Part shown: piece by piece, positions 1 to 64,000 of the stretch | How the letters are laid out: each line of letters starts with the position of its first letter | How positions within the stretch are numbered: the stretch's first letter is position 1 | Source: Beroe forskalii | Taxonomy: Eukaryota; Ctenophora; Nuda; Beroida; Beroidae | Reading direction: 5' to 3' | DNA length: 64,000 nucleotides | Assembly: GCA_011033025.1 (NCBI GenBank) | Contig: WFMF01000418.1 | Span: 62,001-126,000, forward strand | The notes under the pieces: generated by a model | Seen by the model: the letters and a program-made list of their open reading frames with translations, nothing else | What the model was told of the DNA's origin: nothing | Database searches by the model: none | Translations under genes and position numbers: made by a program

Positions 1-302
1 AGACAAAAAGGCGATTGGGGAGGGAAAAAATTCCTAAGAAAATATCTGATGAAATAGTGGTGACGTCATAGTGACGTCACAAAATCATGTATATCAAAAT
101 TTGGCTTAGAATAAGCGGTTACATGTCGAAGTGGTGACCGTATACCGCAACTTACTGCATGGTCTAGGCGACAGCCGAGACTGTGAGTTAGATAATGGAC
201 GAGGCGTGCCGAGTTCATTATCGTAGGTATACGGTCACAGCTGAGATGAGATCATGGAACCGGATTATATCCCAACCGGAAATAGCTGGGACCAACTATT
301 AT

Positions 303-888
303 AATACGTCACAATGCTCTGAGGGACTTTATAGCAGACGCCATCAAATCAGTGCAAAATGATGTTGAAATTGAGCCCCCACTGCAACCTTTGGATAATG
401 AGCAGTTTCACCGCCGCTCTGCATTGACAGGAGACAATGCCAGACCTGACGTCAGAGCACGTGGATTCTACCGTTCAGCGCAGAACACCTTCTTTGACAT
501 CAGGGTAACAAACCCCAATTCCGAGTCATATAATTTCAGAATGCCAACGGCGAAGGTATATGAAAGGGCAGAACAGAACAAAATCAGGGCATACAACGAG
601 CGAATATTGAATCTAGAACACGGTTTGTTTGTGCCTCTGATTTTTTCAGTGACAGGTGGAATGGGGAAGCTGGCAAAAACATTTTGTAGATACCTTTGCA
701 GTAAGATAAGTTTTAAAAGAAAAGAGATTTATAGTGATGTAGTAAATTCATTTAGATGTAAATTATCGTTTTTAATTTGTAGAATGGTTCTATTATGTAT
801 CAGAGGGTCCAGAACCCTCAGGCAGAGAGAAAATATTATTTTAGGGAATGACTGCAGCTTCGTCTGCAACGAGGCAAACATTTCTTAA
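303..888 (+). pseudogene. C-terminal fragment of a retroelement-type protein (PD-(D/E)XK-like region)
   Basis: The reading frame is open from about 313 (NALRDFIADAIKS) to the stop at 886-888; the first ATG-like start at 352 is probably not a true start. From memory, the segment with PDVRARGF, NTFFDIRVTNPNS, EHGLFVPLIFS and RCKLSF...CIRGSR resembles a C-terminal domain found after reverse transcriptase-type proteins in many aquatic invertebrate genomes. The spaced D...FFDIRV pattern looks like a PD-(D/E)XK nuclease core, which is inference. No reverse transcriptase motif is present, so this is a 5'-truncated fragment. It sits exactly where copy 2 of element A at 31 kb has no insert. The last 20 or so codons look unrelated to the domain. 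Confidence 0.5.
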
Positions 889-1075
889 TTTTTTTGATGC
901 TACGTCGCGTTTTATGTGAATCATTTGCTCTGTAATTACATTCTGTAAATATTATTTTATATTTTCAAAAAAAAACTATTCTCAGACCAAACAACATTAT
1001 TTCTTTCCACTCGGGTCTGACAACCCTCGTCCGGATTCAACGCTTAAGTAGATTTTTGAGTGCTCCTTTATAAAA

Positions 1076-1410
1076 TGGCCAGGTAGCGCAGTGGTTAAGG
1101 CGTCGTACTTTCAATCGAGAGGTTTGTGGTTCGATTCCCGGCCTACCGTGCTAAGGGTGAGGACTCTCACCTAAGCAGCCACACGGTTCGCTCAGCCGAG
1201 CGTACAAGGAAACTGTGCGGGAGGGTTAAATACTTAAATAAGGAGCTGCCCATTGCAGCGAGGTCTCGGGCGAAGAAAGCATGGATTACACTTCCTTGAC
1301 CGTCACTGGCTTGATTACACTTGAATCCTTCGATTCCTGTCATTGGCTGTTACAGCTGTTGGAATAGAAGTAAAACCTTCAAAAAAAAAAAATAAAAAAA
1401 AAAAAAAAAA
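1076..1410 (+). mobile_element. tRNA-derived SINE with A-rich tail
   Basis: The 5' part (about 1076-1147) is tRNA-like. It has an A box, TAGCGCAGTGG at 1084-1094, a perfect B box, GGTTCGATTCC at 1128-1138, and a CTTTCAA anticodon loop that would read as tRNA-Glu(UUC). About 230 bases of unrelated body follow, then an A-rich tail at 1381-1410. It interrupts element A. A 19-base stretch of its 3' end (GTTACAGCTGTTGGAATAG) recurs at about 60659-60677. Confidence 0.8.
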
Positions 1411-1515
1411 CAGATTTCTTTTTAAGCTTTTTTGCACAGCAATTCGGTGGAGACCGTATAACCAAACTTACACGGTCGCTAAATCAAGCTTGGGAGGAGT
1501 ATAATAGACGTTTTC

Positions 1516-2318
1516 AACCCTATGTTTTGGTATTTTGATCCTTCGAATTTTCGCGATAGGATTGAACATCGAAAAAGGAATGATACTAAGCGCATGTCAT
1601 AATGATTTTCACTTGGAGCTTAGATCAAGACCTGTATCAGTAAACTAAAAAATTATGCTTGAGCGATAATTTTCAGAAAATTTTACGTTAGAAACAGTCA
1701 TTCATCTTAATTTTATCATAGAATCAATAGCTGATTGAATTCCGATTACATCAACGCTTTGTGTCACTGTTAATAAAATAATTTTTCCATTTTTTGGAAC
1801 GAAGATAACTCAAATTGTGGTAGTCTGATCTTAAAGATTTTCATACCAATTCAAGGTATAAATACCGAGAGTGACCTCGCAAAATTATATTCAATTTGGA
1901 TATAAAAAGGCAAAGTTATGTATTTTTAATCGACACCTTTTAGAAAATTCATAAATCTTGAAGAAGACGGACTTCAAAAATTCGTATCTGGCGCATTTAA
2001 GGGTTAGGTTACTCAATTTTACAGCATTTGTGGTGCTTGGTATGATCAACATATGTTTCAAACGAGACGTATATGCAACCATAGTGGAACAAGTTATGGA
2101 CTTTTTTCTGCCTCCTAGATTATAAAGCTACTTAAATTTCCCGACCTCAATTCTTAGCAGCGAGTTTAGGATTTACGTGGATCCTCTTGGTTGTGGTGGA
2201 TTCCTTTCAAAATACTTTTCTTGGATCAAAATTTTAAGCTCTACAACATGGTGAAGTCCTCTTGAGTCTTACTAGTTAGTACATAAAGGGGCATAGTGAT
2301 AGATCCGTTTGCCACTTT
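1516..2318. other. AT-rich intergenic sequence
   Basis: I see no coding region, RNA gene or repeat structure here beyond short low-complexity stretches. Confidence 0.5.
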
Positions 2319-2680
2319 GTCCAGGCGCCAGTCTAATGCAGGTCTAGCGCCGGTTTAATGCAGGTCTAACGCCAGTCTAGTGCAGGTCTAATGCAGGTTT
2401 GGCGCCGGTTTTGTGCAGGTCTAGCGCCGGTTTAGCGCGGGGCCAGCGCCAGTCTAATGCAGGTCCTGTGCCACTCTAATGCAGGTCTAGCGCCGGTTTG
2501 GTGCAGGTCCAGCGCCGGTTGAGCGCGGGTACAGCGCTGGTGCAATGCAGGTCTAGCGCCGGTGTAATGCAGGTCTTGTGCCAGTCTAGTGCCACTCTAA
2601 TGCAGGTCTAGCGGCGGTTTGGTGCAGGTCCAGCGCTGGTTTAGCGCGGGTGCAGCGCTGGTCCAATGCACCTCGGATGC
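2319..2680 (+). repeat. Minisatellite of 11/22-bp units (GCAGGTCTA/GCGCCGGTTT)
   Basis: About 360 bases alternate two related 11-mers, roughly GCAGGTCTAGC and GCCGGTTTAAT, giving a loose 22-bp period rich in GGCGCC-like sequence and much more GC-rich than its surroundings. Related words (GGCGCCG, ATGCAGG) continue into the inverted arms at 2691-2803 and 4114-4258. Confidence 0.8.
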
Positions 2681-2802
2681 TATCTCAATATTACTTATTG
2701 CATTTCATACAGATTTGGCGCCGATCAAACCATGCAGGCCCGACGTCGTTTCATGCATGTTTGGCGCCGTTCCAATGCAGGTGCAACGCCATTCCAATGC
2801 AG

Positions 2803-4066
2803 GTTAGTTACCACCGTTAGCCATGGTAACGTCCGTTAGGGACCACCGGTAACCATGGTAACGTCCGTTAGCTCCCATCGGTAACCATAGTAACATACGT
2901 TACTACGTTAGTGACCAGTGACCGCCGTTTACCATGATAACCCACGTTAGTTACCATCGGTAACCATGGTAACCCACCTAAGCCCACCGGTAACCATGGT
3001 AACGTACGTTAGCTACCATCGGTAACCATGGTAACCCACGTTAGTTACCAGGTCGGTAACCATGGTAACGTACGTTAGTAACCACCGGTAACCATGGTAC
3101 ACTCAGTTTTTTTTTATAAGAAACTTATTGAAATCCTAGGCTACAAGTTTCTTATTTTTTCACGATTTTGAGCCTAAAAGTTTCTTAATCGGTTTCTTAA
3201 TTCTACATACCGACATACCGTGCAGCTAAATGTTTACCAAAGTTCCAATATAGGAACCTACTGTGTAGACTGTAGTTGAGGATTAGAATCGAACCTTCTG
3301 ATATTTTCAGGTAAATTATACACTTTTAAGCATGTACCTATCTGAAAAGATTTGTGCAACTATATACAATGATGTTCAGAGATCTTCACCAAATGTTCTT
3401 CCAAAAAAGTTCGCGAATTTTGAAATTTAGATAAATCTAAATCCTATAAAGATTTACCTAGCCGGGCTTAATGCTTGGAATTTTTGGAAATAGATATGGA
3501 ACTGTAATAGTTTCTGGTCGCAACAACAATTTCTAAATTTCTGTTTTGTATCAGACATGTTACTTTAAACCGACAAATCATGAAAGATTCATTTTCTAAA
3601 TTTCTATTCCATGTGATCAATTATCACATATCCAGTGTAATACTGTAATAGAAGTCCAATAGAAGTACTAGATTAGTTTCGGAATGTTCACAATCAAAAA
3701 TTGGGGGTCTGGGGGCGCAGCCCCCAGAAGCCAGACGTATCATGTTAAAAGAATTCCAGTTGCAATAGGATTTTATTCACAAATTTAAAAATTCTAGGCT
3801 AGAAGTTTCTTAATTTCTTAACTGTAAATCAGTGAAGTTTCTTAATTTTTCCGAAATTCGAGGCTAAGTTTCTTAAATTTTCGGAAATCCTAGGCTAAGT
3901 TTCTTATTAAAAAAACTGAGTGTAACGTTCGTCAGTTACCACAGATAACCATGGTAATGTACGTAAGTTACCATCGGTAACCATGGTAACGTATGTATTA
4001 TGTAAGTTACCACCGGTAACAATGATGAAGTACGTTAGTTACCATCGGTAACCATTATTTATTATT
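2803..4066. repeat. About 32-bp minisatellite of RFX-like palindromes, interrupted at 3100-3922
   Basis: The unit is roughly GTTAGTTACCATCGGTAACC followed by ATGGTAACGTAC. About nine units lie at 2803-3099 and four more at 3923-4066. The 15-mer GGTAACCATGGTAAC occurs intact at 2848, 2959, 2989, 3021, 3055 and 3976, and one further copy is split by the transposon. This palindrome fits the X-box consensus bound by RFX factors (GTNRCC, short spacer, RGYAAC). Confidence 0.75.
3100..3922. mobile_element. TIR transposon family 1, copy 1 (CACTCAG ends, TA duplication)
   Basis: The ends are CACTCAGTTTTTTTTTATAA and AAAAAAACTGAGTG, flanked by TA at 3098-3099 and 3923-3924. Removing the element and one TA restores CCATGGTAACGTTCG, the expected minisatellite unit, so the empty site can be read directly. 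A second copy lies inverted at 46914-47644. It is 823 bp with no coding region, so a Tc1/mariner-like non-autonomous element is the best guess. It contains a G-rich palindromic block near 3710-3730. Confidence 0.85.
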
Positions 4067-4269
4067 ATTATGAAGAGTCAATAGTCATGGGGCATAGAAT
4101 TGAACATGCTAAACCTGCATGAAACCGGCGCCAAAACCCGCATTGGAATGGCGTTGCACCTGCATTAAAACAGCGCCAAACATTCATGAAAAGACGTCAA
4201 ACCTGCATAACTTAATCGGCACCAAATCTGTATGAAATGCATAAGTAATATTGAGATATTTATTTTTCG

Positions 4270-4400
4270 CTGCATTCCACGTGACCGTTACGCAAGTAAC
4301 TTTTTTGGTCACGTGTTAACCACGTGACGGACCCAGTGAGAGGGATTCACCACGTGACTGGGACACGTGACGATCCCTGTCGGTCATATGTTCATATAAG
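4270..4400. promoter_or_regulatory. Cluster of five CACGTG E-boxes followed by a TATA-like box
   Basis: CACGTG occurs at 4278-4283, 4310-4315, 4321-4326, 4351-4356 and 4364-4369, five times in 92 bases. Several are extended to (G)TCACGTG or CACGTGAC, the preferred context of the USF, MITF/TFE and Myc/Max family. CATATAAG follows at about 4393-4400. No gene starts convincingly downstream, so a function as a promoter is inference. Confidence 0.4.
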
Positions 4401-4555
4401 AAGGATCCGGTTCCCAACTTGCTATAGAAAAGCTTGCGGTACCAACGGACGAGAAACACGCGGGCGTACGCAATCAACATACTACTTTGAGGTCTAGTGA
4501 TGAGGTCATATCAGCCAATTCCTAATTAAGTACGGATATAGCTTTACACATTGCC

Positions 4556-5710
4556 AAATGATCCTATCGGGTCAAATGAGAAATTGCCTTTTATCACTTC
4601 CTGTACATTGTAAACGATTGAAATCAGTGTAATACGTATTGAAGATAACAACATCATGTCCTGACTTAATTCCAATGGCTGTGATAGCTTTAACCCTCAG
4701 AAACCACATACATGCAACTGAAAACAAGAATTCCTAGGATATTCATGCAATTTTGGAGGCTACTAGTATTGTCCCTATTGAACGAATTCTCAAAATTTTC
4801 AGCCTAAGCACAAGTTTACACATCCATTTTCACTCTTACAACGTTGTTTATGATGAACATGCATCTAATTAGGTGCTAATTGGATTTTTGTCCAGCCCCA
4901 CTGTTTTGCCCAAATGATCAATATTGAATTTTGACCAAATGATCGCAGATCATTTGACCCTGAACGTGATCATATGACCCAATTTTAGTCGATTTTAAAG
5001 GCTTTTTCATCCCTTTCACTAAATTTGGGGCTATTAAATGCATTTATAAGTTTATCATGTTATAGATGTACCTACTTATGATCATAGGCGATTAGAAATA
5101 CTTTCAATAATGCCTTTAAAAATAACATAATAGGTAAAATTGATCAAAAAACCAACAAATTACATCGGTTGGATCCTCCACGTCTTTCTAATTCTTTGTA
5201 TACATAAGATATGTACTTTTGAATAGATCTATTGCATTAAATAACTAACATTAGGTTTTAAACAGTAGATTTTGCTTGCATTTGTTCAATTTTAGGGATT
5301 ATTTTGTTGACTATAGATTAAATGCATCTATAGACAACATTTTATACTCTTGTGGTCATTTTATTCATGTTTTAATCCATTTCATTAACATAGAACACAA
5401 ATTACAGCCGGAAAAAATTATTTTCGACTAAAAATTGCAAAATTTAGGGTCAAATGAGTCTACTTAGAGTCAAATGATGCGATCATATGACCCTAAAAAG
5501 GCACAGATCATTTGACCCTAGCATTTTGAAAGGGGCCTTTTTCATGGGGTCAAATGATCATATCATTATTGGCCATTCTGAACTTTAAAATGTTACTGGA
5601 GGTATCCGAAAATGAGGTAAAATCTATTTAGATGGAGTTTCAATGGAAAACGGAGCCATATATTGATTTACGACGAAGTCATTACAAATTACATAAACTA
5701 GGATCATTTG
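4556..5710. repeat. Dispersed GGTCAAATGATC / GATCATTTGACC motif field
   Basis: Variants of GGGTCAAATGATCA and its reverse complement recur, for example near 4556-4580, 4912, 4938-4981, 5450-5521, 5555-5570 and 5702. Several sit as inverted pairs a few bases apart. Between them the sequence is AT-rich and apparently noncoding. The motif is longer than chance would allow at this density, but the copies do not form a regular tandem array. Confidence 0.5.
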
Positions 5711-6085
5711 CCCCATGTCTATTTCAACTTAATACCTACAAATGAATTGTCCTCCTGTAATTGTAGGTGAAGCGTGCTCGAGCATCGAAAACGTTCAATA
5801 ACTGAGCAATGTTTCAGTTATTGGGTGCTTTGTCTTCTCGTGGCAAGTCACGTGTCACAGAGGTGGGCATTAGGGTCACGCGGAACATCTTAATTACCAA
5901 TAGTACTGCCGCTATAAAGTCACGTTTTAGGGCGTCTAAATCATGGGGAACTGTGACGCAAAAAGAATAGCGTGCTGTGATTGGTCCCTGAAATTTGGGG
6001 GCTGAAAATGCATGTAGGTGCATGCGTGTGTCAAATTTTTTGACACTATCAGATGTGAATCGTCTTAAGAGCGAAAAATAAGAGC

Positions 6086-6187
6086 GTTATTGGTCTATGG
6101 CACTCGATTTAGTAACGAGACCAATAACTACCCATAGTGATTTCTATCACTCTATGGGTTCTCTAGGTGACGCAAAGCGGTATAAAA
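6086..6187 (+). promoter_or_regulatory. Candidate promoter: inverted CCAAT pair, hairpin and TATAAAA
   Basis: GTTATTGGTCT (6086-6096) and AGACCAATAAC (6118-6128) form an 11-bp inverted repeat containing two CCAAT boxes. ACCCATAGTGA (6130-6140) pairs imperfectly with TCACTCTATGGGT (6147-6159). A TATAAAA box follows at 6181-6187. The frame downstream (6097-6291) resembles nothing known. The spacing suits a core promoter, but there is no independent evidence of transcription. Confidence 0.3.
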
Positions 6188-6554
6188 TGCTCCAGTATAC
6201 TTTATTTATCTGTTTAAAAACCTCTGAAGCTCCTAGAACCCTGCCGAGCGGCAACAAATACTGGAGTTGTTCATATTACAAGTTGCGATAGTCGTTTTTC
6301 AGTTTCGGTATTTTTGAAGACATTCTTTGGTTACATGCAAATCATTATGACATGCACTAGTATTTTTCTCAAAACCAAAACGGATTTGGTTATGATGGTC
6401 CGCAGCGGTGTTAAAGCGTTCTTTATTGAAAAACCTATGATATGAGATAGAGAAACAACGTTTAATAGAGAAAGAAAGTTTAATAAGGTTTTCGGCACTT
6501 TACAATCAATTCATATCAGGTATATTTAAATAAATATTAATGATAGAGGCTACC

Positions 6555-7287
6555 CTTAAGGGGGCAGGGGGGGTCTTCGGGGTGTCGATGGCCAAAATGG
6601 AGTTTTTGGCTAGAAATGATAGAGGAGCATCGTAGCTACCAAAAAACTTTACGGAATGAAAAAGTCTTGTTCCTAGCCTGAGTTATGCGATTTTGAAAAT
6701 CGGAATTTGCCTGTAATTACAGTACGCGCGCGAATTTCAACCGCAATTTGCCGAAAATGATCTTAAAAATCTATCTCCTCCTACATTTTTTGGAGAATCG
6801 TCCTGAAACTTTCCAGATATGTTCTAGGGATTAAAATGAAGAGATTTGTTTAGTAGATATTTGATTTAGGCCTTCAAACCGAAAATATTCGATTTTGAAA
6901 TTTCGAACCCGCCAAAAATCATCAAAATTTGGCACCTCGAAATGTCAAAATCGAATATTTTCGGTTTAAAGGCCTAAATCAAAAATCTACTAAACAAATC
7001 TCTTCATTTTAATTCCTAGAACATATCTGGAAAGTTTCAGGACGATTCTCCAAACAATGTAGGAGGAGATAGATTTTTAAGAATTAAGATCGGCAAATTG
7101 TGATTGAAGTTCGCGCGTACTGTCATTACAGGCAAATTCCGATTTTCAAAATCGCATAACTCAGGCTAGGAACAAGATTTTTTCATTCCGTAAAGTTTTT
7201 CTGGAAGTTACGATGGTCCTCTATCATTTCTAGCCAAAAACTCCATTTTGGCCATCGACACCCCGAAGACCCCCCTGCCCCCTTAAG
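6555..7287. repeat. 733-bp long palindrome (about 360-bp arms)
   Basis: The sequence from CTTAAGGGGGCAGGGG at 6555 reads back as its complement to CCCCCTTAAG at 7287, with the centre near 6921 (CCAAAAATCATCAAAATTTGG) and only scattered mismatches. It resembles a large foldback or MITE with almost no spacer. The arms contain GGAATTTGCCTGTAATTACA and a GCGCGCG run. Confidence 0.85.
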
Positions 7288-7430
7288 TGTAAAGATTTGT
7301 ATCACAACATCACTTTTCATGTTCAAAAATGTAAAAATGTAACAAGTGGAGTAGGTGTGCCCGAATCAGCTAATTTTACAACAGACTGTTTTTGAATATT
7401 AATTTCAAGTGCCAAGTAGGTATACCGCAA

Positions 7431-7541
7431 TGGGTACACTTTGCGGGCAGCCAGCCAAGTCAGCAAAATATCCGCTGTCAGCATAATATGCTGACAGCGG
7501 ATATTTTGCTGACTTGGCTGGCTGCCCGCAAAGTGTACCCA
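7431..7541. repeat. Perfect 54-bp hairpin with 3-base loop
   Basis: Bases 7431-7484 are the exact reverse complement of 7488-7541, with AAT as the only spacer. The arm begins TGGGTACACTTTGCGGGC. No mismatch was found. Either strand would fold into a 54-bp stem. Confidence 0.9.
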
Positions 7542-8187
7542 TATTATGGGCCGAAGGACATTGTCCAAATGCAGACAGCAGTTACCATACTAACTCAGAC
7601 TGACTTCCACATTCATAGCGAAAAATTATGTGCTTATGTTCGGAGTAGTAAAGTTTCTATAGATAATATTATCTTTAGATAATTCATTTATCAATCTGTC
7701 TGAAGGGGCACATCCAACCATATCAGTATTCTAATTCTAAAACCTATTGATAGTCTGTTGGTTTATCAAATGGGCGCCTTATAGTAGGGGCCGTATGTGC
7801 CCCGAACTGTAACCCAGTGTGAAGCAAACAGCACAGCAGGCCCGAGAACGCCTCTTGGTCGCTTATGGTTCACAGATTCACCAGAAAAAAACACTCCAAC
7901 CCCCGAGCCGGGGAAACCCCCTTTCCGGACCCCCTCCTCCTAAATGGGGCAAAAACTTTGATTGGCAACATCTCAGCCTCCGATTGAGACACAATGCCAA
8001 TCCCCGCACCAAACCAAGCAGAACGAGCACACTATAGGGGGCGGAGCACAGTTCCAAGTCGCACCCCTCTTGCTCTCGAGTTATGGACGAAAAATCCCTT
8101 TTCACTCCGTTGCGCATGACCAAAAACGCCCCTCTGCAACAAATGAAAACCGAAGGCCGCACAGAACTCAACAAGCACACTAGGGCA

Positions 8188-8302
8188 CGCAGAAAGAACG
8201 TGACAGTTAAAACTACCGCAACGACACTTTTCAAACCATCGGGCGTCAGTGATGGTTCAAAAAGCGACTTTTTGGCAGTTTTAACCGTCGCATTCTTTCT
8301 CA
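8188..8302. repeat. Imperfect terminal hairpin, about 50-bp arms
   Basis: AGAAAGAACGTGACAGTTAA on the left pairs with the segment ending CGGTTAAAACTGCC-like on the right, read as TTTTAACCGTCGCATTCTTT near 8279-8298. The centre lies near 8245. It abuts the right 40-bp TIR of the composite element. Confidence 0.6.
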
Positions 8303-8365
8303 TATCATAGGTTTTTCAATAAAGAACGCTTTAACACCTTTTTGGTTTTGGGAAAAATTTTGTGA

Positions 8366-8945
8366 TATTAATTTGAACATGATATCTATTATATGATATG
8401 TTCATAAGTGCTATGTTGTGTTATCTATATTTCTTTGGCCCTAAAATCATGCCCGCGATGCTTTTTTCAAAAGTTGGCAACTATGTTGCTGAGTCCCCCC
8501 CTGCTACGTGTGCTCATCACTAAAAAAGGTTGTGGTAAAAGGTTGTTAAAACCCCAAGATAATAATTTTAGACATTCTCATTGGATTTATTGCTGTCCTA
8601 GCATTTGAGATAGATATAAGATACAGGCTAGTTTTTCCTGACATGGAAAAACTTTCTAAACTTGCTTGAACCCTTTTATCACCGTTTTAACAAACCTTTG
8701 ACAAGGTTGGGTAGTAAAAGGGAGTTGGGAGTAAAACCCAACTCTCGAAATAGATGGTAAAAGTTTGCCTGGAGTTAAAACTGTCTAAGGTTGTGCCGCA
8801 ACCATTTTACTGCCCTATTGATGAGGTGCTTTTGACTGATGAGCAAACATTCATTCTAGAGTACTGAAGGATATAGTTTTACTTCTAACCAAACACTTTA
8901 GGTAGCTATATCTGTGAGAAACACCATGTCTGTCACAATTCCATC
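8366..8945. other. Intergenic, nothing recognised
   Basis: AT-rich noncoding sequence. I see no gene, RNA or clear repeat here. Confidence 0.4.
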
Positions 8946-9330
8946 AATTTGTATCAGTATCAGTTCCATGCAACTTCAGTGTAGAAAATCTCCATGATGA
9001 ATTCCATGGAAATGTGACAGGATTCCACCTCCATGAGGGCTAGTTCCCTGATATTGTCTTGGAACAGTAAAGTTCCATCAGTATCAGTTCCATGCAACTT
9101 CCTAAAATCTCCATGACGAATTCCATGGAAACGTGACAGTTGAATTCCAGGATTCCACCTCCATAAGGGATAGTTCCCTTGATATTGTCTTGGAACAGTC
9201 AAGTTCCATCAGTATAAGTTCCATGCAACTTTGGCATGGAAAATCTCCATGATGAATTCCATGGAAACGTGACAGGATTCCACCTCCATGAGGACCAATT
9301 CCCTGGTATTGTTGTGGAACAGTGAAGTGT
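8946..9330 (+). repeat. About 125-bp tandem repeat, three units
   Basis: The block CAGTATCAGTTCCATGCAAC ... CTCCATGATGAATTCCATGG ... GATTCCACCTCCATGAGG ... GGAACAG repeats with starts near 8950, 9076 and 9207. Units differ by short indels. The minus-strand open frames here follow the repeat and are not convincing genes. Confidence 0.75.
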
Positions 9331-9558
9331 TCATGGGAATGTTCACTGAATACAGACGGACCAACAAAGAGATTTAATACTTCTCCAAGGATATCGTTGT
9401 TATGTTTCTGGAAAGCCTTACATTGGTGACTTTGTTGTGGAACAGAGTTACTTCGAGAAATAAACAAGATATCACACACTTTTAGAGTAAGGTGGATAAC
9501 TGAAAAAATGCACTGCTGCATTTGCCTGATTCTGTGAGTCCCACAAAATTTCACTGAA

Positions 9559-9866
9559 ATGGCATTTCTTTTTGATGAAGCTGTGTACTCTGAAACTGCT
9601 TCAAAGTATGAAGATTTGATGCAGATAGTTGTCTGTCAAAGAGCATATCCAGATGAAAGAAGGATAACAACCACTGTCCATGCTGTGTTTTGTAAATCCG
9701 AAGTGGCTCAGTGCTTGGTGAGCAACTCACAGTTTTATGATGATGTGATGGAGTTTTTGATAGTACGAACCAGAAAGATTTGGACTTGGCCAAAGTCTGA
9801 ATGAGTCTGTAAGACACCAAAATGGGCATCTTCGAGTGCTTGTGATGCAACTTTTGAGTGTATCAG
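9559..9866 (+). pseudogene. Frameshifted gene or exon remnant, family not recognised
   Basis: A protein-like frame opens with MAFLFDEAVYSETASKYEDL and runs to a stop at 9802-9804. Near 9753 the better protein-like frame shifts (FDSTNQKDLDLAK) and near 9792 it shifts again (SLNESVRHQNGHLRVLVMQL), reaching a good donor, TCAG|GTAATA, at about 9867. Two single-base losses in homopolymer-like contexts would explain this. Amino-acid composition looks real in all three segments. The family is unknown to me. Either a decayed exon or uncorrected sequencing indels would give this picture. Confidence 0.4.
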
Positions 9867-9867
9867 G

Positions 9868-10528
9868 TAATACTACAATACCAAACAAATTCCATAATTA
9901 GAAGCTGTTGTACCTGATGAGGGTATTGAATTGCTCCTGTCGAAGGTACTTGGTATTAGTACCTTCTTCATGTTGGTTGAATATGTGTACAGTATGTGCA
10001 GGTTATTATGAAACTTATAGAAAAATACTAGAAAGTATCCCTGTTATTTGTATTCCACAGTCTCTGTGTAGTGTTCCTCGATTATTTATTGAGGAATTCC
10101 CGAGTCCTGGAGTCTTGCCTCAATCAGTGGTATTGTAACAACAGAGACAAGAAACATTCAAAGAACTAGTAACCACTGAACAGTGTTATATAAGGTCATC
10201 CTCAATGTTACTCATATTGTGGGTTCATTTGAAAGTAACTCAGTGTCACGGGAAGAAACTGGTAATTTAACAACAGATGATTAGGGACTATCTTGCTGAC
10301 TTTCACTGTCGCAGGGTCGGCGACATTATCAGCAGTGCTAACATGCACCCATCAGCAGTGCTAACATGCTTATTATTGAGCAGTACTAAAAAGGAATATG
10401 GTGTAACCTGTGTAACTACTGGATGGGTATACCAGAGTATGACAGAGAGGTAGGGGGTGGTATGGGGCAGTATGAGGCTTGTTATTTTGTTATCAATGTT
10501 AGACACAATGCACAGTGGTAACTAACTA
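9868..10528. other. Noncoding, with a short tandem duplication
   Basis: No gene was recognised. Near 10330-10372 a 27-base segment (ATCAGCAGTGCTAACATG...) is duplicated in tandem. Confidence 0.4.
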
Positions 10529-10970
10529 GGGGGGGGGGTCCACCGGCCAATGGCCAACCGTCTAAAAAAATTGCTGTTTCGGCCAATTGGCCGTTTGCCG
10601 TTTGGCTGTTTTTTTCATTTTTTATCCCTGGTTTCGGCCAGAAGCATTATAGTTGAAAGTTGTGAGAGAAAAAGTTGTTACAATTTCTATTACTGACATT
10701 TTCCTGCTAATTTGATTGGTGGGGGTGTCAAATGTGTCAATCATTCAATCAGGGTCGTTGAAACAGTCGAAATTTGCCCTTGTGCTTGAAGAAGGCCCAA
10801 GCTCCATACGTTTATATAATGCTGTTTTATGTTGCCAAAAAAAGACTTTTGAAAGCTATTAATGGTCTAGGATATGTAGTTTTAACCCTTGATAAGTTCA
10901 AGTTTAGATCATCCCTACTGTTAGGTTCTTCCCTTATCTAAATTAATAATTTCAAAGTGTTCGTGCGTCT

Positions 10971-11098
10971 GTGTATGTATGTATGTATGTATGTATGTAT
11001 GTATGTATGTATGTATGTATGTATGTATGTATGTATGTATGTATGTATGTATGTATGTATGTATGTATGTATGTATGTATGTATGTATGTATGTGTGT
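10971..11098 (+). repeat. (TATG)n microsatellite, about 31 copies
   Basis: An uninterrupted TATG run ends in a short TG run. Open frames on both strands here (His-Thr-Tyr-Ile or Met-Tyr-Val-Cys repeats) are artefacts of the tetranucleotide. Confidence 0.95.
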
Positions 11099-11149
11099 GT
11101 GTAATAGTTTATGCAGTACTAAGGCCTTATAATTTGCAATGATTCCTAG

Positions 11150-12835
11150 GATAGGCCTAGGCCTCTTGTGTAGTGCAGCATGCAATTCATTTGACCCTCC
11201 AACATTACATCTCCAGACACTTGATCCCCTCACACTTGATCCCCCATAATTTCTAAAATCTGATAGACAGGATTTGGATATTGCAATAATGTTATAGTGA
11301 TTGTATATCACACATTATTTTATCTAAACAAAAATCTCATATATAAAACTAAAAAATCTATAAGACATGTAGGTAGTCGTAGTTAGGAAGCTGTCAGCAC
11401 TTAGGTCTGGAGTAGTTCCGGAAAAGGATCTGGATCCTCTCGTTCCTCCTTGTTTCCAGGGCAGAGGGCTTGAACACATCTCCTCTGGTGGCACTGAACA
11501 TCTTGGTTCAGGAGAGGTTCTTTCCACTTAAAGACCTTGTGTAAGCCGCACATCAATGCGTTTGATCTGTGTTGATTCATCGAGGAATGTAATGTCAGGG
11601 AGGGTCAAATGTCGCAGCAATCCTCAAACTGTGATGTTGGATACCCCGCTTTCCTCTACAGATTTGCAGTACTGAAGTAGGGGGTGTAATTTCTGGGGAT
11701 GTAAGGTCAGGGATGTAATGTTGGGGGGTCTAGTGTCTCTTTACCAGTTTTATGTTGCTTTGACCAGAGGAAGCACCTCGTCAGGGTGAATTCCCCCTTA
11801 GCAGATGTTTACAGTGACAGTAAGACCCTCATTAATTATAGGGTCTCCAATGATGAGGTGCCTATAATAGAGATAGAGGGACTATCTGGTAAAAGTAGGG
11901 ATCTGTTGTAGCTTGGGGGACCAGATGTACCATCATATCCAGGATGTGCAGGCTAAGCCATATTCCAAGGCACCAAGGTTTGCACCCAGGTAGATGGATA
12001 GATCTGTGTGCAGCAGGAGGGGAGTTGGTGGTTTCTGCAACGCTCGATTGGGATGGACACGGAATCCATTGGGAAGGGGCTGCAGGACAGGATGAAAAGA
12101 CTGCAGAGGGACTGGGTAGAAGACTCAGAACGAAGTTGAGGAGCAGTGGCTGATCATGAGGAAGTTGAGGAGGAGGCCAAGGTACTAAGGCGAGACAGGG
12201 CTTAGGGAATCCATGGTACCGAGGCGGGGGGAGACTAGATGGGCAGGGGCACTTTCAGGGCTAAATTGGGGCAAAGAGGGGCTGTACTGGCTTACTGATT
12301 TACTGGAAATAAGGATGGTGGAAGAATGGGCAGGAGGTGAAGCTGAAGGACACTGGTGTTGATGGAGGTAATATTAGTTGTGGAAAGGAGATGTTAGTGG
12401 TGGAAAGGCCCCAGAAGTGGGAGCAGAGTGGATTTTACTGGTTGCAGGGCCTTGAGGTTGACAGAATTCAGGAAGCCAACTTTAGCTCCAATAGTCCAAT
12501 GTCAGGGTGGGTGATTCCTTACAGGACTCTGTGCCTCAGTCTTAATTGGCAAGCCCTTCTATCAGAATTAAGGAGCCCTCATGCAAGGATTTTCCTTTCA
12601 AGCACTCCAGTACTTTCCTGGCCACTAGAACATATTCAATACCTCTTGGTGAACCTATTGAGATGTTAACAGTAGGATGATCCTGGTTTATGAGTTGCTA
12701 AAAAGTACTAGACTGTACTAAAATGAGCTAAATTATCTTTAATATCATATTTTTTTCGCGATTTCGATATTAGTGTCTTCAAATGTACTCAGATGTGTTC
12801 TTAGACCCCCCTAAAGAGCCGTAAATATCAAAAAT
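11150..12835. other. Interior of the GGCCAAT element, no gene recognised
   Basis: Contains repeated words such as GGATGTAA and ACTTGATCCCC and several short open frames on both strands, none resembling a known protein. Confidence 0.35.
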
Positions 12836-12947
12836 AGAAAAACGGCCAACCGGCCAACCGGCCAACCGTCTAAAAATTTCCAATTTCGGCCAATTGGCCG
12901 ATGGCCATTGGCCGATGGCCATTGGCCGGTGGATCCCCCCCTAACTA

Positions 12948-13318
12948 CCTGCAGTTTATCAGTTGTAAATCAGTTAGCTGTCAACTTTATAAATTTTATA
13001 TTCCAATGTTGAGTATTATTGATGTTATTTGTATTGTCTTGTGTCAGATGACAACGTTTAATACCCACTACCCAGCTTATTACCAGGAATAATCGATTTT
13101 TTTAAACCATGAATCATACTAAGCTTATGTTTGAACATTTGTTTTGATTTAACTGTCTTCTGGCCCACGCTTAGATAGTTAGAGATGGTAGCAATGTCAT
13201 TTTGTCAGACTTAAGCATGTAAAAATGTATCATTTTATTGTTTATTTATTATCATTTTATTTTTGCTGGTGGTTTTTGGATCATAGCTGGTAGTTTTTTA
13301 ATCACATTACAGTAGTAT
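12948..13318. other. Short intergenic spacer
   Basis: AT-rich, nothing recognised; it ends at the TTAA target site of the Kolobok element. Confidence 0.4.
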
Positions 13319-13774
13319 TTAAAGGCCAACTGATCATTTCAAAAAAGTATTCGGTTTTTGGTCGGAATATCATCAAATATGTTTAGTATGTAAATTGTAC
13401 ATAGTTTCTGTTTACATAACACGTCGTAATTGGTGTAATCGATACTTTTCCTACAACGCTGTGACGTATGATGTGGGAAGGGGATTGCGCGCTGAATCAA
13501 TGTTATTAAGTTATTATAGCGATATGCTGCTGTACGTGTTGATACATGTCTTTTGCACTGTTTGTTTTGTGTGTTTCGGATGTTTTGTATTAAAGTATTA
13601 TCGGTTAATTATACACATGAATTGAATAATTTATGGTCTTAATTGTGCTCACTGCTCACATAATTGCCTGCATACATAATACTACTATCTTTGAAATAAG
13701 ATAATTGTGTGACACAGACATTGTTGCCATCCAATCTATGGTTCGATTTTAGACCAAAATATGTCCAAATCCAC

Positions 13775-14180
13775 GTTACGTAACGCACACTTTTTACTCG
13801 ATTTTGAGGATTCAAAGGTCAAGGCAGCCAAATTGAAGTCATCACAGCACTATTCCTTGCTTTAGAGACAAACTTCAAACATTCGTTGAGCCTATTTGAT
13901 GTTTTGAATGAGAATTGGTTGCAAAGAAAATTTTACACAAGCCATCAAAAATGTTACGTAACGCACAGGACTGGATCTAATAAAATCAATTGACAGAATT
14001 TGATCACAAAAGTCAGTTCCATGTGAGCGAATGGGGAGTTCACACTAGTTTCTAATGATAGAAGAATATATAAACTTTAAGTTTAACAATGCTTTTATTG
14101 GTTGATGCACTCCATTTTCTTTTTACCAGGCTCACATAATTTGTTACGTAATGCACAAATTGCCTGTTACGTAATGCACA
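13775..14180 (+). promoter_or_regulatory. Four GTTACGTAAYGCACA repeats inside the Kolobok left end
   Basis: Copies lie at 13775-13789 and 13953-13967 (GTTACGTAACGCACA) and at 14143-14157 and 14166-14180 (GTTACGTAATGCACA), all in the same orientation. The core TTACGTAA is also the palindrome bound by PAR-bZIP/NFIL3 factors. Their position 450-860 bp inside the TIR suggests subterminal sites for the element's own THAP transposase; this is inference. Confidence 0.55.
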
Positions 14181-15451
14181 AATTTACCTCACTGTGAATA
14201 GACCTATTTTATACTGTTCTATTGGCATAGTAAGGCCTCAATTAGATGCAGGAGCAATCAAGGTCCTCAATCTAAAAAAAATGTTGGTGGTTCTATCAAT
14301 TTCAGTCCCATATTAGGCCATCAAAGTGTAGCAAAAATTGGATCAATTTTCTGTGATTTTACTGTCATACTTAGAATATTTCATTTCTGACAGGGTTAAA
14401 GATAACTCTTGGTATCACCAGCAACTTTCCAAGATGAATAACGGCCGATTCCTATCGTGAGAGGGCCAAATTCAACGATTTTCGATTTGCTAGTAGAAAA
14501 AGATGTTTTTTTTTGTGTCTACAGAAGTGGCAAATTTTGAGAAAATCACTTTTTAGGCCATTAAAGCACAATTCTCAAGGGCATTGATATCTTATACCCC
14601 TGAATACATTTTTTGATAGCATTTAGGTTCTAGAAAAGAAAATTTATCGATTTATGCTTTGATTTTCTAATGTATGTGGGATTGAAATGACTAAATACTA
14701 ACTTTCTTTTGTAATTCTTTTCTAAGTTCAAATTTACTTTTACATTCATATCTGTAAGTTATTACAGAATTTTCTGATTAAATGGTTATTTCTTGCAGTT
14801 TCTTCATTGAAAATTAATTGGAAAAGTTTTGCATTCGTAATTCTCAACTTGCCAAGGCCATATTGTCTAAATTTGATCAGTCTAAGCTTTCACACATATT
14901 ATATGACGACCAAAAAAGTATCCAAAACAGCTGAAAATGAGTTTTCGGCATAAATGGAAATGAATTAAGGCTTTTACAAAACTTTTGCATCATTTTGTTC
15001 ACGTAAACGCACATCAATTGTCCCCAAAGAGTTTTTAAACGTCACTTCAAAATAGTTAGAGAAAGCGAGTTTTCATATTAAAATATGAATCAAACTAGAT
15101 CAAAAAGTCCACTATTAAGCAAAAATTATTCCCTTGATTACAAATATAAGCATTCTTTATGATAATTCAAAAATGCCATTAATTGAGGGCTGAACATTGT
15201 CCAAAAGTAGCCCTTACTCAATCGCGCAAATCGTCGAGGTCTTTCAATATTTTTTGATGCGGTTTTTTGCATCATTTAGAGGAAAGTCTTAGCTTTCATT
15301 TGAAGTCAAAACTTTTTGCTGGACTGATGATTTCAAATTTCAAAATTTTTCCTCGTTTTCGTGGATTTGCCCATATATTGCTATTCCCATCATTCTAATT
15401 GTATATTGGTAGGTTTACGTATTGACAATTGAACCTGTGGACTGAGGTGTA

Positions 15452-16468
15452 TTGTCAGTTTCGATGGTTGCCAGTTGTGTCGTCGGAGGATGTTCGAATA
15501 CTACATCATCTAGCAGTACTCGTCGTGACTTCCTTATATTTCATAGAGCTCCAATTGATTCGACTAGTAGATCCAAGTGGGATGGGAGACTCAATCGTCC
15601 GTTGGATAATGTAAGGAACCTCAAGAGGTATTGTGTGTGTTCAGACCACTTCTGTGATGACGATTATGAGCCGAGTTTCTTCATAAAATATAAGGTCAAG
15701 GGATATAAGAAGTTTATGAAGCTGCCTCTGAGGAACGATGCTGTCCCCAACACAGACAGAGTAACTGGGCGACAAGAGTTATTCCTATACAAGTTTGTGA
15801 AAGAAGATGTCAAGAAGACACCGAGGATAAGAATAAATAGACGTGTCCTGGCTGAAATGGACGAATACAGTTCGAAGATTGATGTGCAGGCTTTCCCATA
15901 TACGCCTTCTGGTGGGCAATCTTCGAGCACTGCCCTCGATTCAGATACACTACCAACACCAGCCACGCCTACAATGTGTGATGTGACTGAAGAATTCAGT
16001 GAATCTGATTCAGAAGTATCAGATGATGATGAGGACCAGGACTATAATCCAGAAGAAGAAGAGAGTTCTGATGAAGAAGATGAGGATAATCGACCGAGAC
16101 AATCTCATCCCAAGAAAGACAAAAGGAAAAGCCTCTTCGATTTCGTATGGACTTTTATAGCTGTGGAACAGCTCCTTGACTTTTTCAAGTGGTGCCCAGA
16201 TTGTGGATCTCCTGCAGAAGTTATCAAATGTTACAGTGTTGGATTTGCTACATGCGTACAATACAAATGTTCAGGGCCAAGTCAGCACAATGGATTGTGG
16301 AATTCATCAGGACGTCTATATAAGAGAAGATATAACATCAACATCCTATTCGCAAGTGCCATGTCTATGTGTGGAGTCAGCTACACTATGTTGAAGAGTA
16401 TTTTTGGACTGTTGAAGATACCCATAATTTGTGAGAGGAGGTATCATATAATAACTAAAAAGGGCTGA
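15452..16468 (+). CDS. Kolobok THAP-type transposase, N-terminal part
   Basis: 338 codons. Residues 1-95 form a THAP zinc finger: C5, C10, C59 and H62 (CSDHF) as C2CH ligands, the conserved W39, and an AVP box at 93-95. THAP domains bind DNA, here presumably the element's own ends. The start was chosen because C5 must lie close to the initiator. Residues about 165-215 are strongly acidic (Asp/Glu/Ser) and are followed by a basic patch and a CPDCGSPAEVIKCYS zinc-like region typical of the linker before the catalytic core. The frame ends at TGA 16466-16468, a second stop (TAG) follows at 16475-16477, and the same frame reopens at 16493. The transposase is therefore interrupted; the neighbouring frame reads protein-like (GLNPVVYTL) across the gap, which suggests a pair of compensating indels. 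Confidence 0.85.
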   Translation: MSVSMVASCVVGGCSNTTSSSSTRRDFLIFHRAPIDSTSRSKWDGRLNRPLDNVRNLKRYCVCSDHFCDDDYEPSFFIKYKVKGYKKFMKLPLRNDAVPNTDRVTGRQELFLYKFVKEDVKKTPRIRINRRVLAEMDEYSSKIDVQAFPYTPSGGQSSSTALDSDTLPTPATPTMCDVTEEFSESDSEVSDDDEDQDYNPEEEESSDEEDEDNRPRQSHPKKDKRKSLFDFVWTFIAVEQLLDFFKWCPDCGSPAEVIKCYSVGFATCVQYKCSGPSQHNGLWNSSGRLYKRRYNINILFASAMSMCGVSYTMLKSIFGLLKIPIICERRYHIITKKG

Positions 16469-16492
16469 ATCCCGTAGTTTATACTTTATAGT

Positions 16493-17659
16493 ATGTTCAC
16501 CAAGATGCGAGATACAACTATAAACTCTCTTACAGCTGGCGGATCACAGCTGCTCACACTAGTGGGGGATGGCCAATTCGACTCCCCAGGCCATTGCGCA
16601 AAGTACTGTGTTTACAGCATCTTACACAGTGCTTCAGGTAAAATCATAGACTTCATGATTACGCAAAGGGGAGAGTTCGACGAGGAATTGGAACGAGCTG
16701 GTTGTAGGGAACTTTTGAAAAAGCTGATATCAAAAGGTATAGATAAATTCAACTTCGTTACCGATCGACACAGTGGTATTCGTAAGATGATTGCGGAGAA
16801 TCCTTTATTTGAGAACATCGCTCATTTCTTTGATATATGGCATATGGCCAAGAGTGTTGGGAAGGATTTGACAAAACTCTGCAAGCTTAAAAGGAATGCT
16901 CCTCTTTTGCCGTGGGTAAAGCCAATTATAAACCATTTTTGGTATTCCTGTCGTAATAGTGGTGGTGACAAAACTAAGTTGATAGAAATGTTCCACTCGT
17001 TTCTCCTTCACATCACTAACAGTCATAAATGGACCATGGGTGCTTTCAAGAAACTTCGAGGGGACAACCTCTATCCGACATTCACTAAGGTTTTTGAGTG
17101 TGTTCATGCTAATTTGAAGATGAAAAAAGTACAACTTCGACGAGGAGCATGGCTCCAGAGATCCAGCAGAGTGTTTCAAGACCTTTTCAAGCGCATGACA
17201 AGGAAGAATCTGTCTGATGATATTCAGCACTGTGCTCATTTCGTTCACACTGGCTCTCTTGAAAACTATCATAATGTTCGCCTAAAGTACTTGCCAAAGA
17301 GAATCCATTTTACCAGAGAAACCACAGCCATTCGGTCGATGCTCACAGTGATTGAGGTCAACAGCAACATTAGAGCTGAGCAGTCAACTAAGATGTATGG
17401 TAGATGGAGCAAGCACAATGCAGAGTGGGTTCTGAAAAGAGGTTATGATGCCAAGGACTTCTCATATCGCACTGAAATAATAAACATGATAAAGAGGAAT
17501 ATTGTTGCTGGCAAGGTCCTTAGGATTGACATGAGAGAATACATTCCGACAGATCTCCCAACAATAGCTAAGAAACCTAAACCATCTAAAGAGGAACTGC
17601 TCAAACGTCATAAATCAAGAATGGAACTGTCTCAGGCTTCTCCCACTCCAAGTCTTTGA
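16493..17659 (+). CDS. Kolobok transposase, catalytic part (DDE core)
   Basis: 388 codons in the same frame as the THAP part and 24 bases beyond its stop. It carries the superfamily pattern: GDGQFDSPGHCAKYC (first Asp, residue 26), FVTDRHSGIRKMI (second Asp, residue 91), IAHFFDIWHMAKSVGK, and TGSLENYHNVRLKYLPKR with the Glu near residue 257. Together these give the DDE metal-binding triad of an RNase H-fold transposase that cuts and pastes DNA. The ATG at 16493 is probably only the first methionine after the break, because the domain expects sequence continuous with the THAP part. The C-terminus is basic (KKPKPSKEELLKRHKSR). A polyadenylation-like ATAAATAAA follows at about 17736. The catalytic residues are intact although the reading frame is broken upstream. 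Confidence 0.85.
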   Translation: MFTKMRDTTINSLTAGGSQLLTLVGDGQFDSPGHCAKYCVYSILHSASGKIIDFMITQRGEFDEELERAGCRELLKKLISKGIDKFNFVTDRHSGIRKMIAENPLFENIAHFFDIWHMAKSVGKDLTKLCKLKRNAPLLPWVKPIINHFWYSCRNSGGDKTKLIEMFHSFLLHITNSHKWTMGAFKKLRGDNLYPTFTKVFECVHANLKMKKVQLRRGAWLQRSSRVFQDLFKRMTRKNLSDDIQHCAHFVHTGSLENYHNVRLKYLPKRIHFTRETTAIRSMLTVIEVNSNIRAEQSTKMYGRWSKHNAEWVLKRGYDAKDFSYRTEIINMIKRNIVAGKVLRIDMREYIPTDLPTIAKKPKPSKEELLKRHKSRMELSQASPTPSL

Positions 17660-18022
17660 CTGAACTTTATTTTTGAAGATGATTTGACTGTTTCATTGTT
17701 TTTTCAGCTTTTAACTACTGTCTGTTACCCATGATATAAATAAAACTCTAAATCCTCAGCTCAGTGGAGCTCAGTTCTTATCTATACCACTTTTTAATAG
17801 TAACTATATGAACTTATGTACTGTCATGTGTAATGTATACTTGACTTCTTCATTGTATCTTGTCGTGTACGTAAGTTTCACAAATTATGAACGACTATTC
17901 CACTATACTAGATTACCTGCTATTTGAAATCTGTCGTTCAAACACTAATGTTATGAAAAAATAATCTGAATCCGTTGATTTGACGAATAATAATCATACT
18001 TTATCCATCGGTATTCAGTAGT

Positions 18023-18631
18023 ATGGAATCCAGCGATTTAGATCACTATGATCCACCAATGTTAGACGGCTCGCCACACGCCAGTGACGACGAAGAAGTG
18101 GATCCACCAGAGTATCAAGAATCGAGTGATGAGGACGAATATGATGGCACAGTGTTTGCTAACATAAATCACGATAGGTTACAACACACCATCGATTATT
18201 GGTGCACTTGTCAGTTCTGTGAACCAATGAGCAGTGAGAGGGAATGTGTGTGTTGTCGAGAAAGTCAACTCATAGGACGTTTGATTGGCCCTAACGAAAC
18301 GTGTGTCACACAAACTGGGCAATTCAAGGAACTTGTCCTAAATGAAGATGGCATTCGCTTTGCTCGCTACTTGTACTCCATGAACATCGAGGATGAGGAA
18401 AAGAGGGCCCGTTATTTAGCAGCAGATATCAGTAAACCATCTAAAATGAGGTTCCTTGCGTACAAACAATTCATCAATCAATTATCTTCCACGGAGTTTG
18501 ATAGACAAATTAGATACATCCTACCATCTTGTGTGGTTACTGCCATACGGCGTAAATTTCCAAATCTTGAAGGGGAAAAGTATACGGGGTATGTTACGTT
18601 ATCAACCAGTGAATGTACAAGTCTTCCGTAA
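18023..18631 (+). CDS. Protein with P2X7 'ballast'-type cysteine domain, transposon passenger gene
   Basis: 202 codons. An acidic N-terminus (residues 1-45, rich in Asp/Glu/Ser) leads into DYWCTCQFC at 58-66 and ERECVCCRE at 72-80, giving C61, C63, C66, C75, C77 and C78, then C94 and ILPSC at 166-170, and IRRKFPNLEGEKYTGY at 175-190. The order Cys-rich knuckle, ETCVTQ, F-K-LVL, hydrophobic helix, ILPSC, R-K-FP, Y-GF/GY matches the cytoplasmic C-terminal ballast domain of vertebrate P2X7 receptors, a zinc-binding domain. There are no P2X channel segments. It lies inside the Kolobok TIRs, downstream of and co-oriented with the transposase, and has its own ATG and an AATAAA at about 18637. Its role in the element is unknown; DNA or protein binding that aids transposition is possible. 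The frame is intact. Confidence 0.85.
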   Translation: MESSDLDHYDPPMLDGSPHASDDEEVDPPEYQESSDEDEYDGTVFANINHDRLQHTIDYWCTCQFCEPMSSERECVCCRESQLIGRLIGPNETCVTQTGQFKELVLNEDGIRFARYLYSMNIEDEEKRARYLAADISKPSKMRFLAYKQFINQLSSTEFDRQIRYILPSCVVTAIRRKFPNLEGEKYTGYVTLSTSECTSLP

Positions 18632-19024
18632 TGTTCAATAAACGACAATAAAAAGGTAAAAATCAGCATTATCACACCATTATTTCAAAATGTGGTTTTG
18701 TTAGAAGTTCGTTATTTTATTCATTAATTGATCCAAAAATTCGTTTTGCTTTAGAATTGAATTAAAATATTCCGTCATCGCCTATTAAACGCATCTTAAC
18801 GTGCTCCAGCTACAGGCTCTGGAATCCGGCTATAATTACAGTAGTTTGTATTGTGATATCCCACTTGTTCCCACAACGTACGTAAGCAGTGATACTTTAG
18901 CTTCCTATACTGGGCGCTGCGTATCATATATCAAGCGCGGACTTTGATACATGTTATTTATATAGTGTCGGGCGTGGTTTGGCATAATTATCTCGTAAAC
19001 TTGTAATGATCAGTTGGCCTTTAA

Positions 19025-20590
19025 GAGTTTAAGTTATGAACATTATATTTCAACAATTTGCTTTGTAATTCTTCCCTTATTTCATTGCAAATTTGAAACA
19101 AATGTTTGGGTGAAACAAATGATATCACGGGATTTCTGCTTCCATTCAATTTGAACTATTTTTCACCTGAAATGTGACTTTGATTACCTTATAAAGTGAG
19201 GGACTGGTTCGATGCCTACTGAGTACTGGAGCATGGTTGTTTACAACACCTGTTTAGTGATAGGCTTCGTCTTAAGCCTCTGGACTCACTGGAGTACATG
19301 TTAAATCTGAATGCATATATAAAGTTCTGTTTTAAACTAAATTTGAGCTCACAATAGCATCCAAAATGTATTGTTCTATGTTTTAGGTATAAGTTCAGAA
19401 TTAGGTCAAAATCGTATACTGAAAACATTTAAACATTCACTTTTTTGTATCAAGTGCCTACTCAAGTAAAGATTCTTGAACCAGGGAACCCTGGCTTGAA
19501 ATCAAGCCTCAGGGCATATCATAAACTCAATCTCTCAATATAAGAACTTAAAACATAGGTAGTATATTGTATTTGTTGAACTGATATCCCCCAAAATAAG
19601 CAAGGAATTCAAACATCACAGTCACAAGTATTGTCTTTGAAGAGATGGACAGCAGGGGTCTGGGGCACAGCCACCAGTAGCCAGAGCGTCTGAGAAAAAT
19701 ATTCCTCATGCAGATAGGATTTTTCTATAAATGCCAAAATAATTTTGAAATTATTCTTTTGCAAGATCCCAATCCACTTAATCCTTGAAATTGGGTAACA
19801 CCCGCCTAACTTTTCTGACCAAAAATCTTCATCCCCTTTTTCCAGAGGTGGATGAAGCTATGCAATTTGACTTACAATAATGTACTGTAATAATCTTATA
19901 TATAATTTCGTAAGAGCACGTGAATAATGTTTGTTTGTGCTTCCGTACCGAATTAAATTTGAGCTTGCCAAGAAAATATCAAGAGAAACGAAGGCAAAAG
20001 GAGAAAGGAGGTGCCGTTGCTATGGAAACCAATTTAAGTGCACGTGCAGATTATGATCAGTTCTATGCGAGTGCTTTCTATTACGCAACTACTTTTAATT
20101 GCTGTGATGTAGTTTTTTTTAAATATGACGTTTCCTTAACTTAACATTCAAGCTTTCAAGTGAAGAATGGACATGACTTGAATGACGGAGGATATTTCAG
20201 ATGGATTGTTGTCATAAAACTGTGGCAGAGGTCGGTCAATGATCAATCCTTAGTCGGTAATAACAGTAGTAACTGTAATTTTGAAATTTTGAAAAGTGTA
20301 CAATTTATTTGAGTTGAATATGGGTGAAGCAGATTACGAAAAATTGATCCTGGCCTGGATCAATCTGAACAAAACAAAATTGTCCAATGTCAGTATGGGA
20401 ATCAGTTGTCAGAATTAACATCATCCCGCGGAACAAAAACGGAAAAAAAGTCACATGATTTAGCACAACTGAGACTAATCGTCGAACTATTTTCCACTCT
20501 GCTCCTTCATAAAATTCGTTGCTCAAAACTATTGATCTGATTTCAATTTTTTGATGCGGTAAAAAGTATCCAGTCAATTTGAATGGTAAT
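19025..20590. other. Intergenic, no gene recognised
   Basis: AT-rich. Near 19650-19740 a stretch with GGGGTCTGGGGCACAGCC resembles an internal part of transposon family 1 copy 1 (3706-3780). The short open frames do not resemble proteins. Confidence 0.4.
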
Positions 20591-20599
20591 GTTCAAAAT

Positions 20600-20790
20600 T
20601 TGCAAAAGAGGTGCTGCGTAGCAGCACCGAGTGAGCTGTGTGTCTGCAGGAGATGACACATACATAATGTAAATTGCAATAATGTAAATAACTTAAATAG
20701 CAATGATTAAAACTTGCGAACGAGGTGCTGCGTAGCAGCGCCGATTGAGCTGTGTGTCTGCAGAGTGCAGGCCCAACGGGCCTGCTAGTA
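20600..20790 (+). repeat. Tandem pair of GGTGCTGCGTAGCAGCACC hairpin units
   Basis: A segment beginning GAGGTGCTGCGTAGCAGC and ending GAGCTGTGTGTCTGCAG occurs twice, near 20609-20656 and 20720-20770. The first copy contains a perfect 8-bp stem (GGTGCTGC/GCAGCACC) with a GTA loop; the second has one change. A GGCCCAACGGGCCTGC hairpin follows. Confidence 0.6.
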
Positions 20791-21009
20791 TAAATTATAA
20801 TTTTGTATCTGTCATTGCCTTTTTTTATCAGCTTTGAAAAGTGGAAAAATGGAAATGTACATTGTACACCTCACATTTTGGTCAAGGGACATGTACATTC
20901 CCCAAGCACAACCCATAGATCGATGACTTTTACTTTTAGGACCCTTTAATTTTTCTGTTCATATATCTATATATAATATTGATTGAATTTGGGATGATCT
21001 AAGTATATA

Positions 21010-21995
21010 CAGGGTGTTTCAAGACTCGTGTCCATATTTTGAATAGCTGCAATTTTCGAACTAAGGAAAACGACAGTTTCGTTTTATGTCATTGTATTAC
21101 AATTTAGGTTAGTAAACTCAAATTTGACCAATACTTCAATAATTTCTCGAACCAGGCCCCCTTTCTTGAGGCCGGGTTTTGCACTCTTGGTGGCATGTTG
21201 TCCATGGCTGTTTTCACTGTATCGAGAATTAGCTTCCTCACCTCTCTTCTGATGTTCTCTTTCAGCACCCCGTTGTTCTGGGGATTGGTTCAGAGTTGCA
21301 GAGGGTCTATCAAACATGATTAACCATATGCGGTTAATGAGGGACCTAAAACAACTGAAAAATTCAGTTTGGATGGGTCTCAGTCATCAAGGGGTTTTCG
21401 GACCCCATTTTTTGAAGATGGTGATGGGAAGGCTGAGACTATCAAAACAGCTAACTACTTAGCCATGCTTCGGAATAAGTTCATCTCACTGCCAAAAAGG
21501 AAGAAGATACTTGACTCTTGCTATTTCCAGCAAGATGGTGCTCCCCCACATACCAACACAGCAAGTATCACTTGGCTGAAGGGGCAATTTGAGGATAAGG
21601 TGATATCCAGGAGAACTGATTTCGCATGGCCAAATGACAGCCCGACTTAAATCCTTGCAACTTTTTCTTGTGGGGCTACCTTAAAGAGTGTGTTTATGCC
21701 AACCCCATCCCCAGAACAACTGGGCTGCTGAAAAATAAAATGATATGGTAGGTAAGGAAGCTAAGTCTCGATACAGTGAAATCAGCCATGGATAACATGC
21801 TACCAAGAGTGCAAAACTTGGCCTCAAGAAAGGGGGCTTGGTTCGAGAAATTATTGAAGTATTGATCAGATCTGGGTTTGCTAACCTAAATTGTAATACA
21901 ATGACAGCATTTTGAACATAAAACGAAACTGCCCTTTCCCTTGGTCCGAAAATTGTAGCTATTCAAAATATGGACACGAGTCTTGAAACACCCTG
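21010..21995 (+). mobile_element. Tc1/mariner-like transposon remnant with extended TIRs
   Basis: The ends CAGGGTGTTTCAAGACTCG and CGAGTCTTGAAACACCCTG are flanked by TA (21008-21009 and 21996-21997). The inverted similarity reaches far inside: 21100-21240 on the minus strand repeats the 3' part of the transposase (TVKSAMDNMLPRVQNLASRK), so the left arm is an inverted copy of the right end of the element. The element is 986 bp long. Confidence 0.85.
21369..21890 (+). pseudogene. Mariner-like transposase C-terminal remnant
   Basis: FQQDGAPPHTNTASITWLKG and VISRRTDFAWPNDSP, then in another frame NPCNFFLWGYLKECVYAN-like sequence, are the second catalytic Asp region and the SPDLNPxDFFLWG box of mariner-type DDE transposases. 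The frame is broken after about 21645 and the N-terminal DNA-binding half is missing, so this copy is dead. Confidence 0.8.
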
Positions 21996-22080
21996 TATAC
22001 TGATTTCTGAATATTTGAATGTTTGAATATCTATAAGTCTATGTTATATTCTTACTTGCGTAGGTGATATACAGGGAAGT

Positions 22081-24585
22081 GTGAAAGTGTTACACATGGT
22101 ACTGCCTCAGTTTATTCATACTTATGTGAGCATTTTGTTGCTATTTGCTATCATCATTTCTCAAAAAGAATTCTGTTCTGGACAAGATATGAATGGAGAT
22201 AAACCAATTGTAGGCGAGGAAGGTCAAGTTAAGCACCCAAAACACCAACCTCAACAAAATAACATAGATAGTGATACAGAGGTTAATATTGATAATGGAA
22301 AACTTTCTGATAAAGTTCTTGAAGAATCGATAGCCATTGGCTTGAATAATGAGGAAAAAGAATCTGAAGATATTCAACTATCAAGCACTCTTGAAGAAGT
22401 GGAAGAAAATACTCCAGTAGAGAAGAGCAGTGCCAAGAATACAGATGAAGAAACATTACCAGATCTAAAAAATATAGAAGAAACCAATTCAAATGAGGAG
22501 ATTTTAGAATCAATAACCATCATAAATGATGGATCAGCTAATCATAGCAGCACTGCTTCAGATGACAAGGACAATTCCAGTGATAGTGAAGAAAAAGATA
22601 ATTTTGAAATTGTTGATAATGATGATTCTGAAAAAGAAATACCATCCTTTAAAGAATACCGTGAGCAAAAAGAAAAAGAAACAGGAAATAATGAAAAGAG
22701 GAAAACTGAACAAATAATTGATGAAGCTCTTATTGAAAAGCCTAAAGGTAAACTCATCCAAAAAAATTATGCTGATAACTCCTGTGGGGCTAATATTGTC
22801 GAGAAGAAGAAGGGCTTTAAAAATTGTGATGCTATATTGAATAATAACAAAGATTTGTATGGGATGATTGCTTGTGATGGTAGCATTTGGTTTGTGGTTG
22901 AACTCTGTGACACAGTTCAAATACAAGCAATTCAACTTGCCAACCATGAACTTTTTTCATCTTCAGTTCAAGAATTCAAGATATATACTGCTGAGAATTA
23001 TCCTCCAAAGGAATGGCTCCTTATTGGAACATTTGAAACTGTTAATAACAGAGAAATACAAAAATTCGACATTGATAATCATGGTGAATATAGCAAATAT
23101 GTTAAATTTGAGAAAGTATCTTTCAGAGGCAAAGAACATTTCTGTGTGCTATCTAAATTTGGAGTTTTAGGAATGAGTATGGTAGATGAATATGAAGAGC
23201 ATCAAATGCCGCAAGAGTTAGACATTGACCCTTATGATAGACCTCTGAATGAAATTCCTGAAGATTTGACTGAAACTGGCAATGACAAATCTTTGATTGA
23301 AGGAGCAAAAGATGCTGTCAAAAATATTGTTGACAGTGCATTGAATGTTCTGGGTGTATCAAAAAATGAGGAAAGGCATGAACCATCTGAAACAAAAGAT
23401 GTCAATGCCGGTCTTGATCCTGTAAATGAAACAAGCAAAGAATTACAGGCTCCACCAACAGAAGAAATTGTTATAACCAAACTTGATAAATCAGGCAAAG
23501 AAATAAAAGAAACTCCCGTGAAAGAGTCTGAAAAAAGGCTTAAGGGGGAAGTTGCTGAACAGGTTCCTGTTAAAGAAACCCATAATGATATTAATATAGA
23601 AAGTGCTAAGAAGCCTGACAATGCAGTAAACAATCATCAGCAAGAATCAATAATGGAAGGTGTTGATCCCTCTGGAGAAAATTTGCTTGAGCAAAATTCA
23701 ATTAGTGATGCTGATTCACTGAATACATTCGAAGATAATATGGGTGATGGTGACATAAAGCTAGATTTAGAAGAAAACCGAGAAGCTATAGAAAGTCTTG
23801 ACAAGCTCAGTGATGAAAGCATCAGCAGATCCACTCTGGATAAAAATCAAGAAACAGATGGCAAAGGTGTTGTCATGACTAATAGTCCTAAGAAGAATTC
23901 AATATTTGTTGACCTTGATAAAAAGATAAGGGATCTCCAGAAGGATCTATCACTATCCAATGATTACCTGGAGACTTTATCCAGTAGGTATAAGAGAGTT
24001 GATAATTTATTTAAACCTCTTGAAAAGACTCTATCTACTGTCGATGAAGCAATTGTTGATTTTGAGAAACGTTTAAAGAGTCTGGAAGCAAAGTTTGAGA
24101 AGTTTGATAATGTTGTGGATACATATACTATTCATATGAATGAAATCAGCACCAAGTCAAACACCCTTATCACAACTACAAACCTAACTCTTTTCTTGCT
24201 TTTAATAATGTTGTATATATTTTGGAGGACCTCTAATAAAGTTCAACAAATATTACTACATGTTATGCCAAAGCTAAAGCCAAGCACTTCACCTGTAGAA
24301 AAGAATAACAATGTCCAGGAATCTCTTTTATCCCAGAAACGGGCAAAACCAAAAAAGGAATTGCCAAAAAAGGAATTGCCATCTCGAAGACAGGATAATA
24401 ATCTTGATGTGATGAAATCCAATGTTAGTGAGTCTAGTATAACAAATTCAAGACAAATGTTCACAGTAGAAAACAAGAAATCTGTTGATAATAAAAAAGC
24501 ATTACAATCTGTTCAGATGGACTTGATATACCCTCAGGCCAAATCTCCAACATTAAAAAGGAGGCCTTCTAAAAGTGTGCGGTAA
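22081..24585 (+). CDS. SUCO: SUN domain-containing ossification factor-like membrane protein (SUCO/Opt/SLP1 type)
   Basis: 834 codons in one exon. Residues 1-34 form a signal peptide (hydrophobic VSILLLFAIIISQ). Residues 35-215 are acidic and low-complexity. Residues about 217-370 are a SUN domain: NYADNSCGANIV, a Cys pair (NSCGA...FKNCDAIL), IACDGSIWFVVELCDTVQIQ, EFKIYTAENYP, W-LIGTF, and YVKFEKVSFRGKEHFCVLSK. An acidic linker follows, then a coiled coil at about 620-690 (DLDKKIRDLQKDLS...DEAIVDFEKRLKSLEAKFEK), a transmembrane helix at about 697-718 (LTLFLLLIMLYIF) and a basic cytosolic tail. Signal peptide, SUN, coiled coil and TM in this order separate the SUCO/SLP branch from nuclear-envelope SUN proteins. 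Members act in the ER and nuclear envelope and help protect secretory proteins from degradation. The GTG at 22081 reads as Met in the conceptual translation; the true start may be the ATG at 22096 or lie in an upstream exon, since an acceptor (TATACAG|G) sits just before. Confidence 0.85.
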   Translation: MKVLHMVLPQFIHTYVSILLLFAIIISQKEFCSGQDMNGDKPIVGEEGQVKHPKHQPQQNNIDSDTEVNIDNGKLSDKVLEESIAIGLNNEEKESEDIQLSSTLEEVEENTPVEKSSAKNTDEETLPDLKNIEETNSNEEILESITIINDGSANHSSTASDDKDNSSDSEEKDNFEIVDNDDSEKEIPSFKEYREQKEKETGNNEKRKTEQIIDEALIEKPKGKLIQKNYADNSCGANIVEKKKGFKNCDAILNNNKDLYGMIACDGSIWFVVELCDTVQIQAIQLANHELFSSSVQEFKIYTAENYPPKEWLLIGTFETVNNREIQKFDIDNHGEYSKYVKFEKVSFRGKEHFCVLSKFGVLGMSMVDEYEEHQMPQELDIDPYDRPLNEIPEDLTETGNDKSLIEGAKDAVKNIVDSALNVLGVSKNEERHEPSETKDVNAGLDPVNETSKELQAPPTEEIVITKLDKSGKEIKETPVKESEKRLKGEVAEQVPVKETHNDINIESAKKPDNAVNNHQQESIMEGVDPSGENLLEQNSISDADSLNTFEDNMGDGDIKLDLEENREAIESLDKLSDESISRSTLDKNQETDGKGVVMTNSPKKNSIFVDLDKKIRDLQKDLSLSNDYLETLSSRYKRVDNLFKPLEKTLSTVDEAIVDFEKRLKSLEAKFEKFDNVVDTYTIHMNEISTKSNTLITTTNLTLFLLLIMLYIFWRTSNKVQQILLHVMPKLKPSTSPVEKNNNVQESLLSQKRAKPKKELPKKELPSRRQDNNLDVMKSNVSESSITNSRQMFTVENKKSVDNKKALQSVQMDLIYPQAKSPTLKRRPSKSVR

Positions 24586-24589
24586 AGCT

Positions 24590-25320
24590 TGAATACACTT
24601 GAACTTTGTAAATGGGAACAATTAAGCTAATTCTATATTTTAAAAGGGTTTATACAATTATACTGGAATGATTTTCTTTCAGTTTCGTTTGTTACAAATT
24701 AAAATTGATAAAAAGCTATAATTGAAACTCTATGTTTGTGAATGTGAATCAATAATAAGATTCTTCGACATTATTATTGTGGCAATTACTCAATTATGGT
24801 ATGCAAACACAAGAATAAATGCATCTATGGATTTCTATATTTTAGCTACACCATTATGCCTTCATTGAAGCAATATATTATGTAATTTAAAGATGGATAA
24901 CTGATGATCGAAATTGAAACTGATATGACCAATTCACTGATTTTTATTTGATTGTCCAAACTATTTGTTATTTATATGTGGGTTTGTAGCGTGTTGTCGG
25001 GTTTTTCTTGATTTTATGTTCAATAATGTCCATTTACCATTGCATTTTTGATGTTCTTGAAATTCCTAAAAGTTTGTACTGTCTACAATGGAACTGATAA
25101 GACTGATCAGTGATCATTGATGATAATAAATTTAGGGAAGGCTCATACAATAAGAAAATAGAACAAAAACCTGACATTTTGGGACAAAACGTCTATCAAA
25201 CATACCTACGATAATCACAAGATTTTCGAAAGCTTCTGATTACAATTTTCTCGTATCAGTATTGAAGTTATGGAATATGAATTACTAGTAAATAGCTGAA
25301 TGGGATATTAGGTGCCTATA
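24590..25320. other. SUCO 3' UTR and intergenic sequence
   Basis: AT-rich. An AATAAA at about 24813 is a plausible polyadenylation signal for SUCO. Nothing else was recognised. Confidence 0.4.
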
Positions 25321-25321
25321 T

Positions 25322-25495
25322 ACGGTAAATACACACTTGGGTGTGTAATTACCACATTAATTCCACGAGCTTGCGAGTGGAATTCATGCAATAAATGCAC
25401 GAGCTTGCGAGTGCAGTTATTGGAGTAATTGCACGAGCTTGCAAGTGCAATTACGATGGTAATTTACACACCCAAGTGTGTATTTACTGTATTAT
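25322..25495. repeat. Inverted-repeat cassette with three hairpin units (CACGAGCTTGCGAGTG)
   Basis: The ends GGTAAATACACACTTGGGTG and CACCCAAGTGTGTATTTAC-like (25463-25490) are inverted. Between them three tandem, self-complementary units occur: CCACGAGCTTGCGAGTGG, GCACGAGCTTGCGAGTGC and GCACGAGCTTGCAAGTGC. Their outer bases covary (CCAC/GTGG against GCAC/GTGC), keeping the stems paired. There is no coding potential. Confidence 0.7.
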
Positions 25496-25780
25496 TACCC
25501 TGCCATATACGCATCAATCAAAGGAGATGATAGAAAGGAAACGATATGAATAAACGAATAAATAAGTGTTTCAAATTATTCAAAGTTTAAACAGATTCAA
25601 AATAATATAAACAGTTCAAATCTTAAAATATCAAACGTGAATGATGATCATCATATAGCATTATTAACAAATATAAATTTAACGAAACACAGGAATTGGA
25701 ATTAAGTATCGCGCGCGCATGCGCGCGCGTGATTCTATGTTACGGTAATTGCTCTTAGTCTTAGTAAAATGGCCAAGGTC
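25496..25780. other. Intergenic, with a Z-DNA-prone run
   Basis: GCGCGCGCATGCGCGCGCG at about 25711-25729 is a self-complementary alternating purine-pyrimidine run. The rest is AT-rich and unremarkable. Confidence 0.5.
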
Positions 25781-26763
25781 GGTTTAATCAACCAGGCCGG
25801 TGGCAGCCATGCAGAGCATAGAGACTTCCCTATACACTAGGCCAAGGGTGCGAACTCCTAGGTGGTTTTTAGGCCACCCGACTGCCGGGTTATATCCTGA
25901 GCTGAGAGCAGAACCCAGTCCTGGACCACACAGGTCTGAATTCTACCAACGCCCGTGGCTTCAAACAGACTGCAAAAGCAAGTCAGGGCGTGCCTGCAGA
26001 TTAGGTCAGCTATCAGCTGAAGGTGGCTATGTACCACCTCCCTCCGACTAATGACGCACGAGATGGTCTGCATCAGTAGTCTGAAAACATAGAGTCCCTT
26101 CTGTTTTGACTGCACAAAGATGCAGCTTCAGCCAGGTACAAAAGGGCATAAACCCAGCCCAAAGAGTTAGTGGCTCTTTGGAGACCAAATAAGAAGTAGG
26201 TAGAAGTGTGTATTTTGGGATGTTATATTTGGTTTAATTTATCAGGATTTCATCTTCTTGCTTTCTTGGAGATATGGGCTCTGTAAATTGTGGGATTTTA
26301 TTGAAGCAGGCGGATTTTGTGAAGAATTTATTTTGTGCAGTGTTGATGATAGTGGCTGCTTAGAGTTAATTATGTCTTATAGTTTAATATTATGGTCTTG
26401 GAAGTGGTAAATTCTCTGTAGGGAGAAGGCTGGACATTCTTCTAGAATGTGCATTGCTGTCTCATCCGGGCAGAAAACGGGGTCAATTCCACAGTTTTGT
26501 AAGTCACAGTAATCACAAAGAGGATCAAGTGCCATATTCAATCTGTGTAGGTGACTATTGAGGTTATTGTGTCCAGTAATTATTTTGAGAAGGATGCATA
26601 GATTTCTGTTGTTAGTTTTATTATTGTGTAGCTTAGTTAGATAAATATCAAGTGTCACTTTACAATGGTTATTTGCCCTGTCTAGTATTCGGTGTGGAGG
26701 GAGTTTGTGAAAGTTGGAGAGGAGATGTGTGTTGGCGTTTATTCTAACGTTTTGGCCAGTCAA
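25781..26763 (-). mobile_element. 3' end of a non-LTR retrotransposon
   Basis: On the minus strand the frame at 26763-26377 encodes LLKIITGHNNLNSHLHRLNM, then CDYC and a histidine-cysteine pair (AMHILEECPAF). This is the C-terminal zinc-knuckle region that closes many LINE second proteins after the RNase H or RT domain. About 590 bases of GC-richer sequence downstream (26376-25781) would be its 3' UTR. The RT domain is absent, as in a 5'-truncated insertion. Confidence 0.6.
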
Positions 26764-26799
26764 GCTGGCGCCCTAAAGTGAGATGAGTGAGTGAAATGA

Positions 26800-27145
26800 A
26801 AAAGCCAGGAAAGAAACGTGTTGACCCCCCCTGCTCAGAACCTGATCAGGAGGGTCTACCTGGGGTGCTCTGCCAGGTAATCACTGTGTATTAGCCTGCC
26901 TCGACAACAAATGAATGGCAGTTACCGCCACTCACCACGGGGAGGGACCCATACTGTCTCGGACTCACCATCTTCACTGGGTGATGAGACCAGGGGTGCA
27001 GCCGCAGCTTCAAGGGTGCGAGAACAGTATGGGGCACTGGGTCTTACGGATGCCGTGACCAGACTATGGCAACCCAGCTACACAGTATACAACGTACACA
27101 GGAGAACAGTGTTCCTGTGTACGAGGGTGCATTGGTTGTGAAAAG
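26800..27145. other. GC-richer repeat-like segment, unassigned
   Basis: It contains palindromic words (CCTGATCAGG, CCTGGGGTGCTCTGCCAGG) and an open frame (26911-27141, plus) resembling nothing known. It is probably part of the adjacent retrotransposon family. Confidence 0.3.
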
Positions 27146-27287
27146 GAACAATGCACGAGTGGCACGGTAATTGCTCACCACAGTTAGAGTACTATTTCGA
27201 AACCGTAAAAACTAGCAATAGCACTTGAGAAAATTAGCGGATGCAACATTTCGAACAAAATTTATGACAAACACCTCAAGCTACAAC

Positions 27288-29167
27288 TCAAGTTTTCCCA
27301 CTTACATTAACAATGATATTACCATTGAAAACACAGAAATCTCCAAAAATCGTCTGTAGCACATTACCACCACTGCTGCTGCCATGGGGAAGGCTCATGG
27401 TCCCATTAGATTGTCCTTGTGACCGTGCAACAATCGCTCTCGATGATGGAGCAGGCCCATCACTTGAACATGGCGCAATGTCCAAGTTTATGTTACCTGA
27501 GTCTTCGGATACGTTATCCCGAGTCGCACCCGACTCATCAGTATTGGGCCGACGTCTCTTCCGATCATGACGATCTGCTGGTAGAGGAGGTCGCCGTAAA
27601 AGCCGAACCCTATCATCTGTGTTCCTTGGCAGAGTACCAGTAGAAGCTCGGGATGGCCCTGGGGCCTCATCTCCGCTGGGTACTAAATCCGTGGCCCAAT
27701 CTCCAGAGTGATCAGAGAACATTTGAGACCCACTCCAGCTGCTATCATCGTCATCTCCTGAAAATATAAATTTAGTCAGTTTACATCAGAGATGAAAATG
27801 AAAAATGCGTGAAAATTAAAATACCTTAAAAATTGGCTCATTTCGACAATACTTATGTCACATATGCATAATATTTTTTGGCATATTAAATACGTGGGTA
27901 TTCAACTACCTGGACTAGTTGCCGTCATTCTTTGAGACTGAGAAGGACGAACACGTTGCTTGGAAGGTTGTTTTTTGGCTGTGGCACGTTTGTCTGAGGA
28001 TTGTTTCTTGCCTGGAGAACCGATGATTATTGGAGGAGTTTCTTGGGAAGTATACTCTGCATTACCCATTAGTAAAATGTTCGAAATATCAGTTCCTTCG
28101 TCAACATTTAGGCAATCATAATGAACAAGGGACGATGAGGATTTGTGTCCCATGTAAGCCATGATTCTCTTTTCTGGTACTCCACTGCTACCAAGCGTAT
28201 TGACCACCATCTTTCTTACTGAAGTATTACTGATCTTGCGTCCTCCTACATCCATTTTCAGAAGATCTACCATGCTTTTCACTGTTTTGCCTAGAGTATT
28301 TACTCCAGCTGGTTTCGAATGATACCACAAATCATAACCCTCATATGGCTTCCGAAAGTCCGTTGGAGCTCTCTTGTCTACTAGCAGGAACATGGGGCTA
28401 TCAGGATGTGACATGTCTCTTGGCCGTTTCTCTGAGTACTTGAGAAATAGTGAAACTGGACATTTATCAGGATGATCAGGCAGGCATGCAAGAACTCCAA
28501 CACCATGCCGTATGTCCCTTACATCCTCTCCCTGTCTTGATTTGCTAACTCGCTCACCATTCAAAGTTAGAAATTGGTGTCCATTCACAACGATTACATG
28601 CATGTCACCGAAACACAACGACCTTTGTTCTGAGGAGCCTCTACGACCTAGAATTAACGAGAACATTTGAACTGCATTCCTCAGAGCCCTTGGGTGATGC
28701 CCTCCGGCGGCCCCATTCTCAAAGAGGAAGTTTGTCTCCAGGCTTGTGAGAGCGTCACTCTTATTCGGCAAGCTCCCTTTACCCAATTTGCGCAGGTTTT
28801 TGTTCACTGCACCAAGATGGGAAACGATATCCCTGTTTTGTGACACGGTGAATTCAATGGAAAATTTTTCCCTGAAGTAGCGTAAGATTCCGTAGTGCAT
28901 GGTTCTTAAAGAACCAGGTTCATAATGCTCCCCATCTTCTTTCAAAACCATTTGATAAAACGATTTCAGAAGCTTAATTAACAAATCTCTATCAATTGAG
29001 TCGTAGTCTTCCGAGCACTTAAACGCTTCAATCTTATATTGAGTGAGAAGATTGATTGCATTTTCTGTAGACTTTCTCGTGTTTGAGGACTGCTGATCGT
29101 GGATAAAGGCATCTAGTTGTTCGTCTGAAGCTGCTTGAAATCGGTCCATAACCTCATTAGTTAGCAT
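27288..29167 (-). CDS. Crypton-type tyrosine recombinase-derived protein, two exons
   Basis: Exon 1 is 29167-27908 (about 420 codons) ending ACTAGTCCAG|GTAGTT; exon 2 starts after TATTTTCAG at 27759 (GAGATGACGATGAT) and ends in a stop at 27288-27290. Phases agree, giving SPGDDDDSSWSG across the junction. Residues about 80-345 look like a Crypton/DUF3504 tyrosine recombinase: a helical N-terminal half, then SVRKMVVNTLGSSGVPEKR (catalytic Arg region), MGHKSSSSLVHYD (His and nucleophilic Tyr, the latter near 345). The tail is basic and Ser/Gln-rich. Exon 2 is Ser/Gly-rich and ends in alternating hydrophobic residues (TIFGDFCVFNGNIIVNVSG). Such proteins are either Crypton transposases or host genes captured from them. 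No Crypton termini were identified, so both remain possible. The frame is intact. Confidence 0.7.
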
Positions 29168-29220
29168 TCCTACTACCTAAGATAGTAAATAGGTTAGAAT
29201 CGTACAAAATATGAGCATTT

Positions 29221-29420
29221 AGGAAAATTTGTAGTAATTCAACAGTAGTAATTCAACAGTTGAGAATAGTAATTCAACACCTGAATAGTAATTCAACAGT
29301 TGGGGTATAGTAATTACACACTTGAAGAGTAATTCAACTGCTGGGTACGGTGGAATTACATGATTAATATTGCTCAAAAATTCGAAAAGTAATTACACTG
29401 CATACACACGGGGCCAACAA
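29221..29420 (-). repeat. AGTAATTCAAC short tandem repeat upstream of the recombinase gene
   Basis: AGTAATTCAACAG or close variants occur at about 29232, 29245, 29268, 29287 and 29324, with AGTAATTACAC variants between and after. The array lies within 60-250 bp upstream of the recombinase start codon. Confidence 0.6.
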
Positions 29421-29487
29421 TAACGGATGCTTATTGTTCAGTTGCTTCAGTGGGGTTATACTCAAGAGTCACATTGTTTCAATGATT

Positions 29488-29760
29488 GATTTGAATAAAT
29501 TCTGATATTCCTCTTATATTGCGACCTCGTTTAGTGAAACAAGGAGTTATTAATCAAAAATATTTTCAATGATCGACATCATCTTCAGTTCTCAAATTTT
29601 ATTGTATAAAGTAGTGTTGTAAAGTTTAAAACAACACTACTTTACAACACTACTTTATACAATAAAATTTGAGAACTGAAGATGATGTCGAACATTGAAA
29701 ATATTTTTGAGTTCGCAATATAAGAGGAATATCAGAATTTATTCAAATCAATCATTGCTT
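29488..29760. repeat. Foldback repeat, about 125-bp arms
   Basis: CTGATATTCCTCTTATATTG on the left is mirrored by CAATATAAGAGGAATATCAG on the right, as are TTCAGTTCTCAAATTTTATT and AATAAAATTTGAGAACTGAA, with the centre near 29628. A piece of the arm (TATAAAGTAGTGTTGTAAAG) recurs at about 41246-41265. Confidence 0.8.
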
Positions 29761-29764
29761 ATTG

Positions 29765-30164
29765 TTCATATAGGTACATAAGACGTATATAAAGACAAGC
29801 CAAACCAAATCGTATCTTGTGGCTTGTTAATGGTATGTTTGCTATTATCATGTTAAGTTTCCAGACCGATTGGCGTACAAGTTGAGCAATTGGCCGTATG
29901 AACTATGATAGTCGTATCATCATCTGGTACATACTACATAATAATGAAAAATATTTCCCAAGAGATCAGACAAAAACGTTGAATTTATAAGGAACAACAA
30001 GCTAAATCTTTATAATGAGGTAGAGTACTTTCGTAACACTGACATCATCAGTACCTATAAAGAATTATCAAGATTAGAAAGGGTCCCAAGAAAAGTGTAA
30101 GAACAACCTAAAACATGAGCTAAAAGTGGGAAAGGAAATGAAAGATCATGAAAAAGGAAAAGAC
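29765..30164. other. Intergenic or retroelement flank
   Basis: AT-rich. It may contain the 3' flank of the Penelope-like fragment. No gene was recognised. Confidence 0.35.
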
Positions 30165-30782
30165 TCATTCTAGAAGTGGAATTCCAAAAGGATCCATCGA
30201 ATTAATACCAAAAGGTTTTATAGTTTTAAGTTTCTGTATCCACTTGTGTTCATTAACATCAAGTGACCGAGGACTACTATTTGAAAGAATAAAAATTTGG
30301 TAGTGGCTATTGAAATCATCCCTATTAGAACAGCAATGATCATCAATAAGATGTTTTCCTAAACAATAACTATCAGGGTCACCAGAGTCAATATCAGAAT
30401 TAGGGTCACTCAAGATTTTATAGAACTTTGCCCTGTGTTCATTGACACGTTGGCGTAATATTCGGGTAGTTCTACCCACATAATTCTTATTACAAAATTT
30501 ACACATGAAGATATAAATAATGTTGTATGATCGGCAGTCACCCGTAGCTGGTTTGATATTGATATTGTTGATGACATAAACATAATATGTATTCACGGTA
30601 TATTTCCCTTGTGTTGGCCGTATATCAGCCATAACAACTCTCCTATTAATAACATTAATCATTAAATCATAACCCTGAATAGCTTTCAACCAACTTTTTG
30701 GGATTTCCTTATCAACTGTAAAAGTGTAAACACCATCTTTCTTCTTTTCTCTATTTCGTGTATGTTGATATTCATAAACCAA
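30165..30782 (-). pseudogene. Penelope-like element fragment with GIY-YIG endonuclease domain
   Basis: 205 codons. IIYIFMCKFCNKNYVGRTTR followed by ILRQRVNEHRAKF fits the C-terminal GIY-YIG nuclease of Penelope-like retroelements, with the 'GIY' strand as IIYIF, the Cys pair before the 'YVG' strand, the catalytic-type Arg and the EHR helix. Residues before it (KEIPKSWLKAIQGYDL) fit the linker that follows the reverse transcriptase. The RT itself is absent, so the copy is truncated. It lies head to head with OSER1, about 30 bp from that gene's start. Confidence 0.7.
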
Positions 30783-30812
30783 TTCTATATCCCCAGAAGT
30801 TATGTTTTTACA

Positions 30813-31770
<958 letters not shown>

Positions 31771-32290
31771 TCACTGGTACTCTGTAAGAGGTGTAGTTGC
31801 TCGTACACAGTACTCTAGATACAGGGGTACTGTATTGTAACGTGGGTTTAATGTGTACTTTGCTTGATAAATATGGAAACTACACAGTCACTCATTGAGT
31901 CGCATTGAAACAATATTTATACGTAAATCCTTATTTATTTATTGAGAGATTATAATATGTCATACTGGAGCACGAATTGCATAGAAAATAATGATATTCG
32001 GCACGTGATTTGCAGTATTATACAAATTTTCTGAAATGCTTATCAGTGCTTAGCATCCTTTCGCACAATCAATCGCCTGAAATGATAATATTCAAAACCG
32101 TGTTACATTGTACATTGTACATTGTACATTGTACAAGTACTCTCGTGACCTAAATGTCTGTTTGTAATTTACATTATATATACAATCAAAATATTATACT
32201 GAATTTCCCGCCTTTCGGGTTGTTTTAACTAGGTATTACGTCTTGCACAAAATATTGTAAAAGTATTGCACTCTTTTAATTCCCGTGGAT
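31771..32290. other. OSER1 3' flank with ATTGTAC short repeat
   Basis: AT-rich. At 32106-32136 the 7-mer ATTGTAC is repeated four times. Confidence 0.5.
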
Positions 32291-32299
32291 GGCTTGAAT

Positions 32300-32830
32300 T
32301 TCCCTCCCAACCACTCTCATACCATTGCGTCAAACTACGTATCTCTGACACCACTGTCCTCTACGTCACACTACTTGTCGCTGACACCACAATGTGACAT
32401 GTGTCACTACGTGTTTCTAACACTATTGCGTTACACTTCGTGCCTCTTCAACAGCCACGTCACGCTACGTACCCCTGAAACCATAAAGTTACGCTTTGTG
32501 TCTCTGACACCATAACGTTACGCTACGTGTCTCTGACACCACTTCGTCACACTACGTGTCTCTGACACCATTACGTCACATTGCGTGTCTCTGACACCAT
32601 TACGTCACATTGCGTGTCTCTGACACCTCTACGTCACACTACGTGTCTCTGAGACCATTACGTCACATTGCGTGTCTCTGACACCACTACTTCACACTAC
32701 ATGTCTCTGACACCACTACGTCACACTACGTGTCTCTGACACCATTACGTCACACTTCGTATCTCTGACACCACGACGTGATGCTACGTGTCCCTGACAC
32801 CACTACGTGCCTCACATACCACTACGTAGA
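32300..32830 (+). repeat. About 29-bp minisatellite with repeated CTACGTCACACTACGTG core
   Basis: The unit GTGTCTCTGACACCA followed by CTACGTCACACTAC repeats about 17 times with small changes. Each unit carries a CRE-like ACGTCA and an ACGTG core and a GTGTCTCTGACAC inverted repeat. Confidence 0.85.
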
Positions 32831-33883
32831 TTTGGCATCTCAAATGATACGTGTAGATCTTGCTGCATGTCTCTGCACGATTGATTTTGATTGACTTTAT
32901 GGCAAACTTGAGTGGTATGGGTGATTGCTATTTCAAACTTTCTAGCCAGCAAGCTGACTACGCAAAAAGGCAGTTTTCATGTTACACACAACCAACTAAC
33001 CAATAACCATTACCCATTACCCAACCCTTCTTCAATCAATACTTCTTGTGCATAGAAAGAGTTGATTGGCTGTCGAAATCTTATATTGATTTTAAAAAGA
33101 GTTGCTGATACTGTATTGAGATGATACTAGAATTTTGAAAGGCGTTTATTAACTTATCGAATGTGTCTTTTATGACCTACCACAAATTTAGCCTTTATAA
33201 TGGACAGAAATGTGGTCATGGTTCATATTTAGATTTTGTTGAATCTATAATTGTGGACTTTCATTCCAAAATGTGTCACTTGATCCAGTAATTAGACATG
33301 GAAAACCAAACGTTTGTGCGTTTTTTGTCACAAGCGTGTGCCACAATATTGTGTGTGGCAACCGTATAAAATGTAACGCGCGGCTCTACCTGTCATGTAC
33401 ACAACAGGCCGTGTTCACGCATTTCTTTAACATTTCGAATCCCGCGCATAGCATAGCGGTATTTATTTTGTAAAATCTAGAATGATTTGATAGAACAAAA
33501 GAATGGTATGAACTATCAGTGCAGTGGTATTGCTGTTCATAGTGTGCTGTAATACCCAAAAGAAGTTTTTTCATATTCTTCTGGTTTTTAGTTCTTTCAA
33601 ACATCACCCGACGTTTTATTCTGATTACCTGGTGTCAAATGAAGTCCTATCAAATTACACGACTTACCTACGTGCATAACAAGAACTAAAACATACGTTG
33701 ACTCAAGACAGTAAAACGAGCCTTGTCAATGCAGTCCGTGAACAATTATCAAGTTACCAGCATATTAGAACTCTAATCCAATCGAAATCCTAAAATATTT
33801 GAATCAAATTGATGATATGAAGATCATACTTTTTTTCACTGAAACATATTCTAACATCTGGAAACTCCCCACTAGCTCAAACC
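32831..33883. other. Intergenic, upstream of the MAU2 remnant
   Basis: No gene was recognised. Open frames at 33273-33473 (plus) and 33386-33607 (minus) overlap and resemble nothing known. Confidence 0.35.
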
Positions 33884-36800
33884 ATGGAGAGTGAATGTAC
33901 TGAGGAGCCCGGGTCGTCTGTGGCTGAAGCAGTCACGTTTGAAAACATGTACTTTGCGTTGTTGGGAGCCGCTGAGGACTTCAGGATAGCGAAGAATCCT
34001 GACATCAGGAAGTCGATTCATTGTCTGAGGCCATCCTAACTCTCACTCCTCCTGCCTCGAATTGAGGTTAGATGAACCTCTTTACTTATCTTCGCTGTTA
34101 CCTCTTTGCTTTTATTGCGGTGTTAGAACAGCTACATTACACCCTGATTTTTGAGTATCTCATATCAACTTCTGAGTCTAAACCTGAAACATTGTCCCCA
34201 GGTCAGAACTCGGTTCCAGATAGCTCAGTTGATGTGGGTCCACACTAAGAACATTGACCATGCTCAGGAGCACCTTAAGAAGGCTGTGAGTTGAATAATT
34301 ACTGGGAACCTCTGTAAGATCGCCTTGAAAGCTTGAACTTCCTCTACCATTTTTTCCAAACCCCTACTATTGAGTTGTATTGTATGGATATTGTTATCTA
34401 ATATCTATCAATCTCTGAGCTGTTTGTTCATAAAAAACTAGTCTGGAACTTGGTAAAATCAATGGAATGCTAACAAGTCTCATTCACCTCCGATTCTGTG
34501 GGTCATCTGGCAGCCTCTTTGCTGCCAGTGTTTCGGGAGTTCAGTTCGTGTGCACATCCTCCCAGATTCCCCTGCAGTACATAACATCATATACTACTCA
34601 GCTGTCCAAAGTGAAGGAGCTCACATCCATGGAGGAGCTGTAGTTGGAGATAACGAGCTTGCTAGCTTCCGTCTACATGGCGAAACACAAGAACTCCGAA
34701 GCTGTGAAGCTCATTAACGAGAGCATAGAACTCGCTATCAACTACCAGTTCTGGTACTGTCAGATGTGCTTCCAGCTACAAAGCAAATATGGATCTGTAA
34801 GTGTCCCTTAAAAGAATCTGGCGTGTTTCATTCTCGACTTTAAAATGGTGTCAATTTCGCTCAAATCTACCGCCAAGAATCATTTTTCATTGATCCGGAT
34901 TCATTTAGTCATTTGTACTGTTTTTCTAGACTTTATTACCAGACTATACAGACTATACCAGTTCCTGATATCGTACATAATATATGGCCTTTATGTACGA
35001 TATGCTACATGGCCCATATCCAATAATATCTTCACATTTAACTCTCTGTCCTTGAAACGCGAATGGTTGTACTGCAATCGAGCAGAGCGCATATCTGATA
35101 CGTGTAGTACACAGGAACTATTTCTAAATTGGTTGGAACCTCACAAAATACTCCCCTTCTATTTATCTATTTCATTGTGAAATTAACCTGTGTCCCGGTT
35201 ACCTTGGTAACCACAATCTTAGAATAGCAATTCGACTGCTAATGTTACCACGACAACCTTTAAATGACCACGTGAGCTTTGACCCTTGCCCACCACAGGC
35301 AACATCAGCTGCTGTGATCACGCTTAGCGGCGGAGCGGAATACGCGGGGCGAATCAACGCACAAAACACCCGGATTCTTCTCCCTCTCCCAAGCCATGGC
35401 TCTACTCATCCAGAGGTGGAGTAAAACTTACTAGTTCTTGCTGTGATTTATCAAGCTATTTGGATGGCCAAAATGGTCCTAGATTTTGTTTTCGCGACGT
35501 GACTGTAACGCAATCTTAACATCAAAGCTTCATGTTCATCATTTTGAAAGGAAAACTATCATTTAAATCAAAGTAGATTTAAAGTTTCAAAATTGTCTTA
35601 GAAGCCTTAAATGGGTTTGGCTTCCCATTAATTACTGCATCAATATCACCACCATCCATCTTTAAATTTTTAAACGCCGGGCCTCTGTAACCAGTTCATT
35701 ATCATTATGAAAGTACTGTTGACTCTAAGCATTTCAACTCAGGAACTTTGATGTGGCGGATGTCATTCTGAAGGAGGTGGGAGCTATTCTGGAAAATGCT
35801 GAGCAGTCTGGCCTGGCTCTGACTAAGAATGAGATCCTCAGTCTCAAGGTCTTCCATCACGTGCTCCAAGTCTCAGGTATTGTGGTCTCATTTCGGGGTA
35901 CTGTCTATTATTGAAAAGCACTTGAGGATTTGTTACGCACTTATAGACACCTCTGTGGAAATTCTGGATTTTCATACGGGTCTATAATACATAGAAACTT
36001 GCCGGATCGGGCCTGTTATTTAGACCCTCGCCCTACGGGCTCGGGCCAAAACCGGATAGATCCCTCAGGCTGCGCCCTCGAGCTATCTCAAATGGGCCCA
36101 CCTAATACGTGTCTATGTATTTTGAAGATGTGCTAAATAAAGGCCAATGAAATTTGACACATTACTAACTTCAGAGTACATCTGGCAAGGTATGATAAAG
36201 TCTGCCAGACAGTGTCTCAAGCAACTCCACTCGTGTTATAAGCAACTTACTCAGCTAGATAATTCATCTGGTAAGATGCAAGTCGAACTCATAGCTGGTA
36301 ATCTGTTAGCTTTACGTTTTTCTATGAAATAATAATGGGAGGATTGGTGTAAATATTTTGAGTGTTTCCCCGATTTTCAGTCTTGTCGGCGTTTCTTAAA
36401 TTAGATCAAATTAAGAGTCATTCTTGGTCTCCGTCCGAATAAACCCCTGTTTACGACTCCCCTTCTCACCCTACCCCTTCTTTAGGAGCCGGTAGTAGCA
36501 GCAACAGCAGCACCAACACCGCTGATAACTGCTAACCCTTAATCCCCTCCCTAATTTCACCAAACCCCTCCCTCAGCTACCCTTGAACCTGCCGCATTTA
36601 ACCGTACCCTTCTCATCCCTCCCCGCCCCACCCCTACCCCTTCTCATCCCCACCCCTTCTCACCCCTTCTCACCCCTACCCCCGTCTCACCCCACTACTT
36701 CTCACTCCTACCCCTTCTCACCCTCTCCACACCCCCGTCTTACCCCTCCCCCCTTCTCACCCCTCCCCCTCACCCCTTCTCACCTCCCCTCATCTGGAGC

Positions 36801-36973
36801 CGGTAGCAGCAGCAGTACCTCCAACACCGCTGAGATGTTCCACTGGATGAACCCCCAGCAACTCTTCCTGCTGGTGTACGTAGTGAGTGTCATGCACGCT
36901 CTACAGCAGGGCTACACCGACAAGGCAGAGAGCTACGCGAAGAAGGCCCTACACCTCATCGACAAGCAGAGAA
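33884..36973 (+). pseudogene. MAU2: MAU2 (SCC4) cohesin-loader homologue, 5' half only, with frameshifts
   Basis: Seven exons match the N-terminal half of MAU2, the TPR-type partner of NIPBL that loads cohesin: 33884-34066 (YFALLGAAEDFRIAKNP, SIHCL), 34202-34285 (RTRFQIAQLMWVHTKNIDHA), 34545 or 34644 to 34796 (ITSLLASVYMAKHKNSEAV, YQFWYCQMCFQLQ), 35299-35415 (GGAEYAGRINAQNTR), 35743-35876 (ILKEVGAILENAEQSG), 36175-36270 (GMIKSARQCLKQLHSCYKQL) and 36800-36973 (EMFHWMNPQQLFLLVYVVSV). Exon 1 needs two compensating shifts near 34030-34058 and has an in-frame TAA; exon 4 has one uncompensated shift; exon 3 has either an in-frame TAG (34641) or that TAG is its acceptor. The other phases agree. No exon for the C-terminal half was found downstream. 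Introns are retained, so this is a segmental copy rather than a processed one. Sequencing indels in a real gene are the main alternative. Confidence 0.7.
36440..36799 (+). repeat. Duplicated splice acceptor and exon start in the MAU2 remnant, with CT-rich spacer
   Basis: The start of exon 7 (GAGCCGGTAGCAGCAGCAGT, 36797 on) has a close upstream copy at about 36485-36530 (GAGCCGGTAGTAGCAGCAAC ... ACCAACACCGCTGA) with its own CTTCTTTAG acceptor, which soon runs into stops. The 250 bases between are a CCCCTTCTCACC-type polypyrimidine repeat. Confidence 0.7.
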
Positions 36974-39124
36974 GTAAGTTGCATTGTGCTGTATTTTCTC
37001 TTTTTCTGAGCTGGGATTTAGCAGAAGTGGCCCAAGTTGCTGGCCCCAGTGGGGCTTGCAACTCAGTTTAACTGTTTCTAGGGGAGTTAGCTTAGACACT
37101 ATAGGCTGAATGCCTGATATTATTTAATTATTCAAAGGGATGTCTTCATGATGAAGAACTGTCCATGAGTAATAATAAATCATTGCACTGGCGTCTGTTC
37201 ATTCTAAGCTAAGGCTTCCGATGATGGAATGTAAAGTATTAACATTTCTAAATAATATGTTGATATTCTAATGTTGAAAGTGGTACAAGGTCTTAAAGCG
37301 GTACTTAGAATATTTCGGTCTACTGTCACATTATCGAAGACTTTGTGATGTTACACTTGGCTCCTGGTATGTTCGTGTGTTACGCATCCTGTGCTACCAT
37401 GCAACTTATATGCATGTACGTAGCCCTTTCCTTAGTTCTAATGTCACCACCGAATTGACAGTGAGTCCTGTACCATTCCGGACCGCGACCTGAAACATTT
37501 GGAGTTGTCACATGTTATATCACTCGTGCGATTTACTGAGCTTTACAATTCTGGAAGGCTTTAAAGTTTCGCGTTTTCCGGCTATGATGGGCTATGTTGA
37601 TGGATCACAGTAATAAAGTGTAGCAGTCACAGCATTTGGAGTTCGATTAATACTATCTTCCTTCGCTCAGCAGTGGCAGACTGGCAGTAGAGTTGCTTTT
37701 TAGTACTTGTCATGGACACATTGCTGCTTTCTCAGCCTATGTAATATTTATAGTTTTTTTTTCTTTTCTGTATGGGTACATTACAAATTTAAATAAAAAT
37801 ATAATAAAATATAACTTCATATCTGAATTAAAAAGAAATCTTCCTTCAAGACATCAATCGATTTTATAATTCAAGGATTGACATAAATAAATAAACAATA
37901 AAACAAATAAGCTTACATCTAGCAGCACATTACACCATAATTTGAACAGTTTAATTCTTTCTGGTCATATGACAATATGTGATTAAGATTAAATCAACAT
38001 ACAAACATAATAACTTAAATAGTAAAGTAATATTAACAAAGTCAAGATATCTAATATAGCACATTGATATGCTAGCTATAGTAAATATGGATTAAGTACT
38101 AGGAATGTAGCAAACTGGACAAGTGGACACTTAAAAAACCTACCTATAGCCTATATATGGGTATTATGAAACAATTACCATTATAGTGCTGAGTGGATGA
38201 AAAAAGAGACAGAAGAGACTAAACTGTGATTCATCAGCAGTTACCCTACAGTTGTAAGATTTCCCTGTGATGTAGATGTCCCATCTACCTCTCACAGCTT
38301 ACAACTGCAAGGCTGGGCCACCCAGGACTCCGGAATCCTGAGCAACCCAGTTTATAGGGAAGGGAGAGGAAATAGAAAGAGCCCAGAAGAGGTAAAAGAT
38401 CAATAAGTGCCTAAATCGTGGGAAATATCTAATTTGGGTTGTTGTTCCAAGCAATGAAATTCTGACTCACATTGTTATTTCAGCTTTCCTGATCTTCAAT
38501 GCCAAATTAGAAATTAAGCAAATGGCTTAAATTTAGCCTGATATGCCATTTTAAAAATTGTCTAGCATGTAATATCCACCCACATAGATGGTGCTGGCTT
38601 CCATGCTATTAGAACTTCAGAAGGATTCTCATTTCTTAAATGATGATGGCCTGTTAAATTTATTTTTCATGCTTTTACCCATCTTATTTCCTCAACTAAT
38701 TCAGGTCAGTTGATTCCGTCATTTTTGTTCATTTTCAGGTGGATGACTTGAAACCAGGGTTTTCTTTTATTAACTTATTACAATGTTATCAATTTTTTAA
38801 ACTTACAACACAACACATATTAAATTAACTAACTGAGGATGGCTAACATCCAAACGGAGATCCTGAAGACGGAATAATTTTCCGAAACTGTCAGTAGATT
38901 GGTGTGGTTGTGTGAAAGGGTTCGATTCATATTCATCCATTCATTTCATTACAGAGTTTTACTGTTTCATTGTATTGCCTGTGATAAAGATGGGGGATCC
39001 TTTAATTGACAATTTTATCAGAAGTTTATAATTGATGATATTATTTATAATCCTTTTTAATAAGACAGGGATTGTTTTTTTGAACACTTGGTTAATTTGT
39101 AGGTAATGATCAGGACTTATAATA
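36974..39124. other. Noncoding stretch after the MAU2 remnant
   Basis: No MAU2 exon was found. Near 38235-38320 an inverted pair (CAGTTGTAAG / CTTACAACTG) and GC-richer sequence suggest a repeat fragment. Near 38840-38905 GAGATCCTGAAGACGGAATA resembles the linker seen near retroelement ends. Otherwise AT-rich. Confidence 0.35.
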
Positions 39125-39126
39125 TA

Positions 39127-39850
39127 CCTTATTGTAGGAATTTAAGCACTCAGAAAATTAAGCACCAATGCTTCTAAAAGGGCCTAATTTCATGGTGCTT
39201 AATGACGTGCTGGCTTAATTTTTGAATACCTCAATTTTCAATTAATTTTGGGATTCAAATGGCATAAAATGTTCGATATTTTGCTACATTTTCAGTGATA
39301 ATGTAAAGCAATGATCAAAGTACATAATCGAAATAATAATGGAACAAATCAAATATTTTCGTCTTCAGCCACCATCTCATCATCTACAGCATCCAAAAGA
39401 ATTGGTTCTGCATCCTCCAATTCATCGTCATCTGCATCTTGCTCCCGTCCTTGATGCTATCAATGATCCTCTCCAGTATAGCTTTGAATCATCCGTGTCA
39501 GATCTTTCTGAAGCTGTAGTTATCGTGGCGTAAGCATGGAGCACCAAAAACGTAGCCTTTTCTACAAGTGACCATTCAGCTTTGACCTGTCTCTTGATTT
39601 CCAGCCCTCCATGTGTGATCGGAGACCAGAACTGTTCTACAGAGAACTTACAGGTGTAATTCATCGCATAGAAAATGTAGAAAAATTTGTATGTAATTTG
39701 AAAACATTGCATTAAGCTTCATGAAATGAAGCCTACATTTAATTACGCCAACATGTAATTAAGCACCAGACCTCTCAAAAGGGCCTAATTTCATGGTGCT
39801 TAATGACATGTAGGCTTAATTTTTTGAGTGCTTAATTTCCTACAATAAGG
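39127..39850. mobile_element. TA-flanked TIR element, family 2 copy 1
   Basis: The ends CCTTATTGTAGGAATTTAAG and, reading inwards from the right, CCTTATTGTAGGAAATTAAG form a TIR of about 38 bp with TA at 39125-39126 and 39851-39852. A subterminal block (GGGCCTAATTTCATGGTGCT) is repeated near each end in direct orientation. The interior has one modest open frame per strand but no clear transposase. A pogo/Tigger-like MITE is possible. Confidence 0.75.
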
Positions 39851-39872
39851 TAATTTCATTTTACTTTTTAAG

Positions 39873-40790
39873 CAGCCTGATTTATGTTTACAAGTAAACA
39901 CAGTCGACTTGATCTTTTGATCTTGTTAGGACCAGATGGAACTTTATCTTCCCTACACTGGATAAAGAAATTGATGAACTTAATTTCCTTGATGAACTTG
40001 GAACTCCAGAAAATAACAGACTACATCTTGTGGTTGGGGAGGCATTGGGCACATGCACGTCAAATACGTTCAACCCCAAAACACAGTTGCAAGTCCATGT
40101 GCCACAGTGTTAGCTCTCAGTACACCATATCATTTTTTGGTGTCTCATGCTTTATTTGGATCTGCCTAGCTCTCTGATGAAGGCATTTCTTTCATGGATC
40201 CTGTCAAAGACTATGGTTGGAGTTGTTGGAGAGTTCTGTGGCTTGACTACAAAGATGACTGTATTTGTTCTACAAAGAAGATGTTTTAACCTTGCAAGCA
40301 AGGGTAAAGTCGCCCAGAATGGAGTCCCATTGTTTCTCTGGTTCATTCTCGTCTCTTCGGAGTCGCAGCCTGATTTATGTTTACAAGTAAACACAGTCGA
40401 CTTGATCTTTTGATCTTGTTAGGACCAGATGGAACTTTATCTTCCCTACACTGGATAAAGACATTGATGAACTTAATTTCCTTGATGAACTTGGAGCTTC
40501 TGAAACTAACACACTACATCTTGTGGTTGGGGGAGCGTTGGGCGCCCGTCAAATGCATTCAACCCCACAACACGGTCGCAAGTCCGTGTGCCACAGTGTT
40601 AGCTCTCAGTACACCATATCATTTTTGGTGTCTCATGCTTTATTTGGATCTGCCTAGCTCTCTGATGAAGGCATTTCTTTCATGGATCCTGTCAAAGACT
40701 ATGGTTGGAGTTGTTGGAGAGTTCTGTGGCTTGACTACAAAGATGACTGTATTTGTTCTACAAAGAAGATACTTTTTAAGCTTAAATTAT
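39873..40790 (+). repeat. 492-bp tandem duplication containing coding-like segments
   Basis: The block starting CCTGATTTATGTTTACAAGT is present at about 39873-40290 and 40371-40790. Both copies can be read as FIFPTLDKEIDELNFLDELG and later, after a TAG, as SDEGISFMDPVKDYGWSCW. These look like parts of a protein, but I cannot name it and frame breaks separate them. Near-identity of the copies points to a recent duplication. Confidence 0.6.
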
Positions 40791-40799
40791 ATTGATGAT

Positions 40800-41941
40800 G
40801 CTTTGTGAAATTGTGATACACTATTGGTGATGCACCTCTAGTGCTTTCTCAGAATATATTTATATTATTTCATTCTCTTCGGAGATTTTACAATGATGCA
40901 ATCTTTAGAGCACTGTTTTTACTTTTTATGTCCTACAATTGTGTTGGTGTAGTTCCAAAAATTTGGTATTGTATATGTATTGTATTTTTACTCCTGATCA
41001 AGGATGAAGGTGGTAGTTTTACTTGTCAAATCCACAGATGTTAATTGTATCTTCATATGCTTGATATTTAATAAAACTGCTATGTCTTTCATTGAAAGTA
41101 ACAATTATGATTCAGGCCAAATAACTACTCCACAATATCAACTGACAGTTTCGAAACATAACTTTAAGATTGACTTTATGAAAAGCTATGAATCATCTTC
41201 AGGATCCCCGAGGAGCAGCCTCAACACATCCTCAATTTGATTGTATAAAGTAGTGTTGTAAAGTTGAAGTATGAAATTTAATAATATGTAATATGAAGCT
41301 GTCTAAATCGCTCTCTCTATATTATCATTTATTTAGGGACGGTACAATTTCAAATACTTCCTTTTATCAGATGATACATCAGTCCTATGCTATAGTTCTC
41401 CTCATTACACTCAGTTCACTATTTGGAAGACTCAACTCAGGTTATCAATTTCAGTCAATGCTCCAATCTCTAATCTTCTGATCTCATCCATTGATGAATT
41501 GTTATTACAATTCATACTGATTAATGATGATTATAGTCTCTGCAACAAAATAAAAATAAATCTCATTTATAAAAATTAGAACATTAATGAACTGAAATGG
41601 AGAACAATGTTAAATCAGATTTATTTATTAAAATCAGCTTCTTCTAATCTGTCACAGAGACTATAATCATCATTAATCAGTATCAGTATTTGACTAATAA
41701 ACAGTAATCCAAACATTCAGTTAAGAAACTACGATTCCTATGGATTAATTAGGTGCATTGATGTTTCTGACAATTTAACTTATTAAATTGTTATATCCTA
41801 TGATTTGATGTATCGAATAAGTAATTGTTTGATTTTATTTATATAGCCTCTTTATGTCTAAATAATCTGCTATATGAACAGTAGATTTCAGTCTAATTTC
41901 AGCTGAAGATGATCATATTGATGTATACTCTATCATTTCAG
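40800..41941. other. Upstream flank or intron of the lectin gene
   Basis: AT-rich. At 41246-41265 a piece of the 29.5-kb foldback repeat recurs. Near 41500-41680 complementary copies of CAGAGACTATAATCATCATTAATCAG indicate another small inverted repeat. Any 5' exons of the lectin gene were not identified. Confidence 0.4.
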
Positions 41942-42626
41942 TCCAATATGAGTTGAACTTCAATGATGCTTCTTGGAAGGATGCATATCTTAGCTGTAAA
42001 ATGAAACTTGGCAAGCTTGCTCATATTTATAATGAGGATGAAAACAATTATATCAGCAGTTATATGCAGAAAATGATCAAAAGTTACCACTTAGCTGATA
42101 CACAGCTCTTTTTTGGGCTTGTATATAATGGGTGAGTTGAAAAGATATGTATATTATGGTACCTAAATGATTTAATGAGAAGTAATGGGTAACAAAAGTA
42201 ATTCTATTTTGCTCTATTCCCTAATACCAGTACCTAGGTACTCTTTTAGTTTTTGATGCTTCGAATTATAAATAGATGGAATTATGTAATATTTATAATT
42301 TCAAAGGTTGATATTTCAATCAGTCACCATCTCCAAATAATATATCAATAAAGTCAATGTGATAATGTGGCTTAACATAGAATCTTACTAGTGCATTTTT
42401 GTGTGTTGATCGTAGCTCCTGTTTAGAATGAAAGTATGTCACTAAATTTTCAGACAAAATGCATCTTTTGAGTGGAGTGATGGAGCACCATTCTCTCAGT
42501 CTTTCTCAGCATTTCAATCTAATGCTGCTCTTGGAGCTAGTGATAGAACACTGACGATTGATAAATATGGGAAGTGGTCTTTTGCAGACCTAAATTCAGC
42601 ACATGGATTTGTTTGCCAGTATAATG
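41942..42626 (+). CDS. CTLD1 exons of the lectin mosaic gene
   Basis: Exons 41942-42131 and 42454-42626. The first encodes ELNFNDASWKDAYLSCKMKL and LAHIYNEDEN, the 'W..A...C' helix of a C-type lectin domain. The second encodes ASFEWSDGAPFSQSF, an L-x-I-D/K-x-G-K-W turn (TIDKYGKWSFADLNSAHGFV) and a closing CQY. There is no complete EPN or QPD calcium-binding triplet, and WND is replaced by WSFAD, so classical sugar binding is doubtful. Junction phase 2 is kept (GG|A). Confidence 0.8.
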
Positions 42627-45600
42627 GTAAGTGGATTTGTTAGTCAGGTACACGTTTACTTAATCAGTTGTTTGAATCAATTAAGTAACAATTAACAGGT
42701 AGGATGTGTAAGCTTCTAAAACTGTAGCAAAGTCTACAAAATGAGTAATTATGTTGTCAGTAGTGTGTAACAATTTGATAGGAACCTACATACCATCACT
42801 TAACAATCAGCACTACCTAATTCAAATCAGCAATATTTTTCCCTTCTAACTGTAATGATGTGAATTGATCAGATTGCAGCACTTCTCTTTTTGTGGTTTG
42901 TAAGTAAAAAACAAAGATATTGCTGTGTCTATAATCTCATCATGGTTTTGGAATTTCGTGCATCAAAATTGGCTGATATCACAGAATTTCTTTTTTATAT
43001 GTTCTTTTAATCTACAAACCACAGTACAGAAGTGCTGTGACTTGATCCCTCGATATCTTTATTTCAATTCAGTAAATTTTAAATAGAATAAGAAGCACGA
43101 TGTATGTACAGAGGCATTTAGGTATTCTATGTTTCTGAATAAGGTAAACTTAATGAAACAACATATTGTAATTTTACTATATATAAGTATATACCTAACA
43201 GATGACACGTTTACATCCATGAACACTGATTTGAATTTTAGGACTTATTTATTTAAACTATTGGTAGAACCATTTATTCCTTCCTTGTTCATTAGTGGCT
43301 AATGTTTCTTCAACCATAGCAAGAGCTTTTATGTTCTTTACTAACTTTGTACTAACTTCTTTACTACCTTCTTAAACTGTAGCAAGAACTTTTATGTACT
43401 TTACTAACTTTATTGACATGAACTGATCAGATTACAGCACTCCTCTACTGTAGTTTGTACACAAAAATGTTGTTATGTTATGATGCATTCAGAGGATCGA
43501 AATCTATAGAAATTTCATGACTTCTAAATATCATTATGTTCTAATATTATATTCTTAGGTACTTATAGACAACATTTTACCTACCCTCTCAATTCAGAGC
43601 TCATGTATTTTTCAGAGCTCATGTATCTACGAACCACAGTACAGAATAGAAGTGCTGTACTCTGATCAGTCATGTTTATCGTTGGTGGGGAAAAATAAAG
43701 ATCATGCTCATATCATGCTAATAGATCCATGCAAGTGTCATACTCGAATGGATTGTGTGACCAGATTTTGAAATAACCTTAATTATCCCCACTATCTCCT
43801 TTGACACACCGATAAATACTTTTTTCTTATAAAAGTATAAAGCCGCTAATATTACTCATCAAATCATCAATTATCATAAAATCCCTGAGAAATTTAATTT
43901 TCTCTATTACTGTATAATGTTCTAATTTGAAAACATCAATGTGTTCGCTAATTCATGTGTTATTGTTTACAAACTCATAAGTTTATAGGCACGAGGTCTG
44001 CATTGGTATAAAATTGGAGCAAAATTGGAGAAGTAGGTATGGCAATTATCATCTTGGACCCACGCCAGGGAAGTAATTTAACATGTCAAAGTTTTATAAA
44101 TAACCCCTTGCTGTAGGTACCTATCAGATTTGTCTGATATATTCCCACTGATACTCTTTAACATCCCCCAGTTACTGCCGACTACTCCTTGTCAACCGAG
44201 CCTGCCACTTACTCTGAAGCAGAGAGCCTGTGTCGTGACCGTGGCTATGACGTCACTTCCATCACGGATCAGGCAGAGCTCGACAGGGTCACGACATTGT
44301 ACAGGTATGATAATTTGATAAAGCGGCATTTTTTCATGTTTTTAAATTTAAAATATGTCTGAAAGCCTATTGCACGGGATTCTGTTGCCATATTGGGTCC
44401 TTTTTTTCTCATTTTATCTGACAGCAATTATCACCTGGTTAAAATTCCGGTTTTCTCATGCTCAACGTGAGTTAAAATGTCGGGATAATAATTTCATTAG
44501 CATGAAATACAATATGTCATCATGTAAGTTAGTGTCCTACGTTCTCGTAAGTTGCTAATTAGAATGTTATAATTTGGGAGACAGTGCTGAGTTGAAAGAC
44601 ATACCTTAGTGGTAGAAATTAAGATGTGTATTTATTAAGGACGTACTAATTAAGAAGTGTACTAATTAAGGCAGTAAAATTTCTACAAAAAATCAGGCAA
44701 ATCTAGGACTAAATTTCACGTCGTTTCACCAATTTTCAACCAAAAATACCGATATGAAAACAAGAAGAGGGCAGATTTTTTCCATTGAATTCAATTTATT
44801 TGGGATCTATGAAATTTAGACAAAAGTAAAACTAGGCGTTCTTGAGAAACAGATTAGCAAACAGGTCAATGAGCATCCTAGAGTCAACACCATGCCTCCG
44901 TTTGATCAAAAGATTGGCCGATGATTCTGCTGAAATTTTGAAGGCATTGTTTCCTGATGAATACATCGGAGAAGATATCGAATATGGTTCTATTGGAATA
45001 GAATGCCTTAATATTGTAGGGAAATAAAAGATAGGTATAGATGTACAAATCTTTACTTTAACAAAATTTTCTAAAATTTTGGTATTGTAAAAATTACGGT
45101 AGGTAGAAATTAAGATTTGTAGAATTTAAGGAGTGTATTATTTAAGGCAGTAAAATTGCTTACTGCCTTAAATAGTACACTTCTTAATTTCTACCACTAA
45201 GGTATTCAGCAAAAAATAAATAACAATAATAACTCTTGTACTTATTTCAATGTCATTATGGAATATGAAATCTAAGACAGAAAATATAATGGCATATTTT
45301 CGTGTATAAAACAGGCTGTACAGACTGAATTATATTTAACAGAGTAATTTGATTTCCTAAAACTGACAAAATCAGCTTTTGAAAACGTAAACCCTATATT
45401 TATCCGTTCTAAGAAGATTTTAGGTTTTTCCAAGAACAAACTGAAATTTAGGTTGGTAGCAAGGCCGTAATTTGCATCTTGGACGCTTATTAGCTACTGT
45501 AGAGTACCTAGAAGGAATAAATTTTGGAAAATAATCTCTTTTGGTAATTTTTCACTCAGAAATATGGAATGTTCGTTCTTCAGGCTTGGTACATTGGTCT

Positions 45601-48600
45601 GCCTTGACTTCACACAGTTCACATTTAACATATTCCTGCAAAAAGGGCTGCGTGTTTGTGTAGGCAGATACTAAATCCTCCAGTGTTCTGTGTTTCTGTG
45701 AGGAATTGCTTGATAAATGCCGCCGATGTAACCTCTCACGCAGACTTCTTATCAAATATCGCAACATGCAATGTCACAGAGGTTCGACCTTGTATCATTT
45801 GGCACATAGTACACAAAATGACGTCATGGATTTTTCTCCGTGCTGGAGGTGTGCTCCTGTTGGCCCCCACATTCAGTAGGCAGTTCGCACCAGGCTCAGT
45901 TTGTGTCAGATTCAGTGTGTCGATCTGGCTCTGCAAATGCCACATCAGAAACCACATTATTAATGGCAGTGGAATGATAAACATCCTGTGTAACCGATAA
46001 TAATATGCTGATGTCTTGAAACATATTATTAAGGGTTATTACACGAATCATAACAGTCATGATGAGATAAGGATTCCCTAACACACATTTACATATTTTG
46101 TCTGATGTACAGGTGATCTGGCTGATCGATTTCATCAATTCACCACTGTAAATCCTGATAATGACGTGACTATCAGCAGTTAATTTTCCTTAACGACCTA
46201 CATCAATAAATGGAATGCCAGGATTTTTACCAAATTATTGATGAGACTTTTTGACTTTTGTAATGATATCCTCATATTATTAGAAAGGTACTTCGTCGTC
46301 TAAAAATAAACTGAGTAAGAGATTGGAATTTTCAATGTTTCTATTGGAATAAACCCTGTTATTTTGATTACACTACCTACTTACCTAAGTACCTACCTAT
46401 GAAAAGATCTTTACAAGTTTTCAATTTGTAGACGGACAAATTCTCGAATTGTTTGTAATTTTATGAAAACAACAGACCAGAAGCCAGATGCATTTTGTAC
46501 GGCGAAAGATTACAGGCCATCTCTATGTACAATGAAAGTAGGTATCACTTTGTTATTTTGTTGCTAGGGGGTGGCTGAAATTCTTTAAATATCGTTGTTT
46601 TTATTTTATCTCTGTACCTTCATAGCATGATTTCCGGATTAACAGTGGCTTCAAATTTCAAATTGCTGGAAGAAAATTAGGACTGAAACGTAGAATTCAC
46701 TGAATACCAGAATTTCTAGTAATGATTAATTACCAAGTAATTAAGTAATTACTTGAAATAAATGTGCCTGGAAAGACTCTGAACGATGAGAAATTGAATT
46801 CACATACTTCGGCCTTTTCTTTGATTTTTGAATCTATTTTTAGAAATAAGGACATTAGCAAAACAGAAAGAAAACGCTCAGTCTCATGATTATTCACTAC
46901 AGCTGATCACATACACTCAGTTTTTTTGATAAGAAACTGTCTATAAGAAACTTAGCCTAGGATTTCCGAAAGTTGTGATTTTATCCGTAGAATTTCGGAA
47001 AATTAAGAAACTTAAACGATTTACAATTAAGAAATTAAGAAACTTCTAGCCTAGAATTTCGAAATTTGTGTATAAAATCCTATTGCAACTGAAATTCTTT
47101 TAACATGAAACGTGTTTACATTTCTTGGTAAACGACCCCAAATTTTGATTGTGAACATTTCGAAACTAGGTAATCAAGTACTTCCATTAACATTTTTATT
47201 ACCAAGCACAAAACAGAAATTTAGAAATTGTTGTTGAGACAGGACACTATTACAGTTCCATATCTACCAAAAGTTCCAAGCATTAAGCTCGGCTAGGTAA
47301 ATCTTTATAGGATTTAGATATTATCTAAATTTTTGAACTTTTTGAAGAACATTTGATGCAGATCCCTGAACATTAATGTATACAGTTGCATAAATCTTTT
47401 AAGATAGGTATGTGCTTAAAAGTGTATAATTTACCTGAAAATATTAGAAGGTTCGATTCTAATCCTCAACTACAGTCTACAAAGTAGGTTCCTATATTGG
47501 AAATTTGGTAAACATTTTGCTGTACGGTATGTCGGTATGTAGAATTAAGAAACCGATTAAGAAACTTTTAGGCTCAAAATCGTGAAAAAATAAGAAACTT
47601 GTAGCCTAGGTTTTCAATAAGTTTCTTATAAAAAAAACTGAGTGTACATTAAAGAACTCCAGCTTTCAATAAAAGAATAAAACCATCTTTTTGTCATCTA
47701 CAAACCACTGTGCAGAATTAGTGCTGTGATTTTATCCCTTCATATCTCTGTATTATGTATTGAGGACAGACTAAAAACTATGCAATTATGCATTTAATAT
47801 GCATTAAGTTATGAAAGTGCGCATCGGATGCCTGAGTCAAGAGTAACATTTTCCTGTCCTACAGGCCACAGTGTTTACATTTCTTGGTAAACATATGTTT
47901 TGAAATGTAGACGATTCATATAAACTTATTAATATACTTGTGGACCATTACTTTATTAATTGGAAACTGTAAAGCATACTTCATCGTTGGTTTCACGTTC
48001 TTCCGAGCTCGTATACCATCTAATTCCGAATAGTAATTCAGAATAAACCCAGATCTTCATAATATGTTAATGTTAGTATTCAAGTATCTAATTTGAGTAA
48101 GAAAGTTACTCATGAAAATCTATCTCTATTTGTCTGTTTTCAAGAGACATCCAATACTCATTACTCAAGTACTGACTGGATTCCTTTAAACTCCAATATC
48201 TGACTGAATGAATTGTGATGGAGTGAGTCGTAGAAATTTTCCTCTATCAAAAACTCTAACTCTCTAAAGCATACTCTAACTCTCTAACAAAGCACTAACT
48301 CTAACTCTAAAACACTTCTATCATGAACCATGGAGGGTGGAGTTAGGAGTGGGTGGGTGGGTATCTACTGGAGTGAGACTAACTCTAACACTAACCCAGG
48401 GAGGGTGGAGTTAGGAGTGGGTGGGTCTCTACTGGAGTGAGACTAACTCTAACACTAACCCAGGGAGGGTGGAGTTAGGAGTGGGTGGGTGGGTCTCTAC
48501 TGGAGTGAGACTAACTCTAACACTAACCCAGGGAGGGTGGAGTTAGGAGTGGGTGGGTGGGTCTCTACTGGAGTGAGACTAACTCTAACACTAACCCAGG

Positions 48601-51600
48601 GAGGGTGGAGTTAGGAGTGGGTGGGTGGGACTCTACTGGAGTGATACTAACTCTAACACTAACCCAGGGAGGGTGGAGTTAGGAGTGGGTGGGTGGGTCT
48701 CTACTGGAGTGAGACTAACTCTAACTCTAACCCAGGGAGGGTGGAGTTAGGAGTGGGTAGGTGGGGCTCTACTGGAGTGAGACTAACTCTAACTCTACCC
48801 CAGGGAGGGTGGAGTTAGGAGTGGGTGGGTGGGGCTCTACTGGAGTGAGACTAACTCTAACACTACCCCAGGGAGGGTGAAGTTAGGAGTGGGTGGGTGG
48901 GTCTCTACTGGAGTGAGACTAACTCTAACACTAACCCAGGGAGGGTGAAGTTAGGAGTGGGTGGGTGGGGCTCTACTGGAGTGAGACTAACTCCTACACT
49001 AACCCAGGGAGGGTGGAGTTAGGAGTGGGTGGGTAAGTCTCTACTGGAGTGAGACTAACTCTAACCCAGGGAGGGTGGAGTTAGGAGTGGGTGGGTGGGT
49101 CTCTACTGGAGTGAGACTAACTCTAACACTAACCCAGGGAGGGTGGAGTTAGGAGTGGGTGGGTGGGTCTCTACTGGAGTGAGACTAACTCTAACACTAA
49201 CCCAGGGAGGGTGGAGTTAGGAGTGGGTGGGTGGGTCTCTACTGGAGTGAGACTAACTCTAACCCAGGGAGGGTGGAGTTAGGAGTGGGTGGGTGGGTCT
49301 CTACTGGAGTGAGACTAACTCTAACACTAACCCAGGGAGGGTGGGGTTAGGAGTGGGTGGGTCTCTACTGGAGTGAGACTAACTCTAACACTAACCCAGG
49401 AGGGTGGAGTTAGGAGTGGGTGGGTGGGTCTCTACTGGAGTGAGACTAACTCTAACACTAACCCAGGGAGGGTGGAGTTAGGAGTGGGTGGGTGGGTCTC
49501 TACTGGAGTGAGACTAACTCTAACTCTAACCCAGGGAGGTGGAGTTAGGAGTGGGTGGGTGGGTCTCTACTGGAATGAGACTAACTCTATCACAAAGCCA
49601 GGGAGGTTCGAGTTGAGAGTGGTTGGGTGGGACTCTACTGAAGTGAGACTAACTCTAACACTACCCCAGGGAGGATGGAGTTAGGAGTGGGTGGGTGGGT
49701 ATCTACTGGAGTGAGACTAACTCTAACTCTACCCCAGGGAGGATGGAGTTAGGAGTGGGTGGGTGGGTCTCTACTGGAGTGAGACTAACTCTAACACTAA
49801 CCCAGGGAGGGTGGAGTTAGGAGTGGGTGGGTGGGTCTCTACTGGAGTGAGACTAACTCTAACACTAACCCAGGGAGGGTGGAGTTAGGAGTGGGTGGGT
49901 GGGCCTCTACTGGAGTGAGACTAACTCTAACTCTAACCCAGGGAGGGTGGAGTTAGGAGTGGGTGGGTGGGTCTCTACTGGAGTGAGACTAACTCTAACT
50001 CTAACCCAGGGAGGATGGAGTTAGGAGTGGGTGGGTGGGACTCTACTGGAGTGAGACTAACTCTAACACTACCCCAGGGAGGGTGGAGTTAGGAGTGGGT
50101 GGGTGGGTCTCTACTGGAGTGAGACTAACTCTAACTCTACCCCAGGGAGGGTGGAGTTAGGAGTGGGTGGGTGGGTCTCTACTGGAGTGAGACTAACTCT
50201 AACTCTAACCCAGGGAGGGTGGAGTTAGGAGTGGGTGGGTCTCTACTGGAGTGAGACTAACTCTAACACTAACCCAGGGAGGGTGGAGTTAGGAGTGGGT
50301 GGGTGGGTCTCTACTGGAGTGAGACTAACTCTAACTCTACCCCAGGGAGGGTGGAGTTAGGAGTGGGTGGGTGGTCTCTACTGGAGTGAGACTAACTCTA
50401 ACTCTAACCCAGGGAGGGTGGGTTAGGGTGGGTGGTCTCTACTGGGTCTCTAACTCCTAACCCCCCAGGGAGGTTGGAGTTAGGAGTGGGTGGGTGGATC
50501 TCTACTGGAGTGAAACTAACTCTAGCACTAACCCAGGGAGGGTGGAGTTAGGAGTGGGTGGGTGGGTCTCTACTGGAGTGAGACTAACTCTAACTCTACC
50601 CCAGGGAGGGTGGAGTTAGGAGTGGGTGGGTCTCTACTGGAGTGAGACTAACTCTAACTCTAACCCAGGGAGGGTGGAGTTAGGAGTGGGTGGGTCTCTA
50701 CTGGAGTGAGACTAACTCTAACTCTACCCCAGGGAGGTTGGAGTTAGGAGTGGGTGGGTGGATCTCTACTGGAGTGAGACTAACTCTAACACTACCCCAG
50801 GGAGGTTGGAGTTAGGAGTGGGTGGGTGGGTATCTACTGGAGTGAGACTAACTCTAACTCTACCCCAGGGAGGGTGGAGTTAGGAGTGGGTGGGTGGGTA
50901 TCTACTGGAGTGAGACTAACTCTAACTCTAACCCAGGGAGGGTGGTGTTAGGAGTGGGTGGGTGGGTCTCTACTGGAGTGAGACTAACTCTAACTCTACC
51001 CCAGGGAGGTTGGAGTTAGGAGTGGGTGGGTGGATCTCTACTGGAGTGAGACTAACTCTAACACTACCCAGGGAGGGTTGAGTTAGGAGTGGGTGGGTCT
51101 CTACTGGAGTGAGACTAACTCTAACACTAACCCAGGGAGGGTGGAGTAAGGAGTGGGTGGGTGAGTCTCTACTGGAGTGAGACTAACTCGGACTGGAGGT
51201 GGTCTGATGGTACACCCTACAACGCTGGTCTCCTCTCACCACGGATAACTCGTATTCCTGAGCAACCAGACAAGAGCTACAGAGTCCTGCTGGAAGTGGA
51301 CAGTGGCTTGTTCAGGATCACAAGTGGCTCCGAACCTGCTCCATATGTCTGCAAATATACTGCTACCATGGGTAAGTTGACATGGTGCCAAGGTTACGGA
51401 TGCCTTAGCAATGTCATGGTGACTGTACTGCCATTGAAACTGGTTTCATTCATATGGCCTATGGTTGTTATCTTACACTTTAGTCTTCAGGCGTGTTGTA
51501 ACTGGTAAACTGCACAAGTGCTAACTTGAGAAATATTTAGGATAAGGTGTTAGCTGTTATTTTGTATAATCAGTTAGCAGGTATGCGTTGACGCTGGTAC

Positions 51601-54600
51601 ACTGGTACATCTGATGTTACCAATTTATTCTGTAAGAGGGTGTGTTGCCCTTGCCTAATATTCCCTTATATTTGTACAGTGCTTTTCTGGGATTCTCATG
51701 AGATGAATAACTTACTAATTACTATGAATAACATATTATTTCAGTGAAAAGGGACTGCAAAGTCCTCCGATCATTGGACCCCACTCTTCCCTCCAGTCCT
51801 CACTACTATGTGCGACCTAAAGAATCTAAGTTTACGGTGAGTGTTTAAGAGAAACCTCTACTGACCCAGGACTATTTGAGTATGAGGAATATTTCCATGT
51901 GCTTACAATTTACTATATTATCACTTAACCAGGCTCATGATAGATATTTGAGTGCGTGCCTTATCAGAATATGTTTTGTATGGTTTTAGGAACTTCAATG
52001 GAAGTTCGGGGATCAGGGTATTTTTACGAATGATTAATTTCTATGATAGCAGCTGTAGTGGTTGTTGTTGTTGGTATGTTGTAATAAGTCGGCATGAAGT
52101 GAGAAGTCCTATGTCACATGATCGCCATTGATAGTTACTCTATTACTGCACATAGTGCTTTGTTAGGGCTCTGGGCGTGACAGACTGTGTCTGGTACGGG
52201 GTTATGATGATGTGCAAGCCGTCAATGTGATCATCAGGATCATCATATCGTGCACTATGTACAGGCTACAGCAGAACATTGTACTACTGTACCTACGCAA
52301 TGTACATTTCAGAATACCAACACTCACAATTTCCTGTAAAATACAACTTAGAAAGATGACTGACTGTTTTCATACAATTCATATGCCGGTGTTAAGAAAT
52401 TTGATATTGGCTGAAAACTTTCATGCCTTCAAATGTTTGAACAAGAATTGCGCCCGATACCCATTTGCGGGCGCTTAATTTCCCTCCCCGAGCTTGAAGA
52501 AGAAACGCGCAATATATGGGACGTGGGCAGCTTCAATCCACGTTGATGAGTTTTTAAAAATTTAAACAACGCAATTGCATTACTTCGCAAAGTTATTTAT
52601 CTCATAAACTCCGTAGTTTGCCATGGTTTTCACGGTTGAACTTGAACAACTAGCATTGATGATTCAATTTCATGATACGCAATTTCATGATAAAGACTAC
52701 AGTCTTTAAAGACTACAGTATTTCCACCATGAATTGTTCAAAATTGCTCGATTTTCAAACATTGGTAAAGTGTTGACTCGGAGCTTGAATTTTTGCTGAA
52801 AATTTGATCGGCCAACTAAAGTTATTAACTTGAGCGCGCCAGCCGCCACGCATGATGTTGAGCCGCAGCGCTGCGCACAAAGCTGCTCGATACGAACATC
52901 CATCCTGGTCTTGCGGAGTGAATAGCGCGCAATTGGGCGCGCAATTAAGGTTGCTACGCGACTTCGCTTGATGGTACCATTGTTGACGAAATCTCCCTCA
53001 AAAATTGAGGACATCTCCCTCAAATTTGTGGACATCTCCCTCAAAATTTGTGGACATATCTCCCTCAGAATTTCCGCGCACCAGAATCGGCAAGAAACAT
53101 GAGGTGTCCGCTCTCCAGTTTTCAGGAGAAAGAAAGATGTAAAAATGCTTTTCGCCTATACTATGAGAGAATGAGGCGATGAGCAGCGATCTCATCTTAC
53201 ACCTCTTTGTTCAAAAGTTTTTGGATCCATGATAATTTCGCTGCCAAATTCCTTACATACCTTTTTCGTTTCTACTAAATTCCACACTTCTTCACCTGCT
53301 AATTGTTGATCATTCAACAGTCCTCTTTTTTGCTTGTGTACAGTAACAACCTGATCATCAATTTCAAACATACCGAGATGGTACCACTTTGTGCTTATCA
53401 ACACTAACAAGGAAGCAAGATCTAACACAAATAACAGGCAGCTGTACGCCATCAGTTCCCCATTCTAAACCCTGATAATGACGTCACTCTCAACTGTTCT
53501 TATAACACGACCGCTACCAGCGTTACTGAGGTTTCCACAAGGCAATGTGTTGTTGTTTAGCAGAAAGAAGAGGCACAGTGAATGTGATCATAGGGCGGAA
53601 TAGGGTGAAGAATGTCACTTCCAGTCGTCATTGTGATATATTTATAGGAAGCCTCAGGAGTGCATAGTGATAATGTTTACTGGAGGCTTTCTAACCTTCT
53701 GACACTTTGAAGAAGTGTTCAGGAGTTCTGAAGGCTCGGTTACGTTCTTTAAGAAGTGTTCTGGAGTCCAATATTATATCGAGCATCCGAGTCAAGTTCT
53801 GACTTGAGTTCGGATGTTTTGACTAGTACTTACTAACGTACTTGGTAGTTGGGTAGCACAACTACTATAATCACTACTATATAATGTCCTGGAGTCAATC
53901 AGTTTGTCAATAAATCAGATAAATTATTGTTAAACATGAATCATTATGCAATAACAACATAACTTAGCCAACTCGCTCGCTGTAAGGGACTGCTACAGTT
54001 TTCAGTCAGGAATTGTTCTGACTAGAATGATCTCATAGATTCTGTGTAAAATTATAATTATTTGTTATTTGTGTAAAACACTATTGGGTAATTACTGTAC
54101 TCGATCCCCAAGAATCTGTCATCAAGTGTCCTAACTTCAAGGAAGGGTTACACCCTACACAATGAAAATAGGCGGTGTGACGTCATCAAATAACCACTTT
54201 AAATCTCCATAATGACATAACTCTCAACGACCAACCAATCGCACGATACCTCTAACTGTGATACGAGCTGTTCCTGTCTCGTCATTTGATAAACTTCAGT
54301 GAACTTAGGAACTTGTAATGATTAGTACAGCTATGTTCTGGCTGCTGTCACACTCAAATCAAAGGAAGAATGTTCATATGCAACATTTTATCGCGAGAAA
54401 AAAGACTTGTTTAATTTTAATCTACAAAACACAGTACAAAGTTGCAGTGATTCGAAATAACCGTCGTAGATATTATAATGCTAAATTTTAGATTCTGAAG
54501 TTTATTTACATTTAACCAATATCCAAAAACATAGGTTCAAAATTCGGTAAAAAGTCAGCATTGAAGCAATCAGGTTCCATGATATCATCAATGTCTTAAC

Positions 54601-57600
54601 TTCTTCTTCTAAAACACCATGACAAGCCACTCCTAAAAACAGCTGTGAGCTGATGTACTCACAATCGCAACAATACAGTTGAGGAATGTTATGACGAAAG
54701 AAGTATTGATAATGTTATGCAGTTAATGCAATAGATATTCTAAAATATTCGCTTAAAATAACTAAATAAATAAGATCATACGTTCATAAAAGAACACGTC
54801 ACTGATCTTAAATGTTTATTAATTTTAATCAGAAATTTTAGGATCTCGAAACTTCAATGTTTTCGTGATGTGACGAAGAAATTGGCAAATTGGTCGGAAA
54901 TGGGTTCACATGCCTGCTTTTTTCGTGATTTTTCAAAACAATATCACGGTTATCACATTCAATCAACTTTAAGTTTTATTTGTGGATTTATACCTATATA
55001 GGTGTACCCATATTGTACCTATATTGAATTATTGTATTTGTATTATCTTATCATGTGAAAACTTGTTTAATGCTGGTTACCTAGTTTAAAAATAATACCA
55101 CTCCGGTCTTTGATGATAAACCATTAACGGGATAAATAACGCTAAATGTACTATTATATTGCTATTGAGCTATAGTGCTATGCAGGAGGGGGCATTTTAA
55201 AGTCGGAATTTGCCTCATGCACATTTCTCATGCACATTTTATAACCAATGATACATTTTCAAATTTCATCAAGTTACATCCATTTTAATTCACCATGATT
55301 CTCATGGCCATTCTGATCTGCTGTTCTTCGTATTTTATTATTTTAAACCAAATGGAAAAGTCTAACTTACTTTTTGCTACTACTAAAATTCTTCATCCTC
55401 ATTTAGTAAGATTTACAGGTTTAAAATGAATAAAATGATTCAACAATTCTATTTTCCCCTCCCCGACTCAACAACGGGACCATTAAACCCGGGAACCGCA
55501 CGGGCTAGGACTCTAGGAGTAGGAGAAACACTCGCTAACTACACGAAGGATCTGGGATATTCCACCCTCTTGGTGGACAAGTGGCATGTCGGGTATTGCT
55601 CGTGGGCACTGACACCCAGAGGGGGTTTGGCTCTTCGCACGGGTTTCACAGAAGATGATGACCGTAAAACCTTGCTGGCGATGGTCTCTGCAATGGACGA
55701 TACTGTTAAGGTTTTGATACCAGCTCTGAGGGATTCTGGAATGTGGTAAAACGGAAAACACAGTTTTTGTCTTCTTCAGTGACAACGGTGGGCCTTTAGG
55801 GGCCGGTCACGACAAGTTAACTACCCCCTACGTGGAGAAAAGTAGGTACTCTTACTGAATTACTAGGAAGGTGAGAGCCGCTGTAAGGTTCACATGTGCC
55901 GAGCCAGACCTTGGTTGCCCGACCCTTGGCGTTACCCGGGGTGCACCTGCGAAGCAAAGCTTCCCGGAGGTTAGGAACAGGACTTCGCTGGCTGCCCCAG
56001 TTGCTCGAAAGCCCCAGAGACAAGACCACCTATGTACCGCACATGTCCACAAGACCCCCAACCAAGGACATTGTCTAAACGTCTGGTAACCCTGGTCAGT
56101 GGAACTGGTATATGGCAAGTTCCTCGATAGTATAATGCCAACAAAGAGTTACAGATTTTCTGGGACTAAATTGTCAAAAATCAATGTTCCGTTACATTGG
56201 ATTCTTGTGTGTGGTAGATGCCGATCCAGATGAAATTACCAGAATTGCTTGTGAATTACATGATCGGATTACATGTTCTCATTCAACATTCCCTTTGTAC
56301 ACACATACACAGTATCTACCGACGCAATACTAAGAAATTTATGTTTTTCAAGATTCATATCTTACACTGAACCGACACCGTACACACTACCCTCTACACA
56401 CAGTGTATCATAGGCGGTTCATAGAACCACTGGCATTGATCATTATTGGTTAAAAGCAATCAATAACGAAATAGGTCCATTTTTTGCGCGGTTCGTGCCT
56501 ATCAATTCTGATCTGTTAATTATTTAAAGGTCAAAATATACCAAAGTGAAGGGGACCGGAAACAGGAAATGGGGACTGCAGATTTTTGGATTTTCGAATA
56601 AGATTGCAATAGTGAATAGAGGCCTATCTATTTGCAGTCTGATTCCATGATCATAGTGAAACGCAGCCTGTTATATCAAAATAGACAGAACATCAATTAT
56701 GGTGAAGCCCAGAAACGTTTCGAGCACTTCGTGCCGCTAGGAACGTCGGACACCACCATAAAACCATTGATATAATGACCAATAAAATCCTCATATCAGT
56801 GTGGCTTCAGCACTGTGTAAAACTGCAATCATCATTCATAAGAATCTAATAAATAGCTGACGTTCATCAGCACAATTTTAAACACAACTTTCTTACTGCA
56901 ACATGCATCATTGCATCGGCTATTTTATCAATCAGCAACTTTAAGGGCCAAAGTGAACTATCAAATTTTATGCTGATACAATTACCTACGGTTTAATAAC
57001 ATTATAATGTTGATTCAAAAATACTATGCTTTATGGTTCATAGTAGCGGGATGTCTTTCTAAACGTCTTACTAAACATCTGACTGCCGAATGACTTTTTA
57101 ACAAATGTCCCTAAAACTTAACGTTGTCAGCACAAAATTTGCTATCATTGTTGATTACCCAATTAGTCTGTGCAAGACCTTATAATGTCCATTGTCCAGG
57201 CTTACTGCGACATGGAGAGTGACGGCGGTGGGTACACCTACTATCTGGTGCAGAAGAACAACTTCGTCACTACGGCAGACAACATCCCCAAGTTCTGCCT
57301 TGACTTCCTCCCTGTCGACATCGTGTCCCCGGTCCAGGTTGGTTTGTTATGTTGAGAGAAAACTTGGTTTGTAGAGGTGTATCCCGCTGAAAATTGATTA
57401 AACTTAATTTTTACTCCATTACTCGTGTCATGGTACTACGAAGAATATCACTTTTCGGATAACTTGATAACTTGCAGTCTATCAAAGGTTGAATAATTAG
57501 CGTTTTCGGCATAAAGCAATAGCAACTTATACAAACCCAGGTGGTAGAGCTGATGAGGATCGTGAGAGAGGAAGTGCAGAACCTGCAGCAGGGAGTGGTA

Positions 57601-60600
57601 CCCATTGCAGTGTATGGGGATGGTGCCTACAGATCCCTTCATTCCAGGTAGTGCGAGGTTGTAGTCTGAAGTTTGTAGAAAGTTATGGTGGGGTATCGTG
57701 TAGAAAATCCACAGATAAGAGTTTGCTAGTTCCTTATCTAAACTTTTGCTATCTTTGATAGCAAATGCACTGATCGAGATGATCAAAGAAACCTTGATCG
57801 TGCTAATTATCATACTGCAAGATAAATTTAATAAGTCAATAGTGAATGTACCTAATCACAACCCCAGCCGTGACATCTCGGGCATCCTGCTGTCCCTGGA
57901 GTTCGACTACCACGTGTCACTCCTCCACACCTCGAGTGGGCTGCCCATGAGGGGGGACATGGTGGGGATATCAGAGGAGGGACTGAGGATCTTCAAACCG
58001 CGGAGTGAGAAGATAGTGGCGGTGGTGTGCGGAGTCAACAACAAACAAGGTACCATAGTCACAAGGTACTATAGTCACAAGGTACCACTCACAGCTCTCA
58101 CAAGTCACAGCTCTGTAGTCTCGCAAGTTACACCTGAGGGACTGGTGAGGACGTATTATTAGCTTACCAAATACCAACAGCTCGCCGTAAATCAACCAAT
58201 CGGCGTGCAGTACCAGTGAGATCGTGTGCGGTGATTGGTTCAGCCAGAACGCGCTGTGGAGTGTGGATAACTAATATTCCGTCACTCCGTCAGTACAAGT
58301 GGAGAAGTGGTTATGCTTATTGCTCACCGTTTAGTTCTTGTGAACTTGGCAATAGTGCTCGGATACACCTGAGTGAAGGTTTCAAGCAGGAGGGAGCTGA
58401 GAGTTTCAGCTCACTCCTGGAATCATAGGTGCCCCTGAGTGAAGATTTCGTTAATGAATTCTTCATTTTCCTAATTCTTTGTTTTCATGGAGGTCCTCCG
58501 TTTCAGCTCCACCTGAGAAGTACACGGTTTCCTACCACTCCCTCTCGGACCACACCCCCAGCAACGCTCTACAACACACGCTGGTGCGAGCAGCTGAGGT
58601 GACACAGGCCACTATCTGTGTCTGGCTTAGCACAACAAGTCATAAACAGGTTAAATCTTTTTACAATCACAAGGTTTTTGAAAGCTTCTGATTACAATTA
58701 TCTCGTATCCAAAGTGTGTTTCTCAACACAACCCCAGATTATTTCGTTTAAGCTTCAATCTCTTGAGGTTAAAACTTTCTCAGAATGACCAATATAATGG
58801 TGATTTGATGGTCAATAAAAAGTAGTGCAAAGACTGGATTAATCAAGTTTTTCCTTCATTGTTATTCCTGATTTATATTTTCCTCATTTATTCCATTAAC
58901 TCATTAAATTTGCTGCAATGATTGTAAGCCAAATATAAATTTTGAGTTTAATTTTCAGAATGTGGTGTTCAGTTTACGAGGTGATGAGGTAGAATTGAGG
59001 CTGGTCCTGGAACCGGAAAACGACCATGTCCTTTTACATGGACACACTTCTGCCGGAATTGGTATGTTGAGTCATTTATTCTGGAATGATACATCATTAT
59101 TACATAGATAATTATATAATTCATTTCATTGATAATAATATGAAGCTTAAAATAGCGAAATCATGATTATTTTAAGATTCAACTGCTATTGAAGGGATTG
59201 GACTATTGGAGTCAGGTTTAGCGGGATTTTGATTTGACTGTTTCAAATCCAAATATTACATAAGTACTTACATGTTTGCATGTCTATCCATAATGTTCTT
59301 CAGACCATTGCCCTTTTTTGAAAATATCTTTGGTAAGAAGGGGCGGTTGTAATTCATTTGCAAAGTTGTTATTTTAGTTATTATATTATGAAAATTTTGC
59401 TGCTGTGATTTTGTGTAGGTTTGATAAAGCATACGATTCGTTTAAAAGATTTCTTGAACCTACTTGGACATTGTATCTTGTTGCATTGTTCTTGCTCTAT
59501 CGCCTGTCCGTCACAATCCTGTCCACCGTTATAAGGCCCGTCACACTGCCTGTTTCTCTTCTTCATCCCACCCCCGCATGTTACACTGCATTCCGTCCAG
59601 TCTTCCCAATCCTCCCAAACACCGTCAACTGAAATGGAATATTACTGTGTTGGTATCAATTCATCAATTGGCAAACGCAAGGAAACATTTCCACTTCACA
59701 AGGAGTATTGATACAACTTATATCGTAATAGTAGTGGCAACTGGCTATGTGCCGAACCCGGTGAGCTCAGTGGAGATCCTTGCTGTACGGCATGTAATTG
59801 ATAAACAAGGAATCGAAACTGAGGGACTCCGAAGAGGCCATTGCTATTGCAACACAATATGTGATAATAACTTAGATTCCGATTCAGCATTCCTATATGG
59901 ACATTGGACAACACGCATCATTTTTTGACTGTTCATTGTTTCCGTTTTCTCTTCTAATTCCATCAGCAGTATATTGACCAAAGACAGGAATCAAAAGACA
60001 TCAATTGAAAAGGTATCATCAAATTACTGCAATACCGAATTTCACGAATACAAGTCACCTACCTGGACAAGGTTGAAGGTTGCATTGTTCTTGCTCTGAC
60101 GCCTGTCCGTCACAATCCTGTCCACCGTAATAAGGCCCGTCACACTGCCTGTTTCTCTCCTTCATCCCACCCCCGCATGTTACACTGCATTCCGTCCAGC
60201 CTTCCCAATCCTCCCAAACACCGTCAACTGAAATAATACAGTACATGTTTCAATATGCCTGAATGGAGTATTGGACAACTCGCATCTTTTTCAAATGTTT
60301 CAATCTCCACTTGTAATACCAATGCGTTCTAAAGCTTCAGCAATGAACTCACTGGCTCTGCAGATAGACACGGGTACTCCGTCATCAAAAGAAACCAACG
60401 CACCATCTTTTAGATCTTCATACCAATCATCTTGACTTACGCCGTCCACCATCACACGTAGCTGAGACAGGAAGTAGCCAATTCCAAATAACTTCAGATC
60501 GTGAATTGTTTGAAAGAAATCCAATCAGTAATATGTTAAGGTGTTTGTAATGTCTGATATAGATTGCAACTATTGAAGTCAATGGAAGTTTAATTTTAAA

Positions 60601-63600
60601 CTTACGAGTACGGCATGGTAATTGTCCCATTCAAGGAGGTATTTGCCATCGATTAAGTGTTACAGCTGTTGGAATAGACTAATCAGCTGATGTAAGCACT
60701 CCTACCTGTGCGATTTCACCCCCGTCTGTCCCACTATTCCTCACTACAGTGCACCTGTAGTCTCCGATATCCTCTGAACTTGTCACGCGACATGTGACTG
60801 TTTCGTATGCAGCGAAGTTTCCAGGGCACTGGTTCTCATTTGTTACTGAGAGCGAGCCTCGTATTCTGACGAACATGTCGTCTGCTGTGCCGTAGTCTGC
60901 ACGTCCATCTCCAGCCATTGTTATTGTGATCTGGTAGTCAACTGAAATCATTAAACCAGTAACAGATGTCATACTATAAGACTATAAGAGTATAGCTTGT
61001 GAGAAATTTAATAAGATACATAGTTTGTTGATTCAGTGAATTAGACATGGTAAATTCTGGCAATCTAACCTGCATCACCAGCATTGGGCAATAGGACTAA
61101 TAACACCATATGCAATCCCAAGGGGTAACTGTAGTACATCTTTCTCCCGTTCTGTTCTACGTCCCAATAAACTGCTAAAGAACTAAGGATGGCATTGCGT
61201 GTTATGATAAGGTTCGAACTATGAAAAACTGCCTCTGCTCCTTTCCTCAACCCCTCTACCCTGGAAATAGGATTTTCATCTCAAATTTTGACTTCTGCCA
61301 GATCCCAATTTCCCCCCCCCCCTATATTTTTTCACTCCCCCTCCTATTCCAGTCCCACCAGAATCATTGAAATTGGGGCAATCCCCCACCTACCTCATCT
61401 GGCCCAAAATCTTTATACCCCCCTCATACGAAATGCAACAATAAACTCAGATAATGTCAAGCTGTTGTTATAATCCTCCTAAGAACCATCTCACCCAAGA
61501 GACTGATACGATTGTATGTTCAAAAATATGCGGTTGAACAAAATCGGTTCAACATAGTAACCTATGATAATTACGACAACTTGAATCTTGATCTGTTGAT
61601 CTGTTCATTCGCCTGATATACTCCAGGAGCTCTCTCTAGGTTCATTAAGTTATGCAAAGCCGGGATTAGAAAATTACCCAACTTAAAAAGGCAGATGTCT
61701 CCGTGTATCTCTGGTGAACAATGGAGAAAAACGAGAGATAGAGGATATAATTTACATATATCACCGCAAGATTCTGATTTCAAACCACTTATTCAAATGG
61801 AACGGGCGGAGTTAAGGGTGGTTAGTATTACTATAAACCATAGTAATCATAGTTTATAGTATGATTAATCAAATGGTGGAGTCTTGGTGCTCATATTAAA
61901 TCGGAATTTAGGTATTTCAGCGCCCTGTGTATTTATCTAAATACCTAAATAAGCTAATAAGTAACACGTGGTAACTATGAGCTATTATAATAATATGAGC
62001 TATTATATGGAGGGACTCTATCTCTTTTGAGATCTGAAGTGAATCTGAAATCTCTCCCTTTTTCCAGATTTAGGAGTAGCTGACGGAGGGCCACATCGGC
62101 TGTGTCTGGTCTTAGACCTGCCACACTACGAAGTGTTTGTGGATGGACGGAGCAAGGCGTCCCAGAGTCTCTCTGGTGTGACTTCTCTACCCTTCAGTGG
62201 GGTTTTCTACATAGGTGAGAAATCTACAGCCCTCAGGAAGAAACACCACTCTCTCCACCAGGCACCATTTAATGGTGCCTGGTGGAGAGAGTGGGGGAGA
62301 GTGATATTATACTATATCCTCCTGCCCCTCTGCCATGTGACATTCATGTCGTTATGTCACGTGATAAGACGATCAGCCTTTGATAATGCGTAATAGGGAA
62401 TAGGAATGTTTGAGTGGGTATTATGTGAGAATAGGGAGTGTGGGAGCGAGTAGCATGGGAATGGGAAGTATTCCTGTCCTTCCACACACACCATTTCAAC
62501 ACGAGCCAAGCCAACACGAGATTGCGAGATGAGATCACAGAGCTTATAATCCACGGAATGAAACAAAATATCATTCTCCAATGTACAATAGCTTTTCAGC
62601 GTTCAGGCTAATGCTCAGAGTAAAACTTACCATCCCGACTATAAGCATTATTTTAAGTCGCGTAGTACTATAAAAGCGAACCTGAGTGACGACATTACTA
62701 TGGCATAAATGTGGGAATAAATTTTATATGGGAATAGGGAATATGGAAGTGAGTTTCATATACGAAAAGGGAATTTAGGAGCGAGAATTATTGGAATAGG
62801 GAATGTGGGAGCGATTAGAATGGGGAATGGGGAAGAACTCTTCTACAATCTACTGCCACCCTCTCCTCCATACTCCTATCGATATCCCATTATTCACTGA
62901 CTCACTACGATAAAGAATTTTCAACAACAATCTAACAATGATAAAAGATAAACATAGTCCGACCTCTACAGTTAATGCTACACAGAATAAACCAACTGGA
63001 AACGAGAAGACCTATCTGACCCTCTCGGAGCCGATCTAACATACCACGAGATAGTGAGATGAGATCACGAAGTTCATAATCCACAGAATGAAACAAAATA
63101 TCATTCCCCAATGTACAATAGCTTTTCAGCGTTCAGGCTAATGCTCAGAGTAAAACTTATTGCCGGATTATGTCGCGTTACGGTAAAAGCGAATGTATCT
63201 GGCACGTTGCATTTTTACTTTTTAGGTAACCCTGATCAGTACTTCAGCTTTATTTGGCAGTTGCTCATCAGTATAAAATGTTTCCAGGATTCGACCCTTC
63301 TCTAGACAGACAAAGTGATTTTATTGGAAACATTTACAGCCTAGACATGTGGGATAGCGTTATTACTCAGGTTCGTTGTGTGTATGTTGGTGTATTATTC
63401 AAATTATGTTTGTGCAGAATATTCAACTATTCAAGTAATGTTCGGCTCATGTGATCGTATAGCCTCGCATGTATAAATAAAGTAGACAAACAGATATTTC
63501 CCTATTTTCTCTTTAATTATTATCTTTTGGCACATTTCAGTCGTTGGTCGGACAGACACCTCACCCTCTTTATCGACCTGGTAACATTGTTAGATGGAGT

Positions 63601-63652
63601 GATTTCTACAGCGAATCAGCCGTTGGGGTCACGTCTACTTCCCAGCTTTTCG
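41942..63652 (+). CDS. Large mosaic gene: two C-type lectin domains, partial fibrinogen-like domain and pentraxin domain (incomplete at both ends)
   Basis: Fourteen exons were placed by codon and splice consensus: 41942-42131, 42454-42626, 44172-44304, 51136-51371, 51745-51836, 57200-57337, 57541-57647, 57868-58049, 58507-58649, 58959-59061, 62068-62214, 63288-63370, 63541-63652 and onward. Each donor phase matches the next acceptor, which is strong support for one transcript. Domain order is CTLD1, CTLD2, the N-terminal part of a fibrinogen-related domain, an unassigned segment of about 95 residues, then a pentraxin/LamG-type fold. Such mosaics are extracellular, for pattern recognition, adhesion or matrix. 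No signal peptide or transmembrane segment lies in this part, so 5' and 3' exons are missing or outside. It could be secreted, or the ectodomain of a polycystin-like or adhesion-receptor-like protein. Introns hold two antisense genes, a sulfatase remnant, MITEs and a 2.8-kb minisatellite. Confidence 0.75.
42866..43048. mobile_element. MITE family 3, copy 1
   Basis: The ends pair as GATCAGATTGCAGCACTTCT against AGAAGTGCTGTGACTTGATC, with GTGGTTTGTA mirrored by TACAAACCAC. Related single ends occur near 47696-47745 and 54417-54455. Confidence 0.6.
43433..43671. mobile_element. MITE family 3, copy 2
   Basis: CTGATCAGATTACAGCACTC at the left and AGTGCTGTACTCTGATCAGT at the right are inverted, with the same GTAGTTTGTA/CGAACCACAGTAC inner arms as copy 1. 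Confidence 0.6.
44172..51371 (+). CDS. CTLD2 exons of the lectin mosaic gene
   Basis: Exons 44172-44304 and 51136-51371. The first encodes LSTEPATYSEAESLCRDRGY and VTSITDQAELDRV. The second encodes EGGVRSGWVSLYWSETNSDW, RWSDGTPYNAG and the closing APYVCKYT. The codon split AG|G joins them. The pattern W-V-x-L, WSDGTP and C near the end is a standard CTLD; no clear EPN/QPD calcium site is visible. The second exon's first 50 bases and its acceptor are the last unit of the 48.3-51.2-kb minisatellite. Confidence 0.85.
44604..45202. mobile_element. TA-flanked TIR element, family 2 copy 2
   Basis: The ends CCTTAGTGGTAGAAATTAAG and, from the right reading inwards, CCTTAGTGGTAGAAATTAAG match exactly, with TA at 44602-44603 and 45203-45204. 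The end sequence is similar to that of 39127-39850, so both may belong to one group. It contains repeated TAATTAAG/TATTTAAGGCAG words. An open frame at 44842-45027 may be a transposase scrap but is not recognisable. Confidence 0.75.
45560..46165 (-). other. Antisense exon candidates with conserved promoter-like block, copy 1
   Basis: On the minus strand a 60-base block at about 46138-46200 matches blocks at 53455-53515 and 54200-54245, each ending at a TGATG start codon. Downstream coding-like stretches exist: 45984-45736 (SQIDTLNLTQTEPGANC, ILCTMCQMIQGRTS) after a TTTGCAG acceptor, and EYVKCELCEVKADQC near 45630. A small cysteine-containing protein is conceivable, but the exon chain is not secure. 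Confidence 0.3.
46914..47644. mobile_element. TIR transposon family 1, copy 2 (inverted relative to copy 1)
   Basis: The ends CACTCAGTTTTTTTGATAAG and CTTATAAAAAAAACTGAGTG are flanked by TA (46912-46913 and 47645-47646). The right half read in reverse matches the left half of the 3100-3922 copy over hundreds of bases, including ACATACCGACATACCGTRCA. There is no coding region. Confidence 0.85.
48326..51190 (+). repeat. 68-bp minisatellite, about 42 units, derived from a CTLD exon and its splice acceptor
   Basis: The unit reads GGGAGGGTGGAGTTAGGAGT, GGGTGGGTGGGTCTCTACTG, GAGTGAGACTAACTCTAACA, CTAACCCA. Most units are 67-68 bp; some lose 4-14 bp. The last unit is the real 5' part of the CTLD2 exon: CTAAC branch-point-like sequence, CCCAG acceptor, then codons for GGVRSGWVSLYWSET. 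All upstream units repeat these parts. G-runs on one strand could form quadruplexes. Open frames inside the array are chance products of the repeat. Confidence 0.95.
51745..58049 (+). CDS. Fibrinogen-related segment and unassigned segment of the mosaic gene
   Basis: Exons 51745-51836, 57200-57337, 57541-57647 and 57868-58049. Joined across an intron of about 5.4 kb the first two give RDCKVLRSLDPTLPSS, YYVRPKES and AYCDMESDGGGYTYYLVQ, the usual start of fibrinogen-related domains (C-x-x-L, SG-Y-I-P, YCDMExDGGGWT). The C-terminal half of that domain, with its calcium and ligand sites, is not evident. The next exons (MRIVREEVQNLQQGVVPIAV; ISGILLSLEFDYHVSLLHTS) are not recognised. Confidence 0.7.
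53192..53515 (-). CDS. Antisense first exon with signal peptide, and its CRE-containing promoter (copy 2)
   Basis: The minus-strand frame begins ATG at 53452: a hydrophobic leader (SCLLFVLDLASLLVLIS) and about 65 polar residues ending KTFEQRG before a possible donor (AGAG|GTGTAAG). Length and layout fit a first exon of a small secreted or membrane protein. Immediately upstream lies TGACGTCATTATCAGG (CRE, about 53465-53480) in a block of about 60 bases shared with 46.15 and 54.2 kb. No downstream exons were identified. The family is unknown. Confidence 0.4.
54195..54250 (-). promoter_or_regulatory. Promoter-like block, copy 3
   Basis: Matches the blocks at 46.15 and 53.47 kb: TCATTATGGAGATTTAAAGT, then GG, a short spacer and TGATG on the minus strand. 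The frame after the ATG closes within 13 codons, so this copy looks degenerate. Confidence 0.4.
55480..55857 (+). pseudogene. Arylsulfatase fragment, frameshifted and internally deleted
   Basis: LGVGETLANYTKDLGYSTLL followed by DKWHVG matches the sulfatase stretch 'lp..L...GY.T...GKWHLG'. RKTLLAMVSAMDDTVK and, after a one-base shift, TVFVFFSDNGGPLGAG match the later 'MVSAMDxxVG...TxxxFxSDNGG' block of arylsulfatase B-type enzymes. The N-terminal Cys-x-Pro-x-Arg box that forms formylglycine is absent, and about 100 residues between the two blocks are missing. It lies in an intron of the lectin gene in the same orientation, so it is a dead insertion. Confidence 0.75.
55860..57199. other. Remainder of the intron before 57200
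   Basis: 55870-56090 is GC-richer with overlapping open frames on both strands that resemble nothing known. From 56100 on it is AT-rich intron. Confidence 0.4.
58507..63652 (+). CDS. Pentraxin/LamG-type domain exons of the mosaic gene
   Basis: Exons 58507-58649, 58959-59061, 62068-62214, 63288-63370 and 63541-63652. Reading across them: ATICVWLSTTSHKQ, then NVVFSLRGDEVELRLVL, GGPHRLCLVLDLPHYEVFVD with a following GR, FSGVFYIGFDPSLDRQSDFI, and GNIYSLDMWDSVITQ, then GNIVRWSDF. This follows the pentraxin order: first Cys strand (…CVW), H-x-C strand with the second Cys (HRLCLV), and the F-x-G-x-I-x-x-L-x-M-W-D motif near the C-terminus. Spacing suits a single domain of about 200 residues. The usual calcium-binding residues were not all traced. 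Confidence 0.75.
59464..59628 (-). CDS. TSP1 repeat exon b
   Basis: The 165-nt near-copy of exon a has acceptor CATTTCAG and donor CCAA|GTAGGT. It keeps all six cysteines and the WTECSVTCGGG motif. Flanking intron bases (TTGGACAACACGCATC against TTGGACAACTCGCATC) are also similar to those near exon a, so the duplication extended beyond the exon. Confidence 0.8.
59464..61139 (-). CDS. Antisense gene inside a lectin-gene intron: signal peptide, PLAT/Ig-like exon and two TSP1 repeats
   Basis: All lie in the intron 59062-62067. The first exon 61139-61070 encodes a signal peptide (MYYSYPLGLHMVLLVLLP, NAGDA) with donor CAG|GTTAGA. The second, 60941-60706, encodes VDYQITITMAGDGRADYGTA and two Cys (NQCPG, VTCRV, DYRCTVV) with donor CACAG|GTAGGA; it resembles an LH2/PLAT-like or Ig-like strand set but is not secure. 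Coding-like pieces follow at 60650-60606 (DGKYLLEWDNYHAVL) and 60461-60300 (VSFDDGVPVSICRASEFIAE). Exons 60227-60063 and 59628-59464, each 165 nt, encode near-identical thrombospondin type 1 repeats (WTECSVTCGGGMKERNRQC ... GPYYGGQDCDG ... EQCNLQPCP) with the W, CSVTCGGG and six Cys of the family. TSP1 proteins are extracellular, for matrix or complement-like roles. The link between the middle pieces and the TSP1 exons is uncertain. Confidence 0.6.
60063..60227 (-). CDS. TSP1 repeat exon a
   Basis: The 165-nt exon has acceptor TTATTTCAG and donor CCAG|GTAGGT and encodes a full thrombospondin type 1 repeat with six cysteines. It differs from exon b by only a few residues. Confidence 0.8.
61140..62067. 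other. Remainder of the 3-kb intron
   Basis: AT-rich with a C-rich run near 61311-61345 and an inverted ATAGTAATCATAGTTTATAG-type repeat near 61830-61862. No exon was recognised. Confidence 0.4.
62215..63287. other. Intron with a duplicated segment and a hairpin
   Basis: CTCTCCACCAGGCACCATTT and AATGGTGCCTGGTGGAGAG (62253-62291) form a near-perfect hairpin. The segment GAATGAAACAAAATATCATT ... TTTTCAGCGTTCAGGCTAAT occurs at 62557-62612 and again at 63085-63140, a direct repeat about 529 bp apart. The stretch between has GGGAATAGGGAATRTGGGAG short repeats. Confidence 0.6.
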
Positions 63653-63730
63653 GTACGTTTGTCAGTCTGTACAACTCTTGTTTTGTCTATGTCCTTACCT
63701 TAGAGTACCTTAGAGTCCGTTTAGCCGGGA

Positions 63731-64000
63731 TCACAGATGGGCAACGTCAACGTGCGAGTCTTCCAAGCCTGCCATTCTGGAACATCTCTGAAGATTCCAT
63801 TCAAGAAGGCTGTTGCTGTTTACAGCAGTGTATCCTGTTGTTGGAGGTGTGTCGGGAAAGCTCTCAAGAAATCTTCCCAGAGCCACTTTGAATGAGTCAA
63901 GTGTGGACTGTTCGTTTACAGATTTGGGAAGAAGGTTCCAGAGAAGGGCTGCTTTCACTCCAAAGGAGTTGTGGTAGTGGGTTGCTACGGATCTTTGGGC
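63731..64000 (-). mobile_element. C-terminal fragment of a non-LTR retrotransposon reverse transcriptase protein
   Basis: The minus-strand frame reads LLWNLLPKSVNEQSTLDSFK, ALGRFLESFPDTPP and GYTAVNSNSLLEW. 'LWNxLPxxV...SxDSFKxxLxxFL...PDxPP..GY...N.NSLLEW' is the familiar ending of CR1/jockey-like LINE proteins. The frame enters from beyond the window edge. It sits in the intron after the last pentraxin exon seen. Confidence 0.7.

Follow-up and report, generated by a model that had tools for sequence, protein, structure and literature searches.

A probable KolX gene with a P2X7 ballast domain in a Kolobok element of the ctenophore Beroe forskalii

The element and its two genes

The window (the whole stretch of 64,000 nucleotides of Beroe forskalii DNA analysed here) contains a transposable element of 5,698 bp on the + strand, at positions 13323–19020. 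A terminal inverted repeat (TIR), AGGCCAACTGATCATT, occupies 13323–13338 (+), and its exact complement, again 16 bp, occupies 19005–19020 (−). TTAA target-site duplications can be read directly in the sequence to the left (13319–13322) and to the right (19021–19024). To judge how easily such ends arise by chance, we compared TTAA-anchored pairs within the flanks over 14 bp with at most two mismatches, and this TIR pair was the sole match among 25 x 26 pairs. A TTAA pattern of our own making was discarded; control patterns matched more often. The 5' non-coding part of the element has four copies of TTACGTAAYGCAC (13776–14179, +; starts at 13776, 13954, 14144, and 14167), where 0.06 were expected, and no other copy was found in the window at up to one mismatch. 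This sequence is present in only one of 78 loci, the overlapping L039. At a guess, the four copies might be protein-binding sites.

The first of the two genes in the element is a THAP-DDE transposase frame (15464–17659, +), which is interrupted. Its THAP domain lies at 15476–15751 (+), corresponding to residues 5–96 (PF05485, E 4.4e-11). An earlier sequence-only reading of this DNA had placed exact, TTAA-flanked TIRs at 13323–19020 beside a THAP transposase, and all of these are present. We read the catalytic core at 16565–17272 (+) as GDGQFD at 16565, TDRH at 16760, a DxxH motif (DIWH) at 16832–16843, and ENYH, with its E at 17261. The D, D, and E residues were assigned by eye, following the description in Kojima and Bao 2022 (PMC9587614), which is cited here and below from the part of the paper available. 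The open transposase frame of C603 (783 codons stop to stop) is 49.9% identical to that of the window. Against this frame, all of the lesions fall within ~50 bp, and the remainder aligns in one frame. The lesion patch (16447–16500, +; outer limits approximate and set by eye) contains TGA at 16466–16468, TAG at 16475–16477, and signs of local frame slips. Because the transposase frame is interrupted, the window copy of the element is probably dead.

The second gene (18023–18631, +) starts with ATG and encodes a protein of 202 amino acids with an acidic N-terminus and a C-terminal ballast (P2RX7_C) domain, which Pfam profile and alignment place at 18167–18592 (+). The frame stands alone, with 215 codons from stop to stop. 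The sequence-only reading had described an intact 202-codon frame carrying the cysteine groups WCTCQFC, ECVCC, ETC, and LPSC, all of which we find in it, and had recognized in these the cytoplasmic ballast domain of P2X7 receptors. That homology is borne out by several lines of evidence. The product matches the Pfam P2RX7_C profile (PF20478) with an E value of 4.3e-18 and a score of 66.4 bits (cut-off 23.5), and the absence of a match, which the reading had named as evidence against itself, did not occur. A phmmer search against PDB sequences gave human P2X7 as the top of five matches (E 4.3e-4), and the predicted structure has a fold like that of the P2X7 ballast. Seven cysteine codons (18203, 18209, 18218, 18251, 18254, 18302, and 18530) are invariant. 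The corresponding residues, C61, C63, C66, C77, C78, C94, and C170, occupy the zinc-site positions and are conserved in 16 of 16 alignment rows, the rows of alignment and tree having been chosen for open frames. A protein from other sequence sets (P0001) is 89% identical to the window protein and is encoded on five contigs, the longest of 5,852 bases.

Several features are those of the Kolobok superfamily. The target-site duplication is the 4-bp TTAA, and the termini read 5'-AG...CT-3', in agreement with the 5'-RR / YY-3' rule given for Kolobok (PMC9587614). The transposase is of the DDE type with C/DxxH between the second D and the E, as assigned by eye. The ballast fold of the second gene, from Pfam and the predicted fold, is the mark of KolX in the Kol0 lineage. 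We consider it likely that 18023–18631 is the KolX gene of a Kol0-lineage Kolobok DNA transposon residing in a ctenophore genome.

Three other features of the window were recorded. A long open frame at 22027–24582, 3 kb from the element, has a Sad1/UNC domain (PF07738, E 1e-23), and 48328–51189 is a tandem array of 43 copies of a 68-bp unit with high GC and strong GC skew. An open frame on the − strand (27905–29176) has a weak match to DUF3504 (E 3.5e-6; 27.6 bits, below the cut-off of 29.7), and we take it to belong, perhaps, to a tyrosine-recombinase mobile element.

KolX and transposase across the genome

We searched the whole genome with the ballast profile, which gave 76 matches, and with the transposase core, which gave 54 matches merged to 41 loci. 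The 76 profile matches and 18 others, hand-picked from 81 earlier matches, were merged to 92 ballast loci. A ballast locus lies within 6.5 kb of 29 of the 41 transposase loci, against 0.24 expected, although paired copies within one family are not independent of each other (the C581/C203, C329/C427, and C196/C469 pairs are 98–99% identical). An earlier count, which used a 10-kb limit and did not include the profile matches, had paired 27 of 81 KolX matches. Only two gene orders were seen: the nearest KolX lies either downstream of the transposase and on its strand (12 loci) or upstream and on the opposite strand (17 loci). C603 and C493 have both genes in the order of the window element. We do not propose that gene order follows the KolX tree, in which the opposite-strand class appears in two places (three changes, with long branches flagged) and from which C379 was left out, the frame read there being 4 residues. 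The same ballast profile gave no match in 14 control genomes; the eight of these with names are prokaryotic, and the control is accordingly of little value.

At the other 12 transposase loci, which include the long open frames of C271 (696 codons) and C370 (781 codons), no KolX was detected, and KolX is therefore not necessarily part of every family. The sequence-only reading had asked whether the two genes always travel together. They are neighbours at the 29 loci and, as far as KolX was detected, not at these 12, and the outcome it had named as damaging, that all other copies lack the gene, did not arise. No transposase match was found within 6.5 kb of 63 of the 92 ballast loci, many of which are short or broken.

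Some of the KolX genes lie in an element of their own. This element is 1.77 kb long, with TIR AGGTGCAGTCCGGG and TTAA ends, and contains KolX and no transposase match. There are seven full-length copies (L058:1508–3274 and L059–L064), the ends of four of which were read out, and many shorter matches have ends in common with it. These are non-autonomous derivatives, which a transposase acting in trans presumably moves. Only one of the seven copies has KolX open over its full length, and we rejected these elements as proof of an independent role for KolX. The breaks themselves are weak evidence in either direction on such a role, because the ballast stretch is unbroken in four of the seven and the copies (six of the seven are 98–100% identical to the query) have had little time to decay. 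A different derivative, of 584 bp and with the same TIR as the window element, lies on C920 (L055:4224–4807). No coding part was seen in it, and its right flank is TCAA instead of TTAA.

The ballast domain also occurs in what is probably a ctenophore host gene. On C697, a single-exon frame of 714 amino acids (C697:22450–24594; L053:451–2595) has the domain at its C-terminus (E 1.3e-17). A test that recovered three positive-control elements, and that old, decayed TIRs would escape, detected no TTAA-anchored inverted repeat at distances of up to 3 or 6 kb from this frame, and no transposase match was found on the contig. The frames upstream resemble, by eye, arylsulfatase and WD40 repeats. Three database relatives of the C697 protein (P0024–P0026, 520–591 amino acids) have the same layout. 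They carry a VYRPxKPKL motif in the N-terminal part and, at the C-terminus, a domain that contains the seven cysteines and equivalents of P2X7 residues R546, H547, Y550, and R578 (the equivalents read by eye). One relative is named, as 'mucin-2-like isoform X1' of Bolinopsis microptera, and P0024 appears from its sequence to be close enough to this protein to come from the same genus. In an unrooted tree, the C697 protein and its three relatives form one clade with a support of 100/100 and a long stem. As the tree has no root, the capture may have run from transposon to host or in reverse.

A glutamate receptor encoded on C395 was compared with PDB sequences as a further indication of the phylum. 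For a 120-residue S1 segment, the four top matches were three ML032222a sequences (E 3.8e-32 to 5.2e-32), which are from Mnemiopsis (PMC12226733, part available), and the Pleurobrachia entry 4zdm (1.6e-22), and the next match stood at 2.8e-17. For the whole segment of 433 residues, vertebrate kainate receptors ranked first (1.5e-43) and ML032222a eleventh (1.5e-41). Invertebrate receptors are scarce in the PDB, and those of ctenophores may be its only epsilon-class members, so the short-segment result may reflect receptor class more than phylum.

KolX as a component of the element

The sequence-only reading called the gene a passenger, and suggested from its intact frame beside a broken transposase that it might be conserved for a role of its own. 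Neither proposal found support. Kol0 Kolobok elements are already known to encode KolX as their second protein (Kojima and Bao 2022, PMC9587614, part available), and the gene is therefore a regular component of the element and not a passenger. The comparison of the two genes between copies, which the reading had proposed, also gave no sign of a difference. Among C490, C603, and C493, KolX has pN of 0.28–0.35 and pS of 0.75–0.88, and the DDE part of the transposase has pN of 0.29–0.30 and pS of 0.86–0.90 over 379–384 codons, the THAP half lying outside the comparison. As dS is saturated, we describe the constraint as pN well below pS and give no ratio. From these sequences, the two genes appear to be constrained to about the same degree. 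A close KolX pair, C329/C427, has dN of 0.011 and dS of 0.027, from too few changes to be of use. Furthermore, KolX makes up 21.7% of the 2.8 kb of coding DNA, which has one lesion patch, and the chance that a single patch spares KolX is ~78%. The intactness of KolX is hardly evidence of a separate role, because one patch would so often miss it.

The break in the transposase could also be only apparent, if errors in assembly or base calling arose next to an A5G3 run. The confinement of the lesions to one patch adjoining this homopolymer fits such errors, as does the single frame of everything else, but more than one error would be required in the patch, and we regard this explanation as unlikely. 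An open KolX next to an interrupted transposase is also what would be seen if KolX no longer served the element and the host kept this one insertion intact as a domesticated copy. However, the same picture would often arise by chance, as calculated above. The TIRs and the duplication also remain exact, and where elements lack a transposase, KolX is broken in six of seven copies. Domestication at this locus is thus, in our view, quite improbable. We give even less credence to the idea that a host ballast gene was caught by chance inside one transposon copy, as a passenger or host insertion, which seems to us very improbable indeed. The domain does occur in a probable host gene, that of C697, but the proximity of KolX to 29 of the 41 transposase loci, in elements with differing TIRs where these were seen, argues against a single event of this kind. 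So do the two-gene copies of C603 and C493 in the window order, and the published standing of KolX as the second protein of Kol0 (PMC9587614, part available).

With KolX taken as a regular component of a Kol0 element, a simple working model can be proposed. The THAP-DDE transposase would cut and paste at TTAA. KolX, which is small, has an acidic N-terminus, and contains the seven zinc-site cysteines in its ballast domain, would act as an accessory of transposition, working with its own transposase and having, we infer, no separate host role. It might supply guanine nucleotide to that transposase in trans.

Relation to Kol0 elements, P2X7, and the P element

The Kol0 lineage of Kolobok encodes a transposase and KolX, and KolX is described as having the P2X7 ballast fold and seven conserved cysteines (Kojima and Bao 2022, PMC9587614). 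In the part of that paper available, the hosts of Kol0 are vertebrates, annelids, cnidarians, and sponges. The window element closely resembles these elements (Kolobok-1_XT and relatives). It has the same two-gene make-up, TTAA, and 5'-RR ends, the same DDE transposase with DxxH, and the same ballast-fold second gene with seven conserved cysteines. In contrast to the published host list, the host here belongs to the Ctenophora. The two gene orders and the KolX-only non-autonomous elements described above were also not met in the available part of that account. The same authors proposed a KolX origin, by capture, for both the P2X7 tail and zebrafish Nanor. The sequence-only reading had arrived at the same route, a domain carried by a mobile element from which receptors could capture it; it was right, but the route from KolX to the P2X7 tail was published in 2022 and is not new. 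Our literature search, which took in few subscription journals and did not cover bioRxiv, found no ballast-bearing Kolobok in ctenophores.

The Nanor, or ZCD, proteins (PANTHER PTHR36981) are likewise mostly short and have a C-terminal zinc-coordinating cysteine domain (Rump 2020, PMC7016195). In the part of that paper available, the word transposon does not appear, and the domain was sought in Mnemiopsis and not found. Compared with the P2X7 ballast (human residues about 476–595), KolX matches the same profile, has the same cysteine layout and predicted fold, and has equivalents of R546, Y550, C572, R578, F581, and P582. Unlike the receptor, it is a stand-alone transposon protein with no P2X channel fused to it. 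A search for P2X itself (PF00864, at E 0.01) gave no matches in the genome and none in the control genomes either, which leaves the negative without weight; ctenophore P2X genes of a divergent branch have been reported (PMC10620158, part available).

The transposase has THAP and DDE domains and the C/DxxH group in common with the P element and THAP9 transposases. The P element transposase needs GTP, held by its own insertion domain (PMC7776569, part available). There the GTP-binding insertion is built in, whereas KolX is a separate protein with putative nucleotide binding. By analogy, KolX might be a guanine-nucleotide cofactor acting in trans. This is doubtful, as only two of the five GDP contacts of rat P2X7 have KolX equivalents, R546 (R143) and R578 (R176), and H547, R574, and K583 have none.

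The central idea, a transposon protein serving as the tail of P2X7, has been published before, and the window mainly extends it. What it adds is a ballast-bearing Kolobok in a ctenophore, a member of an early-branching phylum reported to be without the domain (Rump 2020, PMC7016195, part available), as well as the hint that, in addition to P2X7 and Nanor, another host gene captured the domain. P2X7 is a medically important receptor, and the function of the GTP/GDP and zinc sites in its ballast has been called unknown (PMC9859053, part available). If the cofactor reading were true, the GTP/GDP site of P2X7 would be left over from transposition, and a ctenophore host gene would have made one more capture of this domain. 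Should KolX bind guanine nucleotide on behalf of its transposase, there would be a testable evolutionary reason for the unexplained nucleotide site of P2X7.
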